The notes below the pieces were generated by a model. It did no database searches. It saw only the letters and a list, made by a program, of their open reading frames with translations, and was not told the origin of the DNA. Both the position numbers and the translations under genes were made by a program. A stretch of 64,000 nt of DNA, from contig NC_053404.1 in assembly GCF_016859285.1 (NCBI RefSeq), positions 21,448,105 through 21,512,104 of the forward strand, in the 5' to 3' direction. Below, piece by piece: positions 1 to 64,000 of this stretch. The number at the start of each line of letters is the position of its first letter. The first letter of the stretch is position 1. The stretch is from Xiphias gladius (Eukaryota; Chordata; Actinopteri; Istiophoriformes; Xiphiidae).

Positions 1-1052
1 ACCGTGCCTGTGGACCAGCAGACAGGGGATGGCGGTTTCCACTTTTGTACTTAATAGCTTGATTTATTGATCAGTTGATGAGAAAATAAATCAGCTACAG
101 TTTTGACTCTTGGATTAATCATTCGTCTCATCTTGTAGCACTTTAGATTGAGTATCTACATTCAGTTTCGTGGACAGACAGAGTGTCTTCTGTGGCGATC
201 TTAGGATTGCAGCTCTGCTTTTTGCGGGTGATCTCGTTCCGTCGGCCTCGTCGGGCCTGACTGCGAAGCCGCCGCGGTGAGAGACAGCCCCGCCGAGTCT
301 GAGCTTGTGGCACTCTCTTGAAAAACAGTAGGGTGCCCTCTTGTCGAGTTCGAGGAGTCTTAAGTGTCCTGAGAGCATCTGTGACGAGGGCGAGGCTGCA
401 GGGTGCGGTGCCAGGCTGCTGCGGTAAAAAAAAGGTGCTGAGTTTGAAGGAGACGCTGTTGATTTACCAGTCGAACTACACTCCCCTTAAGCCTGTTGAT
501 TAAAGAAATGAACGAGAACATTCCTCCTTGACAAGCAGTTCCAGAGTTGGTCGGGTTGGATGTCATTGTGAACCAGAGTAGACGAAGGAACAGCTGAAGA
601 TGAGCATTAGTCCAGACTTTACTTTGTTCTGTTTGGCTTCTGAAGCAGGAGAAAGTGATTTAAAATTTGTTGATTCAGATTTAACTTTCTTTAAAAACAC
701 AGAGCAGGTCTGTCGCTGGAGGACGGAGATTTTTATTTTCAGGGTTGTTTGTGGAATTCTCAGCCTCGTCACAGGGACGGACTGAAGTGAACTAAAGGGG
801 CAAGCACTCCAGAGTTTTTGAACATGATTGGTGTGAACGCACCCTTAGGCGCGTGTTTCTTACCTTCTTCACCTTCTTTCCCACCTCATTTCACCCCCCC
901 CGCCTCCTCCTGCATCACTTCCTCCTGACTTGCATCCTGATCACACTATGCAAACCCAAATCCTGATCCTGCTCTTCCTCCTCTACCCTGCCTGTTTTCT
1001 GCCTCTCTGTGTGTGTGTGTGTGCGTGCGTGTGTGCGTGCACGTGTGTCCAG
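1..1052 (+). other. tnik: tnik intron, no exon recognised
   Basis: Precedes the first recognised exon. Open frames here have no resemblance to the TNIK linker or kinase. The last 40 bases are a GT/GCGT repeat (1009-1050) running into the acceptor TCCAG at 1052. Confidence 0.6.
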
Positions 1053-4000
1053 ATGGCCCACCTGGTGCAGGTGAAGAGCCACGGCCTGTCAGGCTCCCAG
1101 TCTCTGTACGACCCCCACGGCGTGTCCTCCTCCTCCTCGGCGTCGCCCTCCCCCTCCCGGCCTCCCATGCCCCGGCAGAACTCCGACCCCACCTCCGACA
1201 CCCCTCCTCCCCCGCCCCTCGCCCGCCTGGCGCCCCCCCTCGACAAGCTGGACCGCAGCTCCTGGCTGCGGCAGGATGACGACATGCCCCCCAAGGTCTC
1301 TGCATGCCAAGACCCGTGTGTTGTTGTCCGAGGGTGTGTGTGTGTGTGGGAGAAAACTTTGCTTTTTCCTAATTTCTGTGTTTGCGATATGAATGTTTTC
1401 TTGTCTGTGTGCAGGTTTTTCTTTGTGTCTTACTTTGTGTTTCTATTAATTTTAGAAAAGAAGGCGATTGATGCCAACTGCAATAAAACAAAACAAATTT
1501 TAACAATCAACAAAAAAACCACGGTGCAAATTTGCCTCCCTCTGACCCCAACCACTGGTTCAAACACATCTATTAGTACTAGATCTGTTTCTAAAAAAAA
1601 GTGCACGTTCTCTGAGGGAATTTACTTTACTAAGTTGAACATGCTTCGCAGATGTTTTGAGGTTTGCTCAAAGTGGTGGTGGAATGTTTTGGATTCTGGC
1701 ACAATATGCCCTTTATACAAAGCTGCGTTCAGATCAAATGCAAAGCGAATTTCAGCACGGCTTTAGTTTAGTTTTTTTCAAGTCCGTGTTTATTTACCAA
1801 ACAACAGGCAATACACTGACTGTAAAGGCTTTAGCTGTAGCTGTGAAAAAAATTGGTTATTTTCCTCCAGCTTCTCTCGCTTTTCCTTGTCATGACCTAA
1901 AACGGCTGAAACTTTTTATACTCGCACGGATGCGTCTTGGCCTCAAGTTGCACCACCTAGTGCAGATTGACATCTGTCAGCATCCGCCCACATCTTTTTA
2001 CACGTACTCTTTCGCACCCCGAATAAAATGTGATTTGCTTTCAGTCTGAACTGCCCTTTTAAAAACGTGAATTAGGTCGGCCTATGGAATAAAATCGGGA
2101 AAGTTAGGCGTGAGTTCCAAGAGATTTTCTTAGGGACACTTTCCCAGTTTCCATGAAATGATCGATCTTTACAGTATTAGGTGGGAAAGTGGTTTCCAGT
2201 CTTGGGTCCAGAGGCTGTCCCTGCAGAGGACCTAGCATACCATCCATTTAAAATCACAACGTATGGATCATGACATGAAAATGTTTTTGCAGCTCTCAGT
2301 TCTGTACTAAATCATAGAGCAAAAATCTTTTCAGTTGATGCTGCCCCCTCCGATGAAACCTCATCAGACTGGGGTTTTGCGTTGGAGAGAGTCTGACATG
2401 AGAACATACTGCAGGTCCTGACCCCAGACGATTGCGTTATGTGTTTCCAGGTTCCACAGAGGACGACCTCCATCTCCCCTGCTTTGGTCAGGAAGAACTC
2501 TCCGGGAAATGGACCCGGCCTCGGTCCTCGGGCTGGAGCTCACCTCATACGTGCCAGGTACACGCAGTCGCATTTACATAAACTGTGCACGGCGAGATTC
2601 TCAAAGGAGGCGAAAATCCCCTCGTGGTGACCCCAGTATCTGACTGTGTGAACGGGTTTGTGTCCACGCACTGTGATTGATTACACGTGTGTGTCCACAA
2701 ACACACACACACGTAAACAGATCCAGTCCGGTTGGTTGGCCTTAAACCAAACAGACCAAATACAAATCATTAACAGATTAAACCTTTTCCACTCTTATTT
2801 AAAACAAAGAGTGATCCCCCACTGGTGTAATGACACAAATGGATGCAAATAGGCATCAGTTTCAGAGTTTTGTGGTGTGACCCAACCACCACTGTCCTGT
2901 TGTATAATATCTTTTTTTTTTTTTTAGTTTCCTGGCAGTTTAGGGCAGAAATGATCTATTTTTTTCCCTATATTTTATTAGGCAAACACACACACACGGA
3001 TACCCGTACACACGTACACACAGGCAAATAGCTCGGATGCAGAGCTGAGTGTGAGTGTGTGTGTGTCTGATGTGGAAACGCAGGTGTGTGTGTGTGTGTG
3101 TTGTTGTTTTTTTTCTTTAATAGTTCAGAGCAGGGTTTCAACAGTTTCCTGCATGAATGAGACAGCGCTGTGTTTGTGTTGCCATAGCAACCCCGACCTG
3201 CGGAGGATCGACGTTTCCATGGAGACGCCCCTAAAGAGGACGAGCAGCGGCAGCTCCTCCAGCTCGAGCACCCCCAGCTCCCAGGGAGGCTCCAACGAGC
3301 GAGGTGCGCACTCACGCCTTTGCACCTCCACACTTGCGAGGACCCCGGTCCCTAAGTGTTACTTTGCATTTATTGTGAAATTAAAAAGCAACTAAAACTA
3401 AGTGAATCCAGCCTCTACAGGAACAAGAGATGGCTAGATGCCATCCACAGTTGTCCTGGAAAATCTCCTTAATTTTCCAAAAGCAAACTCGCTGTCTCAG
3501 AGTAACTCCACTTTCCAGAATGAAAAATGTCTTAACGTTTTAAAAATGTTCCTTAACTTTCCAAATTGTCCTCAGTTACCAAAAACACCCTCACTTTTCT
3601 AAAATGTCTTCACCTTCCAGAATGATAAATGTCCATTCTTTGTCAAAATGTCCTACTTCTAACATGATAAATGTCCTCACTTTCCAAAAAATGTCCTCAG
3701 TTGCAGAAATAATGTGGGCACTTTGCAAAGTTGTCTTAACTTTTCACAAATGCCCTTAATTTAATAAAGAAATGGCTTCACTTTCTGAAAATGTTCCCAA
3801 TTTCCAATAAAGTCCTTGCTTATCTAAAAATATATTCACTTTTCAGAATGTCCACATTTTCTCAAGCTGTCTTAACCTGCCAAAAATGTTCCCGCTTTCC
3901 CCAAAATATCTCTTTCCAAAAGTGCTCACTTTCTGAAAATGTTTTTGTTTTTCAAAACTGTTATTTTCCAAAAAAAATGTCCGTCCTTCCCCTCAATTTT

Positions 4001-4445
4001 CTAACTTTCCAAAAACGTCCTGGCTTATCTCAAAATTTCCTCTCAAGGTCTAAAACCTAAACGGGTCCTTACAAAGACAGAAGTACGAGTGCATGCGCAA
4101 GTGACGGGCTTCTTTTTGACACGTGTGTGTGTGTGTGTGTCTTCAGGCAATTCCGCCACTAAGACTGAAGGCTCGACGCTTTCTTCCCATGACACCAAAG
4201 ACGACGGCAGAGAGGTGACGCGTCCCAGCAGGCCGGCAGTGAGTACACACATCGTACGCTCACGCACAACCGCACAAACACACACACACACACACACACA
4301 CGCTGCATGTACACGTACGTGCGCTATGGCTCATAAATGACAGGCATGCAGACAGGCACCTGTGTCCCAGACCCGCAAACTCCCGTGTAATCACATAGCT
4401 CACGTTAAATATACAGTAGAACATGTTGCAGAACACGCACGCACG

Positions 4446-4497
<52 letters not shown>

Positions 4498-7400
4498 GAC
4501 AGACCGACTCTTTTCTCTGAACTAACCACGTTGCTGTTTCATTTTCACTCTCCTCCTCTTCTCATCCTTTCCTCCATCCCTCCTTCCGTCGTGCGTCAGA
4601 GCTATAAGAAAGCTGTAGACGAGGTCAGTGGCATTCCTCCTCCTTCACCCCCCTTTTCCCGCCGCCATCACTCGTCCGTTCGCTCTCCCCGGCAGTTTCT
4701 CGCGCCGCCCCGGAAAGTTTCGGATATGTCGTTCCTCGCGTCGGCGAAAGATTGGGAGAAGATGAGCTGCTCACTGGCGAGCAGGGCGTGAACCTGAGCA
4801 TTCACTTCTCTGTACCTTCTCCTTTTTAAAATACAGGTTGATTAAGGGCAATAAATAACTTTTAAATATATACTTATCTCAAACCATATAATTACAACCC
4901 TTATGTCAAAACAGGCCTGGTTTTAAATAGCGTTATTTACCCTTCAAGTGAAGGACCTTTAACACAGACACCACAGGTCATTTTTACATATTACGACCAA
5001 TATCGATATTTAACAATATATTGGCCAGTTTCAAACACATGACCTAAACAAACATGTGAGCCAGCCTGTATTATGAATTTTCTTGTCGTCTGTAAATCAT
5101 CTATATATAGTCATTTATCCACTGGCGCATATTTATCTCTGCAGGCAAACTACGAAAGCTATTTTTGGAGTTTTGTTTGGCAATTTTCCTGCTACCCTTT
5201 CTGCCGACATGTACAGCATCAGTGCTATTCGCGCTACTATCTGCTGGTCAGTCGGTATCTATAGCGTGTTGCCCTTCCATTAGGAGCTTAACTGTATTGT
5301 CTTGAAAGAGAGGATGTAGTCCCTCATAAGCACAGTCTGAAAAACATCATTCAGCTCCTTCAGGGCTCCTTTTCGTCTCACTGTTGTGCATCCACTTACT
5401 CCCCGTTCTCATGTTTCATTTCCGCTATCACGAACTCTCTCTCGCTCCCATTTATTCTCTTCTCTCTCTCTCTTTCTCTCATCAGGAGGAGTTGGTAAGA
5501 TAACCTCCCTCCCCAGTCCTCCCACCACCACCGCCACCACCTCAATCACAGCTCCCCCATCTCTTCCTGTCACTTAGCCTCTGGCACGCCGCTAACGGTC
5601 AAAATGCCGCAGAGACTGAATTTAAAAGTACCCCCCCCCCCCGAACTTTAACCTTTAACCTCTAACCCTTGACGCTCCTGCACTGAGGCATCCGTAGTTT
5701 GACTCCCGTCCTCTCTCCTCTCCCTGCACTGTCCGCAGATGAACCTCATTAACAGCTTGCGACCCTTTTATTCTTCTTTTCTGCTTGGTTTAAAAGACAC
5801 TATACTTTCAGGGTGTCCTTACAGACCACTGGTTACTGTCGCATCCTTTCACCGGACCTTTATTTGCAGCTGCAGCTGAAACCAAACGAGATATCTATGT
5901 AATAAACAGCCTCCAAAGATGGACAAATGTCTTTCCACCTGTAATGTAGAATGACCAGAGGCACTGAAAATTTATCAGCAACTATTTTAATAATCCATTA
6001 ATCGTTTAAGTCAAACATTCTTTTGTTTTAGCTTCTCAAATATCTAAATTTCCTGCTTTTCCTTGTCTAAACATGATATTAGAATAAGTATCTTTGGGTT
6101 TTTGGACTGTTGGTCATTCCAAACAAGACACTTGACGACAAAACCTTGGGCTTTAAGAAATTGCGATGAACACAGTATATAAATAAAAAAATGATCAGCG
6201 GATTAATGGATTATGAAAATAATAAACTCTCCGACCAACCAGCAAACGAGAGAGATATGCTGGGTAATCACTAGGCAGATGTTTGAGAATAGAAAGAATG
6301 ATACAAAACCCACAATGTTTTCTTAAAATTAAGCCTGTAATGATGAAAGCGGTGATGTAAGAATAGTCATCATGTAAAAATAGTATTTAGTGCATGAATG
6401 TTAGCATGACAAACACCTGAAAACGTGCTGTCCGTAGTCTGTAGGGACAACGTCCCTCAACCAGCTGGGAATGAAACCTTGTCTCGAGCTCTGAGCTTTG
6501 CTTTCATGACGTTTCCGGCTGTCTTCCTGTCCTGCAGGACCTGACGGCTCTGGCCAAGGAGCTGAGAGAGCTGCGGCAGGGGGAGGAAACCAGCCGCCCG
6601 CCCGTCAAAGTGACGGACTACTCGTCGTCCAGCGAGGAGTCTCACAGCAGCGAGGACGAGGAGGGGGAGGGCGGCGCCAATGACGGAACAGTGGCTGTCA
6701 GCGATATACCACGCATCATGTGAGCATTTAGCATTTAGGTTTGGTTCCTGATAAAATTCAACACACTTCTCCACTGAGCAGAAGAAGGAGTTGCACTGTG
6801 AGGAAGAAGGACGCAATCGCCCACTGGCGTCCCGCACACCGGCGCATACGCTGTCCTACAGTCCTTTTCCCTCGGACCACCTTCAGTGTGCTGCTCCAGT
6901 TGACATCAAAGCGTAACTCAGGACGTCCTGAAAATCTTGTTTTTTACTGACCTCCAGCGGTCTAACGTCTCACCTTGCGACAGTGGCCTGCCGACATCGC
7001 TGCGCTGACCACACGCGGAGGTTAAACGGGCTTGGAACTTTCACCCAGAGGGGGCAGCCAAACACCACTTTTCACCGTGGGGTTAAGTTTTTCTTCAACA
7101 AGCTCAAATTCCAACTGTACCTCTGAACCTGAAGGTCTGGACCCCCCCCCCCAAGGGGTTTCAAGATAAATCCACCAGGGCCCACAAGATTAAAGACATA
7201 AGAAAGAGAAAATCTGTTTCTGAAAACAGCTTCCTTTAAATTACACAATCACGAGAAGGAAGAATCACTGTTCGGTTTAACTGTTCCCGTCTAATGGCCA
7301 CAACTAGATCCTAACATGTGAAGAGGGGTCAAAAATACATACAGACGTAGACTTGACACTCTTTAACATGACCCGTACAAACCCTTAAGATCGTCTTTCC

Positions 7401-10400
7401 ACCTGATAACTGAAATTCTTCAGTGGCTCTTTTCAACAAAACGAGAAATAGTTCTTTTCATAGCCTCGTCAAACCTTCTGCATTAATTTAACCAAAATAA
7501 GATACAACCCAGACAAGTCACTGGAGCTATTTGGATGAATATTGAGAAGCATATTTAAAAGATCATTTGTCAAAACACGTAAAAATTAAACAAAAAGATA
7601 CAAGTGTTGACATCTGTCTTTCAGGCCAGCAGCAAGTCAAGGTACAAACGAGTCCTTCGGCATGATGGGAGGCCATAACGACACCCACGGCGACTCGTAT
7701 GGAAACAGCTCCCAGGACGGCACCCTGATGATGCGTGAGGTAAGCCGCCCCTCAGTTTTGACCTTTGACCCGGGGTGTGACATGGAGCCCCGCTGACTCC
7801 ACAGAAAACCAACACCCAGCGCTCAGAGGCTCATTCACCAGCTCTGCATGCCTGGCTGTTTCCTGTTTTTGTTCTGGTCTGTGTGTGCGTGAATAACGCA
7901 CATTGAGCGTGGAGAGTTGGTGCGATCGCTCATCTGGTGTGTGTTGGGCTTTACCCTCGTATACCCCAGAGGTGATTTTAAAAAATACACGTAAAAATCG
8001 GCCCCTCAGCTTCACCCTGGAACGGATGATGTGATCTAAACCTATGTACATCTCGATAGATTGTCACATTTTTCCTTGTTGATGATAAAGGTAACGATAA
8101 GTGTTTTTAATACACCGACGCATGGCATTTCCCTAGTCTGGATCAACTGCTGACCAGTTAAAGACTCTGGACTTTGGGCTGACCGGTTGGATGTCAGTGG
8201 CTGTTGCAGCCTTTCTTCCTTTAATTATTTGCGATTCAGACTGTTTATTCATTTAACTTTAACTGTGACGATGACAGTAAATTTAGTTCTGCGAGAGATT
8301 CACAATGTCGTAGTTAAATAAATTCGGTTTATTGTCGAGCTCGTGAGCCAGTGATTTAGTTTAATTGATTATATATTTACTGTAGATTACTGCAAATAAT
8401 AATTATTACAAGTGCACCCACTAATTATTTCCATTATTGATTAGTCTTCTGATTATTTTATTGATAATCAATAACTTATTTAGTCGATGAAATGTTCAAA
8501 AGCAAAATAAGCGATCAAAAACCCCAAATACATTTCATTTACTGTCAAAATTAACTCGAGAGAAGCTGGAACCAGCCAATTTTTTTATATTTTTGCTTTA
8601 AAAAAATGAATCACATATGATCAATGGAGTTGATTTTCCGTTGTCAACTTAGCGATCAGCTTTGTAATCAGTTCAGCTCAATGTGTGTGCTCATGTATTC
8701 ATTATTATTATTATTATCATTTTGTATCTTGTTGGACATTTTCGAGGAATTTTGGGGGCAAGAAAATGTTCAAAAGTCCCAAATATCAGCAGTACCAATA
8801 CAGCAAATATCGATTTATGGGATTTATGGGTTTTAATCCAGTACCATCACTGTTGGCCTGCATGGAGACATGTCGCTGCAGGCAGCCTGTTGGTGTGTGT
8901 GGGCAGACTGTATGAAACACAGACATGATAAGAAGGATGAAGGGCCACCTTTCCCTGTTGAAAGCCTCTGGGTTCAGTACCCACCCACCCCTTTCTAAGA
9001 ATCAATGCAAAACGCAGAAACAAACACACCCGCCCACGGCGGGGTTCAGCTTCCTCCCTCCACCACCCGACCTGTCAATCACAGCCTCGCCGCACAGTAG
9101 CTCCCCCCCGTCGCCCCTCCTCTCTCTTTTTCCAGAAACATGGGGCACGGAGGCGGAGCTCTACCGCCGGCAACGGTTTCCCCAGCAACGCTAATCTGTT
9201 CCCTGGCAACACCAATCTCCCCGATTTGGTGCAGCAAAGCACCTCCCCCCTGGTCTCCCCTGGCGACGCCTCCGGGGCCCAAGTAGGTGGAGCAGCACCC
9301 GAACATCGGCCCCGAAACCCCCACACCTGATCCTGACAGACCGGCACCCTGTCACCTGTTCACCCTGCTGCCCTGCTCACCCCGTCGCCTGCCTACCAAC
9401 CTGCTACCAGCTGTTTATTTGGCCCTTTGTCGGGGCAGGACATTACCGGCAGCCACCAGAGAAACACCAGTAGAGTTAAGATGGCTGGTTGTCAGATCTA
9501 CGACATAAAAATGTGGGCGTTGATGTTGAAGTACGCTCGGTGACTAAGGCCTCTGACTTAAAAAAAAACAACAGCGTTGCTGTCTGCTTTTCTTGCAGCT
9601 GGTTTAACTCCACTTCTCCAACTGCAAAGTGTCAACCTGCAGGCTGTAACTAATAGTGACGGATTTTTGAGAAGCTTTAAATACAGAAATAGTTTTTCCA
9701 GTATAAGTGCACACGAACGCATCGTTTTAGCAGACATCAGTTAAAAATTTCAACTGCATTCACATACCAGCATTTAGAGAACAAAGCTTGTGGTGTTTAA
9801 TATTTTTGTTACCGTCACCAAATCTTCATAAAAAGTCTGACCCTCAACACTTAACCTCCGAGCCCACCGGTTCCCTCTGAAGCTGTAAATCTTTAAAAAC
9901 ACCTCACAAATGTGTAGTTTGATTTAAATACAAGGCTCGTTAGTTTCCTAGAACAGCTGGACACTGTAGTTGCTAACAAACATACAGGAGGAAATTGTGT
10001 ATTTGTTCGGGACTATTTTCGGCGGCGTATTAACCCACATGATCCTCTAAAGGAAGGCGTAATGTGGTAACGACCAATCTCAAATTACTAGATTGCAAAG
10101 TAATGCGTTTCTGACGCATAGGCTGAAAAGGTTTGCTAGTTGTATTGTTTCGATACTTAATAATGATTAAAACAGTTAATAAAGCATGAAAATGTTTCAA
10201 CTTCTCATCCGATTGACCAGTCAGTCGTTTAGCTGCTCTACTCGGCTTCACGTTGTTTTCACCTCTCTGCATCAGAGGGAAAAAAAAAAAACAAAAACAG
10301 GATTGATAGGAAATGAGATTCTAAGTATGAAAATCAAAAATGACAACACGTGGCACCTTTAATTTCCTGCCCTGTCCTGTTTGGCTCCAGTGTTTCCCCC

Positions 10401-13400
10401 CACAGATGGAACAAACTGGATTTTATTTCCCTCCCCGCTCCACTCGTTTGATCCCTCCCTTTATCCTCCTCCCTGTTCCTGAGCACATGACACAGGTAGC
10501 TGACTATATAAAGGAAACATGGGGGGTTAGTTTAAGTCCTAATAAAAGTGGACTTATCCGGGATGAGGCTTAATTGGATTTCTCAGACCAGTTTTTATTG
10601 TTGCAACACAAAGAAAGGAAGAAAAGAAGAAAGAGAGAATGAATGAATGAATGAAACAAACTAATACCTCTTGTGGAACCGAGTTTTACTGGCTCACCAT
10701 GTTCAGAAACTCTCCACGTCTTTCCCTTATTTTGACAGTTACCTGTTTCATTTAAGTTTTCGCCAAACTAACAAACCATGAGCCAAACACGTGACTGTGA
10801 GTAACCTGTGTTTCTGTGATCGGCAGTATGGGATGGGAAGCGGCGGGGGCTCCAAGGCCTCCTTCACACCGTTCGTTGATCCGAGGGTCTACGGGACGTC
10901 CCCGACTGATGACGATGACAACAACTCTGCTTCGGGTACGTTTCACGGAGTTGCGTCTGGGGGTTGGGACCTCACAGGGGGGTCACAAGACGAACCAAAG
11001 GGGTCTCGAGACAGTTACCGGTGTGGGACATGAGGAAGACAACGTTACGCTAAGCCACGCACATTTTATGTTAAGAAAAAGAGACAAGACTTCGCTTCAT
11101 ACCAGGGTGTCACAAGCAAAAACGCCTGGGAACCGCTGTTGTAGTGAAATGTGAATAATTAAGTGCTTAACAAAAGCTGCTACTCCTCCTACCAAAAAAA
11201 AAAAAAAGGCTTTTTTTTCTTGTTAATAATGATGAATAAGTAGCTCTAGTTATCATTTTAAAAGTCACGATAGATCAAAAAGATTTCCGCTGTTCTGTAC
11301 TAATATTTGTGTGTTTTCGAACAAAATCTTCTTGTCCTTCATTAATTCAGAAGTCAGAGTTATTTATCACAGCATCACAGGAGTTGGTCTACGCTTGAAG
11401 TTTGTTGAATTTGAATAGATCATTCGACGAGTTGGAAAAAAAAAGGGCTTCAAATATTTACACTCAATGACTTATTGATGGTTTTCTTTTTATTCTCACA
11501 ATATAACAGCCATATTTTGGTGGTTATGGCTCATTCAAATGCCCCAGTTGGAAATTAGGTAAAAAGTAAATGCCCTTATAGAACTGTAGGAAACGGTGAG
11601 TAAAATCATCCAGCAGATGATGAGCTGTAGGTAACATTGCGTTGTTTGTACGGTGTGTTGCAGCGCTGTTCGCCGATGAGCTGCTGAAGCAGGAGCAGGA
11701 GCAGGCGAGGCTCAACGAGGCCAGAAAGATCTCCGTGGTCAACGTCAACCCCACCAACATCAGACCGCACAGCGACACGCCCGAGATCCGCAAGTACAAG
11801 AAACGCTTCAACTCTGAGATCCTCTGTGCAGCTCTCTGGGGTGAGACAGTCAGGGAAAGAACCTCACAACAATCATACTAGTCACGGACTAATACACAGG
11901 CGGTAAAAATCAGACTCTTGTGGGTTTGTCCAGGAGTGAACCTGCTGGTGGGGACGGAGAACGGCCTGATGCTGCTGGATCGAAGCGGTCAGGGCAAAGT
12001 TTACAACCTGATCAACCGACGGCGCTTCCAACAGATGGACGTCCTGGAGGGACTCAACGTCCTGGTCACCATCTCAGGTTGGTGTGCCCCTTTAAAGCCT
12101 GGGACCTTAACTGTTGGACAGCAGGCGGGGAGGCCAGGTGGTCGGGACATAAAAATACCTCCGCTCTTCAAATTCAACAAAGATCCCTTTAGTTTTGTCG
12201 TGTTGCTGATGTTGAAATGAGTTTTGAGGATTTAGCTTCTCGTGAAGAAAGGACATCTGAGCATGGACGTGTCTTCGTGACCTCTGCTAACGTCAGATTT
12301 GGGGGGGGGGCTGCATCCCACAGTTTTTGTAACCTTCTGAAACCGACAATCCGACAGTCACACCCACTTCATGTAGTGATTGTTGTAGAGATGAGAAAGT
12401 ATCAAGGGATTGAAGTTCTCTCTCAGTTCTTTTTAATTCTCGACACGACTGTTTTTGTCCTTTTTCCTGTGAACAAACAAGTGCAACGCTATGAATGTCG
12501 TCAAGTTCGAGACTAGTTCTCCACATGTGCAGAGCAAATGTCTTCCCTGTGCTCCGGCCTGCACGTTGACCTAGCCAGTTCTTTTCTTACCCGCTGCCCC
12601 TATGTTGAAAACCTTCTGCTTTCTTTTTCCGGCTCCTTGCCTTTCGCTCAGCACTACATCCGAGTCCTCGGTTTTTTCATGAGCCGTTTTTGCTGATCTT
12701 TCATTTAAGCCTCTGTTATTGTTTTTGTCCTCAGTGTTGCCTGTTTCCCTTCGGTTACGGTTGTCTGTCTAATTTTCAAGTGCTCCCTACTGGTTTGGAG
12801 TACAGATGGAAAACAAAACAAGACGCTGAACGAAGATGTTTCTATTTTTTGCCAGATTTGACTTTTCTCCTTGTGTATTGCTGCCTTCATAGAGAAAGCA
12901 CTCTCTGATCAGATCTGGCTTTGATGGCTTAGAAATGAGGCGCTTTGAACTGATGCGACAATAGGTCACATTGGGAGGAGAGTATGGAATGTAAGACCTG
13001 AAAATAAACGCAAATGCACATGCAAGATGAACGTTATTTCTCCTCTTTTTCCGAACCAGGAAAGAAGAACAAGCTGCGCGTTTACTACCTGTCCTGGCTC
13101 AGGAACAGGATATTACACAATGACCCTGAGGTGGAAAAGAAGCAGGGTTGGATCACTGTTGGAGATCTGGAGGGCTGCGTGCACTACAAAGTCGGTGAGA
13201 AGACTCGTTCGTGTGTGTTGTCAGGACAGGAGTCTGTGAACACAGCAGATTATAGGGACTCACCTCCGAATTTGGAATAAGTTAACCAAGCGCTTGTTTA
13301 TCGTTAAGGTTCGGGTTGGACGTGAAAATGTTCACATTTCTTCTAGTGACAAATTTAAAGTCTCCAAAGCAACCGGGGTACATGAATGCTTTTTGAACAG

Positions 13401-14488
13401 TAGATCAAGCACACTATGGCTGGGGGTCTTCCTGAGAGTTTGCTACATATCTGATTTGTTTTAACTTTGCTCTGCCCTGTTCTGCAGTGAAGTACGAGAG
13501 GATTAAATTCTTGGTGATTGCTCTGAAGAACTCAGTGGAGATCTACGCCTGGGCGCCCAAACCTTACCACAAGTTCATGGCCTTCAAGGTAAGATGCGTC
13601 AGGATGTGCTCAAGGCCTGACAGAAGCAGATGCGCGGCACGATGTTCATTTATTATTATGCATTTCTCCGTGATGAGACCTCGCTGAGATACTGGATGGG
13701 GAGAAAACGAGAAAACCTTGCACAGAAGATCAGTAAATCAATAGCAGACAAAAGGAGTACCAACACGTGTGAACCTGCTGGTGGGGGACACACGTGGCAT
13801 TAAACAATGTGAAAGACAGAAACTAGATATATCAGCTAACCAACCCATAAACTAAAAAGCAAAGAAATAAATTGCAGGAGTCGTTTTGATTGATTCAAAT
13901 ACAAATCGGCTTCTTACGACAATGTTTTACTAATGAGTTTCAGTATTCAATAAGACACTGCACTAGAATAAAGAAAGGATACCTGATGATTGCCCTTGTA
14001 TTGCGTATCTGTGGAATTATTTACAGATAGATGTCAACGCCCTATTTTCGCTCCACAGACCTGACTGTATATGTTTCAATATTAAATGGGCTTTGTTGGG
14101 CTACTGGCGATACTGTTTTAATTATCACTATTATTATTATTATTTCTGTGTTTATTTTTTCGTGGTTGAGGAGTGTGTCTCTTCTTTTGGGAGAGTTGAA
14201 GGTCTTTAAAGCTGCTAACCAATTTTAATTAGTTTTCCTTTGTTGCCTGTACCTCAGATGTTTAATTAGTCCCTTGTTCTCTTTCTCTCTGTCTGTCAGT
14301 CATTCACTGACCTACAGCATCGCCCCCTGCTGGTTGACCTGACCGTGGAGGAGGGACAGAGGTTAAAAGTCATCTACGGCTCCAGTGTGGGCTTCCACGT
14401 CATCGATGTGGACTCTGGCAACCCCTACGACATCTACATCCCTTCACATGTAAGAGTCTGTGTGTGTTTGTTTGTTTGTTTGTTTGTT

Positions 14489-14536
<48 letters not shown>

Positions 14537-17500
14537 TGTATATGTGTCTAACAGCAGTACTAACAGTCTGAGGCGGCCAATAAAAAACCCAACACACATG
14601 CACACACATCCATCCCTACCTTACCAACACTGGACTGTTAGACTGGACCAATATTTTTTTTCATTTTGAAAAAACCCGTCACAGCAGCAGTGGCTTTGAC
14701 GCTCCAGGTACCAAAGACAAGCGGGGTCAGAACCACAGGCTACACCGCTGGCTCTTTACGGCCAAAAATTAACCCACCACGCTTCCAGTTGCACTGGGAG
14801 CTTCTGTCAGAGCACTTTGGGGTTGGACTTCAAAGCTCACTGAGTCTTAAAAGTATTGAACCCACATCCTCAGAACCTCCACGCATTCCTCTAACACACT
14901 GGTTTATTTGGTCGGAGACACTTGACCACCATTTAAGTCTTTAAGTCTTTCATCGGGGTCTTGGACCAGGTTCGAACCCACAACCTCAAAACGTCATAGC
15001 ACTCTTCTTACACCCTGAGCCTTTTCATCTGACACACTATTTTTTGGAGCATTTGATTCTTAAGGTGTTGGACTTCAAATGTCAGTGAGCCTAATAAGGA
15101 TCAAATCCATGTCCTCAAAACTTCCAAGCACTTCTCTAAAACCCTGAGCTAGTTGCAAAAAGACAATTGATCAATATTTGTCGTTTACACTAGGTGTTGG
15201 ACTTCAGTGCAGCGCCTGAGGACTGAACCCAAGACTTCAAAACTTAAGCGTGATCCTCTAACTACCAGAGCTATTTGACGAGACACTCTTGAGATTCATT
15301 TCTTGGAACATCACAATGATCGAACCCTTGACCTCAAAGCTTCTCAACGGTCATGGTGGCCAAGGGTTAAGGCATTGGAGTAACAGGACCAGGACCATTT
15401 TGAGGAAGTTTTGAGGTTTTGGGTTAGATCTTCAGGCAACTTGTTGGGTGCACCGAAGTCCAATTTCCAAAGGAAAGGTTAAAAATCTCTTAGAAATAGC
15501 GTCTCAGTTTAAAGAGTAAGAGGACTATTCTGGAGTTCTGAGGTCTTGGGCTCGATCCTCAGGCTCTATTTTGAATTTTGTAATCTAATGCCCAAAGTAA
15601 ACAGGCTTTAGGAAATAAGGGTCATTTTTCCAACCGAATAGCTCACAGTGTTGGAAGACTGCTTAGAAGATATGAGGTCGTGAGTTTGATCCTTAGGAGG
15701 CTCAGTGAATTTTGAAGACCAACACCAAAGTTAGGACTGAGAACCGCTCAGAGGGGACTTGGTGGCGCTGTGGGTTTGTTTGTGACGGTATGGGGGGAGG
15801 GGTGCAGTGCGTGGATCGAATAATACCCAGTGCCGGTTCTTGGAGCATCAAAACCAGTCCCGCAGCAGAGCAGAGTGAGGGAGGGGGCTTTCCCCCCGAC
15901 CGCAATTTACATTTTACCGCAACATGGAGGTGGAAGAGTTCTGTAAGTATATATACAGTTATTTGTTTTTGATTGGTATAATGTATTTATAATATAAAGT
16001 ATAATTTTATATAAAGTAATGTTACACGCCGCCACCATCACGAGTGAAGGAATTAAGATTTAAAGGAATAGCTGAGGTAATGAGGGAATCATTGAGTGAC
16101 TGAATGAAGAAATGGTGACTCAGCGCGTGAATGAATGAGGGATGGAGTGGGTGAGTCAGTGTCCTCCTCTAACCCTGGTCTGGTTACAGTCAGAGATGGA
16201 TGGGAGAAGGAGACGGTAACCAAAGCAACCGCCTCACAGTGCTTTTTCTGGCAGTCATGAATCACGCTGTGCTCATGTCTGTTTCCATGGCGATTGCGTG
16301 GCCGAGGAGCGGGAGACTCTATTGTTGCAGCAGTTTCTTCTCTCTCAGGGTGGGGAAGGAGGGGTTAAGGGGGGTACAGAGCCCCTGTAGGCTCACGGCA
16401 GCTCCTAACCCCCTGCCCCCACCCCCTCCAACCCCCTCCCGTGTGTCGCCCCGGCAGATTCAGGGTCAGGTGACCCCGCACGCCATCGTGGTTCTGCCCA
16501 AGACGGATGGCATGGAGATGCTGCTGTGCTACGAGGACGAGGGCGTCTACGTCAACACCTACGGACGCATCACCAAAGACGTGGTGCTGCAGTGGGGCGA
16601 GATGCCCACCTCCGTCGGTACGTCAACCAATCAGCTCGCTTCTCCCTGACCCCTGACCTCTGACCTCTATAGGCGGTCTCAGCAGATCATCTTTCACCCT
16701 CACTATCTACTACACTACCCTTCTCCGTTCAAAGCAACACTCCTCTCTCTCCTCCTGCCTTCTCCTTTCAGTTACACCTTTAAACAAGAAGCCAAGGCTG
16801 TAGTCTCACCTGTTTTCATGACTGCTTAAAGGAATACAACGGGTTTTTGGGAAATCAAATAACCGACTGCTCAACTTGATCATAAATGATGAGAACATAC
16901 AGTGTAGACCCCAAAGTCCTCCGCACGTCCTCCTCAGAGAAACTGTGTTGAGTCCAATCACTTGATATGTGCCCGATTTTGGCTTTATTTCTGTTGAGTG
17001 AGTGGTACGAAGCGCTGTGAAAATGGGAGGAATAAATGACTGGCAGATGTGGCAGAGATGGATGTGGCTGACTGAAAATAAAGACCATAATAGTAATACA
17101 TAATATCTTTACAACAATAATAGGAATAATATAACAATATCCTCTGGAGATAGAGAGGATATAATTCAAATGTTTTATTTTTTAAAAGGTTTTTTATAGG
17201 TTTATACATATCTATATATAAATTCACGTAAATGGGCACTATAGCTGAAAACAATACCAAGTAGAACACTTAATAATCAAATGAATGTTGCAAATATCTA
17301 TGTTCAGTTATTGTTATTATTATGATTGAAAAAAATGATTTATAAACTTAGGCAAAGTGAATTTGCAGGAGCCGAATTCGCTGCTGTAACCCAGGATACG
17401 ATTCTCAGTAGTTTTACATGCAACGAACACACCTGGCTGTGTTCGTTGGTGGGAAGCCAGTGAGGGGTCGCACCTTTATTGCTGCAGTAGTGACTCTGGG

Positions 17501-20423
17501 GTGGATACCGGGAATGAACTGTGTGCTTCACCCCCCCTGGTGATGCACCTTCCTGGCAGCCAAGTCACCAGTAATCTTGCTTACAAAGGTGCTCACAAGC
17601 CAGCCAAAGTAAATTAAACAACAAAATCTTCTAGCACAACCATTGGCTGATGCACAGAACAAAAAGAAACAGGCAGATCTCAGCTATGAAACTGTATATT
17701 TCCCATAAAATAGAGGCTATATAACAAAAAAACACCCACACTGACTAGTGTCTACTCAACATAGTGTTTGCTAAGGCGCTAGCACTAGACCACAAGGATC
17801 TACTGGAGGCACGTGAAGGGTTTCACTGTCCATACTCTCATCACTTAACAGATAAGTTGACCGAAGGTGTGACAACCCAAAAACTCACCGTATCCCTTTA
17901 ATGTCAAATGTTGAACATTCATCCAATGCATGAGCTGACAGCAAACACGTCCCACAGAGCATTACCTCTACCCTCCACCCAACTGCAACTACACGCAGCG
18001 CTCTCACATACTCAGCGTCTTTTACTTTGGACACTTTTTCATACGGAGTATATCTTTACACATTTTTCTAAGCGTTGGGGGAAATGCTCATGTGTTGTTT
18101 GTGTTGAGTTCTGTCCTCTTGTTCTGTGCGAGTGTTAACGAGTGAAATATTTCAAAAAAGGAATTTCTCATCCATTTTTTCTTTCATCCTTGATTGCGTG
18201 AGCTCTGAAATAATTAATAATTCAGCGGGCCAAAAGCGAGATGAAAGCTCTGCAGTAGATCATAGCAGGGTACAGGGCATCTAAATACCTCTATTATTTA
18301 TCATTGCACTCAGTCAAACCACACAAGGAAGAAACAGGACGCAGCGGAGTTGAGCAGAGCTGAGCACATCAAGGATGGATCTCGGATCCTAAGATCCGAG
18401 TCAATCAAATCCTCTATGTTTTTCCATTCGGCCTTCACACTCCGATTCTCGGATGTCAGTGTTGAATATCCTGATTGGTTAAACTTGTATGTTTGACTGA
18501 CTGTGTCTCTGTCCTGAAGCAGTGGAGGTTATGTGTTTGGTTTTGCGTGTGGACATCATCTCCTGTTGACATGTTTGTTTGTACTTTGTACTTTAATGGC
18601 AGACCAGAATTTCTCACAGCCAAGCCCGGCCTCAGCCACCCCCCAGCCCCCCACCCCACCAAAAAAAACAAACAAACCCTGCACCGTAGCGTTTTATTCT
18701 GGACACACGCTGTAATGATGAGCTGCTGGTTGATCCCCATCCTCGGCAGGTGGGATCACCTTTTTCCCCATGAAAGGAAAAAGCAAAAAAAAAAAATTGA
18801 CGTGCAAGCAGGTTCCCCGGGGTAAAAGCACCTGAAGCAACTTGAAACGGAAATCACGCCACCCCAGAGCTACCAGGAGGATGAGGCCATCACTGAGTAG
18901 GGCAGAGACTGATGGTTTAATCATCTGCTCCAGCCTTGGACCACAAGGACTGTGGAGTCCGTATCTGCGTCAAAACTATTCTCAATAAGTAAATCTGTGT
19001 TGCATTCACGAATGTTCTCTGCAATACACTTAAAACCTAAAAGCAAGAGTAAAAACCTACATATTTAGGTAAAGACCTTCCACTGGACCTTCTTTGTGTA
19101 ACAGAGGAGGGTTTGCCTCTCTGCTGGTCCCTTTCCACTGGTTTGGCACCGCACAGTTCAGTTGTGGTTTGGCGAAGGTGTGATCGGTTTCATTTTCACT
19201 CTTACACCCATAGAGCACCAGGAAGTGATGGCCTCCAACCTTGAGAGTCGTTGCGCTAAACTGATCGGGTCAACGTTTGTGGTCCCGCCCATGAGAGAGA
19301 AAGCACTTTTTTTTTTTTTTTAAAGTTTCCAATTCCTAAAAGTAGGTAAGACCCGCTCCTGGTCTTATTTTCTTCAGATAGCAGCCTGACTGCTCTCGCA
19401 CGCGTTCAGCTTTATCCAATGGTGAAGCTCACCTGCAAGTTCAGACCACCAGCCTCAGTCAATGACGCTCAAGTAAATGATTTAAATCAAACGCTGATAT
19501 CAAACCATCAAAATCGATAGGAACCCAGCAAGCAGCCTTGTACGTTGTCCCGCGTTACCTGTTGCTTTGACAGCGTCTTTCCCAACGCCAGCTCCTTCTC
19601 ACGCAAAGAGCTCAGAGCTCACGATCGTTCAAATCACCCAGAAACTGCTGCAATAATTTCCTCCCGGAGGCGAGGCGGAGGAGGCCTCGAGGTGTGACTG
19701 GCTTGGGTGTGAGACCGGCGCTGAGTCTTCTCCTGTCCAATCCCCCTATGTGTGTGTGTGCGTGTTTGCGCGCATGCGTGTGCGTGTACCCTCTCCCGCC
19801 CCTGCAGCCTACATCCACTCCAACCAGATCATGGGCTGGGGAGAGAAGGCCATTGAGATCCGCTCCGTGGAGACGGGACACCTCGACGGAGTTTTCATGC
19901 ACAAGCGAGCTCAGCGACTGAAGTTCCTGTCGGAGAGGAACGACAAGGTGAGTCGTGTCTCCCGCTGCTCCTCTCTCTCTCCCTCAGGATTTTTCACGAG
20001 GCTCAAATTTGAGGGATTCACCTACCGGGGAAAACAGCCACGTTACCTGAACCTTTTCGGTCCAAGTTACCGTCTGTCGTCGAAGGAAAGTTGATAACGT
20101 GTTTACAAAAGAGTACAAGATGATGCTGTTTTTAATAAAAATATAGATTATTGAGCTCCATTTGATGACGCTTCACACATGGACCGACACTGTGGCTTGA
20201 CCACTCTTGTTTTTTTACTGCATTGTGTCCACCTTATCACAAGTGGATACTAGCCACCGTGGGGTTTCAAATAAAAAGCCGGTGTCGGTCAAATATGAAA
20301 AAACTGACGCTGTCCTCTCCTCACATCTCGTCCCTGCAGGTTTTCTTTGCCTCGGTGCGCTCCGGAGGCAGCAGCCAAGTCTTCTTCATGACCCTCAACA
20401 GAAGCTCCATGATGAACTGGTAA
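1053..20423 (+). CDS. tnik: TRAF2 and NCK-interacting kinase, C-terminal 741 residues (5' part outside window)
   Basis: Ste20-family germinal-centre kinase (MAP4K4/MINK1/TNIK group) acting in JNK and Wnt signalling and on the actin cytoskeleton. Seventeen exons, phases all compatible: 1053-1295, 2451-2557, 3188-3303, 4147-4238, 4600-4623, 6538-6719, 7625-7739, 9136-9282, 10827-10935, 11664-11840, 11934-12077, 13060-13194, 13488-13588, 14300-14449, 16458-16617, 19808-19947, 20340-20423. The kinase domain is upstream of the window. Exons to 10935 encode the Ser/Pro/acidic intermediate region ([65 protein letters not shown]). From 11664 the protein is the citron homology (CNH) domain, from about [12 protein letters not shown] to the terminal MMNW. 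TNIK was chosen over MINK1 because of [23 protein letters not shown], the [10 protein letters not shown] block and the NRSSMMNW end; the human MINK1 tail and linker, as I recall them, differ. Synteny agrees. Start lies outside the window; stop TAA at 20421. Confidence 0.95.
3440..4060. repeat. Degenerate short-period minisatellite in a tnik intron
   Basis: About 600 bases made of diverged copies of a unit close to AATGTCCTCACTTTCCAAAA, roughly 20-25 bases each. The blocks TGTCCTCA, ACTTTCC and CCAAAA recur throughout, for example near 3590, 3675, 3690, 3790 and 3895. No coding potential; the open frame at 3791-4060 is a by-product of the repeat. Confidence 0.75.
4450..4495. repeat. (CA)23 microsatellite
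   Basis: Preceded by GCAC units from about 4436; a second CA tract lies at 4277-4302. Both are in the 360-base tnik intron before the microexon. Confidence 0.95.
4600..4623 (+). other. tnik: tnik 24-base microexon (SYKKAVDE)
   Basis: An AG at 4598-4599 and a GTCAGT donor at 4624 bracket exactly eight codons, phase 0 on both sides, so it can be skipped without a frameshift. It joins the exon ending RPSRPA to the one starting DLTALAKEL. Human TNIK isoforms are known to differ by three cassette segments, one of eight residues at this place. Alternative use in this fish is inferred. Confidence 0.85.
5960..6240 (-). mobile_element. Decayed MITE-like element, GATTAATCGATTAATC family (copy 1)
   Basis: The ends carry inverted blocks (CAACTATTTTAATAATCCA and GGATTATGAAAATAATAAAC) around an interior with the family words AGTATCTTTGGGTTTTTGGACTG. 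This non-autonomous element type with GGGCTGCAAC termini is, to my knowledge, abundant in percomorph fish. It lies in the tnik intron before the exon at 6538. Confidence 0.6.
8390..8660 (+). mobile_element. Decayed MITE-like element, same family (copy 2)
   Basis: Contains GATTAGTCTTCTGATTATTT and TAGTCGATGAAATGTTCAAA, then GAGAAGCTGGAACCAGCCAA and a GCTTTAAAAAAATGAAT tail, the same order of blocks as the other copies. It lies within the tnik intron upstream of the exon at 9136. Confidence 0.55.
14450..14540. repeat. (TTTG)n followed by (GT)n just after a tnik donor site
   Basis: After the donor at 14450 come TTTG units (14466-14490) and then uninterrupted GT (14492-14528), continuing with interruptions to about 14540. 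The transcribed strand gives a GU-rich tract starting within 20 bases of the 5' splice site. Confidence 0.9.
14858..15700. repeat. Array of tRNA-like (tRNA-Ser/Leu-like) units, reverse then forward orientation
   Basis: Units about 95-135 bases apart, each with a T-arm-like B box and an A-box-like block. Reverse-strand units: 14858-14902, 14970-15021 (GGTTCGAACCC intact), 15100-15150, 15223-15272 and 15319-15361. Forward units: 15352-15431 (GTGGCCAAGGGTTAAGGC, as in a tRNA-Ser D-arm), 15510-15562 and 15637-15695 (TAGCTCACAGTGTTGGAAGA, later GAGTTTGATCC). The spacer often carries TTGGACTTCAAA or its complement. None folds convincingly as an intact tRNA with an acceptor stem, so I call it repeat rather than tRNA. 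Lies in the tnik intron 14450-16457. Confidence 0.6.
15726..16457 (+). other. tnik: Remainder of tnik intron, nothing recognised
   Basis: Unique-looking sequence with a short run of TGAATGA-type words near 16090-16160 and a C-rich stretch before the acceptor at 16457. No exon or RNA gene was seen. Confidence 0.5.
16618..19807 (+). other. tnik: Large tnik intron, no gene recognised
   Basis: AT-rich with short ATT/TAT runs near 16980-17330 and an A-run at 18784-18797. It ends in a GT-rich stretch (19749-19785) and the acceptor CCCCTGCAG at 19807. The open frames in it show no family resemblance. Confidence 0.5.
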
Positions 20424-20518
20424 CCCTTCTCCTTCGGCCGAAGCCCCCCTCCTCTTCTTCGCTCTGAACATCGGCCACCACCAGGAGGGAGGGACTGAGG
20501 GATGACGGGACGACGATT

Positions 20519-20558
20519 TGTGTGTGTGTGTGTGTGTGAGTGTGTGTGTGTGTGTGTG
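20519..20558. repeat. (GT)n microsatellite in tnik 3' UTR
   Basis: GT tract with one GA interruption, about 100 bases past the stop codon. Confidence 0.9.
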
Positions 20559-22484
20559 TCTATATGTACGTGGGTGTTTGTGGGGGATAAACAATGAGCT
20601 ACTGAATGGATGATTGAGCAACTACAGGAAGAGTTAAACCACAGGAGTGCCCCCCCCCCCCCCAATAGGTACCCTCCAGGGGCTCTACAGGCCTCACAGA
20701 CGGCGTCGCTGCCTGCTGAGCCAAGATGGCTCCACATACTGTCAGTGGACAACGCCTTCACCTCCCCTTTGGACTGTTCGATCGGGATGACGGTTTTTCT
20801 TGAGGCTTTAAAGGACACTGGCATTATGCCGAGTAGCCGTTGACTTTCCCACTAGATTAAATGGGGAGCTATGGAGAAGTTCTTTGTGTAGCACATCAGT
20901 GATTTTTCCTACAGGGTGTTCACACTGCGAGCACGATGCAGGTGTTGCGACTGCGTTTACTGCAGAGAATCATAATCACTCTGCAGGCAACTCAAAGCAC
21001 AGCCACACTAAGCCGGCTGAAGTATTTCCCTCCAATTTGGCCTTGTCTCCGCACCGAGCCGATGCTTTACTCAAGTGGATAAATCAATAAACTCTAACCA
21101 GTTGCTGAACTGTGGAGGGGCAGGGATGAGCTTCTGGAAAGCATTGGGGACTGTTTGGCAGCACAGTTAAGAAGCAACTGCTGACTAGTAGTAAAGTTCC
21201 CTCTACACCGGGTGATTTTGGGGTTTTCCCAGACAAAAAGTTGACAATTGTGACGAAATCTTTGACGAAACGTGGTGAAATCTTCGGTCCTCCTAGATCA
21301 CACCGTGAGACACAGAGATGCCAAAGATCTGGCATCGGACATCTGATCTGTCAGAAATTTACCGACCAAACGTCCAGTGCAACGGGACTGCTGCTGCTGC
21401 CCGCGTTTGCAGAGCAACCAACCGACACGTGGAATGAAATTACACAGAGTACGCTGGTGATCTAGCTGAATGTTACCGCTAAAGACATATTTATGACCAG
21501 GTCCTGAATCTCCTCCTCTTTCTAAGCTCTGGCAGCGCCCAGAAGGGCCAGCGCTGTGGCCACGTCACGTCTATTGTCAGTTGATGTCAGTTGATCACCT
21601 GTGTCTGCACGAATTAGATTTGTTTTTTTTTGTTTTTTTAAACATCGCTCTGATTCACCAGACATTCACTGTACCATTTGACTTGCCTTGAAACGGATGT
21701 CGTACAGACTTTGTTAGACTCATCATGCAGTTAAGTTGTAAGATTGTTATTGCACAGTTATTAGGCACCTTAAGATGAGATTTTGCTACGTTTCTCCTAT
21801 TAATCAGGCCTTTGGGTGTGGCCAGAGATCTTCGCTGAAAGTGCTATTGGGGAAACAACATTTTCAGACGGAAACGGCAATTCCAAAATAACCTGGCTTA
21901 GTGTGGAAAAAGTCTGACCCAGCCTTTAACTACGCCGAGCCGAAAGCCAAATGGTGAACTCCGTTTATGATTTTGCTCGTTGTTGTCATCGTCTAAACCG
22001 TTTCTCGCAGTGACGGTCGGTGGACTATCTCAGTGGATGTTTTCTGGACCATCGTCTTGTAGCAAAAACCTAAAGATGGCTCACTTGCGCCGTCGGATGT
22101 TTTTCTGTCGTCGTGAAGCAAAAACAAAACCCGAGGGGGCAGAAAAGCACTGACCTTGAACAGCTCCGCCGTGGCCGACACGCTCGCCTGTCCCCCGGTC
22201 ACCACTCCCCTCTCTCTGTAGGAAGCGAATGGACCTGCTGTGACTCGCTGGCGGTGTTGCTCACAGTGTGAACACTCTTTTCGAGTGCTGCCGCCGCCGC
22301 CGCCGCTGCTGCTGAAACACCTTGTATGTCTCTTCCCCATTAGGAGAGAAAATACCACCATCGTGCAGATAGTGCCACGGGGGAAACGAGACCTTTTGCA
22401 CTTGTCATTGCAGATGCTGCACAGTCACTTTCAGCTACTGTGGCTCTGGTGTCCCGGTATATTTTTTGGTAGGGGAAGGAAGGT

Positions 22485-22492
22485 TGTAGATA
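22485..22492 (+). promoter_or_regulatory. Pumilio-type element TGTAGATA
   Basis: Matches the vertebrate PUM consensus UGUANAUA within the presumed tnik 3' UTR. Sequence match only. Confidence 0.4.
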
Positions 22493-22649
22493 TTGTATTA
22501 TTGCTGCGATAGCAACACAATAACAAAATCTCTACATCATTTCTCACAAGAAGAACTTGGCCGTAGAGTAGTTGCCAACTTCTAGAAGTGTTTACTTTTG
22601 CTGCTCTTTGTTCTCCCCACCTTTTACTGTTCTGTGTGCACTGCACCTG

Positions 22650-22657
22650 TGTAAATA
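22650..22657 (+). promoter_or_regulatory. Pumilio-type element TGTAAATA
   Basis: Second UGUANAUA match, 165 bases after the first in the presumed tnik 3' UTR. Confidence 0.4.
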
Positions 22658-23708
22658 CTCACTTCAATGTTAAGGAAAGACTTTGCAAAACAGGTGAGAA
22701 AACTGAAGAAAAAAAAACAACGGTCTTGCGTTTCTTTTTTTGCCACACCTCTGTAAATCTGTCCGTTCCGTGGTTTCTCTCTCAGATGGGATGTTGTTTT
22801 CCTGACCGACGAGCCGACCGAGGACTTACACGCAAATTTTTGATTTCGGGTCAACGCTCCGAGTTGACACTCTTTTTTTCTCTGTAGGTCATCCCTGTTC
22901 ATTTAGTTGTGCATTTTGCACGGTGACATACACGTTTCACCCGTCGTCACACGTGATGAATTGTAATTTTAAGGCAATACACTGGCAGATCTGACTGTAG
23001 AAGCTGGATGGTGAGAGACTAACTTTGTACATGAGCCCCAGAGCAATTTTTCTCACAACACTGAGAAATGATTCACATCGCATAATGTCTGGACTTTTAT
23101 CTTATAAGTAACACTTCACATTTTCCCGTAAACGTACATTTTAGGCTTTTTTTTGGTGCTCATACCCGGAGCAGCTTGTAAAGAGCGAGCAGGACGGGGC
23201 TCAGTGTCACTTTGAATGACATTTTCTCCTTTTGGGGGGGTTCGACCCTTTGACAGTGGTCAGGGATTGCGACCATGCTACGACAGAGGAAAGTGGTTCA
23301 CCTTTTGCTCGATATTCTTTTATTGTTCATTGATCTTAAAGGATGCGATAGGTGTAAGCGATGCCGCTTTAAGGCCAGCTGAAGCCTTTTGCATGTGCAG
23401 GATGTTAACGTTGATCAACACCCTGTGAATAAAGGTCAGGAGGCAGGGTCAGTTTGAGAAACCATAGATAAAAAGATATATATACTGTAAGAATTTTCGT
23501 TATGATATCTTACTGATCATTTTAGAGAAAGACAAAAAAAAAATAATGTTCAGTTATTAAAGCTTAGTTGTCTTTCTACAGAATAGAGAACATAGCTATA
23601 AGAATTTCTAAAAAAAAAAATACAATGTTTTTATTGTGGTATTATTTGTATTTGTATTCCAATTTTTGTACGTATCAAGACTGTGAACGTATGTACGACT
23701 GTCGGCCT

Positions 23709-23752
23709 GTGTGCGTGCGTGCGTGCGTGTGTGTGTGTGTGTGTGTGTGTGT
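23709..23752. repeat. GCGT/(GT)n microsatellite
   Basis: GTGC units followed by uninterrupted GT, near the end of the presumed tnik 3' UTR. Confidence 0.9.
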
Positions 23753-23884
23753 AGGTGAGCAGGTGTGTGCACAGGTGTGTGACATGCATGTGAGCGTATG
23801 TTTTCACGTCGTCTGAATCACTGGAATCAGTCAAAAGACAACCTCAATCTGGTAACACACATCTGTGATGTCGAAAAATTGTAC

Positions 23885-23890
23885 AATAAA
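23885..23890 (+). terminator. tnik: Polyadenylation signal AATAAA, likely tnik
   Basis: Canonical hexamer followed within 20 bases by T/G-rich TGTCCTCTCCTTGT. Upstream (23428) and downstream (24066) hexamers may also be used. Confidence 0.5.
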
Positions 23891-24264
23891 TGTCCTCTCC
23901 TTGTACAGCAACAACCTCTGCTCCGCCCTCTTTCTTCACGCCTGGTTTTTTACAACCAAGTTATTAAAAACCGTGAGGTCTTGTTGACGGGCTGTAGGAT
24001 GAAAAACTCTTTTGACAGTGAAGAACCAAAGAATCCTGCACGCCACTGATCCATGTGTACTCATCAATAAAGTTTTACAAGGGATCAATGCAGGATCCTT
24101 GCATGCATAGGACGAAAAAAAAATCAGAGTCTCTCCGACTTTAAAGAAGCCAAAAAGATCTCATACTCTTGCAATCACTGTGTTAACAAATGCATGTTAT
24201 CGACTGTGCTGGATTCTTTGGTTTCTTTATATCTGATTTTGACAATCTCTGATTAGAAGTTTCT

Positions 24265-24550
24265 GCTCGACATCAGCGCTGAAATGAGTCGATCAACAGA
24301 TTAGTTGATCAAGAAAAAAATGAGTTTCAGTTTTCATTATTTGTTTTATAGTAAAAAGAAACATTAGCTTGATATAAGATATCTTTCTTAATAAAAAAAA
24401 TTCAGTTTTTTTTTTGGTTTGTACGGCTTTTTAAGACATCATGTACTCTGTTAACGTGAATTTTTCGGTTGTCATGTGACATTAAAAAAATGAATAATCA
24501 ACTGATTATTACATGGAAATAATGGAAATAGTCATTACTTGCAATCCTAC
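24265..24550 (+). mobile_element. Decayed MITE-like element, same family (copy 3)
   Basis: GTCGATCAACAGATTAGTTG at the left and GAATAATCAACTGATTATTA at the right, with a degraded interior. Lies in the tnik-eif5a2 intergenic region. Confidence 0.5.
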
Positions 24551-25529
24551 CTGAAATGCAGAACATTCCTCTGTGTTTTTTTCTTGAACACTTTTCTATT
24601 CAAGTGACTCAAAGTCAGACTTTTCCAACACACACACACACACACACAAAAAAGGATTTGCATAATTTTCCGTCAGTATTTGACCCAGTAGGCCCCAATG
24701 GAGAAGATTTACAGGTCAAAGCCATGGAAAAATAATATAAAACAAACACATTCACATCAGAGGTTGGCCGAGACCGGAGACTTCTTTATTTCTAGGAAAA
24801 AGTGTGTTTGCTGCTGCCGTGTCTTCTACAAATGTACTGACTTGTCTTTAGCAGAGCACCGAGGGAGTGGGTAAAGCGGGTAGGGGTTGAGGATCAGGAA
24901 GAAAACTTTTGTGCTTAATTCAATCGTTCAGTCTTTTAAAACTCAGTTTTCCCTGCGGTTCATTCAAGGTCTTGTTTCACAGTGCAGGTCTGATTACAGT
25001 ATGTGAATAACTTTGCTGACCCAAACCTGGACCCCGGCCCCCCGATATCTGAAATATGGACTGATGTTATCCAGATAATCCTGCTTCTTTGAACAAACCC
25101 ATAATCAGACTTTGTACGGTTTTAGATTTGCGCTTCTTACAGCTCAGTTTATTCAAGGTTTTCAAAATGTTCCTTTGGTGATTTTACCAAAAGGTCTTTC
25201 AAGCCTACAAAGGGTTCGTCTACCAACACACATTTTGTTTTCAACAAAACTAGTATCATCAGTAGTGGAAAATAAAGTGCATTTACAGCACGGCACAGTT
25301 TTAAGGTACTTTTACTTCACTTGACTTCTATTTAATGCGACTTGATGACCTCTGCATCTCACGGGGAAATGTTTGCTTATTTTACTACATTTGTTTGACA
25401 GCTATTGTTGCAGAATTCAGATACAAAACAATAGGATGATCAACTGAACCACCCAAAAGTATATAAAACACTTCTAATTAACTTACATGTTAATGCATCA
25501 AATAGCAATGATCCATTAGAAGAATATGT

Positions 25530-25790
25530 AACTGGAGCTGCAGCAATGAATCAGTCAATTGATTAACAATAGTTAGTTAATCAATTTGTCAATCGGCAGA
25601 AAATGAATGAGCAACCATTCATACAGTCACTTAATCATTTTAAAAGCGAAAATGACGAACGTTTTCTGGTCGGAGCCATCTCCATTGCCCAAAGTGACAC
25701 CCTCACGATGCCCGTTTTGTCCATTCGACGGTCCAAACCTGAAAATGACTGTAACTAATGACGATTATTAGGACCATTCAAAGGAAAAGC
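25530..25790 (+). mobile_element. Decayed MITE-like element, same family (copy 4)
   Basis: Starts GCTGCAGCAATGAATCAGTC with paired CAATTGATTAAC / GTTAATCAATTTG blocks, followed by the interior words GCCCAAAGTGAC and TTTTGTCCATTCGACGGTCC typical of the family. Confidence 0.6.
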
Positions 25791-26099
25791 CGCAAGTCTT
25801 TCACATCTGAGGAGCTGGAACTATGAAATGCTTAGCATTCTCCGTGAATGACTTAAGAGGGGCGGCGCTCCGACCCTCCTCGGGACCAAGGAAGACGCCT
25901 CCCGCCCGCCATGGCCATGGAACCCTCTGGACGCTCCGTATAAGGGAACCGGTGAGCTGCCGGGTTGCCAGGTTTGCCTCAGACCTGGCATCCCTTTCTG
26001 CCAGTCTGCCACCGGAACACATAAACGCCCCCCCCCTCTCCACCCCCCGCCCCCCCATTCCCCGCCATGCCCCCCTTCCTCTACGGATGCTGCAGTAAA

Positions 26100-26142
26100 G
26101 TTGGCCGCGCGTGCGCACTGTCGGTCCTCTTTTTCTTGGAAG
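26100..26142 (+). promoter_or_regulatory. eif5a2: eif5a2 core promoter / non-coding first exon
   Basis: A CpG-rich segment ends at a strong donor (AAG then GTAAGT, 26143). An NRF1-like site, CGCGCGTGCGCA (26106-26117, one mismatch to YGCGCAYGCGCR), is followed by a pyrimidine run CCTCTTTTTCTT (26126-26137) that resembles a 5' terminal oligopyrimidine start. A non-coding first exon is usual for eIF5A genes. The transcription start is inferred. Confidence 0.6.
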
Positions 26143-27991
26143 GTAAGTGTGGCATGGCGCGTGTTTCTGCCTTGAGGGGAATAAACGGAGGACTTTACTG
26201 TTTTTTAACTGAACTCATAACGGATTCCGAGGTACTAAAGTAGTCGTGGAGCGGTTTGGGAAGCCGTGGAAGTAGTTAGGTATTTTCTGGGTGAAGGTAG
26301 TCGGTGGCAGGACAGGGGCAGGGTGTGGGTATCCGTGTTCGAGCTAACGTTACGAGGCTGAATCAAAGGGACATGCGGCCTGCAGCGGCGCGGTCGGTTG
26401 AAGTCGCTTGTCATTCTCCACCCTAATGCCTGCCTCTTCCCCGCGGTCTTACTTCTCCTCCGATGCGTTAATTTTAATCATCGAAGCCTATTAAGGCCGT
26501 ACACGCCCGATGCTGTCGACCGAGCGTCAATCCTGGTTTTATTTGGACGGAGCTGAATGGACGTGCTAGCGCGACCAGACGCTGTTAGCATCGCATTAGC
26601 TAACACAGTTGGATAACGGTACTCGCCGTTAGTGAGGCAACAACGCAAGTTGGCCGCTTAAAAAGAAAAACTCCCCACACACGAGGCTTGTCACATTAAT
26701 ATAAGTGACCTGACGACTAATGATTTGAGTCGAGAGACCCAAGATATTTTTAGCTAATGGTAACGAAATTGTTAGTTGGCTTTGTACCGTTATCTGGCGC
26801 TGTTGCACTTGTAAACTCCAGGCCGGCTAACTTGTTACCAGTTGGCGCTAATGTGTTTAAAATCCAGCACCAAAGCTGCACATTTAACCACCTCCTTGTA
26901 TAAATGTTTAATAATATTAAGGGCGTTTTTGTCTCTCGTGTCAACCAATTATAGCTAATGTTAGTTGTAATGGGTTCTGAAGTTAATGTTTGCTAACAGA
27001 TTCGTGGCGCAGCCGTCCAGCCTCGTGTTGAGCCGGGATGTTTTTCCGTGCCTCCACATTCCGGTGCAGCTTTAGGATTTAAGGTTTTGTGTTTTTGTTT
27101 TTTGTTGTTTTGTTTTTGTTGGGTTTTTTTTTTATTATTATTTTTATTTTTTTAATTTTCCAATTTTAAATTAATCGTCGGGACACACCGTGAGGACGCC
27201 AGAGATCTCGCGAGATCGATTAACGAGGTAGCGCACAGTGGGGCCCTGGAAAAGGCTGCAGCGGTCCCGAGCCGAGCCAGGGAAAGGGCCTTAAAACTGT
27301 TAATTTAACCCACTAAATTTTAGCCAAATTGAGAATTTATAACGATATTTTTGTGGAGCCTTTGTGTTAACTTTCGTACCCATCCATCGCCATAACAGAA
27401 GTCCCAATATTTGGGTTTTCTTGTGGTTTCAAACATAAATTAATTGAAGAATGTGGTTTAAAAAAAACTTATTTCAAATCTTATTAGTTGGTGTCTGTCA
27501 CATTTAACACATACTATACTTTAATGTACAGTAGTTTCATAATAACTAAATCAGGCTACCTTTTGGTTATCATGTAAACACTACAAATGGCTAGGCTTTA
27601 AAGACTAGTTAAATAAGGCTGGTGGTGTTAGAATTTCGATTAATGATCTAAAACTCCAAAGAAAAGACCAAAACCATAATGCTTCAGTGGGTCTCATTAC
27701 TTTCTAAAATTCCTACTATGACTGTAGATCTAAATCTTTAAAATCAGCTCACAACATTTCATTAAAAATAGGCTCAGTAAACTACTTTATCGGTTTTTAG
27801 CAAGTCACGAAATATTCAAAGGAATAAATGGTGTATTTATTGGAATATTTCATGTCTTGCATGAATAAAGATGACACTTAAGTATTAAATCTTAAATGCA
27901 CGGAGGGCTGCTGATTAATTTCTTTAAATTTCCATGTTTGGTAGTAACTAATCTGTAAATGTCTTCTGCAGCGCCCCTGACCCATCGCACC

Positions 27992-30900
27992 ATGGCAGAT
28001 CCCGATCTTGACTTCCAGACTGGCGAGTCTGGTGCCTCCGCCACCTACCCTATGCAGTGCTCTGCTCTGCGTAAGAACGGCTATGTGGTGCTGAAGGGAC
28101 GTCCTTGCAAAATTGTGGAGATGTCCACCTCCAAGACCGGCAAGCACGGGCATGCTAAGGTAAAATGATTCATTTTTTTTAAAAGTATGATTTATATACC
28201 TGCTTTAAAGTGAGAGCACTTATAAGTTGGCAGTGCAGAGTTTTAAATGGAGTTTGGAAGGAGAAAAAACTTGACCACTGTCAGAGATGTGCCCCTTGGC
28301 AGAGACCTGAGGCTCAGCTCAGACCTTGAGGTTCTCAGATTTCAGACCAGTCTGATCCACGCAGTCAGAATTGTTGGCTTTAGTAAGGCATGGTCTCCTT
28401 ATCTTTTTCTTTAAACACCAGGGTGCTCCCACATGTACTTTGACCTCCTGTGTGGCTTGGTTGTAATAAAAGGGGGGGGGTGAAGATTCTGGATTCTGTA
28501 CATTTTCAAAGTTATCACTTATTTTGTGAAGAAAAATGAAAAGATTTGTAAAACTCTACTTTTTTAATATTGGAATCCCTCAGTTACTAAATTGGGGGGA
28601 GCATTTTCATTATTTGGACACATTTAAATGATCACTGCTAACATGGTGTCTTACTGTACATTCAGTTTCAACAGGTAATGCGGTAAATTTTTGAACCAAG
28701 GTTTTATCAAACACTTGACATCACTTCGTATTAAACTCAATTTTCCTCTGTAGGTTAACCTGGTTGGTATCGACATCTTCACCAACAAGAAGTATGAAGA
28801 TATGTGCCCCTCCACCCACAACATGGATGTTCCCTCCATCAAGAGGATAGACTACCAGGTACGCCGGCAGTCCAAAACATCTCTGGAACTCTCTATCACA
28901 CAAGTGTCATAGCAGTTAACTCAAAGAATGCTCAACTCAATTAGAAAGGACATGTGACCGCTGTCATCTGTGCCCACTTAAAATGCTTGGTCTGATTTAT
29001 TTTCTTGAGCATAAAGCTCAAGAAGAGGGCACTGGTGACAGTGGCTTAACTGTTTGTGTTCAAATAACTTACAGTTGCAAAAAAAAAAGCTCTAGATATT
29101 AGCAGATCTAATATCCAGTTGCTACTTTCTTGTGGACATAAATTTTCCTGTAGACATTACTATAAAATATTGCCATAAAAAGTTGAAATCGGGGTGTTGC
29201 GGTCACAATTTACTTAAAGCAGAAAATGTGCCATTTAATCTGATGATACACATTTCTAGTCATTATTACACTTGATTAATTCTTAAAGTTAACTCTGTTA
29301 GTGGAAGCAAACAAATATCCAATAACTCTTAAATTGATGTCAAAACTATAATTCTTCTGCTTGTGATCAGGTTTTCCCTCTCCCCCAATTCTGAACACGC
29401 TGTTCTTGATCCAGCTCTCATCGCAATGCTGCCAAACTAAATCTAACTGATTAATATATTGGCATGCTAACACTTCTGTTGGATCAAACGCTGTATTGGC
29501 ACTTTTTTCAGCATATCTATGCCACTGTATCAGTGTTTAGCAACCACACGCGTAAAGAAATGGTAGGACTAAGTTGCTGGTCATACTGACGTCTTGGGTT
29601 ACAGATATCGTCAGCTGGTCACTCGTGTTGGTGTCTTTGGTTTTATGTTGGAAGGCAGCTCAAGTCTCATGTTTTTAAAATTAGAAATCTGTCTATGTCA
29701 GGTGCTGTCATAGGTTCAAAGATACACAAGAATTGTGTCCTCTGACAAGGACTGCAACTGCTTTAATTATAGATTAATCTGCTGATTTATTTCCTCAATC
29801 GGTTGTTTGGTGTCTAAAATGTCAGAAGAATAGTTTTTTTAAAAATCAAGTCAAAGCCCAAAGATTCAGTTTGCACTGATATAAAACAAAAGAGTGGATA
29901 TTTGTCATATTGGAGGAGCAGGAACAAACAGGTTTTTGGTATTTTTTACCTTGAAGAAAATGACTGAAATTTAATAATGAAATTGGTGCAGATTATCAGT
30001 AATGTCAATCAACTAATCGTTGCAGCTCAACTTCTGACCCACTCTGGCTAGCTGACTCCTGTGTGTATTTCCTGCAGCTGTATCCCTGCATTATCAGTAC
30101 AATTTTCACAAGTCGTGTTGTTTGTTAGATTAATTAAATGACTTAAACAACCACCTACATCAGACTTTGCTTAAACAAAAAAAATTAAAAATAATTGGCA
30201 TCTATTACTTATTCCTAAGCTCTAAAGTCATTGACTCAGAGTCCTTTTGAAAGATGGTGCTTCTGTAGTAAACACGAAGTAGGAGAGTGGCTAAGAATCA
30301 GGAAGTGAGCAATTTCTTAATATCTGCTTAAACTGCTCTCTGAACAGCTAATACTCACAACACTGAGGTTGTTTCTCTCAGGAAACCCACAGACTCCTGC
30401 ATTAAAGTAGCCCAACCGAGAGCGGTATCAAAACCACATCACTGACAATTTTTTTTTTTTTCTGCAGAGAAATCAGAGGTATAGTGTAATGAAGATGTAG
30501 GGCGGGGGTTTTGAGAGAGAGAGAGATTTTATTCTCAGATTTATGTTCAACACACAATCCTTCCTCAGGCTCTCAGTCAGACTGATTTTCACCACTTACT
30601 CGCCATCATTAACAGCAGTCACCTGTCGTTTTAGAATCTCTCAACCTTTTTCACCGGCTTTGGCTCTGTTGCTGGAGTAACGGCCCTAATGCTGCTAGGG
30701 TCTGTGTATTATCTCATTCTTGTACCAAAAAACCCTTAATCTTGATCTCTTGCTGTCTTAGTTTGTTTTGTTTTTTTGTCAACAGTATGCCATACATATT
30801 GACGTGTAATAACTGTTTTCAGCACAACAGAAGAAATATTGGGGGGTGAGATGGCCATGAGGCCTCTTGGTTACCTCGAGGTGACACAGAAACTAATGTC

Positions 30901-31903
30901 CTAGATCACCTTCCTGGGTTTAAAGTGTCTAGACAGACTGCCTGGTCGATGCAGGCACATGAACAAGAAAGCACAGTAAATATAATATGTAAGCACTTAC
31001 TCCAAATAGGGTTCTAATTGATGTAAGCATGTGGAATCTGCCAGTTTGGGTAATTTTACTGCAAACTATCGAAGTTTGGAAAATTTGAGAAACGTGGCCA
31101 GAGCCACTCATGCTCAGGGTTTGAGGTTGAATGCTGGAGGACAACGGATGCTTAGGTGGAAAATATCTAGCCATTAGCCCAGCTCTTATCTATGGCAAAT
31201 AAACAGAGAGAGAAATGGATTTGGAAAAGGGTCAGCAACGTGCTTTATATTGTAGTCCATGCAAATGTGGTTGTTGACGGTTTCCTGTTGTCTTTTCCTT
31301 CCAAGTTGGTTAACATCAACGAGAACTACATGTCCTTGATGAGCGACAACGGTGACATCAGGGAGGACCTGCGTGTCCCTGAAAACGAAGTCGGCAAGGA
31401 AATTGAGGCAAAGTTTGATGCAGGCGATGAATTCATGGTAAGTGTCAAAGTTCCCGGCCTTTTGAATTCTTAGCTGCGGATCCCTTTTTCGGTAACACCC
31501 GCAAATGTATGAAGATTTTCGAGGGTCGTAAATCTACTTCCTGGGCTATGAACAGTTTGAGTGGTGCTCGCTGTGGTCACGTAGGCAGCCGACACCTGAA
31601 ACCAGAAGATGTAAATGATGATATGGCAAATTCTTGACATTGTTGGCAGCAGAAGCAGAATTGCGTCGGCCATGTGTTGGTAATTTTAACATTAATTTTC
31701 ACTCTTACGGAAAGCAGACAGGATCCGGGGTCCTGAATTAGAGCAGAAAGTGGCCCCGCGGAGAAAATGTGAGGGCTGCGAGCCGCCTGTGTAAAGTTTC
31801 AGATGATTGACTCGAACATGTTGTGGGCTCTCCGCAGGTCACCGTGATTTCTGCCATGGGGGAGGAATGTGCTGTCGCTACCAAGGTCTTGGCCAGCAAA
31901 TAG
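27992..31903 (+). CDS. eif5a2: Translation factor eIF5A (isoform 2 by synteny)
   Basis: Hypusine-containing translation factor that binds the ribosomal E site and promotes peptide-bond formation, notably at polyproline, and termination. Coding exons 27992-28159, 28754-28858, 31306-31437 and 31838-31903 give 156 residues (human paralogues are 153-154). The hypusination loop [12 protein letters not shown] is intact, with modified Lys at residue 51 (human K50). An N-terminal SH3-like domain (about 20-85) is followed by the OB-fold (about 86-156). The ATG at 27992 lies 20 bases into its exon (acceptor 27971) and starts [13 protein letters not shown]. An upstream GTG-starting frame is excluded by the splice site. 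The gene sits between tnik and rpl22l1 as EIF5A2 does in human; residues alone do not separate eif5a from eif5a2, so the symbol rests on position. Confidence 0.93.
28859..31305 (+). other. eif5a2: eif5a2 intron with MITE copy, otherwise featureless
   Basis: AT-rich intron between the exons ending IDYQ and starting LVNIN. It contains MITE copy 5, a short GAGA run (30515-30524) and nothing coding. No C/D or H/ACA snoRNA signature was convincing. Confidence 0.5.
29755..30035 (+). mobile_element. MITE-like element, same family (copy 5, near full length)
   Basis: Begins AAGGACTGCAACTGCTTTAA and ends CAACTAATCGTTGCAGCTCA, so the terminal inverted repeats (GGGCTGCAAC-like) are still recognisable. 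The interior words AAAATGTCAGAAGAATAG, CAAAGCCCAAAGATTCAG and GGAGGAGCAGGAAC match other copies. Confidence 0.7.
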
Positions 31904-33080
31904 GGAGACGGACTTTGCTGCCCAGGCAACAAGCACCACCCACAACCAGTCTCTTGCATTCTCATTGGTTCTGTCACCAAAGCGTCGGCCTTCACAGACA
32001 ACCTCAATCATTCTGTTGTGATTTCTCTCATCATATATCTTTTATTTTCTCCCCTTCTCGTTTCTCTTTTCCATTGCTGTTGGGAATGTTCCACTGCAGC
32101 TCGCTGCGTGGTCCTCTGCCTGATCACTGAGGTTTTGTTTGGTAACAATCTACTTTATATAAAACAACTTCAAAAATAATGATCAGTTGCTCATTCCTGC
32201 TTATTTTTGCCTTCAAAGTGTTGGTTTTGCCACTCACATTCCTGAATGTTTAAATAACAACGGGATTCAGCTTTTGTATGATTATTTTTTTATATTCTTT
32301 AGATTGAATATAGCAGGTTTAAAGCCTTTTAGAGGGAAGGGAAGGGGAGGGCAGCAGTTTTTGAGTTGTTAAAGCAGTGGGAGGGAGGGTTGCCCCTGTA
32401 GATACTAAATTCTGGTTTAGGTTGTCCCTCTAGCAGCCATACCGCTTTCCAGCATGGCCTATGCTCTGGTTCCTGATTTGGATTGGGCGCGACAAGGTCC
32501 GTTTTTTTCCTCCTAATCGCTGGGATTGGTGGCGGCTAGCACTTAGGAGCACTTGAGGTCCACCCCAGCATGTCAAAGCTCTAAAAACCAAGAAAAGAGA
32601 AGTTTTTTTTTTTTTTTTTTTTTTTCCTTCCTTCCTTTCCCCCCCCCCAGGAACAGAAACAAACTTCAGTGATTTACCCTCGTGATGCCAGTCTCTTGTC
32701 TGTGTAGAAGTTTGAGAGGCGTGAGGGTCATGTGCGCTCACACCTCTCGTTCACCGGGGCTGTCGAGGGCTCGCCCCCCCCGCTGCCTCGGCCATCCCCC
32801 AGTACAAAAGGAGTGTTTTTATTTTTGTTTTGAGAGGCGTGAGTGTGTAGCGGTGTGGGCCTCCGAAATGTGGGAGGCAGTTTGCAGTGAGGTGTGTGTT
32901 TCTTTTGAGGGACTCAATCGGGTTGGGGAGGGTGGTAGAGTTGCAAACTTTTTGTTCACTCGAGGCCTTTGTCACCTGACTGGAGATGGCAAAAATAAAA
33001 CGATGAAACAAATGGACAAAAACTGCAAACTATGTCTGTCTGGTTTTGTTTATAAAATAAACCTGGTAATCAGAGAGGTT
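31904..33080 (+). other. eif5a2: eif5a2 3' UTR
   Basis: Follows TAG 31901-31903. It includes a T-run (32602-32625) and a C-run (32640-32649), and ends near AATAAA at 32994-32999 or 33056-33061. Length is inferred from these signals. Confidence 0.55.
33056..33061 (+). terminator. eif5a2: Polyadenylation signal AATAAA, likely eif5a2
   Basis: Canonical hexamer, followed by T-rich sequence at 33100-33120. A second hexamer at 32994 is an alternative. Confidence 0.45.
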
Positions 33081-34900
33081 GTGAAGATGATATATTATAC
33101 TTTTTTTTTTTTTTTTTTTTAATTACTCTACTTTGTAGTTTATGTGCTCAAAACTGCAGGGGGCATGTTTTACTGAACAAGATTTCTTGATAAACTTGAG
33201 GTACAGAACAAGTAGGACTTAAAAAGAAAAAAAAAAACAAGTCTTCATTATCGTTTTAAAGTGCTCCAGCCTTCATTGAAAGGTGTTTAGCCCTGTGTTC
33301 TACCTTTTTGAGTGTTTATCCTTTTTAAAAATACTCGATTAAAAAAAAAAAAAAAAAAAGCAAAAACCTGTGTTTAAATTGCGTCGGCGATATTTTTACA
33401 CCTACCAGACATTAAGGTGTTCCCTTTTACCTTTTGCTGGGGAACAAACTACTCAAAACACTAAGGCTCCAGTGGGTTGGGTATGTTTCATATTTCAAAA
33501 CGTTCTCTGCAAATTGACCGGAACACCTGCCGGATAAAAACATGGACAGGTCATGAGACGTTGGTAAAACGTCCCTGTGTCATTCACTGCCCTTTTCGCA
33601 GCTTTCTTTTTTTTTTCCTGTGGTGGTCTGCCGGTTGAAAACGGCGCCTGAAATTCGGCATTTCTTTCAAACTGCAGATTTAAAAACCCAGACTCCCCTT
33701 CGTGTTGGGCTACCGGCCACACGCCTCAAATAAACCGGAATATACCGCAGGGCGCTGTAGGGAAAATACAGAAAACCAAAGGGAAACCTGTGGTGCAGGT
33801 TTATTTTCTCGAGAGTTGCTCAGCTGCCGTTTATTAAAATTGTGTTAGTTTAATGAAGGGTGCGGATGACTGGTGATTCCCAACCAGGGCGACATGTACC
33901 TGGCGGGCTTATGGGACGAGATTGGCTCGTGCGTGTTTGGGAGATCAACAAACTAGCACGATGCTAAGCGCACAGAATGTCCTGTCACGGTAACTCACCA
34001 ATGGGTGTAGTCTGCACGGGGCAGCTTCTACATCTGCTAAAAAAAACCAAAAACAAACAAACAGCGTCTACATCAGGTCGTCACCTTCACTGCGTTTTAG
34101 CGGATGACGACAGAGTAAGCGAACCGACGGCGCGTGGGATCCGGAGTCGCGTCGGTGCGAAAAACTAAAATAGGGCCCGAGCAGCGGCAGTGCGCCACAG
34201 ACAGTGTGTGCTGCCCGGTCGGTGGAAGACCATATAGCCGTCCCGTGCACCGAGCCCATTTGAAAAGGTTGGAGGGGGGGGGGGGGTTGCACCAAAATGA
34301 CAGAGAGCCAAAGTGTGTTCGTGTAGGTAAAAATGAAGTATAATAAAACTAGATGGCAGGTCAGACTCAGCCAAATATTAAAGTATAGGTGCATCTCTGC
34401 AGCCACTTCATACAGGGTCTCTGGCTCCCTTGTTACCCCCCCCCGGAAATGGTTCTGCTAGGCCCTGTTCACCCGTCCAGTCTAGCAGACGAATGGGGCG
34501 ATTTCCCCACGAAATCCAGTGAAAACAGTGGAGTCATAAAATGGATGCTCGGTCACTGCACTCGATCCTCGCGTGCCGCAGCACCTTTTGTCCGTGTGTG
34601 TGTGTGTGTGTGTGTGTGTGAAGCCATGGCAGCGGACGCACCGACCCAGACACACCCTGCCCGAGCGCCTCGAACCGTAATGCGAGGATGATTCATTCAC
34701 TTGTGCCCGCCTGCATATCTGCACGATGAGCCGCGCATGGCAGCAGAAAGGAAAGGAGGATGCATTGTTTGGTTTCCTGAATTATTTCCGTCTTATGTCT
34801 GACTGACCTGTTATGGTTCCTCTGACTCACCGGGAGGGATTTTATTTTTTCTCTCCACGTGGTCACAGAAATGCGGCTGAATGCGAGGGGCTGGCGGGGA

Positions 34901-34935
<35 letters not shown>

Positions 34936-35230
34936 CGAGAGAAGAGGGTGCCAATGATTAACCGGGCTCAGCAGGTTTTATTATCAGGGTGTGTTTGAGC
35001 TATACTTGACCTTTGGACTTCCATCATCCGCAACGGACAGCTGCCGGAACAACAACAGGCTCGGCGGAAGAAGTGAAGACATTTTAAACGCGGCCGGTGG
35101 TTTCGCGGGCTGGGGTGCGTCCGAGTGAAGCGCGAGCTCCGCGGTGCCGGGGGCGTGCGCACCGCTCGCGAACTCCGGCCATTTTCCAGCTTTCGCGTGT
35201 GGAAATGTTTATTTCTGCAGCGACACTGGC
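33081..35230. other. Intergenic eif5a2-rpl22l1
   Basis: Homopolymer runs (T 33101-33120, A 33342-33359), GT microsatellites (34594-34620 and 34903-34932) and a G-run near 34275. CpG content rises from about 35080 into the rpl22l1 promoter. No exon recognised. Confidence 0.6.
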
Positions 35231-35232
35231 TT

Positions 35233-35248
35233 TACCATATATGGTAAG
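35233..35248. promoter_or_regulatory. Perfect 16-base palindrome containing a CArG box
   Basis: TTACCATATATGGTAA is fully self-complementary. Its core CCATATATGG (35235-35244) fits the SRF consensus CC(A/T)6GG. It lies about 80 bases upstream of the rpl22l1 ATG and about 50 upstream of the probable start of transcription. Confidence 0.55.
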
Positions 35249-35294
35249 GGCGTTCCAGGCAACGCGTGCGCACGTCAGGCCCGCGTCATCTCCG

Positions 35295-35308
35295 CTTCTC
35301 CCTTTCCC
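35295..35308 (+). promoter_or_regulatory. rpl22l1: 5' TOP-like pyrimidine tract, probable rpl22l1 start
   Basis: CTTCTCCCTTTCCC, uninterrupted pyrimidines beginning with C, 16 bases before the ATG. Ribosomal protein mRNAs typically begin with such a tract and have very short 5' UTRs. Confidence 0.6.
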
Positions 35309-35323
35309 GTCCGACCCCGCAAC

Positions 35324-37078
35324 ATGGCGCCGGTGAGTCCAGCGAGCTGCCCCGGAATGTACTTAGTTTGGTGTTAATGTCTGTGCTTTTGCGCTTTTCC
35401 CGGTTTACTCAACTACCGTAGCGAAGAAGGCGTTGAGCCGTTCTTCCGTGGACCTGAAATTGATTGTTTGTTTTGTTTTTTTTTTAACGAGTTTTAGCTT
35501 TAGCGCGTAGCAGCCTTGACGTTCGCCCGCACGTGTTCCAGTCATTTGTCTGGCAAGGAGACTTGACTCCATAGAAAAAATGTTATTTTTTAAATAAAAT
35601 CAGTGGTTTTCTCCGAGAAAAATGTAAAACCTTTTTATTTACGGTTGGTCGCCATGTAGTTTAAGGTCCACCGGCTAATTCGGCGTAACTTTTTATGAGC
35701 TAACAGTTTAATAGCTCCAGAAAACGACACTTTGTAAGCAGATGTGTCTTAATGTTTTTATAATCCCTCCCCATTAAAGGCTACAGCTTCACCTGCGAGA
35801 ATAGAGTTTAGATTTATCGTGACTGAAAGTTGGGCTTGTTGATGTCGTGATTCTGTGCATGTTGTGGCTTGATAAGTCACCTATTTCACTAGCGAGAGGT
35901 GAAAGCGTTTGGGTTGCCACAGCTTTAGTTTTTAGACAGATTTCACTAGAAACCCAATAAAAATGGATCCTTTCTTGTTTAGCAGTCACGCTTTCACTTA
36001 TTTTGTTAATACAGTAAAAAGTAACTTTTGTCGTTAAAAAATGGGGAAAATGCGTTTGAAATTGTGATTTGTGAATTGTGATTGTTCTTATGGCTCGAGT
36101 AATAAAGTGAATAGTGTTTATCTTTTTACTTCTAAGTCAGAATCGCACAGTTTTACTGAACTAGAATAGAAAATGTTTTATAAAGAGAAACTACCGAAGC
36201 AAGGGGACTAATAAAAAACTAGAGTCGTGAATAAGAATAAGTTTTTGTCAGTCTTGGTTACACACAGTTTCTGATACTGACGCTGGTGTTTCACATCGCA
36301 GATCAAACAGAAGAGACCGACCGTTGGCAAGAAGGCCAAAAAGGGTCCTGCGTGGAAGTTCACCTTGGACCTGACCCACCCCGTGGAGGACGGGATCCTG
36401 GACTCCGCAAACTTTGTGAGTCTTTACTGCAGTCGTTAAACCCTTGAAGGGGCAGAGAGTTTGGGTCATTTTCACACCTCAACATCAGGAATTTTGAAAT
36501 GAGGAGAAATGTGTAAAAACCCAGTGGAGCATTTCTCCTGCAGGTATAATCCTAATTATTATTAAAATTATTAAACAACCTTGTCTGTCGCATATTGAAA
36601 TTATTAAAAGGTTCATTTAGTGATCTTTGCGAGCAGCTAACCCGGTGTCTGGACTAGGGCTTCCTTCCCTAGCTCCAAATTTACTAGGGTTCCCTTCCCT
36701 AGTGCATCACTTTGCTCTGTTCAATAGGAAACCTTCCTCAAAGAGAGGATAAAGGTCAACGGAAAGACGGGGAACCTGGGTAACGTCGTCCAGGTCGGCC
36801 GCATGAAGAACAAGATCAACGTCACATCCGAGAAGCAGTTCTCCAAGAGGTGAGACGACAACTGAGCTTCAGAGGAATGTTTTCCCTTTTTTCGGTTCGT
36901 TTGAATGAAAATAACAACCTCTCTCCCTGCCAGGTATCTGAAGTACCTGACAAAGAAGTACCTGAAGAAGAACAACCTTCGTGACTGGCTCAGAGTGGTG
37001 GCGTCGGACAAGGAGACGTACGAGCTGCGTTACTTCCAGATCAGTCAGGAGGACGAGGAGTCCGAGGCAGACGAGTAA
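35324..37078 (+). CDS. rpl22l1: Ribosomal protein eL22-like 1 (RPL22L1)
   Basis: Paralogue of large-subunit protein eL22, able to replace it in the ribosome and, in zebrafish and mouse, active in pre-mRNA splicing and development. Exons 35324-35332 (only ATG and two codons), 36302-36415, 36728-36849 and 36934-37078 encode 129 residues, close to the usual 122-128. The basic N-terminal stretch ([14 protein letters not shown]) is followed by the conserved core [39 protein letters not shown] and an acidic tail [25 protein letters not shown] and [13 protein letters not shown] are the RPL22L1 forms; RPL22 has different residues there. Position next to eif5a2 agrees with human RPL22L1. Confidence 0.95.
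36654..36703 (+). promoter_or_regulatory. Two tandem stem-loops upstream of the rpl22l1 exon 3 acceptor
   Basis: Stem 1: CTAGGG (36654-36659) pairs with CCCTAG (36667-36672) around a seven-base loop. Stem 2: ACTAGGG (36683-36689) pairs perfectly with CCCTAGT (36697-36703) around TTCCCTT. The copies are 30 bases apart and nearly identical. Stem 2 ends 24 bases before exon 3 (36728), in the branch point/polypyrimidine zone. Binding by eL22 proteins is inferred from the family's known hairpin binding. Confidence 0.5.
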
Positions 37079-37129
37079 ACGGCTGCGGCAGGGCGCCACA
37101 GCTGTCAGCAGCTGGAGCGAGGCAAGAGA

Positions 37130-37135
37130 AATAAA
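37130..37135 (+). terminator. rpl22l1: Polyadenylation signal AATAAA of rpl22l1
   Basis: It lies 52 bases after the stop codon and is followed by a T-rich stretch (37164-37185). A short 3' UTR is usual for ribosomal protein genes. Confidence 0.75.
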
Positions 37136-37185
37136 TGCAGAAAAAGAACTTCTCTGTCTTGGGTTGTTTTTTTTGTTTGTTTTTT

Positions 37186-40100
37186 TAAATTTGCTCCGCA
37201 TCTACAGTTGTTAAGTGCACCAGGTGAATCAACATCTCAGATTCAACAAAAACATCCTAACCTTGACAAAGGCAGGACTGTTGTATTGCACTGCTCGGTG
37301 TGCCTAATAAACTGGCACCTGGGTCTACTGGTCATATACATTTGGAACTGTTGTGAAGCTTTTACCATATTCCTGAAGAAGGTTGTGGAGCAGTACACTA
37401 AATGCCCACTAGGCGGCGTCACACGCTCGCATGTTGAGTTTGTGATCAGCCGAAACTGACTCAGATTAGTACCGTCTTTACGTAACGTCCTCTCTGTAGG
37501 ACGGGACCTAAAGCTCACGTCACGACTGCATAACGTTCAACTTTTAAGTTTTTTTTTTTTTTTTTTTAGTTCTTGACCCCGAGGGGGAAACTGGTGTTGC
37601 AGCCAGTGAAACACAGGAAGCACTGGACTTAAACATAAGACACATCAACCGCATTAAAATACGTAAAACCTTTGATGAAACCATGTTATACAGATCATCT
37701 GAGCTCAGGGAAAACACAGATGTCTGCAGGTCACGGTTCAGGTCTTGAAAGTGATTCAGGTTTATGAATCTGACTTCCTGATTCCAGTCTACGTTTAGTC
37801 TGATCTGACTCGCCTGGGAGTTCATTAGTTTTCTTTCAGAATACTAATATACTCACTTCCATACCAAGAAACAGAAAAGCGGCAGCAGGGGATCGTGGGA
37901 GCTGTAGTTTTTGAGATAAAAGCTGTCGGGTGCTGTACCGAATGAGGTGTTTTCATTTTATTGCAGAATTCAACATAAGCAGATAAATATTGCACTTTGA
38001 ATCCATGGAGAGAAAACCCTGGCACACGTCTCAGCTTAGAAACAATAATGAAAGAAACACAAAACAGCAACAACGATCAAAGAATCTCTTTCCACTGCAT
38101 AAAATCTTTCGCAGTTCAGGCTGACACGAGACCGTGTCCATCTCCCTGCAGTTTCTTTGCTCCTGTAGAAATCGTTTCACGCTGCCAAGGAAAACCTTTA
38201 TTCCCTTAAACAGAAAAGGATGTTTTGCTTTGCCCCTAGTCTTTCTGTTTGCGCGTGTGTGTGTGTGTGTCTGGATCAACTCCCATTCACTCATCTGTTG
38301 TCTATAAAGCACGTAGCCTCAGGAATGCGCCCACCTTCAGCTGCCCTGCATTCAACGGCGGCTGATGGCGTCTAAAATCTTTACGCGAGGACTCTCAGAG
38401 TTACTGGGTTTTCACAGCGTACGGACACCGAGCGGTTTCCAGTTACATGAGTAAATTAAAAAACACGAGGGGAAACGTAAAGAAATGTGTGTTTTCTTGT
38501 TTTGTTTTTTTTTTAAACTGCGTAACGCTGCTGCAGGGGGAAATTCTTGTAGCCTGACTGGAGGGGATTTTATTCTAAATGAAAGATTTATTGTCTCTGT
38601 AGATTTATGGGACTGTCTTTGTGCTGGTCAGTCTCTTCAAAGCTGTGTTGGGGGGAAAAAAAAGAAACCTGGGGGTTTTTTTGTGAAGCCGGTGTTAAGG
38701 GGACACATGGTTTTCATGTGACACCAGCACAGAAGGCCCCCGCCACCGCCAGCTTGCCGATAGATGGGTTTTCAGGTATTCCCACAGCATCTGTACATTT
38801 TTGGCCTGAAGTTAACGCAGCGTTTTAATTATGATGTTGGGTGGCAAGCTCCTCGAAAACGTGGCGGCTGCGTTAAACTCACTGTCGTGGCTTTTCCACA
38901 GCCAGGACGGTGCTGGGACCACCATCAGTAGCTTCAGCTACACACAAGCAGAACTGGACTTCAAACGCAGAGATCCTCCAGTTCGCAAGCTTTTCGGGTT
39001 TTTTTTTAATTTTGAAGAAAAGTGTCCAAACTGACGCACAAGACATTTAGAAGCCGGGACAAATCTCGGGTTGAATGTCGGTCACGGAAATGCAGTAGAC
39101 ACTGCGCGTGCTGCTGACAAGTATCTGATCATAAAGCTGTTTAAGGGGTAAACTAGAGGTAGTGAGAGCGAGAGGAGGACAGATTTGTGATTAGATGGAA
39201 ATACCGGATGACGTGGCTTGAAGCGGGGTTTCCGGGAGAACGCGAACAAGTTGAGGGAAAAGCCATTTTGACCCGCTGGATTCGGGGTTACAGACCAGCC
39301 TGCCGTGTTAACCGATCCGAACCCACCAACTGCCGCCGTGTTTGAGGGTGACGTCGGCGTTAGCGTTTGCATCGCAGCTCGGTGGACTGGCCGACAGGCG
39401 GCCAATCAAAATATCAAAGGATAAAAGACTTTTCCCGGCATCCTAGACACGGCACAGCTGCTTCCCAGACCCATGCCAGGCATTATGATAAATAATGCAC
39501 CAAAAGACGCTGGTCCGCTTCTGCCATGACCGCAGGCAACGCCGCGAACTGACTCTCTGTATCGGATGACCTGCAGATCACCACCACAATGCAGCCTGTA
39601 ACAGTAACATACAGTGTGAACAGTCCGGAGAGGCTCGTTGTGTGTTCCTGTTATGTGCCGTTTCTGCTCGTGTGTCTCCCTCCTGCAGGTTAATCCTCCG
39701 TCCTCCATGAGTCAAGTTAAAGGTTGAGCCTCTGGGTCATTCTCTCCATGGATAGTACTCTTGTGTACGCGGGAATAAGATTGCGAACCTTCAACGTTTC
39801 CGTTTCCGCAATAAAGGAACAAGACGGGCATGGAGGCAAACAAACGACAACAGATCAGACACAAAACGGTAGATTCAGTGGTATTGAGCGGCATCACACA
39901 GTAGACTGTCATTTTCTTTTGTTTATAAAATAAAGTGCAGGGTAGAATGTGCATCAAGTTACATTAAATTAATGCAAATAATAATTCTAAGCTACGGCAA
40001 GAAAAAGCCATTAAAGGGCAGGAATAATCTCAAAGCAGCGTCAGAGTATAAAACCGCAAAACCGATCAAATTAAAACTTTGGGCTTAATAAATAAATAAA

Positions 40101-40487
40101 TAATTACACTTAAGATGAATTTGAATTAATCAGACGTTTGACTTTAATTATAATGTTTAAACCAACATGGATGAGAAGTTTAAAAGCGCTTTGCACAAAA
40201 TTATAACAACTACCGAGCTTGCATTTTTTACCAGATCCATCTCCATGACAACTGGGCCAACCCCATCCACTGATGAAGACTATGATCCAGCTAAAAGCTC
40301 TGCTAAAAAGCTAGTAAGTGGACCTTGAGTCGGGATTTTGTTATGTCCGACTGCTTTGGTCTCTGAAGGACATCTTTTGGTTTCACTAACGCGAACCTGG
40401 TGGATAGTAAGAGCCACGTCAACCTAACACACTCCAGCAGGTAGAAATTTCTGAAGGCTAAGGTCATTTTCCATTACATACCTGATC

Positions 40488-40522
<35 letters not shown>

Positions 40523-42333
40523 GGCCAGTTCCCACCCCTGCATTCAAACAGAGGAAAAAACGTCACCTATGGCAGCTGCAGCACAAAGTGAACTCACACA
40601 CACCTTCGCAGCAGCAGCAGCTATCCTATCCTCCCTTCGACGAATGAATGATGACAGCTACACACACGCGCACACACACACACACACACGTCCCTGCTCA
40701 GTCGCAGGTGTTGAATATTTTATCAGCCTGGTCACACGGTGCCAGGTCTGAACGGTTAACGCTGCCGTTCCCTCTCGTCACCATTTCCTGCAGGTCTGCA
40801 GAGGACAGGGGACTCGCACCGTGCCTCAGGACAGGGGGGGGAGACACACAACAAGTGAGTGTTATTACCTGTCTGCGCAGGTGTGCTTCTCTAAACCGCA
40901 TGTTGGATGTTTTTAACCAGCATTCGTAGGCCACTAACTGTGTCTGTCTCTGTCTCTGTCTTAAATCCAACCTGCTGATGTTCACCTGGAGTTGATTTCA
41001 GGTCGGGTGTTGATCTCACTTGTCTCTTCCAGTGTGAAGCAGGAATTTCACATTTTTATAGGAGACGTTCGGTTTCTAGCTCACAAGGTCGGACCTTTCC
41101 GTCGTGGAAGTGGATCCTCGGCCCCTCATTAATGTTTCAGAGAGGGAGTCTCGCTCTAGTGGGTGAGGAGAACAGCTGATGGTTTCCCCACCATCTCCTG
41201 CTGGCTCACATCCCCAGGTTCAGACAGGTATATTGGGCTGATCCTGGCTTTTTTTGAAAGAACGAATGACGTACTGGCCTTTCAGTGTTGATGCAGGTAT
41301 AACTGTTAACTAACTAGTCAGTGCCATCTTTTTCACTCAGAATGACTTGAAGGCTCTGTTCATGGAAATGACAAAAAAAAGCATATTTTCTCATGTAATT
41401 ACTTAGCGTTAGTTTACTTGTCCAATCTGAGATTTCCTGATACAGTGGAGGTGAATGGAAATGAGTTTTTGGTCCTCACAGCATTGAAAAATTACATTGG
41501 GCCCAGCAGCTACCCACGAGGACATCGGCGCTAAAAACACGCTGCCTGGTTTTGCTGAAGCACCTAATCGTGGCTGCAGCTAATGATTATTTTCGTTACT
41601 GATTAATCTGCCGAGTATTTCCCCGATTAATCAGTCGGATGTTTGGTCAATAATCTGTAAGAAAGAAAATGTCAAAAAAGAGGGGCCGTCACAGTTTCCC
41701 GGAGTCTAAGGGGACATCTTCAGATTTCCTGGATTGCAGGTCAAAACCCAGAAATATTCAGTTCTCAGTGAAAAATGGAAGGTCCTTATATTGGAGGAGC
41801 GATAACAGGATCATTTTTAGCTCACAGTTTATATTTTGAAACTCTGAACTGTGCTCAAATTTCAAGAAATCCCCAGTGAGCCTGGAGAAAAATTACGATC
41901 GTAAGTCTCCATTGAATATCTGTAATTTTCCTGGTTCTTTTGACATAGAAGTCGCAGAAATTTAAAGTTGGTGAGAAATATTGTCCATTAACATTTTCAA
42001 CAAAAAAGCATGACATCTACTGAGCTCCAGGACTCGTACTGGTTGATTCCTTTGGGTGTGGGAGTCTCCAGTCTTATTCCAAAACATCCATCGTGGAAAA
42101 AAGGAAAAAATATAATTAGGCCACTTCGGCGAAGAATCCTTACACATATTTCACCTGTTTTCACAGGAGTCGGTGCCCTCCATTTGGCAAACCTGACAAA
42201 GCAAACAGAGAAAGAGGAGGGCTGATGAAGAGGCTCGCCATGAGGGTGAAGGAATGATAGAGGGAGTGACAGAAAAAAGGAAGGAGGAGTGAGAAACACG
42301 TCGACATAAGCAGGTAACGAAACAGGTGTAGCG
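37186..42333. other. Intergenic rpl22l1-slc7a14
   Basis: Mostly unique sequence with a T-run (37550-37567), CA repeats (40491-40520 and 40662-40690), an AATAAATAAATAAATAAT stretch near 40087 and one MITE copy (41565-41850). Non-coding 5' exons of slc7a14 may lie here, but none can be defined. The sequence just before 42334 has no acceptor that would be needed. Confidence 0.5.
41565..41850 (+). mobile_element. MITE-like element, same family (copy 6)
   Basis: GGCTGCAGCTAATGATTATT at the left, then GATTAATCTGCCGAGTATTT, CCGATTAATCAGTCGGATG and the interior blocks CACAGTTTCCCGGAGTCTAA and GGACATCTTCAGATTTCC. The right terminus is not clear. Confidence 0.65.
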
Positions 42334-44266
42334 ATGGCGCCGCGGCTGAGCCGGGCGTCTCTGGGCGACGCCTGGTATAACATGTACTCCCGCCTGCTGC
42401 GAACCGAACCTGTGGGCTCCATGGCCCACGGCTCCGACGACCTCACCGAGCTCGCGGAGGGGCCGGCGGTCGGGCTGGCCAGAGTCCTGAGCACCGTGGA
42501 CCTGGTGTCGCTCGGGGTGGGCAGCTGCGTCGGCACGGGGATGTACGTGGTCGCCGGGCTGGTTGCCAAGGCCACGGCCGGGCCGGGGGTCATCCTGTCC
42601 TTCGTTATTGCAGCGGTGGCCTCCATACTGTCAGGTGAGACGCCGAGAGGTGACGCAACATCTGTCGGCATGCTGGGAAATATTTCAATCGGGGATGGAA
42701 AGTAACCAAGTACATTTACTCGACAGGTGTTCTGAGGTAGAACCATGGCTGGATTAACCTCCTCCAGGGCCCCTGACCACATATTCTAGTCTACTTTGGT
42801 CTGTTTGTAATAGTTTGGGTCCCTTACTTCCAGTTAGGGGAAATCCTCATCCCCCATCGTACAATTTTGTGCCAACAGCTTGTGTTTGTGTAAATCGTTC
42901 TTCCAGGCGTGTGCTACGCCGAGTTCGGTGTCCGGGTCCCCAAAACGACCGGCTCGGCCTACACCTACAGCTACGTGACGGTCGGAGAGTTTGCGGCCTT
43001 CTTCATTGGCTGGAACTTGATCCTGGAGTACCTGATCGGCACGGCGGCGGGGGCCTCCGCTCTCAGCAGCATGTTCGACTCCCTGGCCGATCACAGCATC
43101 AGTAACTACACGATGACACACCTGGGCACGCTCAGAGGACTCGGTCAGTACGGCAGAAAAGGATTTAGCACGAGTTTCAAGCGCAGTGGTTGCTCCTCAT
43201 TGTAGAGCTTGATGGAGTTAAGTTTACATATCACGATGGAGAGTTCGGTCCGCTCTTTTTTGGTATTTTGAGAAACACGTAATGCAATCTTCATACCAAC
43301 ACACACTTGTCTTTTTCTTGCCTCAGTGTCGGTATATCAAGCGCTGTTGCGTCTCTCTCTGTCTCAGGCCAGGGTGAGGACACGTACCCGGACCTGCTGG
43401 CCCTGTTCATCGCCCTGCTGGTGACGGCAATCATCGCTCTCGGTGCGCGTAACTCGGTGGGCTTAAACAACGTGCTCAACGTGGTCAACCTGGTGGTCTG
43501 GGTCTTCATGATCATCGCCGGTCTCTTCTTCCTCTCCGCCAGCAACTGGGAAGGGGGCAGGTTCCTGCCCTACGGCTGGTCCGGGGTGAGACATTGAACC
43601 GCTTCGGTTGAGCGTGTTGGAGTCACACGTTCAAACACCAGAACTGACTGGGAAGTGACACCAAGGCACAGGCTTTAACAGTCTTGCTGTCCGGACTGAA
43701 AATAACAGATCATTTGGTCCAATACAATCACCGAAGGGAAATAAGTGATCTCTCGTTTGTTTGTTGTTCAGGTGATGAAAGGTGCAGCAACCTGTTTCTA
43801 CGCCTTCATCGGCTTCGACATCATCGCAACGACAGGAGAGGAGGCGAAAAACCCAAACACCTCCATCCCATATGCCATCACCGCCTCACTGGTCACCTGC
43901 CTCACCGCCTACGTGTCGGTTAGTGCCCAGCGTCGTGGCTGCGTATGCGAGTAACATGAAGGAAACAAGTACCGCAATGAGTGGAACAGTGGAAATAGAG
44001 GGATTTTTCGGAGCCTTTATCTGTCATTTCTCGAGCCAAAAGAAATATTAAGGAAAAGGAGCTTCGAGGAATATTGTGAGCTGAATTTGAAGGTTCGTTC
44101 TTGATCCTGGAAATAGTAGTTCGAGAAAAAAATCTCAACTCAAGCAGCTTTTTCTGAGGCTCTTTCAATCATATCTTAGGATCTTCTTCAAGCTCTGGAA
44201 AAAGCTGGTAGGCTCAAGAAAAACTAGTAAAGCTTTTTAGAGCTTTTGTCAAAATATTCAGAGACA

Positions 44267-44306
<40 letters not shown>

Positions 44307-47300
44307 GTGTGTGTGTGTGTATTTACACAAATTTTTAAAATCAATTTGTCCTTTACAAAGTCTAAACTTTTTACTTCACATTCTTTTTTAAAACCAGTGC
44401 CAACAAAATTCAAATTTAGCAGCTACTCAGAGGGGACTGTCATCCAGTTGCAACAATGAAACCTGTCAGTTTCTCCGTTTTTGTGATGAAAATGTGACAT
44501 CCAGCCTTTTCATCACAATAAGTTACAACAGTATTCCACCAAACCTCAGTGGCATAGGTGCTGGAATCCCACAGAATCCACGTGAATACAGTGGAAAGGC
44601 GCCTGCACACCTGTGTAAGAGCAGAGGTCTTCCCTAGTCAGATACCTTTGTGTGTGTGTGTGTGTGTGTCTAAGACAGACTTTTGTGTCATCATAGACCA
44701 TTTGACCTTCCCATTGTTGTGCTTGGGCAGAGGGGAGCATACATTTGTCAGATGAAACGCGACTGTCCTCCTTACAGGTGAGCGTGATCCTGACTCTCGT
44801 GGTTCCCTACGACCTGATCGACGGCTCGGCTCCTCTCATGGAGATGTTTGCGGTGCACGGCTTCCTGTGGGGGAAGTACACCGTGGCTGCGGGCTCCATA
44901 GCCGGGCTCACCGTCTCTCTGCTGGGCTCTTTGTTCCCCATGCCCAGGATCATCTACGCCATGTCCCGGGACGGACTGCTGTTCAGGTGAGAGGGCGTGA
45001 GACTCACAAACGCGCACAGAGGCCATTCGAATTGGTTCTTATCGACCCCCAGAGATGGTAACTCCCTGCCGAATGTGTCTGCAGGTTCCTGTCACACGTG
45101 TCTGCGCTCACGCACACTCCCGCGGTGGCCTGTGTGGTGTCGGGGAGCTTCGCGGCCCTCCTCGCTCTGCTGGTGAGCCTCAGGGACCTGATCGAGATGA
45201 TGTCCATCGGCACCCTGCTGGCCTACACTCTGGTCAGTGTGTGTGTGCTCGTACTGCGCTACCAGCCGGACGAGCGGACCGACGCACACCGGTTTAACTC
45301 TGGGGAGGACGTGGGCGGCCTGCAGCGCCAGGGCGACGGAGCCGCGCCCACAAAAGACGACCAGACGCTGATGGAGGGCTCAGTCGGTGAGCGGTCGTCG
45401 TCCTACCATGACGGCGGGACTGAAGGAGAGGGAGACGAGTCTGATTTCCACACAGGCCACGTCTCATGGTTGAAAAGGCTTCTGGGAGGTCATTACTACA
45501 CCCTGCGGCTACGGCTGGGAATGCCCGACGCGTCGGCCCGACCTACGCCCGCCACTGGCCGCCTAGTGACCCGATGCACCCTGGGCCTCTTCGTCATGTC
45601 CTTCCTCCTGTGGTCCACTGTCATATTTGGTGTCGAGCGGGGAACAGGGGCCGGGGTTTTTCAGGGCTGATGGCCATAATGATGGCCGGTTCCATGACAA
45701 AGCTCTTAATTATGATCATGCAACAGCCAGAGAGCACACGGAGCCTGCCCTATATGGCGCCCTGCGTGCCCTTTGTCCCCGCAGCGGCCATATTGGTCAA
45801 TAGCTACCTCATGCTCAAACTGTCTCCACTCACCTGGGCCAGGTTCTGTATCTGGTGTCTTATAGGTGAGTTGAAACATTCTTGATTACAGATTTTGAGT
45901 TATGTCATAAAAGTAACGATGCATGACAAGCAGTCTTGATATATAAAAAAAAAAAAATCGATGAAGAGAAATCAACTCCGATTCTTTTATTTTCTATATT
46001 GGAACACCTCAGAGTGGTTTATAGCTATTATACCCTGGCCATCGACCAAAGTAGAAGAAGAGGCTGTGTTTGGTTCATCATCTGTTTTTAAAGCGTGTCT
46101 GTGGTCAGTTTAACACTTTTTCAGGTTAGTTCCACCAGTGACGGTTAACTGGTAAACTACCCTGAAGGATCAGTGTTTTTGCTATTTTTACCTGCATCTT
46201 TTTTTGGCTTGGTATAATAATAAGTTATTTCCGACTTCAATCTTAAATCCGATTTACTCAGTATAATAAGTACAGTGTTCAGTAAATCTGATTTTACAAG
46301 TTGAAAAATCTATCGTATAAATAGGAGTTAACTGTAAGGATATCTAATATAATAATATATAATTATCAGAGGAGAAATTTAGTCTTTAGCGGAGTTATGA
46401 TACCCTACGGGTTTGTCCATCATCGCCGGCAGCTACGGTAGAACATCCATGCCATGAAGTGCCTTGAATGATCCCAGACAGACACGTTTTATCAGCGGAA
46501 ACACACTTTTGTATGTGATTTGACCCGTTCAGTAGAATTTGTAAAGTCCTGAATGTGTTTTTTTTAGCAGTTGAATCCTCCACTCCTTCCTGCAAGATGT
46601 TTTTTTTTTTTTTTCTTTTTGGACAGGTGAGCATTAATGATTTTTAAATTCAAGGTGTCTGCGATGATTTCGGTGTAATTTTAAAAATGAGCGAAGTCAC
46701 ATTGTGACACAGCTCGACAATCCACTCGGCAGCAGACTTCAGCTGGGCTTTGACGTCCGCTTTGGGCATGTGGTTTCAGTTCCCGTGAAACTGATACCAG
46801 GGAGCGCGCCGTTAGCCGACAGTGTGGTAGCAAAAAAACTGCACAGAAAAATACTGTGAAATCTCGTGATTCGCAAATGTTGCTGCCTGCATGTCTCCTC
46901 GTGTGGGGCGTCAAGTGAAGCGGTTCCCTCACACTGCCACCACCAAGTTCACTGAACCTAAGACTTCGCAGTCACAGACCTTCAGTGGATATTAACCCTC
47001 AAAGTATGAATCAGCAGCATCCTTAGACCAGAGCCCCAGGGCTGCAACAACCAACTGAACTGACATTTTTTTGGTCTCATTTTAGGGGTGTTTTTTTTTT
47101 TTTAAATCAGTTATTGATGTGGTAATTCTCTTAGGTGTTTACGATTTGGCTGCGAGGGAACTAACTGTGGCCGTACATGTGAAGCTATAAATGCCGAAGT
47201 CGGTCACTGTTAGATCTGGTTAACAGATGATGAAGTGAGGGAAGGGTTTCCCGCCCTCTGGAATTCGTGAAGGTTGATGAATCCCAGGTGGACGGTGTCT

Positions 47301-47743
47301 CTACCTGCCTAAAGGTTTTATGTTCCGAGTTAACAGGAACCGTCTGTCCATCTTCAGGTCTGTTGATCTACGGGGGTTACGGAGTGTGGCACAGCAGGCT
47401 GGAGCTCGACGCCCGCGAGCAGCAGGCGCACGCCAGCTCCTACCAGCGCTACGACGACCACCTGGACGACACCTTCGCCCCTGACGACGACCTTTACCCC
47501 AAGGAACGGGACGAGGCGACCTACCAGGGCTGGTCTGCCCCGGAGGAGAGGGGATTCCAATACCAGCAGCGCAACCAGTACCAACAGGAGAACCGGTATG
47601 AGGACCAAGAGTGGGAACAGCATGAGAATAGCGGTGACCAGTATGGATACCAGTCTGGACCAGGAGGCCAGTATACAAGCAGCGGTGGCAGGTCCAGGGG
47701 AAGGACCAATCACGGTTTTGACGCAGGTGAAGAGGAGGACTGA
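42334..47743 (+). CDS. slc7a14: SLC7A14 transporter-like protein, with an apparent frameshift in exon 6
   Basis: Cationic amino acid transporter-like member of the APC superfamily. Mammalian SLC7A14 is lysosomal, expressed in retina and brain, and linked to retinal degeneration. Exons 42334-42634, 42907-43143, 43368-43585, 43772-43918, 44778-44986, 45085-45865 and 47358-47743. Conserved blocks: [12 protein letters not shown] (TM1), [97 protein letters not shown], then after a hydrophilic loop [12 protein letters not shown] and [15 protein letters not shown]. Exon 6 is 781 bases, one short of the phase its borders demand. The reading frame hits TGA at 45668-45670, and the true continuation is one frame over. 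If one base were restored the product would be about 759 residues (human 771); as written it ends after 565. The start ATG is in a CpG-rich exon with [20 protein letters not shown] resembling the family N terminus. Confidence 0.9.
43919..44777 (+). other. slc7a14: slc7a14 intron with AT repeat
   Basis: Contains (AT)n with a GT tail (44270-44320) and a short GT repeat near 44650. Nothing coding was seen. Confidence 0.6.
44270..44320. repeat. (AT)n-(GT)n microsatellite
   Basis: AT tract with one GT interruption, grading into GT at 44307. In an slc7a14 intron. Confidence 0.95.
45640..45670 (+). pseudogene. slc7a14: Probable 1-base deletion with premature TGA in slc7a14 exon 6
   Basis: Frame 2 reads [16 protein letters not shown] and stops. 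Frame 1 takes over with [10 protein letters not shown] and continues into [15 protein letters not shown]. The segment between IFG and QQPE would be 30 residues when joined, the same length as in human SLC7A14, so there is no hidden intron. G and T runs (GGGG CC GGGG TTTTT) make either an assembly error or a real slip likely. Confidence 0.8.
45866..47357 (+). other. slc7a14: slc7a14 last intron
   Basis: AT-rich, with T-runs (46559-46564, 46600-46614, 47091-47103) and a fragment near 47037 starting AGGGCTGCAACAACCAACTG that may be a truncated MITE end. No exon seen. Confidence 0.5.
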
Positions 47744-47787
47744 ATACGATACAATACATAAAACTGAGCTGAACATATAAAAGAACG

Positions 47788-47793
47788 AATAAA
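47788..47793 (+). terminator. slc7a14: Polyadenylation signal AATAAA, proximal for slc7a14
   Basis: It lies 45 bases after the stop. A distal AATAAA at 49195-49200 could give a longer 3' UTR of about 1.5 kb. Confidence 0.45.
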
Positions 47794-47799
47794 AACGTT

Positions 47800-50180
47800 A
47801 CGACATTTTTCTCCTGCTCATACGAGACGTTAAATTGATAATCTCCCAGTCGTTGTAAGATTTTGAGTTGATATTTACCAGTGAACGCCTCCCCTGGTCT
47901 ACTCAGTGTTAGCTGTTCCTGTACGAAAACCAGGTCCGGACATCAGGGGGGCAGATACGACGCGCACCTCCCCATCACAGATGTTTCACCCAATGAGGCG
48001 TCCCCGGGTGTCTGTACCCAGCTCCCTTCAAACACCCTCAACACACCAGCAACCCGACAGCGCCGGTGAACCTGCACCGGCATCCACCCTGCGTCCCGGC
48101 TCTTCCCTTCAGCCCCAGTTTACATGTTTGCGTGAGACAAAACTTCCCTCTGCAAAGTGACAGTTTAGCAGTGTCTCAATATCTTAACTCAAACACACGG
48201 TACTGAAGGACTTGGAAACGGGATCAGGAACAACAACAAAACACGATCAGCTCATCCTTACTTCTGCCTGAGCGCTTTGGCTGTCCAATGAAAGATGTCA
48301 GTAACGGTCGCTTCAGACAGAGGCTCTCTGGCTTAGGGGCCGGTCTCCCGACTCCTTGGGCTCCCGGGCCTGTGCCCAGTCGGCCCATTTAGAAATCCAT
48401 CTGTTGGCACCGTTCATTCTCAGCGGATGTCTTTTCCAGACTGAAATCTAGAGAAATCAGTTTGTTCTGGCTTTGTGAGGCTACTTATCTGAGCAGACAC
48501 TGTGGCAGAAAAACACACATTTCTAGGAGGCAGATTTTTCTCTGGAGGCAGAAATGTTCTCATCGGTCGAGTTAAACCCCGGTAGGTGGAACCAACGAAC
48601 CGACTACCTGGAAGAGATGGATCCCGGAAGTCGATGTGGCTTCCTCCCTCCCTCGCCTCTTCTTCACTGGCTTCCGGTCCATTGTTACATAACCAGAGGG
48701 AATAGGTGCTTGGCTCCCACCCCCCACCTTTATCATATATCATCAGAATACTCTCTGTCGCTGAGCCAGAAAAGTTTGTTTCGCTAGTTCGCTGGCTGAC
48801 GAGTCAAGCCTTAACTATGGCCGACCCAGCAGGGCTTGAACAGGTTTCTTCGCAGGGGAATAATCTCAGCGTGACGTTCTTCTCTCTGCTCCCCGCGGCA
48901 GTTCGCCCTCTGTCAGATTTAACGAACTCTCAGAGACCCTGAACGCCACACGACAGTTCTGCTGTTCCTCTGGTTTTGTTCGTGTGCTTTGTTTACCACT
49001 GCGTTGGCACCTCCGAATGTCTTTAATGGTGACTTTCTGAAACCCTGAAAGCTTTTTCTGTTTTTGTTTTTTTCTTGTTTGGGTTTAACAGCGTTTGTAG
49101 TGAAAAGGGTGTTTGCTCTGTTTAACGTCGGCAAAAAAGAAAAAGGAAAAAAAAACGAGTTACCAACGGCCGATGTATTTGATCCTGTTGTAGGAATAAA
49201 TGTGTCTTTTTGAGTGAAATGATTTATCCTGAGATTCTTTATCAGTAAAAAAAAAAAAAAACTTTTATTGATTGTAGCACCAGCCAAACAAATCTTACAA
49301 TCCAGATACAGAGTCAGTACATATTGATTATAGTGTGAGCACGGTGAGTTTATTTTTTTGTTTAAAATGGCAAAAGTATGAGAACCATTAAAAAAAACAA
49401 CAACATTAAAGTAACAAGCTCTCAAATGACAATGGCTCATCATCACACACAAGCAACAGGTTTTGCTATTTTCAAACGATCTATAAAAACAAAGAAGCGT
49501 AAAAGCTGCAAAAGGGAGACGAAAAAATAAACCGACTAAATGAAACAAAACTAAAAGTATAATGAACAATGAAATACTGTAGTTATGTTGTGAGAGGTGA
49601 GTTTCAGCGCAGATGGTGCTGACTTGATCTAATGCTTCAGACAGGATGGGACGAACTTGAGTTATGGGTCGGTGAAAACTGAGGTCACGGTCGGTTGAGC
49701 AGGCAGAAAGCCAAAAGAAAAAAAAAAGAAAGATTCGCACAAACTTCCCGTCCTGTCGGGGGGAAGGTGCGACACGCTGGACACGGCTGAAGATACATGC
49801 AGCGACCGAAGCGCGTTACATAAATAGATATTTGATCCCCAGACACACTGAGGTGACTTTCGTGCGACGAAGCGAAAATTATTTAAAAAAAACCCAACAA
49901 CTGGTTTTCATCATTTTAAAGACCCCTTTTTTCCTCTTAGCTCTACGGATATGCTTCAGAGCTGACGGGAGGAGCGGCGGAATCTGATTGGTTGAGTTAA
50001 CCGGCGGTGAGCGGAGGGAAGGAATCACGTCAGTACCGTTCACATCGATGTCTGAGCCGAAGAATGAATGAGCGTAGAGCTGAAAAGTCTCCGAGGTTGT
50101 CTGGTGGCGTGCCGCGTCATTATTACCAATCTCTACCATTGATCCAGTACAATGTCCTGATAGTTACGACAGTTTACTAG

Positions 50181-50225
<45 letters not shown>

Positions 50226-50559
50226 CGCGCCCGACACTTATTTGCAGTGAAGAATTTGGTGAAGCCAAACCAAACCAAATTGTTTCTTCCTCCTCCTGGA
50301 AGGCGCATAGGCAAAAACAATCATCTGATTTAGCTGGACATTTGGCCCCGCCCAGTGAGATTTAATTCGACCAGTGAGATTACTTCTTCCCCCGACATGT
50401 GACCGGCTGCCCTCGTGCAAGGCACTAAACCCCCGTATGCTTTCGTGTTATACATCCATCTCAAAGTTGCATCAGCGAAACGTAAAAAAATAGAAATGCA
50501 CAGCTTGATTATTAAACAGGCGGAGTCCCCGAAACGAGGGACCAGAGAGCCACATTTTT
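47800..50559. other. Convergent 3' region between slc7a14 and cldn11
   Basis: No coding exon was recognised. Plus-strand AATAAA at 49195-49200 faces minus-strand signals (TTTATT on the plus strand) at 49264-49269 and 49349-49354, so the 3' UTRs probably meet here. A GT repeat lies at 50184-50221. A 273-residue minus-strand open frame (48919-49740) is low-complexity and judged spurious. Confidence 0.55.
50184..50221. repeat. (GT)19 microsatellite
   Basis: Lies in the probable cldn11 3' UTR, about 340 bases past its stop. Confidence 0.95.
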
Positions 50560-51680
50560 TTACACCCTCGCGCTCTTGGCGTGGTTGGCGGGGGGGTCCA
50601 GTGGCGTGGCCGTGCCCTGCTGCCTGCAGTAGTAGAAGCTGTTCTCCCCGCTCGGGGCCCTGAGGTCGGTGCCGCGGCAACACAGGATCACGGAGCCGCC
50701 CGCGAGACAGAGGGCGGCGCCCACCCAGCCGGCGTAGAGAGAGAAACCGAAAGACATCAGGCCCTCGTTTTGGTGAACGCCGATGGGGAACCAGACCGTC
50801 GAGACGCCGCCGCAAGCAGCTGGAAGAGACACAGAGACAGAGGAGATGCAGAACAAGAGCTATCTGGACATGGGTTTAGTGTCCGAAGCGCTGATGGCAT
50901 GGGTATGGGTTTCTGCAGGGTGTTTTCTAACTGTCTGGCCGTCTGTCCCCGAGGCCGCTCACAGGAACTCCCCGTCTCATCCCACAGGAAGCAGGCCCGT
51001 CTGACAGAGGAACCCGGCCAGGATGAGGCCTGAGCCAGCGGACCCTGACCCTCCTTCCACCGCCCTCCTCCCTGCCGCAGAACTGTGCGTCCTCGCACCG
51101 CTGTCCTCTAAAACCAACGCTCTCTCTCCCGAGACCCGTGTGTGTAGATCTTTTATGTGACCGTAGCTTCTTTGACGTTTGAGTCAACAGCCCCCCGATA
51201 AAAACGACTGAATGAATTCTGATGACCTGCAGCGCTTTAACCTCTCACCTTGCTCCAGTGATGTACAGGTGTAGTCAAGGGCGCGGTTGCAGATGGAGCA
51301 GATTTCAACCGGACGGAGCTGTGAATTTTTGCCTTTGAGGGATTAGGTCACATTTTAGTAGGTCGAAGTATCTTTATACTACTTATTTATTTTAGGTTCG
51401 ACCTTCATTTTTGGAGGAAGAAAATCTTCATTCGACGCAGGCAGTTGCTTTTACTGATGAATGAATGAATATCAGAAACTGAAACTGCTTGTTCGTGTTT
51501 TCCAAGTCTGCAACAGTCCTGTGAGCATGCAGGAATGTGTGTGTGTGTGTACATGTATTACTCATATAGCGGGGACATAAACCACATTGTGGGGACAAAA
51601 ATCAGGTCCCCATAACATAAAACATCAGGGTGAAGCCAGTTGTGGTTATGGGTATGCAAAGTCTCCAGGAAATGAATGTA

Positions 51681-51760
<80 letters not shown>

Positions 51761-52105
51761 GGGAGGTCTCCTCACCCATGAAGATGAAGAGGGCGCCTCC
51801 CACCCGGCCGCGGCGCCGCTTGACGGCCGAGGTGTCGCTCTGCAGCCGGACGCAGGGCATCGCCATGAGCACGAGCAGCATGGCGGGGAGACCGAGCAGG
51901 CACGCGCAGATCATCAGAGCACGGGACGTCTGGACGTAGGCTGGGAGGGGAGAGAGAGAGGGGGAGGGAGGGAGGGAGAGAAGGAGAGAGAGGGAGGAGG
52001 GAGGGAGAGAGAAAGAGTTTCATAACTGAAGCTGCTGTTTGGTTTAAAAATTTCAATTCAGCTCTGTAACACTCTCTCAGGTAGACGTGTACAGTTAGGA
52101 ATGTA

Positions 52106-52146
<41 letters not shown>

Positions 52147-52333
52147 TGATTTTTTTTAGGTAAAAATTAGAAATGAAAAACACAGAAATTGTAGAAAAGT
52201 AACTAAAACTGGAGAAAAAAGATGCGTTTTCAAAGTTGGGTCAGTCAGTGTGACTACGACCCAGATTAGGAAATTTACAACCATGTCCGACCCATTTCAA
52301 TTGAAATAAACCTGGATTTCTCTCTCTCTCTCA

Positions 52334-52392
<59 letters not shown>

Positions 52393-52810
52393 CCTATAAT
52401 AGTATAAAACACACCAGATCGTTTTCAGACAAATTCAAGTCATTAATGTCTCATGAAGTAGTTAGAATGAAGTCCTTTGAGCAGCAAGTACATTTGCCAA
52501 AAGCCTATTCATCATCCACCCACCCACCCACCCATCCATCCATCCATCCATCCATCCATCCATCCACCTCTCTCTGGGTCTCACCGGGCAGTGTGAGGAT
52601 CTGGTTGAGGGCCACGCAGTGGTAAAGCGCCGGCGAGATGACGCACTCTGCCCAGAGGCCCCGGGCGCCCAGCTCGTCCATGCGGACGCAGGTTGCCGCC
52701 GTGTAGTCGCAGGTCCGGACCCAGTCGTTGGTGGCCGTGGCGACGATGACCCCGACCCAGCCCGCGCAGCTCGCCGCGCTGCCGGTGAGCTGCCTGCACA
52801 TGTGCGCCAT
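50560..52810 (-). CDS. cldn11: Claudin-11 (oligodendrocyte-specific protein)
   Basis: Four-pass tight-junction protein; claudin-11 seals myelin and Sertoli-cell junctions. Exons, 5' to 3' on the minus strand: 52810-52585, 51940-51776 and 50819-50560, giving 216 residues (human 207). TM1 lies within [17 protein letters not shown]. The claudin signature is present: W30, GLW at 51-53, C56, and Y63-H64-C65. The second exon gives TM2 and a basic loop (KRRRGR). The third encodes STVWFPIG, then TM4 in [20 protein letters not shown] and a tail ending HAKSARV, like the human HAKSAHV, a PDZ-binding end. [19 protein letters not shown] and the tail mark it as claudin-11, and the position beside slc7a14 agrees. 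Start: ATG at 52808-52810; the upstream in-frame extension has no claudin character. Confidence 0.93.
50820..51775 (-). other. cldn11: cldn11 intron 2 with dispersed repeat and long CA repeat
   Basis: The plus strand at 51555-51682 (TATTACTCATATAGCGGGGA ... TCTCCAGGAAATGAATGTAA) is a dispersed element that I know from percomorph genomes to flank (GT)n tracts. The (GT)38 tract itself is 51684-51759. The intron's 5' splice site is at 51775. Confidence 0.6.
51684..51759. repeat. (GT)38 microsatellite
   Basis: 76 uninterrupted bases, one of the two longest dinucleotide tracts here. In the cldn11 transcript it is (CA)38, starting 16 bases into intron 2. Confidence 0.97.
52109..52141. repeat. (CA)16 microsatellite
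   Basis: Uninterrupted CA in cldn11 intron 1. Confidence 0.95.
52319..52391. repeat. (TC)n-(AC)n compound microsatellite
   Basis: A CT tract with one CA interruption (52319-52352) runs into AC to 52391, in cldn11 intron 1. Confidence 0.95.
52511..52567. repeat. (CACC)n-(CATC)n tetranucleotide repeat
   Basis: CACC units followed by CATC units, ending about 17 bases from the donor of cldn11 exon 1 (52584 on the minus strand). Confidence 0.95.
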
Positions 52811-54126
52811 GTGAAGTCGCCGTGCGTTTTTACGCGCTCCAAAAAAAAAAGAAAAAGACAATCAGTCCTTCTTGAAACTCAGGGAGGACGGTGGGTGATT
52901 TATTTTTCAGTCTGCAGGAATTAAAATGTCCCACTTCTCTGTGTTTTAGATTTGATGAGAAAAAATGATTTGATCAATCCTGGTCCCGCTGCGTCTCGTT
53001 ACTGCGCCACAGGCTGATGCGCAGGAAAAAATGCCTGGAATAAGCTTTATCGCAGGGTGTGGTGAAAAAAACATACCCCTCGGTCCAAGGATTAAGCCAA
53101 TCAGAGCGCGTACGAGACCCTAACCTAGACCAGATATGAGAGCTGAGTAAAAAAAGAAGAAGCAAAAACCTACTGAATCCATCAGAAGAGCATCAGGTCC
53201 AGGCAGACCGGGATTATCTGGCAGGCGCGAGACCAGATCTGAGGTTCTGCATCTTAAAAAGCATCGGGAAGGAAGTTTGAGACCCGCATTCAAATCAGTC
53301 CCCCACAGTTTATGAAATAGAGCTTTCTCGTCCCGGGTCACTCACCTGCCTCGCTGTGGCCCTCTGCTGGTGTTCACTCCGACAGCGACCCCCGAATTCA
53401 AGCAATGAGCTGAAACAGCTTCTCTGATGAATTATTCATTTATTAAATAATTTCAAGCAGGAAACCATAAAAATGTGACGATTAAAGACACCAGCCTCGA
53501 CCCCGATAGTGACTTTTTTTTAATCCACAGACATGTTTTTGTCCAGAATATAGTGATATAAAACATTAAACTTTCATTAATCACTTACAAAGTCTACGTA
53601 TTATTATTATTATCTTTTTTTTAATTTTTTTTCCTTACACACACCGGTTATGTTGGCTACTGGATAGATTTGTCATTGACGTCACGTTCTAAAAAAACTA
53701 AATAGACAAATTTTATATATTAAATGTTCAAAATCCTTCGTGAAATAGCATCAAATGTACACTCTCCAGTGGCATGTAAAATATACACAAAGTTACAAAA
53801 CCCCCCCCCCCCTCGGTCTCCGGCTACAGTCAGAGGGCCCAAAACGCAGTCAATTTCTTCTGGACTCTGGTATCTTCATGCCTCCGCACACCTCCTCTGT
53901 TCCCGTCTGCTAAGGCCACACCTCGATTTGTAATCTCATAAGTTACCGTGAATCTCTTTTTGTGACTTTTTTCTGTCATCCTTGGTGTCAGCTTCTGTTT
54001 TCAAACTCTCTCCTTTCTCTTCCTCTTTTGAATTCTCCGATTTCTGTCTTTATTGCCTGTTTTTTCTTTCTCTCCTTCCACATCAAACTTTCTGTTTTTT
54101 TTCCCCTCTCGGGTCTTCTCCGTCTC
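52811..54126. other. Between cldn11 start and phc3 stop
   Basis: Holds the cldn11 5' flank (about 52811-53350) and the phc3 3' UTR on the same (minus) strand. A minus-strand AATAAA (plus-strand TTTATT at 53439-53444) could end phc3, about 690 bases past its stop. The SKIL, PRKCI and GPR160 genes that separate CLDN11 and PHC3 in human are not here. Confidence 0.5.
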
Positions 54127-55644
54127 TCACTGGTTTTTCAGGGCGTTGATGTGGGCGCAGATCTTGAGAGCCGGTCCCAGTTTGATGTTCATGCTGGTCA
54201 TCAGGTGGTCCTCCGTCAGCAGCAGCAGGGCCTGGCCGTCGATCTCCTGCAGCCGGAAGGCCTCCGCCACGTCGCTGCAGCCTGAGCACGACACCAAAAC
54301 AGAGGCACGGACAGGGGGTGAGTTCGACACCAAAGCTGCTTTTCTAAACCGCTTGAAACTCTATCCCAGCATGCATCGGGCGAGAGGTGGGGCACGCCTT
54401 AGGGCTGCAACTATTATTTCTTTTTTACTATCGATTAACCTGTCGGAGGTTTTCTCAGTTGATCGATTAGTCCGTGAAAACGACGAATCGCGAAGCACGG
54501 TGGAAATGGCATCTCACAGCTTGTAAACGGTGCTTGTGGATGCATTATTCTGTGGGTGGCTCGAGTATGAAAAACACGATCGGCGTGCTGGAAAAACATG
54601 AATACGTACGGCCGTTCACCCTTAGCATCCTCACGCTGCGCTCCTTGCTACGAGCGTAGGGGAGCTGCTAAACAGGAGCAACAACATCTGGCCGCAGCAA
54701 AGAAATGGAGCAGAAGAAAACATGGTGCTTCTTCACCGTAACGGGGCCAAACTATCCTCTGACTCGGGCCGAATCTGTACGCGGCCTGGCACGTTTTCTC
54801 CCGTGAGTCCTGGGTTGGATTACTTTGCTGAGGCTGACCAAGAGGATAAAAACGAAAACGCTCTGCGTGGCAGACGCGCGGACGATCGTTTTCCCGTCGC
54901 AGTTTCGAAGCCAAGACTCGAGCTTGCTGCAGTTCGGATATCGTCAGTCGCACGGATCATATCGTTTATCCTCAAACGCTGTTTCAGAAAATGCAGCTCT
55001 ACTGTTCTTTAGTGTTTTTCTAAACATGAGCAAGTGCATGTGCGCATGCTGTAATCCGGACATCCTCGGCCGAGGCGAATACCCTGGAGCTCAACCGGTC
55101 CTGTTGCGGAGCATTTATAGTTTGCAGTTTCATTTTGTTCTACCTGCTTTTAAAGCGTGACTCCGGTCATTCTCAACCGGGGCTCTAGTTAATGAACGTC
55201 TTTTTTTCCAAAAGATGTTTAGGGCTCCACACAAAAGTTTTCAACGAGACTGTGGGGCGCCGGGGGTCGGTGGAGCGCACTGGAGGCTGTGTTTAAACTA
55301 TAGAAGCCACCTAGGGAACGTCTTCGGGAAGTGACCTGGAGGTGACTTGCGGATACTTCGGGCCAGTTCAACAAGGACACCGAAGCTTCACCGATGTGCT
55401 TCTCTTCCAGACGTTAGCCAGCGATGACGGCTGGTGGATAAAAGTACGCCCGTTCCCCTCACCCAGCGGATAATTTCGGTTTTTCCGTTTTGGCGAAACA
55501 CTTAACTGGAGACGCGGTGAACGAGCCGAGCCCCCCCCGTCGCCTGCCGGCGATTTCAGACGCTGGGGCGTTTGTATAAATGGAACCGACAATTTCAACG
55601 GAGGCTGAACGGTGGGAGGAGCTCCGCATGAGAGGAATTACTCT

Positions 55645-55682
<38 letters not shown>

Positions 55683-58600
55683 AGACCAATGACCAGTGGA
55701 CTTGTTAATATTTACCTGGCAGTGTGTGTATGAAGGCGGTTACTTCCTCCACACTCCACTGAGACGGGGCGGGTTTGAACGTGGTCGTGGGCGCGGAGGT
55801 GGTCATGGCGGGCGCAGACGCCCTCCTCGCTCTCCGAGCCGCCCTGTCATGGCAACAGCGCTCCCCTCCTCCTCTGTCATCCCTCTCCTCCTCCTCCTCC
55901 TCCTCCTCCTCCCCTCCTCCCTCCTCCTCCTCCTCCCCTCCTCTCCCCTCCTCTCCCTCTGCCGGGCCGCGCCCGCCTCCCCTTTCCTCCTTCTCGCGCC
56001 GACCGGCGCTCCACAGATCACGAGGCTGGAGGGAGTCGCGTGAAAAAAAGAGGAAAATAAACCGGTAAGACGGGTGAGTTCATCCCGTCGCTACACACAC
56101 TGAGGTTACGAGCAAAAACATTCAGCAACAACCGGTTTGATCTTTAACAATGCGTCGTGTTCTATATTAAGATTATTGTTTGTTCCTATGAAAAATATTC
56201 ATCTGAAAGGTAAATAGTAACTAAAGCTGTCAAAGAAATGCAGCGAAGTCAATGGAGTGGGAGCATAGAGTAGCATGTTATGAAAATACTCGGGACGGTA
56301 CTGAAGTACGGTGCCTGAGTAAATGCAGATAGTTCCTCTCCGTTACCAAGTAGACCTGCCGACTGTCAGGGGGGGGGGAAAAAAAACACACTGAGAAAGA
56401 AATGTTCAACAGCAGCGCGGCTGGGTGTCGAGGGTGCAGCTCCTGTCCCGGCCACCAGAGGCCGGCCGTGGTCTCATTCGACTGCACTCAGCCATATCTG
56501 CAACCAAAATCCGCCTCTTTGCCCCATTCAGTATTTCCAGACTTCAGAAACTACTGATATTTGAGAGTAAAAAAAAAATCTGATGGCAGCACATCCACTA
56601 CACTTTTTAAATACTTTTTTTATAACCTGATCAATTCGGTCATCAAAGAATTGAAAATGCTCTGTGGTGGACAACCTACTGCATATCCTTGGCATCACTC
56701 TACGGCGATTTCTTGTATCCGTGATGGACTGAAATTCTAATATCGATAATATCGGCCGAGCCATCGAGATTCGCGGGCGGGTTTTTTAATGTTAATCGCA
56801 AGAGGTTGACCCGGCGTTTCTCTGTTTTATATCACTGTAAACTGAGTATCTTTGGGTTCCGGACTGACGAAACGGGCAGTGTGAAGCCCTCGCCGGGGGA
56901 CCAGTAACTTGTGAGGGGCATTAGAGGTCTCCCCGGTTCCCCCGGTAAACGAGACGGAGAAGCGTGGGTCCGACTGCCCGCAGGTCCCTTTTCGGATTAG
57001 GTTCTTATTTCTTTAAACTGACGTATCGATGCCGGTTTCGCATCATAAAAGACCTAGAATGGGCATTTTTGTACTTTCATACACTGAACGATTAAAGAAC
57101 ATTGTACTGCACGTTGAGTGAAATAAAGTGGCGGATGCGAGGCAAGCTCCGGCTCTTAGCACCCCGAGCCTAATGCAGCACCGGGGCACAGTGTCTTAGG
57201 CTGGCGGTTAGTTCGGCGTCCCTACCAGCCGCAGCAACAGGGGCTTCCCAGGGACCGACTCCGCCCTGTTCAGGGCCGGCCGGGGCCTCTCGGACCGACT
57301 GCCCGCACTCAGGGCCCGCAGGCGCTTCGTCAGACGAACGTTAAACCTGACACGGAGACACAGAGAGAGGGAGAGACGAGAAGACACGTGGTCATATTTC
57401 CTCATTCTGGCACTTTGATTCACACTCATATCTGTACTTAACACCTGTGTGTGTCTCTACACCACATCCTGGCAGCGCTGCTGCTGTGACAGCCACACTC
57501 ACAAACACACAACAGGAACGGCTTCTCTGAGAAACACCGTCTCACGGTCGCATGACACCGTAGCTACCCTCTCTCCTCCCCTTTCCCCCTCTGCTTTTCA
57601 CGCCAGTGAAATCGGGTCTCACCCGCGCGCACAGGAAGTGGAGCAGAAGCGTTTGGACCGCATGAAGTTGTGTGCGTGGCCTCTCTTCCCACAGAACTGG
57701 CAGTGCAGCACCGTTCGGTCCCTGTGACCCGACCCTGTGTGTGACAGACAGACATGTTCATGGTTTATTTGAGAGCAGTCGCAGCCGCGCAGGACATAGT
57801 TTAACCTAAAAATACGCGCTGCGACGGAGAAATGTATGTTTATGGTTCTCGGTTATCCGGACCCAACGAGGACCAACCACTGACTGACACCAGACTATTT
57901 TAGGTCCAGTCTCTTGGACTTTGTGCCACTGGCTGCAACACAGAAAAAGGGTCCAGATATTCCTTAAAGAGGTGACTACTGCTGCAACAGTTAACAATGT
58001 GTTTTCATTATCGATTCATCTGCGTTATCGATTAATGGGAGAAAGTATTTACAGTCATCTGAAGACCAAGTTGATGTGTTCAAATTGCTAGTTTTGTCAG
58101 AGCAACAGTCCAAACCCCTCCCCCCAACAAAATACCAGTTTTCTGTCATGTAAGACGAAAGTTTAGAAGGTGGAAGTGGAGAAGGTTTTGTGCTTTTGCA
58201 TGAAAAATAACTCAAACGATTAATCGATTATCGACTGGTCGACCGTGGTGCTGAGATGGGTTAGAGGACCACACTGATGGCTCTGCATGTTTTAGCCCGT
58301 TGTTTGAGTCACAATACCAGGCACTTTCTGTTCGCTTCTACATTACTGAAGATTTGCGTTTTTCCAAGTCGTGACTTTGTGCTCTGGTAAATGCGATTTT
58401 TCGAGCCTCCGAGCATTCGCTGGCTTCAGTTCGGTGCAGCCAAAATAGTTCTCCACAGTATCTCAGACTGCCCTCGAATGCACCCCAGGTCTAGACGGTG
58501 GTTCCCAACCTGGGGATCTTGTGGAAGATCGGAAAGTTTTACCTCTTGATGCCTCCAAATATAATCTAAATAAAGACAACTTTAAGGGGATAATCTGTCT

Positions 58601-58961
58601 TTGGTTGACCTGCTCAGAACTTATGGGCCCCGGGGTGGTGAGTGGGATGTGTTCGGCTATAAACTAGGTTAACTGGTTCATGAGTCTTACTGGTCCCGGT
58701 GTCGTCCGTGTCTCCTCCCTCCTCTTCGTCCGAGTCGGTGGAGTGCTCGGCCTGTTGTATCACGTCCGTCACGGGCAGCGCCGCCCGGCCGTTGGTCCCG
58801 TTCACTTCCTGCGGCTTGGTCACCTGCTCCGGAACCAGCAGGGACGAGCGGTTCACCTGCGCGATGACAGGGTACTTAAATACACCGAAAAACAGTCCGA
58901 GGCTGTGGCATTATTATTGGCGTTATCATTACTGTGACAAATCTGAGACAATGTGTAAGCC

Positions 58962-59041
<80 letters not shown>

Positions 59042-62000
59042 ACCCAGAGTCTCTGCACGACACAGCCTCTAATTCACAAATCTAACAAATCCAGGTCCAT
59101 CTTGGAGAAAGTCACCTTCTACATTTCAATGCACAGGAAATAGGACAATATGGCAATTTCCTCCAACTTTTCTCTTACTCACGAGATGCTAATATTCGAC
59201 TGACTCAGCACGGGACAGGAGAAACCGAGCGAACCAGAGGTCTCGGGTTCCGTTACCGGCTGAACCGAAATTATTCTGCGGCGTCACCGAGAAACGTGAC
59301 GATCTGGAGGCTCAGCAGCTTCACGGAGCTCTGGGCCAACTACTGATCCACGACGGCCCGTTACGACGGGGACTTCGCTACGCACGGCTCCAAACTACTC
59401 GGCCTAAACTGGGGCGGGTAACAGTTTTAACAGCGGGCGGAGCATTTCTTTTCACGCCTGCGGGCAATTCGGCGTCAGATGCCCGCGGATAGATTTCAGC
59501 GCCGACGTTGAAATCTATTATGGGCAACCACCATTTCAACCACTACTCCCACTGCCACTTTAAGTGGTGCCAGGAATTGAAATAACGTAATTTTGCACGT
59601 TAAAAAAAAACAAAAAACAGCTGTAACCACGTGGCTTCTGCGCGTCTAGCCAGGACTTGTGGTCATGTTTCAGGTGTCTCCAAGTTGTTAGCAGCTCCAT
59701 CAAAGAGTCATTTCCCCCTTTACACCTCTCACACTGTTTCACTTAAATAACTGTCTGAGGCCCAAGAAGTTCCACCCTAACGCACCAGTATTAACAACCA
59801 GATAATGTCATACTCTGTATAACAACATGTCAGTGGATGGACATTTTTTTTAATTCTTTAAGTTCACTTGTACTTTTGCTTCAGTAAGTAGGGTTTCAAA
59901 TGCTGAACTTTGGTGCTTTTCCTTTTTTTCTTTTTCTTTACACTGCAGCGTTCTGTGTTGCAGGCACTCCAGACCTCTGTAGAAATGCTCTGACATTATA
60001 TTTTTGGCTCTGAGTTGCTAAAATGCCACTTTGGATGAACGCTGAATCTCTGCAGCTCCACCGACCGGTACGGCCCCGTGCTTGGATTCCTAACGCAGTT
60101 CCAGCAAAGAACACATTTTGATGAGGAAAAATTATTCAAGGAGCCGACTATGCGTCTGTCTGTGCAACGCGGTCACAACACTGAACAGGTACCGGGGTTT
60201 TCAGTTGCCGTCAGCCTGTAGATATGGTCGGTGGTGATCATGTGGTGACCGATTATAGATCAGTATTAATAATACGTTTTCTCTAGCTTTTGTCTATTTT
60301 GGCCTCCTGTCATCAGTGTATTATAAAACAAATACTCTATGTCCTTAGTTAGCGTGTGTGTGTGTGTGTGTGTGTGTGTCCGTACAGGAAACGGCTGGAG
60401 CCCCTCCTGGATGACGAACCCCTCCACCAGGTGAGTCAGGACCTGTCTTCCCTCGGGCCACGCCCTCGGCTCCCAGGGGCCGCTCAGCGGTTGGCCGAGG
60501 CGCTCTGACTCGTCTTCCGATTGGCCGAGGGGCTCTGTCTCAGCCTCGGTCTCAGCCTCCCCGACCGCTCTGTCGACTCTCTCGGGCTCGTGCTGCGGCA
60601 GGCCGAGGTCGGCCGCGCGGGCGGCCTGAGCGGGGAGGAGGGGGGGAGGGTTCTCTGCCGAGGGGGTGACGAAGGGGGAGGAGGGGGGAGACTGAGAGGA
60701 GAGGCTGGACAGCGCTGGAAGGAGCGGAGACAGCGAGAACATCGATAAGCTGTTGCAAATAAACAGTCAGCAGTCCACAATAATCAAACAGACAGTCCTC
60801 AACACGTTTGAATATTATTTTGAGAGCAAGCAGAGACTGAGGAGAATATTTCATCCCAACAATGTCTCCGCTGGCTGAAGTTCTCAAGCTCCACACCGGA
60901 GAAGCATTGTCCTCTTTGTGTCCTGTGCTGCACAGGAACCTTGTTTAGGGCGACGAAGCAATCGGGTAAATCTGGACGTCCCCTACGGCGAAAGCTGGGA
61001 GCCCAAACAATAATGTAGTTTTGGCAAAAACTTCACCCGTATTCATCCTGTATCAACAGCGTCTGAAGCCTTAAATTCAGTAAACTTACATTAGCGCACA
61101 GATGCAGAATTTATTCATGTGGCTAAAATATAGCAAACCTCCGGTGTGGTGTGTTGAGTCAGGTGTGCAGATGTGTGGTTGAAGGTACCTGACTGGTTGT
61201 CAGACTGGGTCGACATGTTCTCACAGAAGTCCTCCTGACCGACAGGCTGGAGTTCTCGATGGGACTCTGGCAGCTTCTGACTCTGGACCTCCGGGACTGG
61301 AGCCGGCACTGGGACGGGGGCTGGGACGGAAGCCGGGACAGGGGCTGAGGCCTGGACCGGAACTGAGGCTGACGAAAGGGCCGGGATGGGTTTGAATTCC
61401 ACGCTGGAGTCTTTGACAGCATCGGGCGTTGGGACCGGGTCCGTGTCCTGGTGCTGACGGAGAGCCTGACCGGTCAGCTTCTCAGACTGGTCCATGGCGG
61501 ACTCTGCTTCCTCTTCCTCCTCCATCTTCTTCTCCTGGCCATCCTCTCTCCTCTCTCTGTCCCCCTGGCCTTCCTCTTCCTCCTCCATCTTCTTCTCCTG
61601 GCCTTCGTCTCTCCTCTCTCTGTCCCCCTGGCCTTCCTCTGTCACCTCCATTTGTTCCTCCTCCCTGCCCGTCCCGGCCTCCTGCTCTTTCTGACTGACC
61701 ACCTCCTCGGTCGTGAGCGTCTGTTTCTCCTCCTTCGCTTTCTCTCTTTGGTCATCCTTCTCAACCCTCGGGTCTTTACCGACACTCCCCTCATCTCGCA
61801 CTCCTTGTCTTAGCCCTCGTCCTCTTTCTCTCTGCTCCTCGCTCTCCTTCGCCTCTTCTCTCTGGACCAGAGTTTGTGATTGAGGCCCAGCCTGACTTGG
61901 AGGAGAGGCCGGACTCAGGAGAGAAGGAGGCGAGGGCGTTTTTGGCAAAGACGGGTTTAGAGGAAGAGGAGGCAAGTCTTCGCTGCTCAAAGTCCTCTTT

Positions 62001-62394
62001 GATTGGCTGGAAAGCTCGGGCGGCTCCGCGACCGGAGGCGGCGACTGCACCGAAGCGCGGGCGTACGTTCCGGGTTGAGGCTGCCGGCCCGAAGAGAGGG
62101 CGATGATCTGCAGCTGCCTGGCTGCGGACGGCGAGCGCTCGAAGTGGGAAGAGACGGACGTGGGGTTGGCCACGGATAGCGAGCCGTGCTGGGACTGGCC
62201 GGGACCGAGCACAGTTTGAGATAACGGACAGCTCTTCGGTCCGGCCGGCGGCCTGCTGACGGGAGGGGCCTGAGCGGAGGGAGCGGTGGCGATTGGCTGG
62301 AGGGCTGAGGTTTGTCGGGGCGACGCTGCTCTGTGACCGTTTGGAGAGTGAAGTCTGGGTCTCAGAGGGACGGCTCGGACCGGAGAGTAGAGAG
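54127..62394 (-). CDS. phc3: Polyhomeotic-like protein, C-terminal 798 residues (PHC3 by position)
   Basis: Subunit of Polycomb repressive complex 1, nuclear, that polymerises through its SAM domain to compact chromatin. Minus-strand exons, all phase-consistent: 62394-61189, 60714-60386, 58856-58691, 57734-57623, 57346-57226, 56025-55716, 54281-54127. The long first exon is Pro/Ser- and Glu/Arg-rich linker. The next carries the HD1 motif (VLTHLVEGFVIQEGLQPFP). The FCS zinc finger spans 57734-57226 (C-Q-F-C-G-K, then SKRFCSTSCARGFNV, giving C-x2-C and C-x3-C). The SAM domain (WSVEEVTAFIHTLPG then DGQALLLLTEDHLM, SMNIKLGPALKI) ends the protein with ALKNQ. The start is beyond the right edge. The paralogue (PHC1/2/3) is assigned from neighbours rather than residues. 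Human-like linker words (EDSSR-SDNSSYEE) are absent. Confidence 0.88.
54395..54530 (+). mobile_element. MITE-like fragment, same family (copy 7)
   Basis: TTAGGGCTGCAACTATTATT at the terminus followed by CTATCGATTAACCTGTCGGA and TTGATCGATTAGTCCGTGAA. The left end is well preserved; the interior diverges. It lies in the phc3 intron 54282-55715. Confidence 0.65.
55647..55679. repeat. (GT)16 microsatellite
   Basis: In the phc3 intron 54282-55715, about 35 bases after the donor. Confidence 0.95.
55716..56025 (-). other. phc3: phc3 exon: acidic Glu run, Arg-rich stretch and SAM start
   Basis: Open throughout from the acceptor at 56026-56027 to the donor at 55715. It reads PRDLWSAGRREKEER, a GAG-encoded Glu-rich stretch (about 55880-55950), then CCHDRAARRARRASAPAMTT and FKPAPSQ, and enters the SAM domain at WSVEEV (55758). 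An acceptor-like CTCAG immediately before 55758 leaves open a shorter 43-base exon; I prefer the long one because both neighbours and it are phase 0 and it is stop-free. Confidence 0.6.
57975..58240 (+). mobile_element. MITE-like element, same family (copy 8)
   Basis: CTGCTGCAACAGTTAACAAT, then TTATCGATTCATCTGCGTTA, the interior AAATTGCTAGTTTTGTCAGA and GCAACAGTCCAAACCC, and the right block AACGATTAATCGATTATCGA. It lies in the phc3 intron 57735-58690. Confidence 0.7.
58966..59039. repeat. (GT)37 microsatellite
   Basis: 74 uninterrupted bases in the phc3 intron 58857-60385. Confidence 0.97.
60354..60379. repeat. (GT)13 microsatellite abutting a phc3 donor
   Basis: On the transcribed strand this is CA repeat starting 6 bases into the intron whose donor is at 60385. 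Confidence 0.95.
61508..61633 (-). repeat. phc3: 63-base tandem duplication inside phc3 coding sequence
   Basis: Copies 61508-61570 and 61571-61633 are almost identical (ATCC versus TTCG in the middle) and in frame, each encoding 21 residues including GQGDRERR and GQEKKMEEEEE. A partial third copy starts at 61634. Confidence 0.9.
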
Positions 62395-64000
62395 CTGCGG
62401 GAAGGAAAGACAGTGTGAAGGAGAAACTATTTCAAAAAGTCAACCATCAGGTGAAGCACGGGCGCAGGACCAGAAAACCGGCTGCTGGTTTCCCAGGACT
62501 GACTGCGATCGTGAGTGAATTTCTGGGTGCTTAAGCAGCTTCAACATTTTTCAACTAACTAAACGTTTTTCTTCCCCCCAAACTACACGATAACAACACT
62601 GACACAAACCTGCTCGCTTGAGCGCTTCGCTGAAGCTCCCTGACAGGCTTTTTACAGCCTGGCGACTGATACTGGATTCTTCAGGCACGTGTCAATATTT
62701 GAGAGTTTAAATGTATGAGAACAAGACACTGGCCGATATTCTTTTTTTTTTTTTTAACATTACACAACAACATTTTTAAAGAATTCGTTTTTAAAGAATT
62801 GTTACCAAACATACAAGTTACGATGAAGTTTCCAATAATTAATGACTAGTGAATAGATATTTACTTGGGATTCTATCAAGGAAATGCCTGATTTCCCCAG
62901 TAATTAGTACCAAATGAAATAGTTCCTTACAGGAAACGTCTTAGAAATTGTTTGGGGATTATTCACAAATGACTGACCTGCAAAATAAAGCCTTACTAAA
63001 AAGTTTTTAACTACAACGTCCTTCCCGCTGAGACACAAACTTTCATGCTCTCTCCAAGCGCTGCTCTTAAATCAATAAATCATTAATCCTACTTTAAAAC
63101 AAAACAAAAAAAAGGTCTGTTTTCCCACTTTACCGTCACTGTATTTAATCATTTCTCTAACAAGCTTATAATTAGTGGGAAAAAAAAAAGGCTCTTGCAT
63201 CATTTGGGAAGAAACTGGATATTTGGTCCAAGTTTATTTCTTGACCAAATAAGGGCTGCAACAGATCTTTTGATTTACGTTTTAGTTATTTTTTAAATAT
63301 CAAGTAATCATTTAGTGTCAGAAAAGGTCAGGAAATAGTGGTAAATGCCCAGCACAGCCCCCCCCCAGAGAAAAAGGTGACGTCCTCAAATCGCTCGTCC
63401 TGTCCGACCGACAGCGTTCTGTGGATCTGAGCAGCGCCCGAAACCCCCGGGGCTTCGCCGGCCGGCAGCTCCCTGGGTGTTGTCGGGAAGCTTCTTGACT
63501 CTCTCTCCGTGCTCATTTCGTGCTCGTTGCTTCACGCCTGTGTCCCGGACACTGTCTTTGTGAGGTTTCCCGCTTTGCTCAAACGACCGGAAAAAGCGAA
63601 GAAGCAGAGCAGGAGCCACCGGTCGGGCCAAAAACGGAGGAATAACTCCACCGGGCTCCGATTGCTCCGGCTGAGGGACGTGACGCGTGTCTCGTTTCGG
63701 GGATTAACTGTTGACGCCCAGGCCCGACCGTACGAGGCAACACTGAACAATAGCCCTGTTACAAATCTGTGTCTGTTGAGAAACTTTTCGACCACATTTA
63801 TACCAAGCAGATGTGCTGGATATTTGCTGGTTTCAGCTTCTCCACCGGCTTTCCTCTGTTTTCTACCAGTGTAAACCGAGTGTCCCGGTGCTCTAGAGCA
63901 GGTGACCCCTTAAAACAAGGCTTTATTTTTTGACCTCTGGTCGCAGGTTGCACCTGTCAACCCGTTCAACCAAAAAGTGATTCCTATTACTTTCATAATG
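62395..64000 (-). other. phc3: phc3 intron, no exon recognised
   Basis: AT-rich sequence with A- and T-runs and one MITE fragment (63250-63430). No glutamine-rich or other N-terminal polyhomeotic exon was found before the right edge. Confidence 0.5.
63250..63430 (+). mobile_element. MITE-like fragment, same family (copy 9)
   Basis: AAGGGCTGCAACAGATCTTT, GTCAGGAAATAGTGGTAAAT, GCCCAGCACAGCCC and GACGTCCTCAAATCGCTCGT follow the order of the other copies. It explains the minus-strand open frame at 63328-63516. Confidence 0.65.

Follow-up and report, generated by a model that had tools for sequence, protein, structure and literature searches.

Tandem copies of tRNA-like sequence in vertebrate genomes may be clusters of tRNA genes, satellites or parts of mobile elements. 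Which of these accounts for an array of such units that changes strand midway through an intron was asked here for a window of Xiphias gladius DNA (the window being the whole stretch analysed, 64,000 nucleotides). The preliminary description, made from the sequence alone, took the array for a tandem tRNA-derived satellite that had been inverted in place. The data presented below argue for a different origin: the feature is probably one old, partly deleted copy of an interspersed family of non-autonomous transposons.

The array in the window

The array consists of eight related units at a spacing of ~115-135, with R1-R5 on the minus strand (14809-15352), F1-F3 on the plus strand (15397-15735) and a mirror axis at ~15395 (Table 1). 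Twenty-three of the 28 unit pairs outscore all 300 dinucleotide shuffles; for the remaining five, the score was reached by 67 (R1-R5), 3 (F1-F3), 2 (R5-F2), 1 (R2-F1) and 1 (R5-F1) of 300 shuffles. Identity beyond the B-box words had been proposed as the test of kinship. After removal of the 11-base B-box, the similarity of the heads persisted in 21 of 28 pairs, and that of the tails in just 10 of 28 (≤5 of 200 shuffles reaching the score in either case), the tails of R2 and R5 mostly failing. Furthermore, leave-one-out nhmmer searches with a profile of the other seven units recovered all eight omitted units, with E values of 7e-5 (R5), 5e-8 (F1) and down to 2e-19, and gave no place below E 1 outside the array in the 64-kb window. 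Together with the pair scores, these searches bear out the preliminary count of about eight units, the first five on the minus and the last three on the plus strand, at the places described.

Two details had to be revised. The feature as a whole is wider than the extent first given (14858..15700) and reaches from 14611 to ~16036. The second of the proposed "A-boxes", GTGGCCAAGGGTTAAGGC (15356-15373), does not mark the head of a unit: it falls in a central segment that also matches two other loci (L014 and L017), and its distance to the F1 B-box is 65 bases, compared with 44 positions in the unit consensus.

The stretch 15064-15726 matches its own complement (61.6% identity, E 1e-39). A long RNA stem in the pre-mRNA had been anticipated, and folding of the gene strand indeed predicts one (195 of 299 base pairs span >150 nt; z -7.8 relative to 30 shuffles); the predicted fold of the other strand has a z of -10.8 (30 shuffles).

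The array sits in an intron of ~2 kb (exon limits set by eye from the open frames), which had been ascribed to tnik. The downstream exon matches CNH, and the upstream exon piece gave no Pfam match; that the host gene is tnik rather than MINK1 or MAP4K4 is our assumption. Most likely, the window copy is a passive intronic insertion in this gene. Up to the next exon, its terminus B was not found. A TG-rich microsatellite, partly (TTTG), is located at 14459-14547, ~40 bases beyond the CA-like tract that flanks terminus A, and may or may not be a part of the original target tract.

Table 1. Feature map of the window copy and the adjoining exon (window coordinates)
Feature	Position	Strand	Basis and remarks
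Degenerate CA-rich tract caacacacatgcacacacat, adjoining terminus A	14589..14610	.	Read from the sequence; (TG)n lies outside most A ends elsewhere
Terminus A (terminal inverted repeat)	14611..14633	-	2 mismatches to CCACTGTTGGTAAGGTAGGAATG
A-end domain, partial (model positions 94-224)	14611..14728	-	Profile match, 54 bits; training set includes the window copy
A-side outer domain, inverted form on the B side	14695..14818	-	Profile match, 102 bits
Unit R1, first position, subtype I	14809..14925	-	Unit profile and subtype clustering
Unit R2, subtype A	14940..15037	-	Unit profile and subtype clustering
Unit R3, subtype C	15047..15170	-	Unit profile and subtype clustering
Unit R4, subtype D	15181..15293	-	Unit profile and subtype clustering
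Unit R5, partial (model 40-88), untyped	15304..15352	-	Leave-one-out E 7e-5
Central segment GGTCATGGTGGCCAAGGG..., no unit head	15349..15391	+	Common to L017 and L014 (E 1.2e-5 and 0.001)
Unit F1, partial, subtype J	15397..15484	+	Unit profile and subtype clustering
Unit F2, subtype E	15499..15613	+	Unit profile and subtype clustering
Unit F3, subtype B	15625..15735	+	Unit profile and subtype clustering
B-side outer domain	15727..15854	+	Match of the A-side outer-domain profile, 74 bits
B-arm remnant	15907..16036	+	nhmmer E 7.9e-7, profile excluding the window copy
Next exon downstream in the host gene, with CNH domain	16458..16617	+	Pfam CNH, E 3.1e-10; limits by eye

A dispersed family of elements

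The full array as query gave at least 95 matches in the window's own 690.8-Mb genome, where the window is on contig C5 (40 of 69 candidates scored, self included); those above 100 bits have, self excepted, 67-85% identity. At least 45 matches were obtained with the right half of the array (40 of 47 candidates scored), at least 46 with the B arm (40 of 99, self included) and at least 56 with the A arm (40 of 73, self included). Twenty-six loci were read at length (L001 and L009-L033; L002-L008 were omitted, being the same places as L009-L015). Profiles of the parts revealed a layout of end A, outer domain, minus units, centre, plus units, outer domain and end B; a separate profile for the centre was abandoned, as its 120 matches were mostly units found again. 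Both ends are present in 12 loci: 11 of these have an element of 1.4-3.1 kb, and L030 contains two copies, each 854 bases long. The longest arrays comprise ten unit matches (L013, L015, L028). One-unit copies are present in L030 (twice) and in L101, all with the A- and B-end domains of the family; in L101, the B-end domain was matched and the B motif was not.

Several loci have peculiarities of their own. In L030 (463-2270), the two one-unit copies lie 954 bases apart, have identical units and share a CA/TG tract, which may be due either to duplication through the microsatellite or to an assembly effect. The end-B motif of L026 is expanded into a minisatellite of ~33-base units (4965-5774). 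L021 (2954-6716) has terminus A at both ends and a locus-specific interior of 2.6 kb, in which no gene was recognised. A 3.1-kb unit-less copy in L029 contains a degenerate ORF with a weak SCAN-like match (1465-1863, E 0.13), perhaps a nested insertion. On contig C15 (16767770-16791837), end-B and end-A matches are found 24 kb apart in compatible orientation; two copies are likelier here than one large element, since a unit match near the right end is on the wrong strand for a single element.

Common termini within CA repeats

Read outward, terminus A is CCACTGTTGGTAAGGTAGGAATG and terminus B is TCCACTGTTGGATAGGTAYGCAAG. At least one of these common termini was located in 20 of the 26 loci, in several by loose matching alone, and neither was located in the other six (L009, L010, L013, L018, L022, L023). 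Ends A and B are imperfect inverted repeats of each other (20 of 26 positions agree in representative ends aligned by eye). Homology common to at least three other loci never extends more than 21 bases beyond a located terminus and frequently ends short of it. A genome-wide pattern search allowing ≤2 mismatches found 33 places for A and 29 for B, and 0 for the reversed patterns.

The sequence beyond the termini is a simple repeat. In the defining set, a (TG) run of ≥8 occurs within the next 60 nt at 16 of 17 A ends, and a (CA) run of ≥8 at 14 of 16 B ends. The held-out ends, i.e., all remaining places from the two pattern searches, gave the same picture, with (TG) at 19 of 20 A ends and (CA) at 15 of 17 B ends. 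A run of ≥8 on the opposite strand was present at 0 of these 70 ends (defining plus held-out), and the background for such runs is ~2% in the window and 1-2% in far flanks. The CA flank is short or missing in L025 (both ends), at end B of L026, and in L071, L099 and L100. Note that these tallies exclude a further A-like end of L014 (4922), whose direction is incompatible, the motif copies in the B arms of L017, L026, L028 and L033, and the inner ends of the L030 pair.

Because A and B face outward in opposite directions, (CA)n occupies the same strand in both flanks, and the element thus lies within a CA tract. The simplest reading is that this tract was the target of insertion; a target-site duplication is not discernible, because the flanks are themselves (CA)n. 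The tracts could also belong to the element, its ends seeding microsatellites, a reading that would suit their presence at nearly every located end, their variable length and the interruptions in some of them. We consider this unlikely, since the repeat keeps to one strand on both sides, in contrast to the termini, which are inverted relative to each other.

The same flanks bear on a possible origin by retroposition, in which LINE machinery would have mobilised SINE copies, tandem or nested, with (TG)n as their 3' tail. The unit is tRNA-like and (TG)n nearly always lies beyond end A, as such an origin would have it, but end B is followed outward by (CA)n, so that the microsatellite is on one strand on both sides; moreover, an inverted terminal motif is present at both ends, and no isolated unit exists elsewhere in the window. 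Retroposition is accordingly a rather improbable explanation.

The order of units is inherited

In all 14 loci having units in two orientations, the minus units come before the plus units. For subtype analysis, 113 of 161 units (from 25 of the 26 loci) were clustered, 48 having been dropped beforehand as too short or too weak. Starting at end A, a preferred order of subtypes is seen: B, A, C, D or F, A, B, continued among the plus units by G or H, E, B. With a set of adjacencies picked after inspection of the data, the chosen adjacencies occur 37 times, versus 11.5 ± 3.0 in shuffles (maximum 23 in 2000 shuffles). For the 20 loci of known polarity, the chosen adjacencies, likewise picked after inspection, number 29 versus 8.7 ± 2.7 (maximum 20 in 5000 shuffles). 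The plainest count of order in these 20 loci is that of A and C: C follows A 13 times, and A follows C 0 times.

Units of one locus resemble each other no more than they resemble units of other loci (identity 0.640 and 0.651, respectively), and the nearest neighbour of a unit is in the same locus in only 2 of 113 cases, both in the duplicated L030. Local tandem growth fits these identities poorly, and a classical satellite with local homogenisation was rejected on the same grounds. As the mirror arrangement and the order of subtypes are found again at dispersed loci, between common termini, the inverted array must predate the insertion into the window. The preliminary reading, a local tandem tRNA-derived satellite that was inverted inside this intron, would explain the tandem units and the mirror axis of the window copy, but given the recurrence of the mirrored order between common ends and the lack of any closer likeness within loci, it is almost certainly wrong. 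The window contains a ready-made array that was copied and then decayed, and that did not originate in this intron.

tRNA likeness and possible function of the units

The unit is ~118 nt long, and in its consensus the start of the A-box-like TAGCTCAG is separated by 44 positions from that of the B-box GGTTCGATCC. It possesses the tRNA-related head with A and B boxes by which tRNA-derived SINEs are recognised. Compared with tRNA-Thr(TGT) of the same genome, the consensus scores 53, and 200 plain shuffles score ≤35 (only Thr, Cys, Lys and Ala genes were sampled). GAA is found at the anticodon position in 63 of 113 units, a lead towards tRNA-Phe as one candidate source. Pairing exceeds that of shuffles in the T arm (0.835 versus 0.786, reached by 0 of 300), and does not in the D arm, the anticodon arm or the acceptor. 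The outer domains were also considered as further tRNA units and rejected (best tRNA score 31, shuffles up to 36).

At standard settings, ARAGORN found 0 tRNAs in the window and none on the unit consensus, and Rfam gave no match in the window or in 20 loci; a tRNA gene cluster was therefore rejected. Lowering the ARAGORN threshold to 20% produced many weak calls. With introns allowed, a single tRNA-Phe(aaa) was called at ~15412-15569 (score 100, 64-nt intron), which we judge to be a chimera of F1 and F2. The preliminary statement that the array is neither a single SINE nor an ordinary tRNA gene cluster is thus upheld.

Could the array nevertheless give rise to Pol III transcripts with a function, or supply the host with a useful double-stranded RNA from the intron? 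The A- and B-box geometry, the predicted long stem and the T-arm pairing would be in line with such a role. However, both simplified boxes are matched by just 11 of 113 units (by 0 per set of shuffled units), in 2 of 113 also without TTTT between the boxes, and by none in the window copy; the boxes (conservation 0.78 and 0.80) are less conserved than the tail (0.84); and the 20 loci are devoid of Rfam matches. A host function is very unlikely on these counts. Judged by their sequence, the units look too degenerate for Pol III genes, and such a function appears to have been lost.

A putative transposition mechanism

For an interspersed non-autonomous transposon family, the following course of events can be proposed. 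Multiplication and inversion of the tRNA-derived units would have taken place in an ancestor, and dispersal would have followed; an enzyme provided in trans would have recognised the two ends and placed the element in CA microsatellites; and the copies would afterwards have decayed, losing units by deletion. In the 9 ORFs scanned of the 32 listed for L021 and L029, there was no match to a transposase; the ORFs of these two loci gave weak matches only, all under curated cut-offs. Neither a coding member nor an autonomous partner with the same ends was found among the loci read (9 ORFs scanned), and scans of viral contigs found nothing. Tentatively, one might go further and envisage a vertebrate DNA transposon lineage that targets (CA)n and whose non-autonomous members carry a palindromic, ordered tRNA-derived array possibly important for transposition, e.g., by docking the enzyme or Pol III factors or by providing a hairpin substrate.

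Relation to known elements

Strictly target-specific DNA transposons are few in number. If the proposed interpretation is true, satellite birth, tRNA-derived repeats and microsatellite targeting would be joined in one vertebrate element. A caution also follows: what is seen in a fish intron as a tRNA-like array may in fact be the interior of a transposon. No such element is named in the titles and abstract openings of the literature searched; it may be catalogued in Repbase or Dfam, which were outside this search.

Tandem repeats of tRNA-related origin have been described in other vertebrates. In squamate reptiles, SINE-derived satellites consist of tandem repeats from parts of tRNA-related SINEs (PMC10702118), and in this respect they resemble the present family. 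They are, however, described as satellite-like loci, and the words "inverted" and "orientation" occur 0 times in the main text of that paper, whereas the family described here has fixed ends and a mirror order. Amphibian tRNA-like tandem repeats include Satellite 1 of Xenopus laevis and Hy/Pol III of Hydromantes (PMC9659126), as well as PolIII/TAN of newts, a tandem repeat with a tRNA-related part (PMC10702118). The tRNA-related part is common to all of these, but they are presented as satellites in the passages concerned (PMC9659126, PMC10702118), in contrast to the terminus-bounded element found here.

Related in kind are miDNA4 and Xstir of Xenopus, MITE-borne satellites in which, as here, a non-autonomous inverted-repeat element is associated with a tandem array; unlike for this family, the passages on them mention neither a tRNA-derived unit nor insertion into CA tracts (PMC9659126). 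Foldback elements, e.g., Tetris of Drosophila virilis, are similar in that inverted arms yield repeat arrays (PMC9659126). Compared with Tetris as described there, the present family differs in its tRNA-like units, its CA-tract flanks and its short termini, which are separate from the arms.

With respect to the target, the family resembles CryptonV, a DNA transposon lineage with families said to be microsatellite-specific in insertion, for which a Repbase report on cnidarians is cited (PMC8869645). A recombinase was not seen in the present family. No terminal repeats were found in animal Cryptons according to PMC3212892, whereas this family has inverted terminal repeats. Finally, Dada elements are target-specific DNA transposons of fish that insert into tRNA or snRNA genes with duplications of 6-7 bp (PMC3706591, PMC8869645). 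In the family described here, the tRNA-like sequence is inside the element rather than at its target, and nearly every located end borders on (CA)n instead of a tRNA or snRNA gene, so that membership in Dada was rejected.
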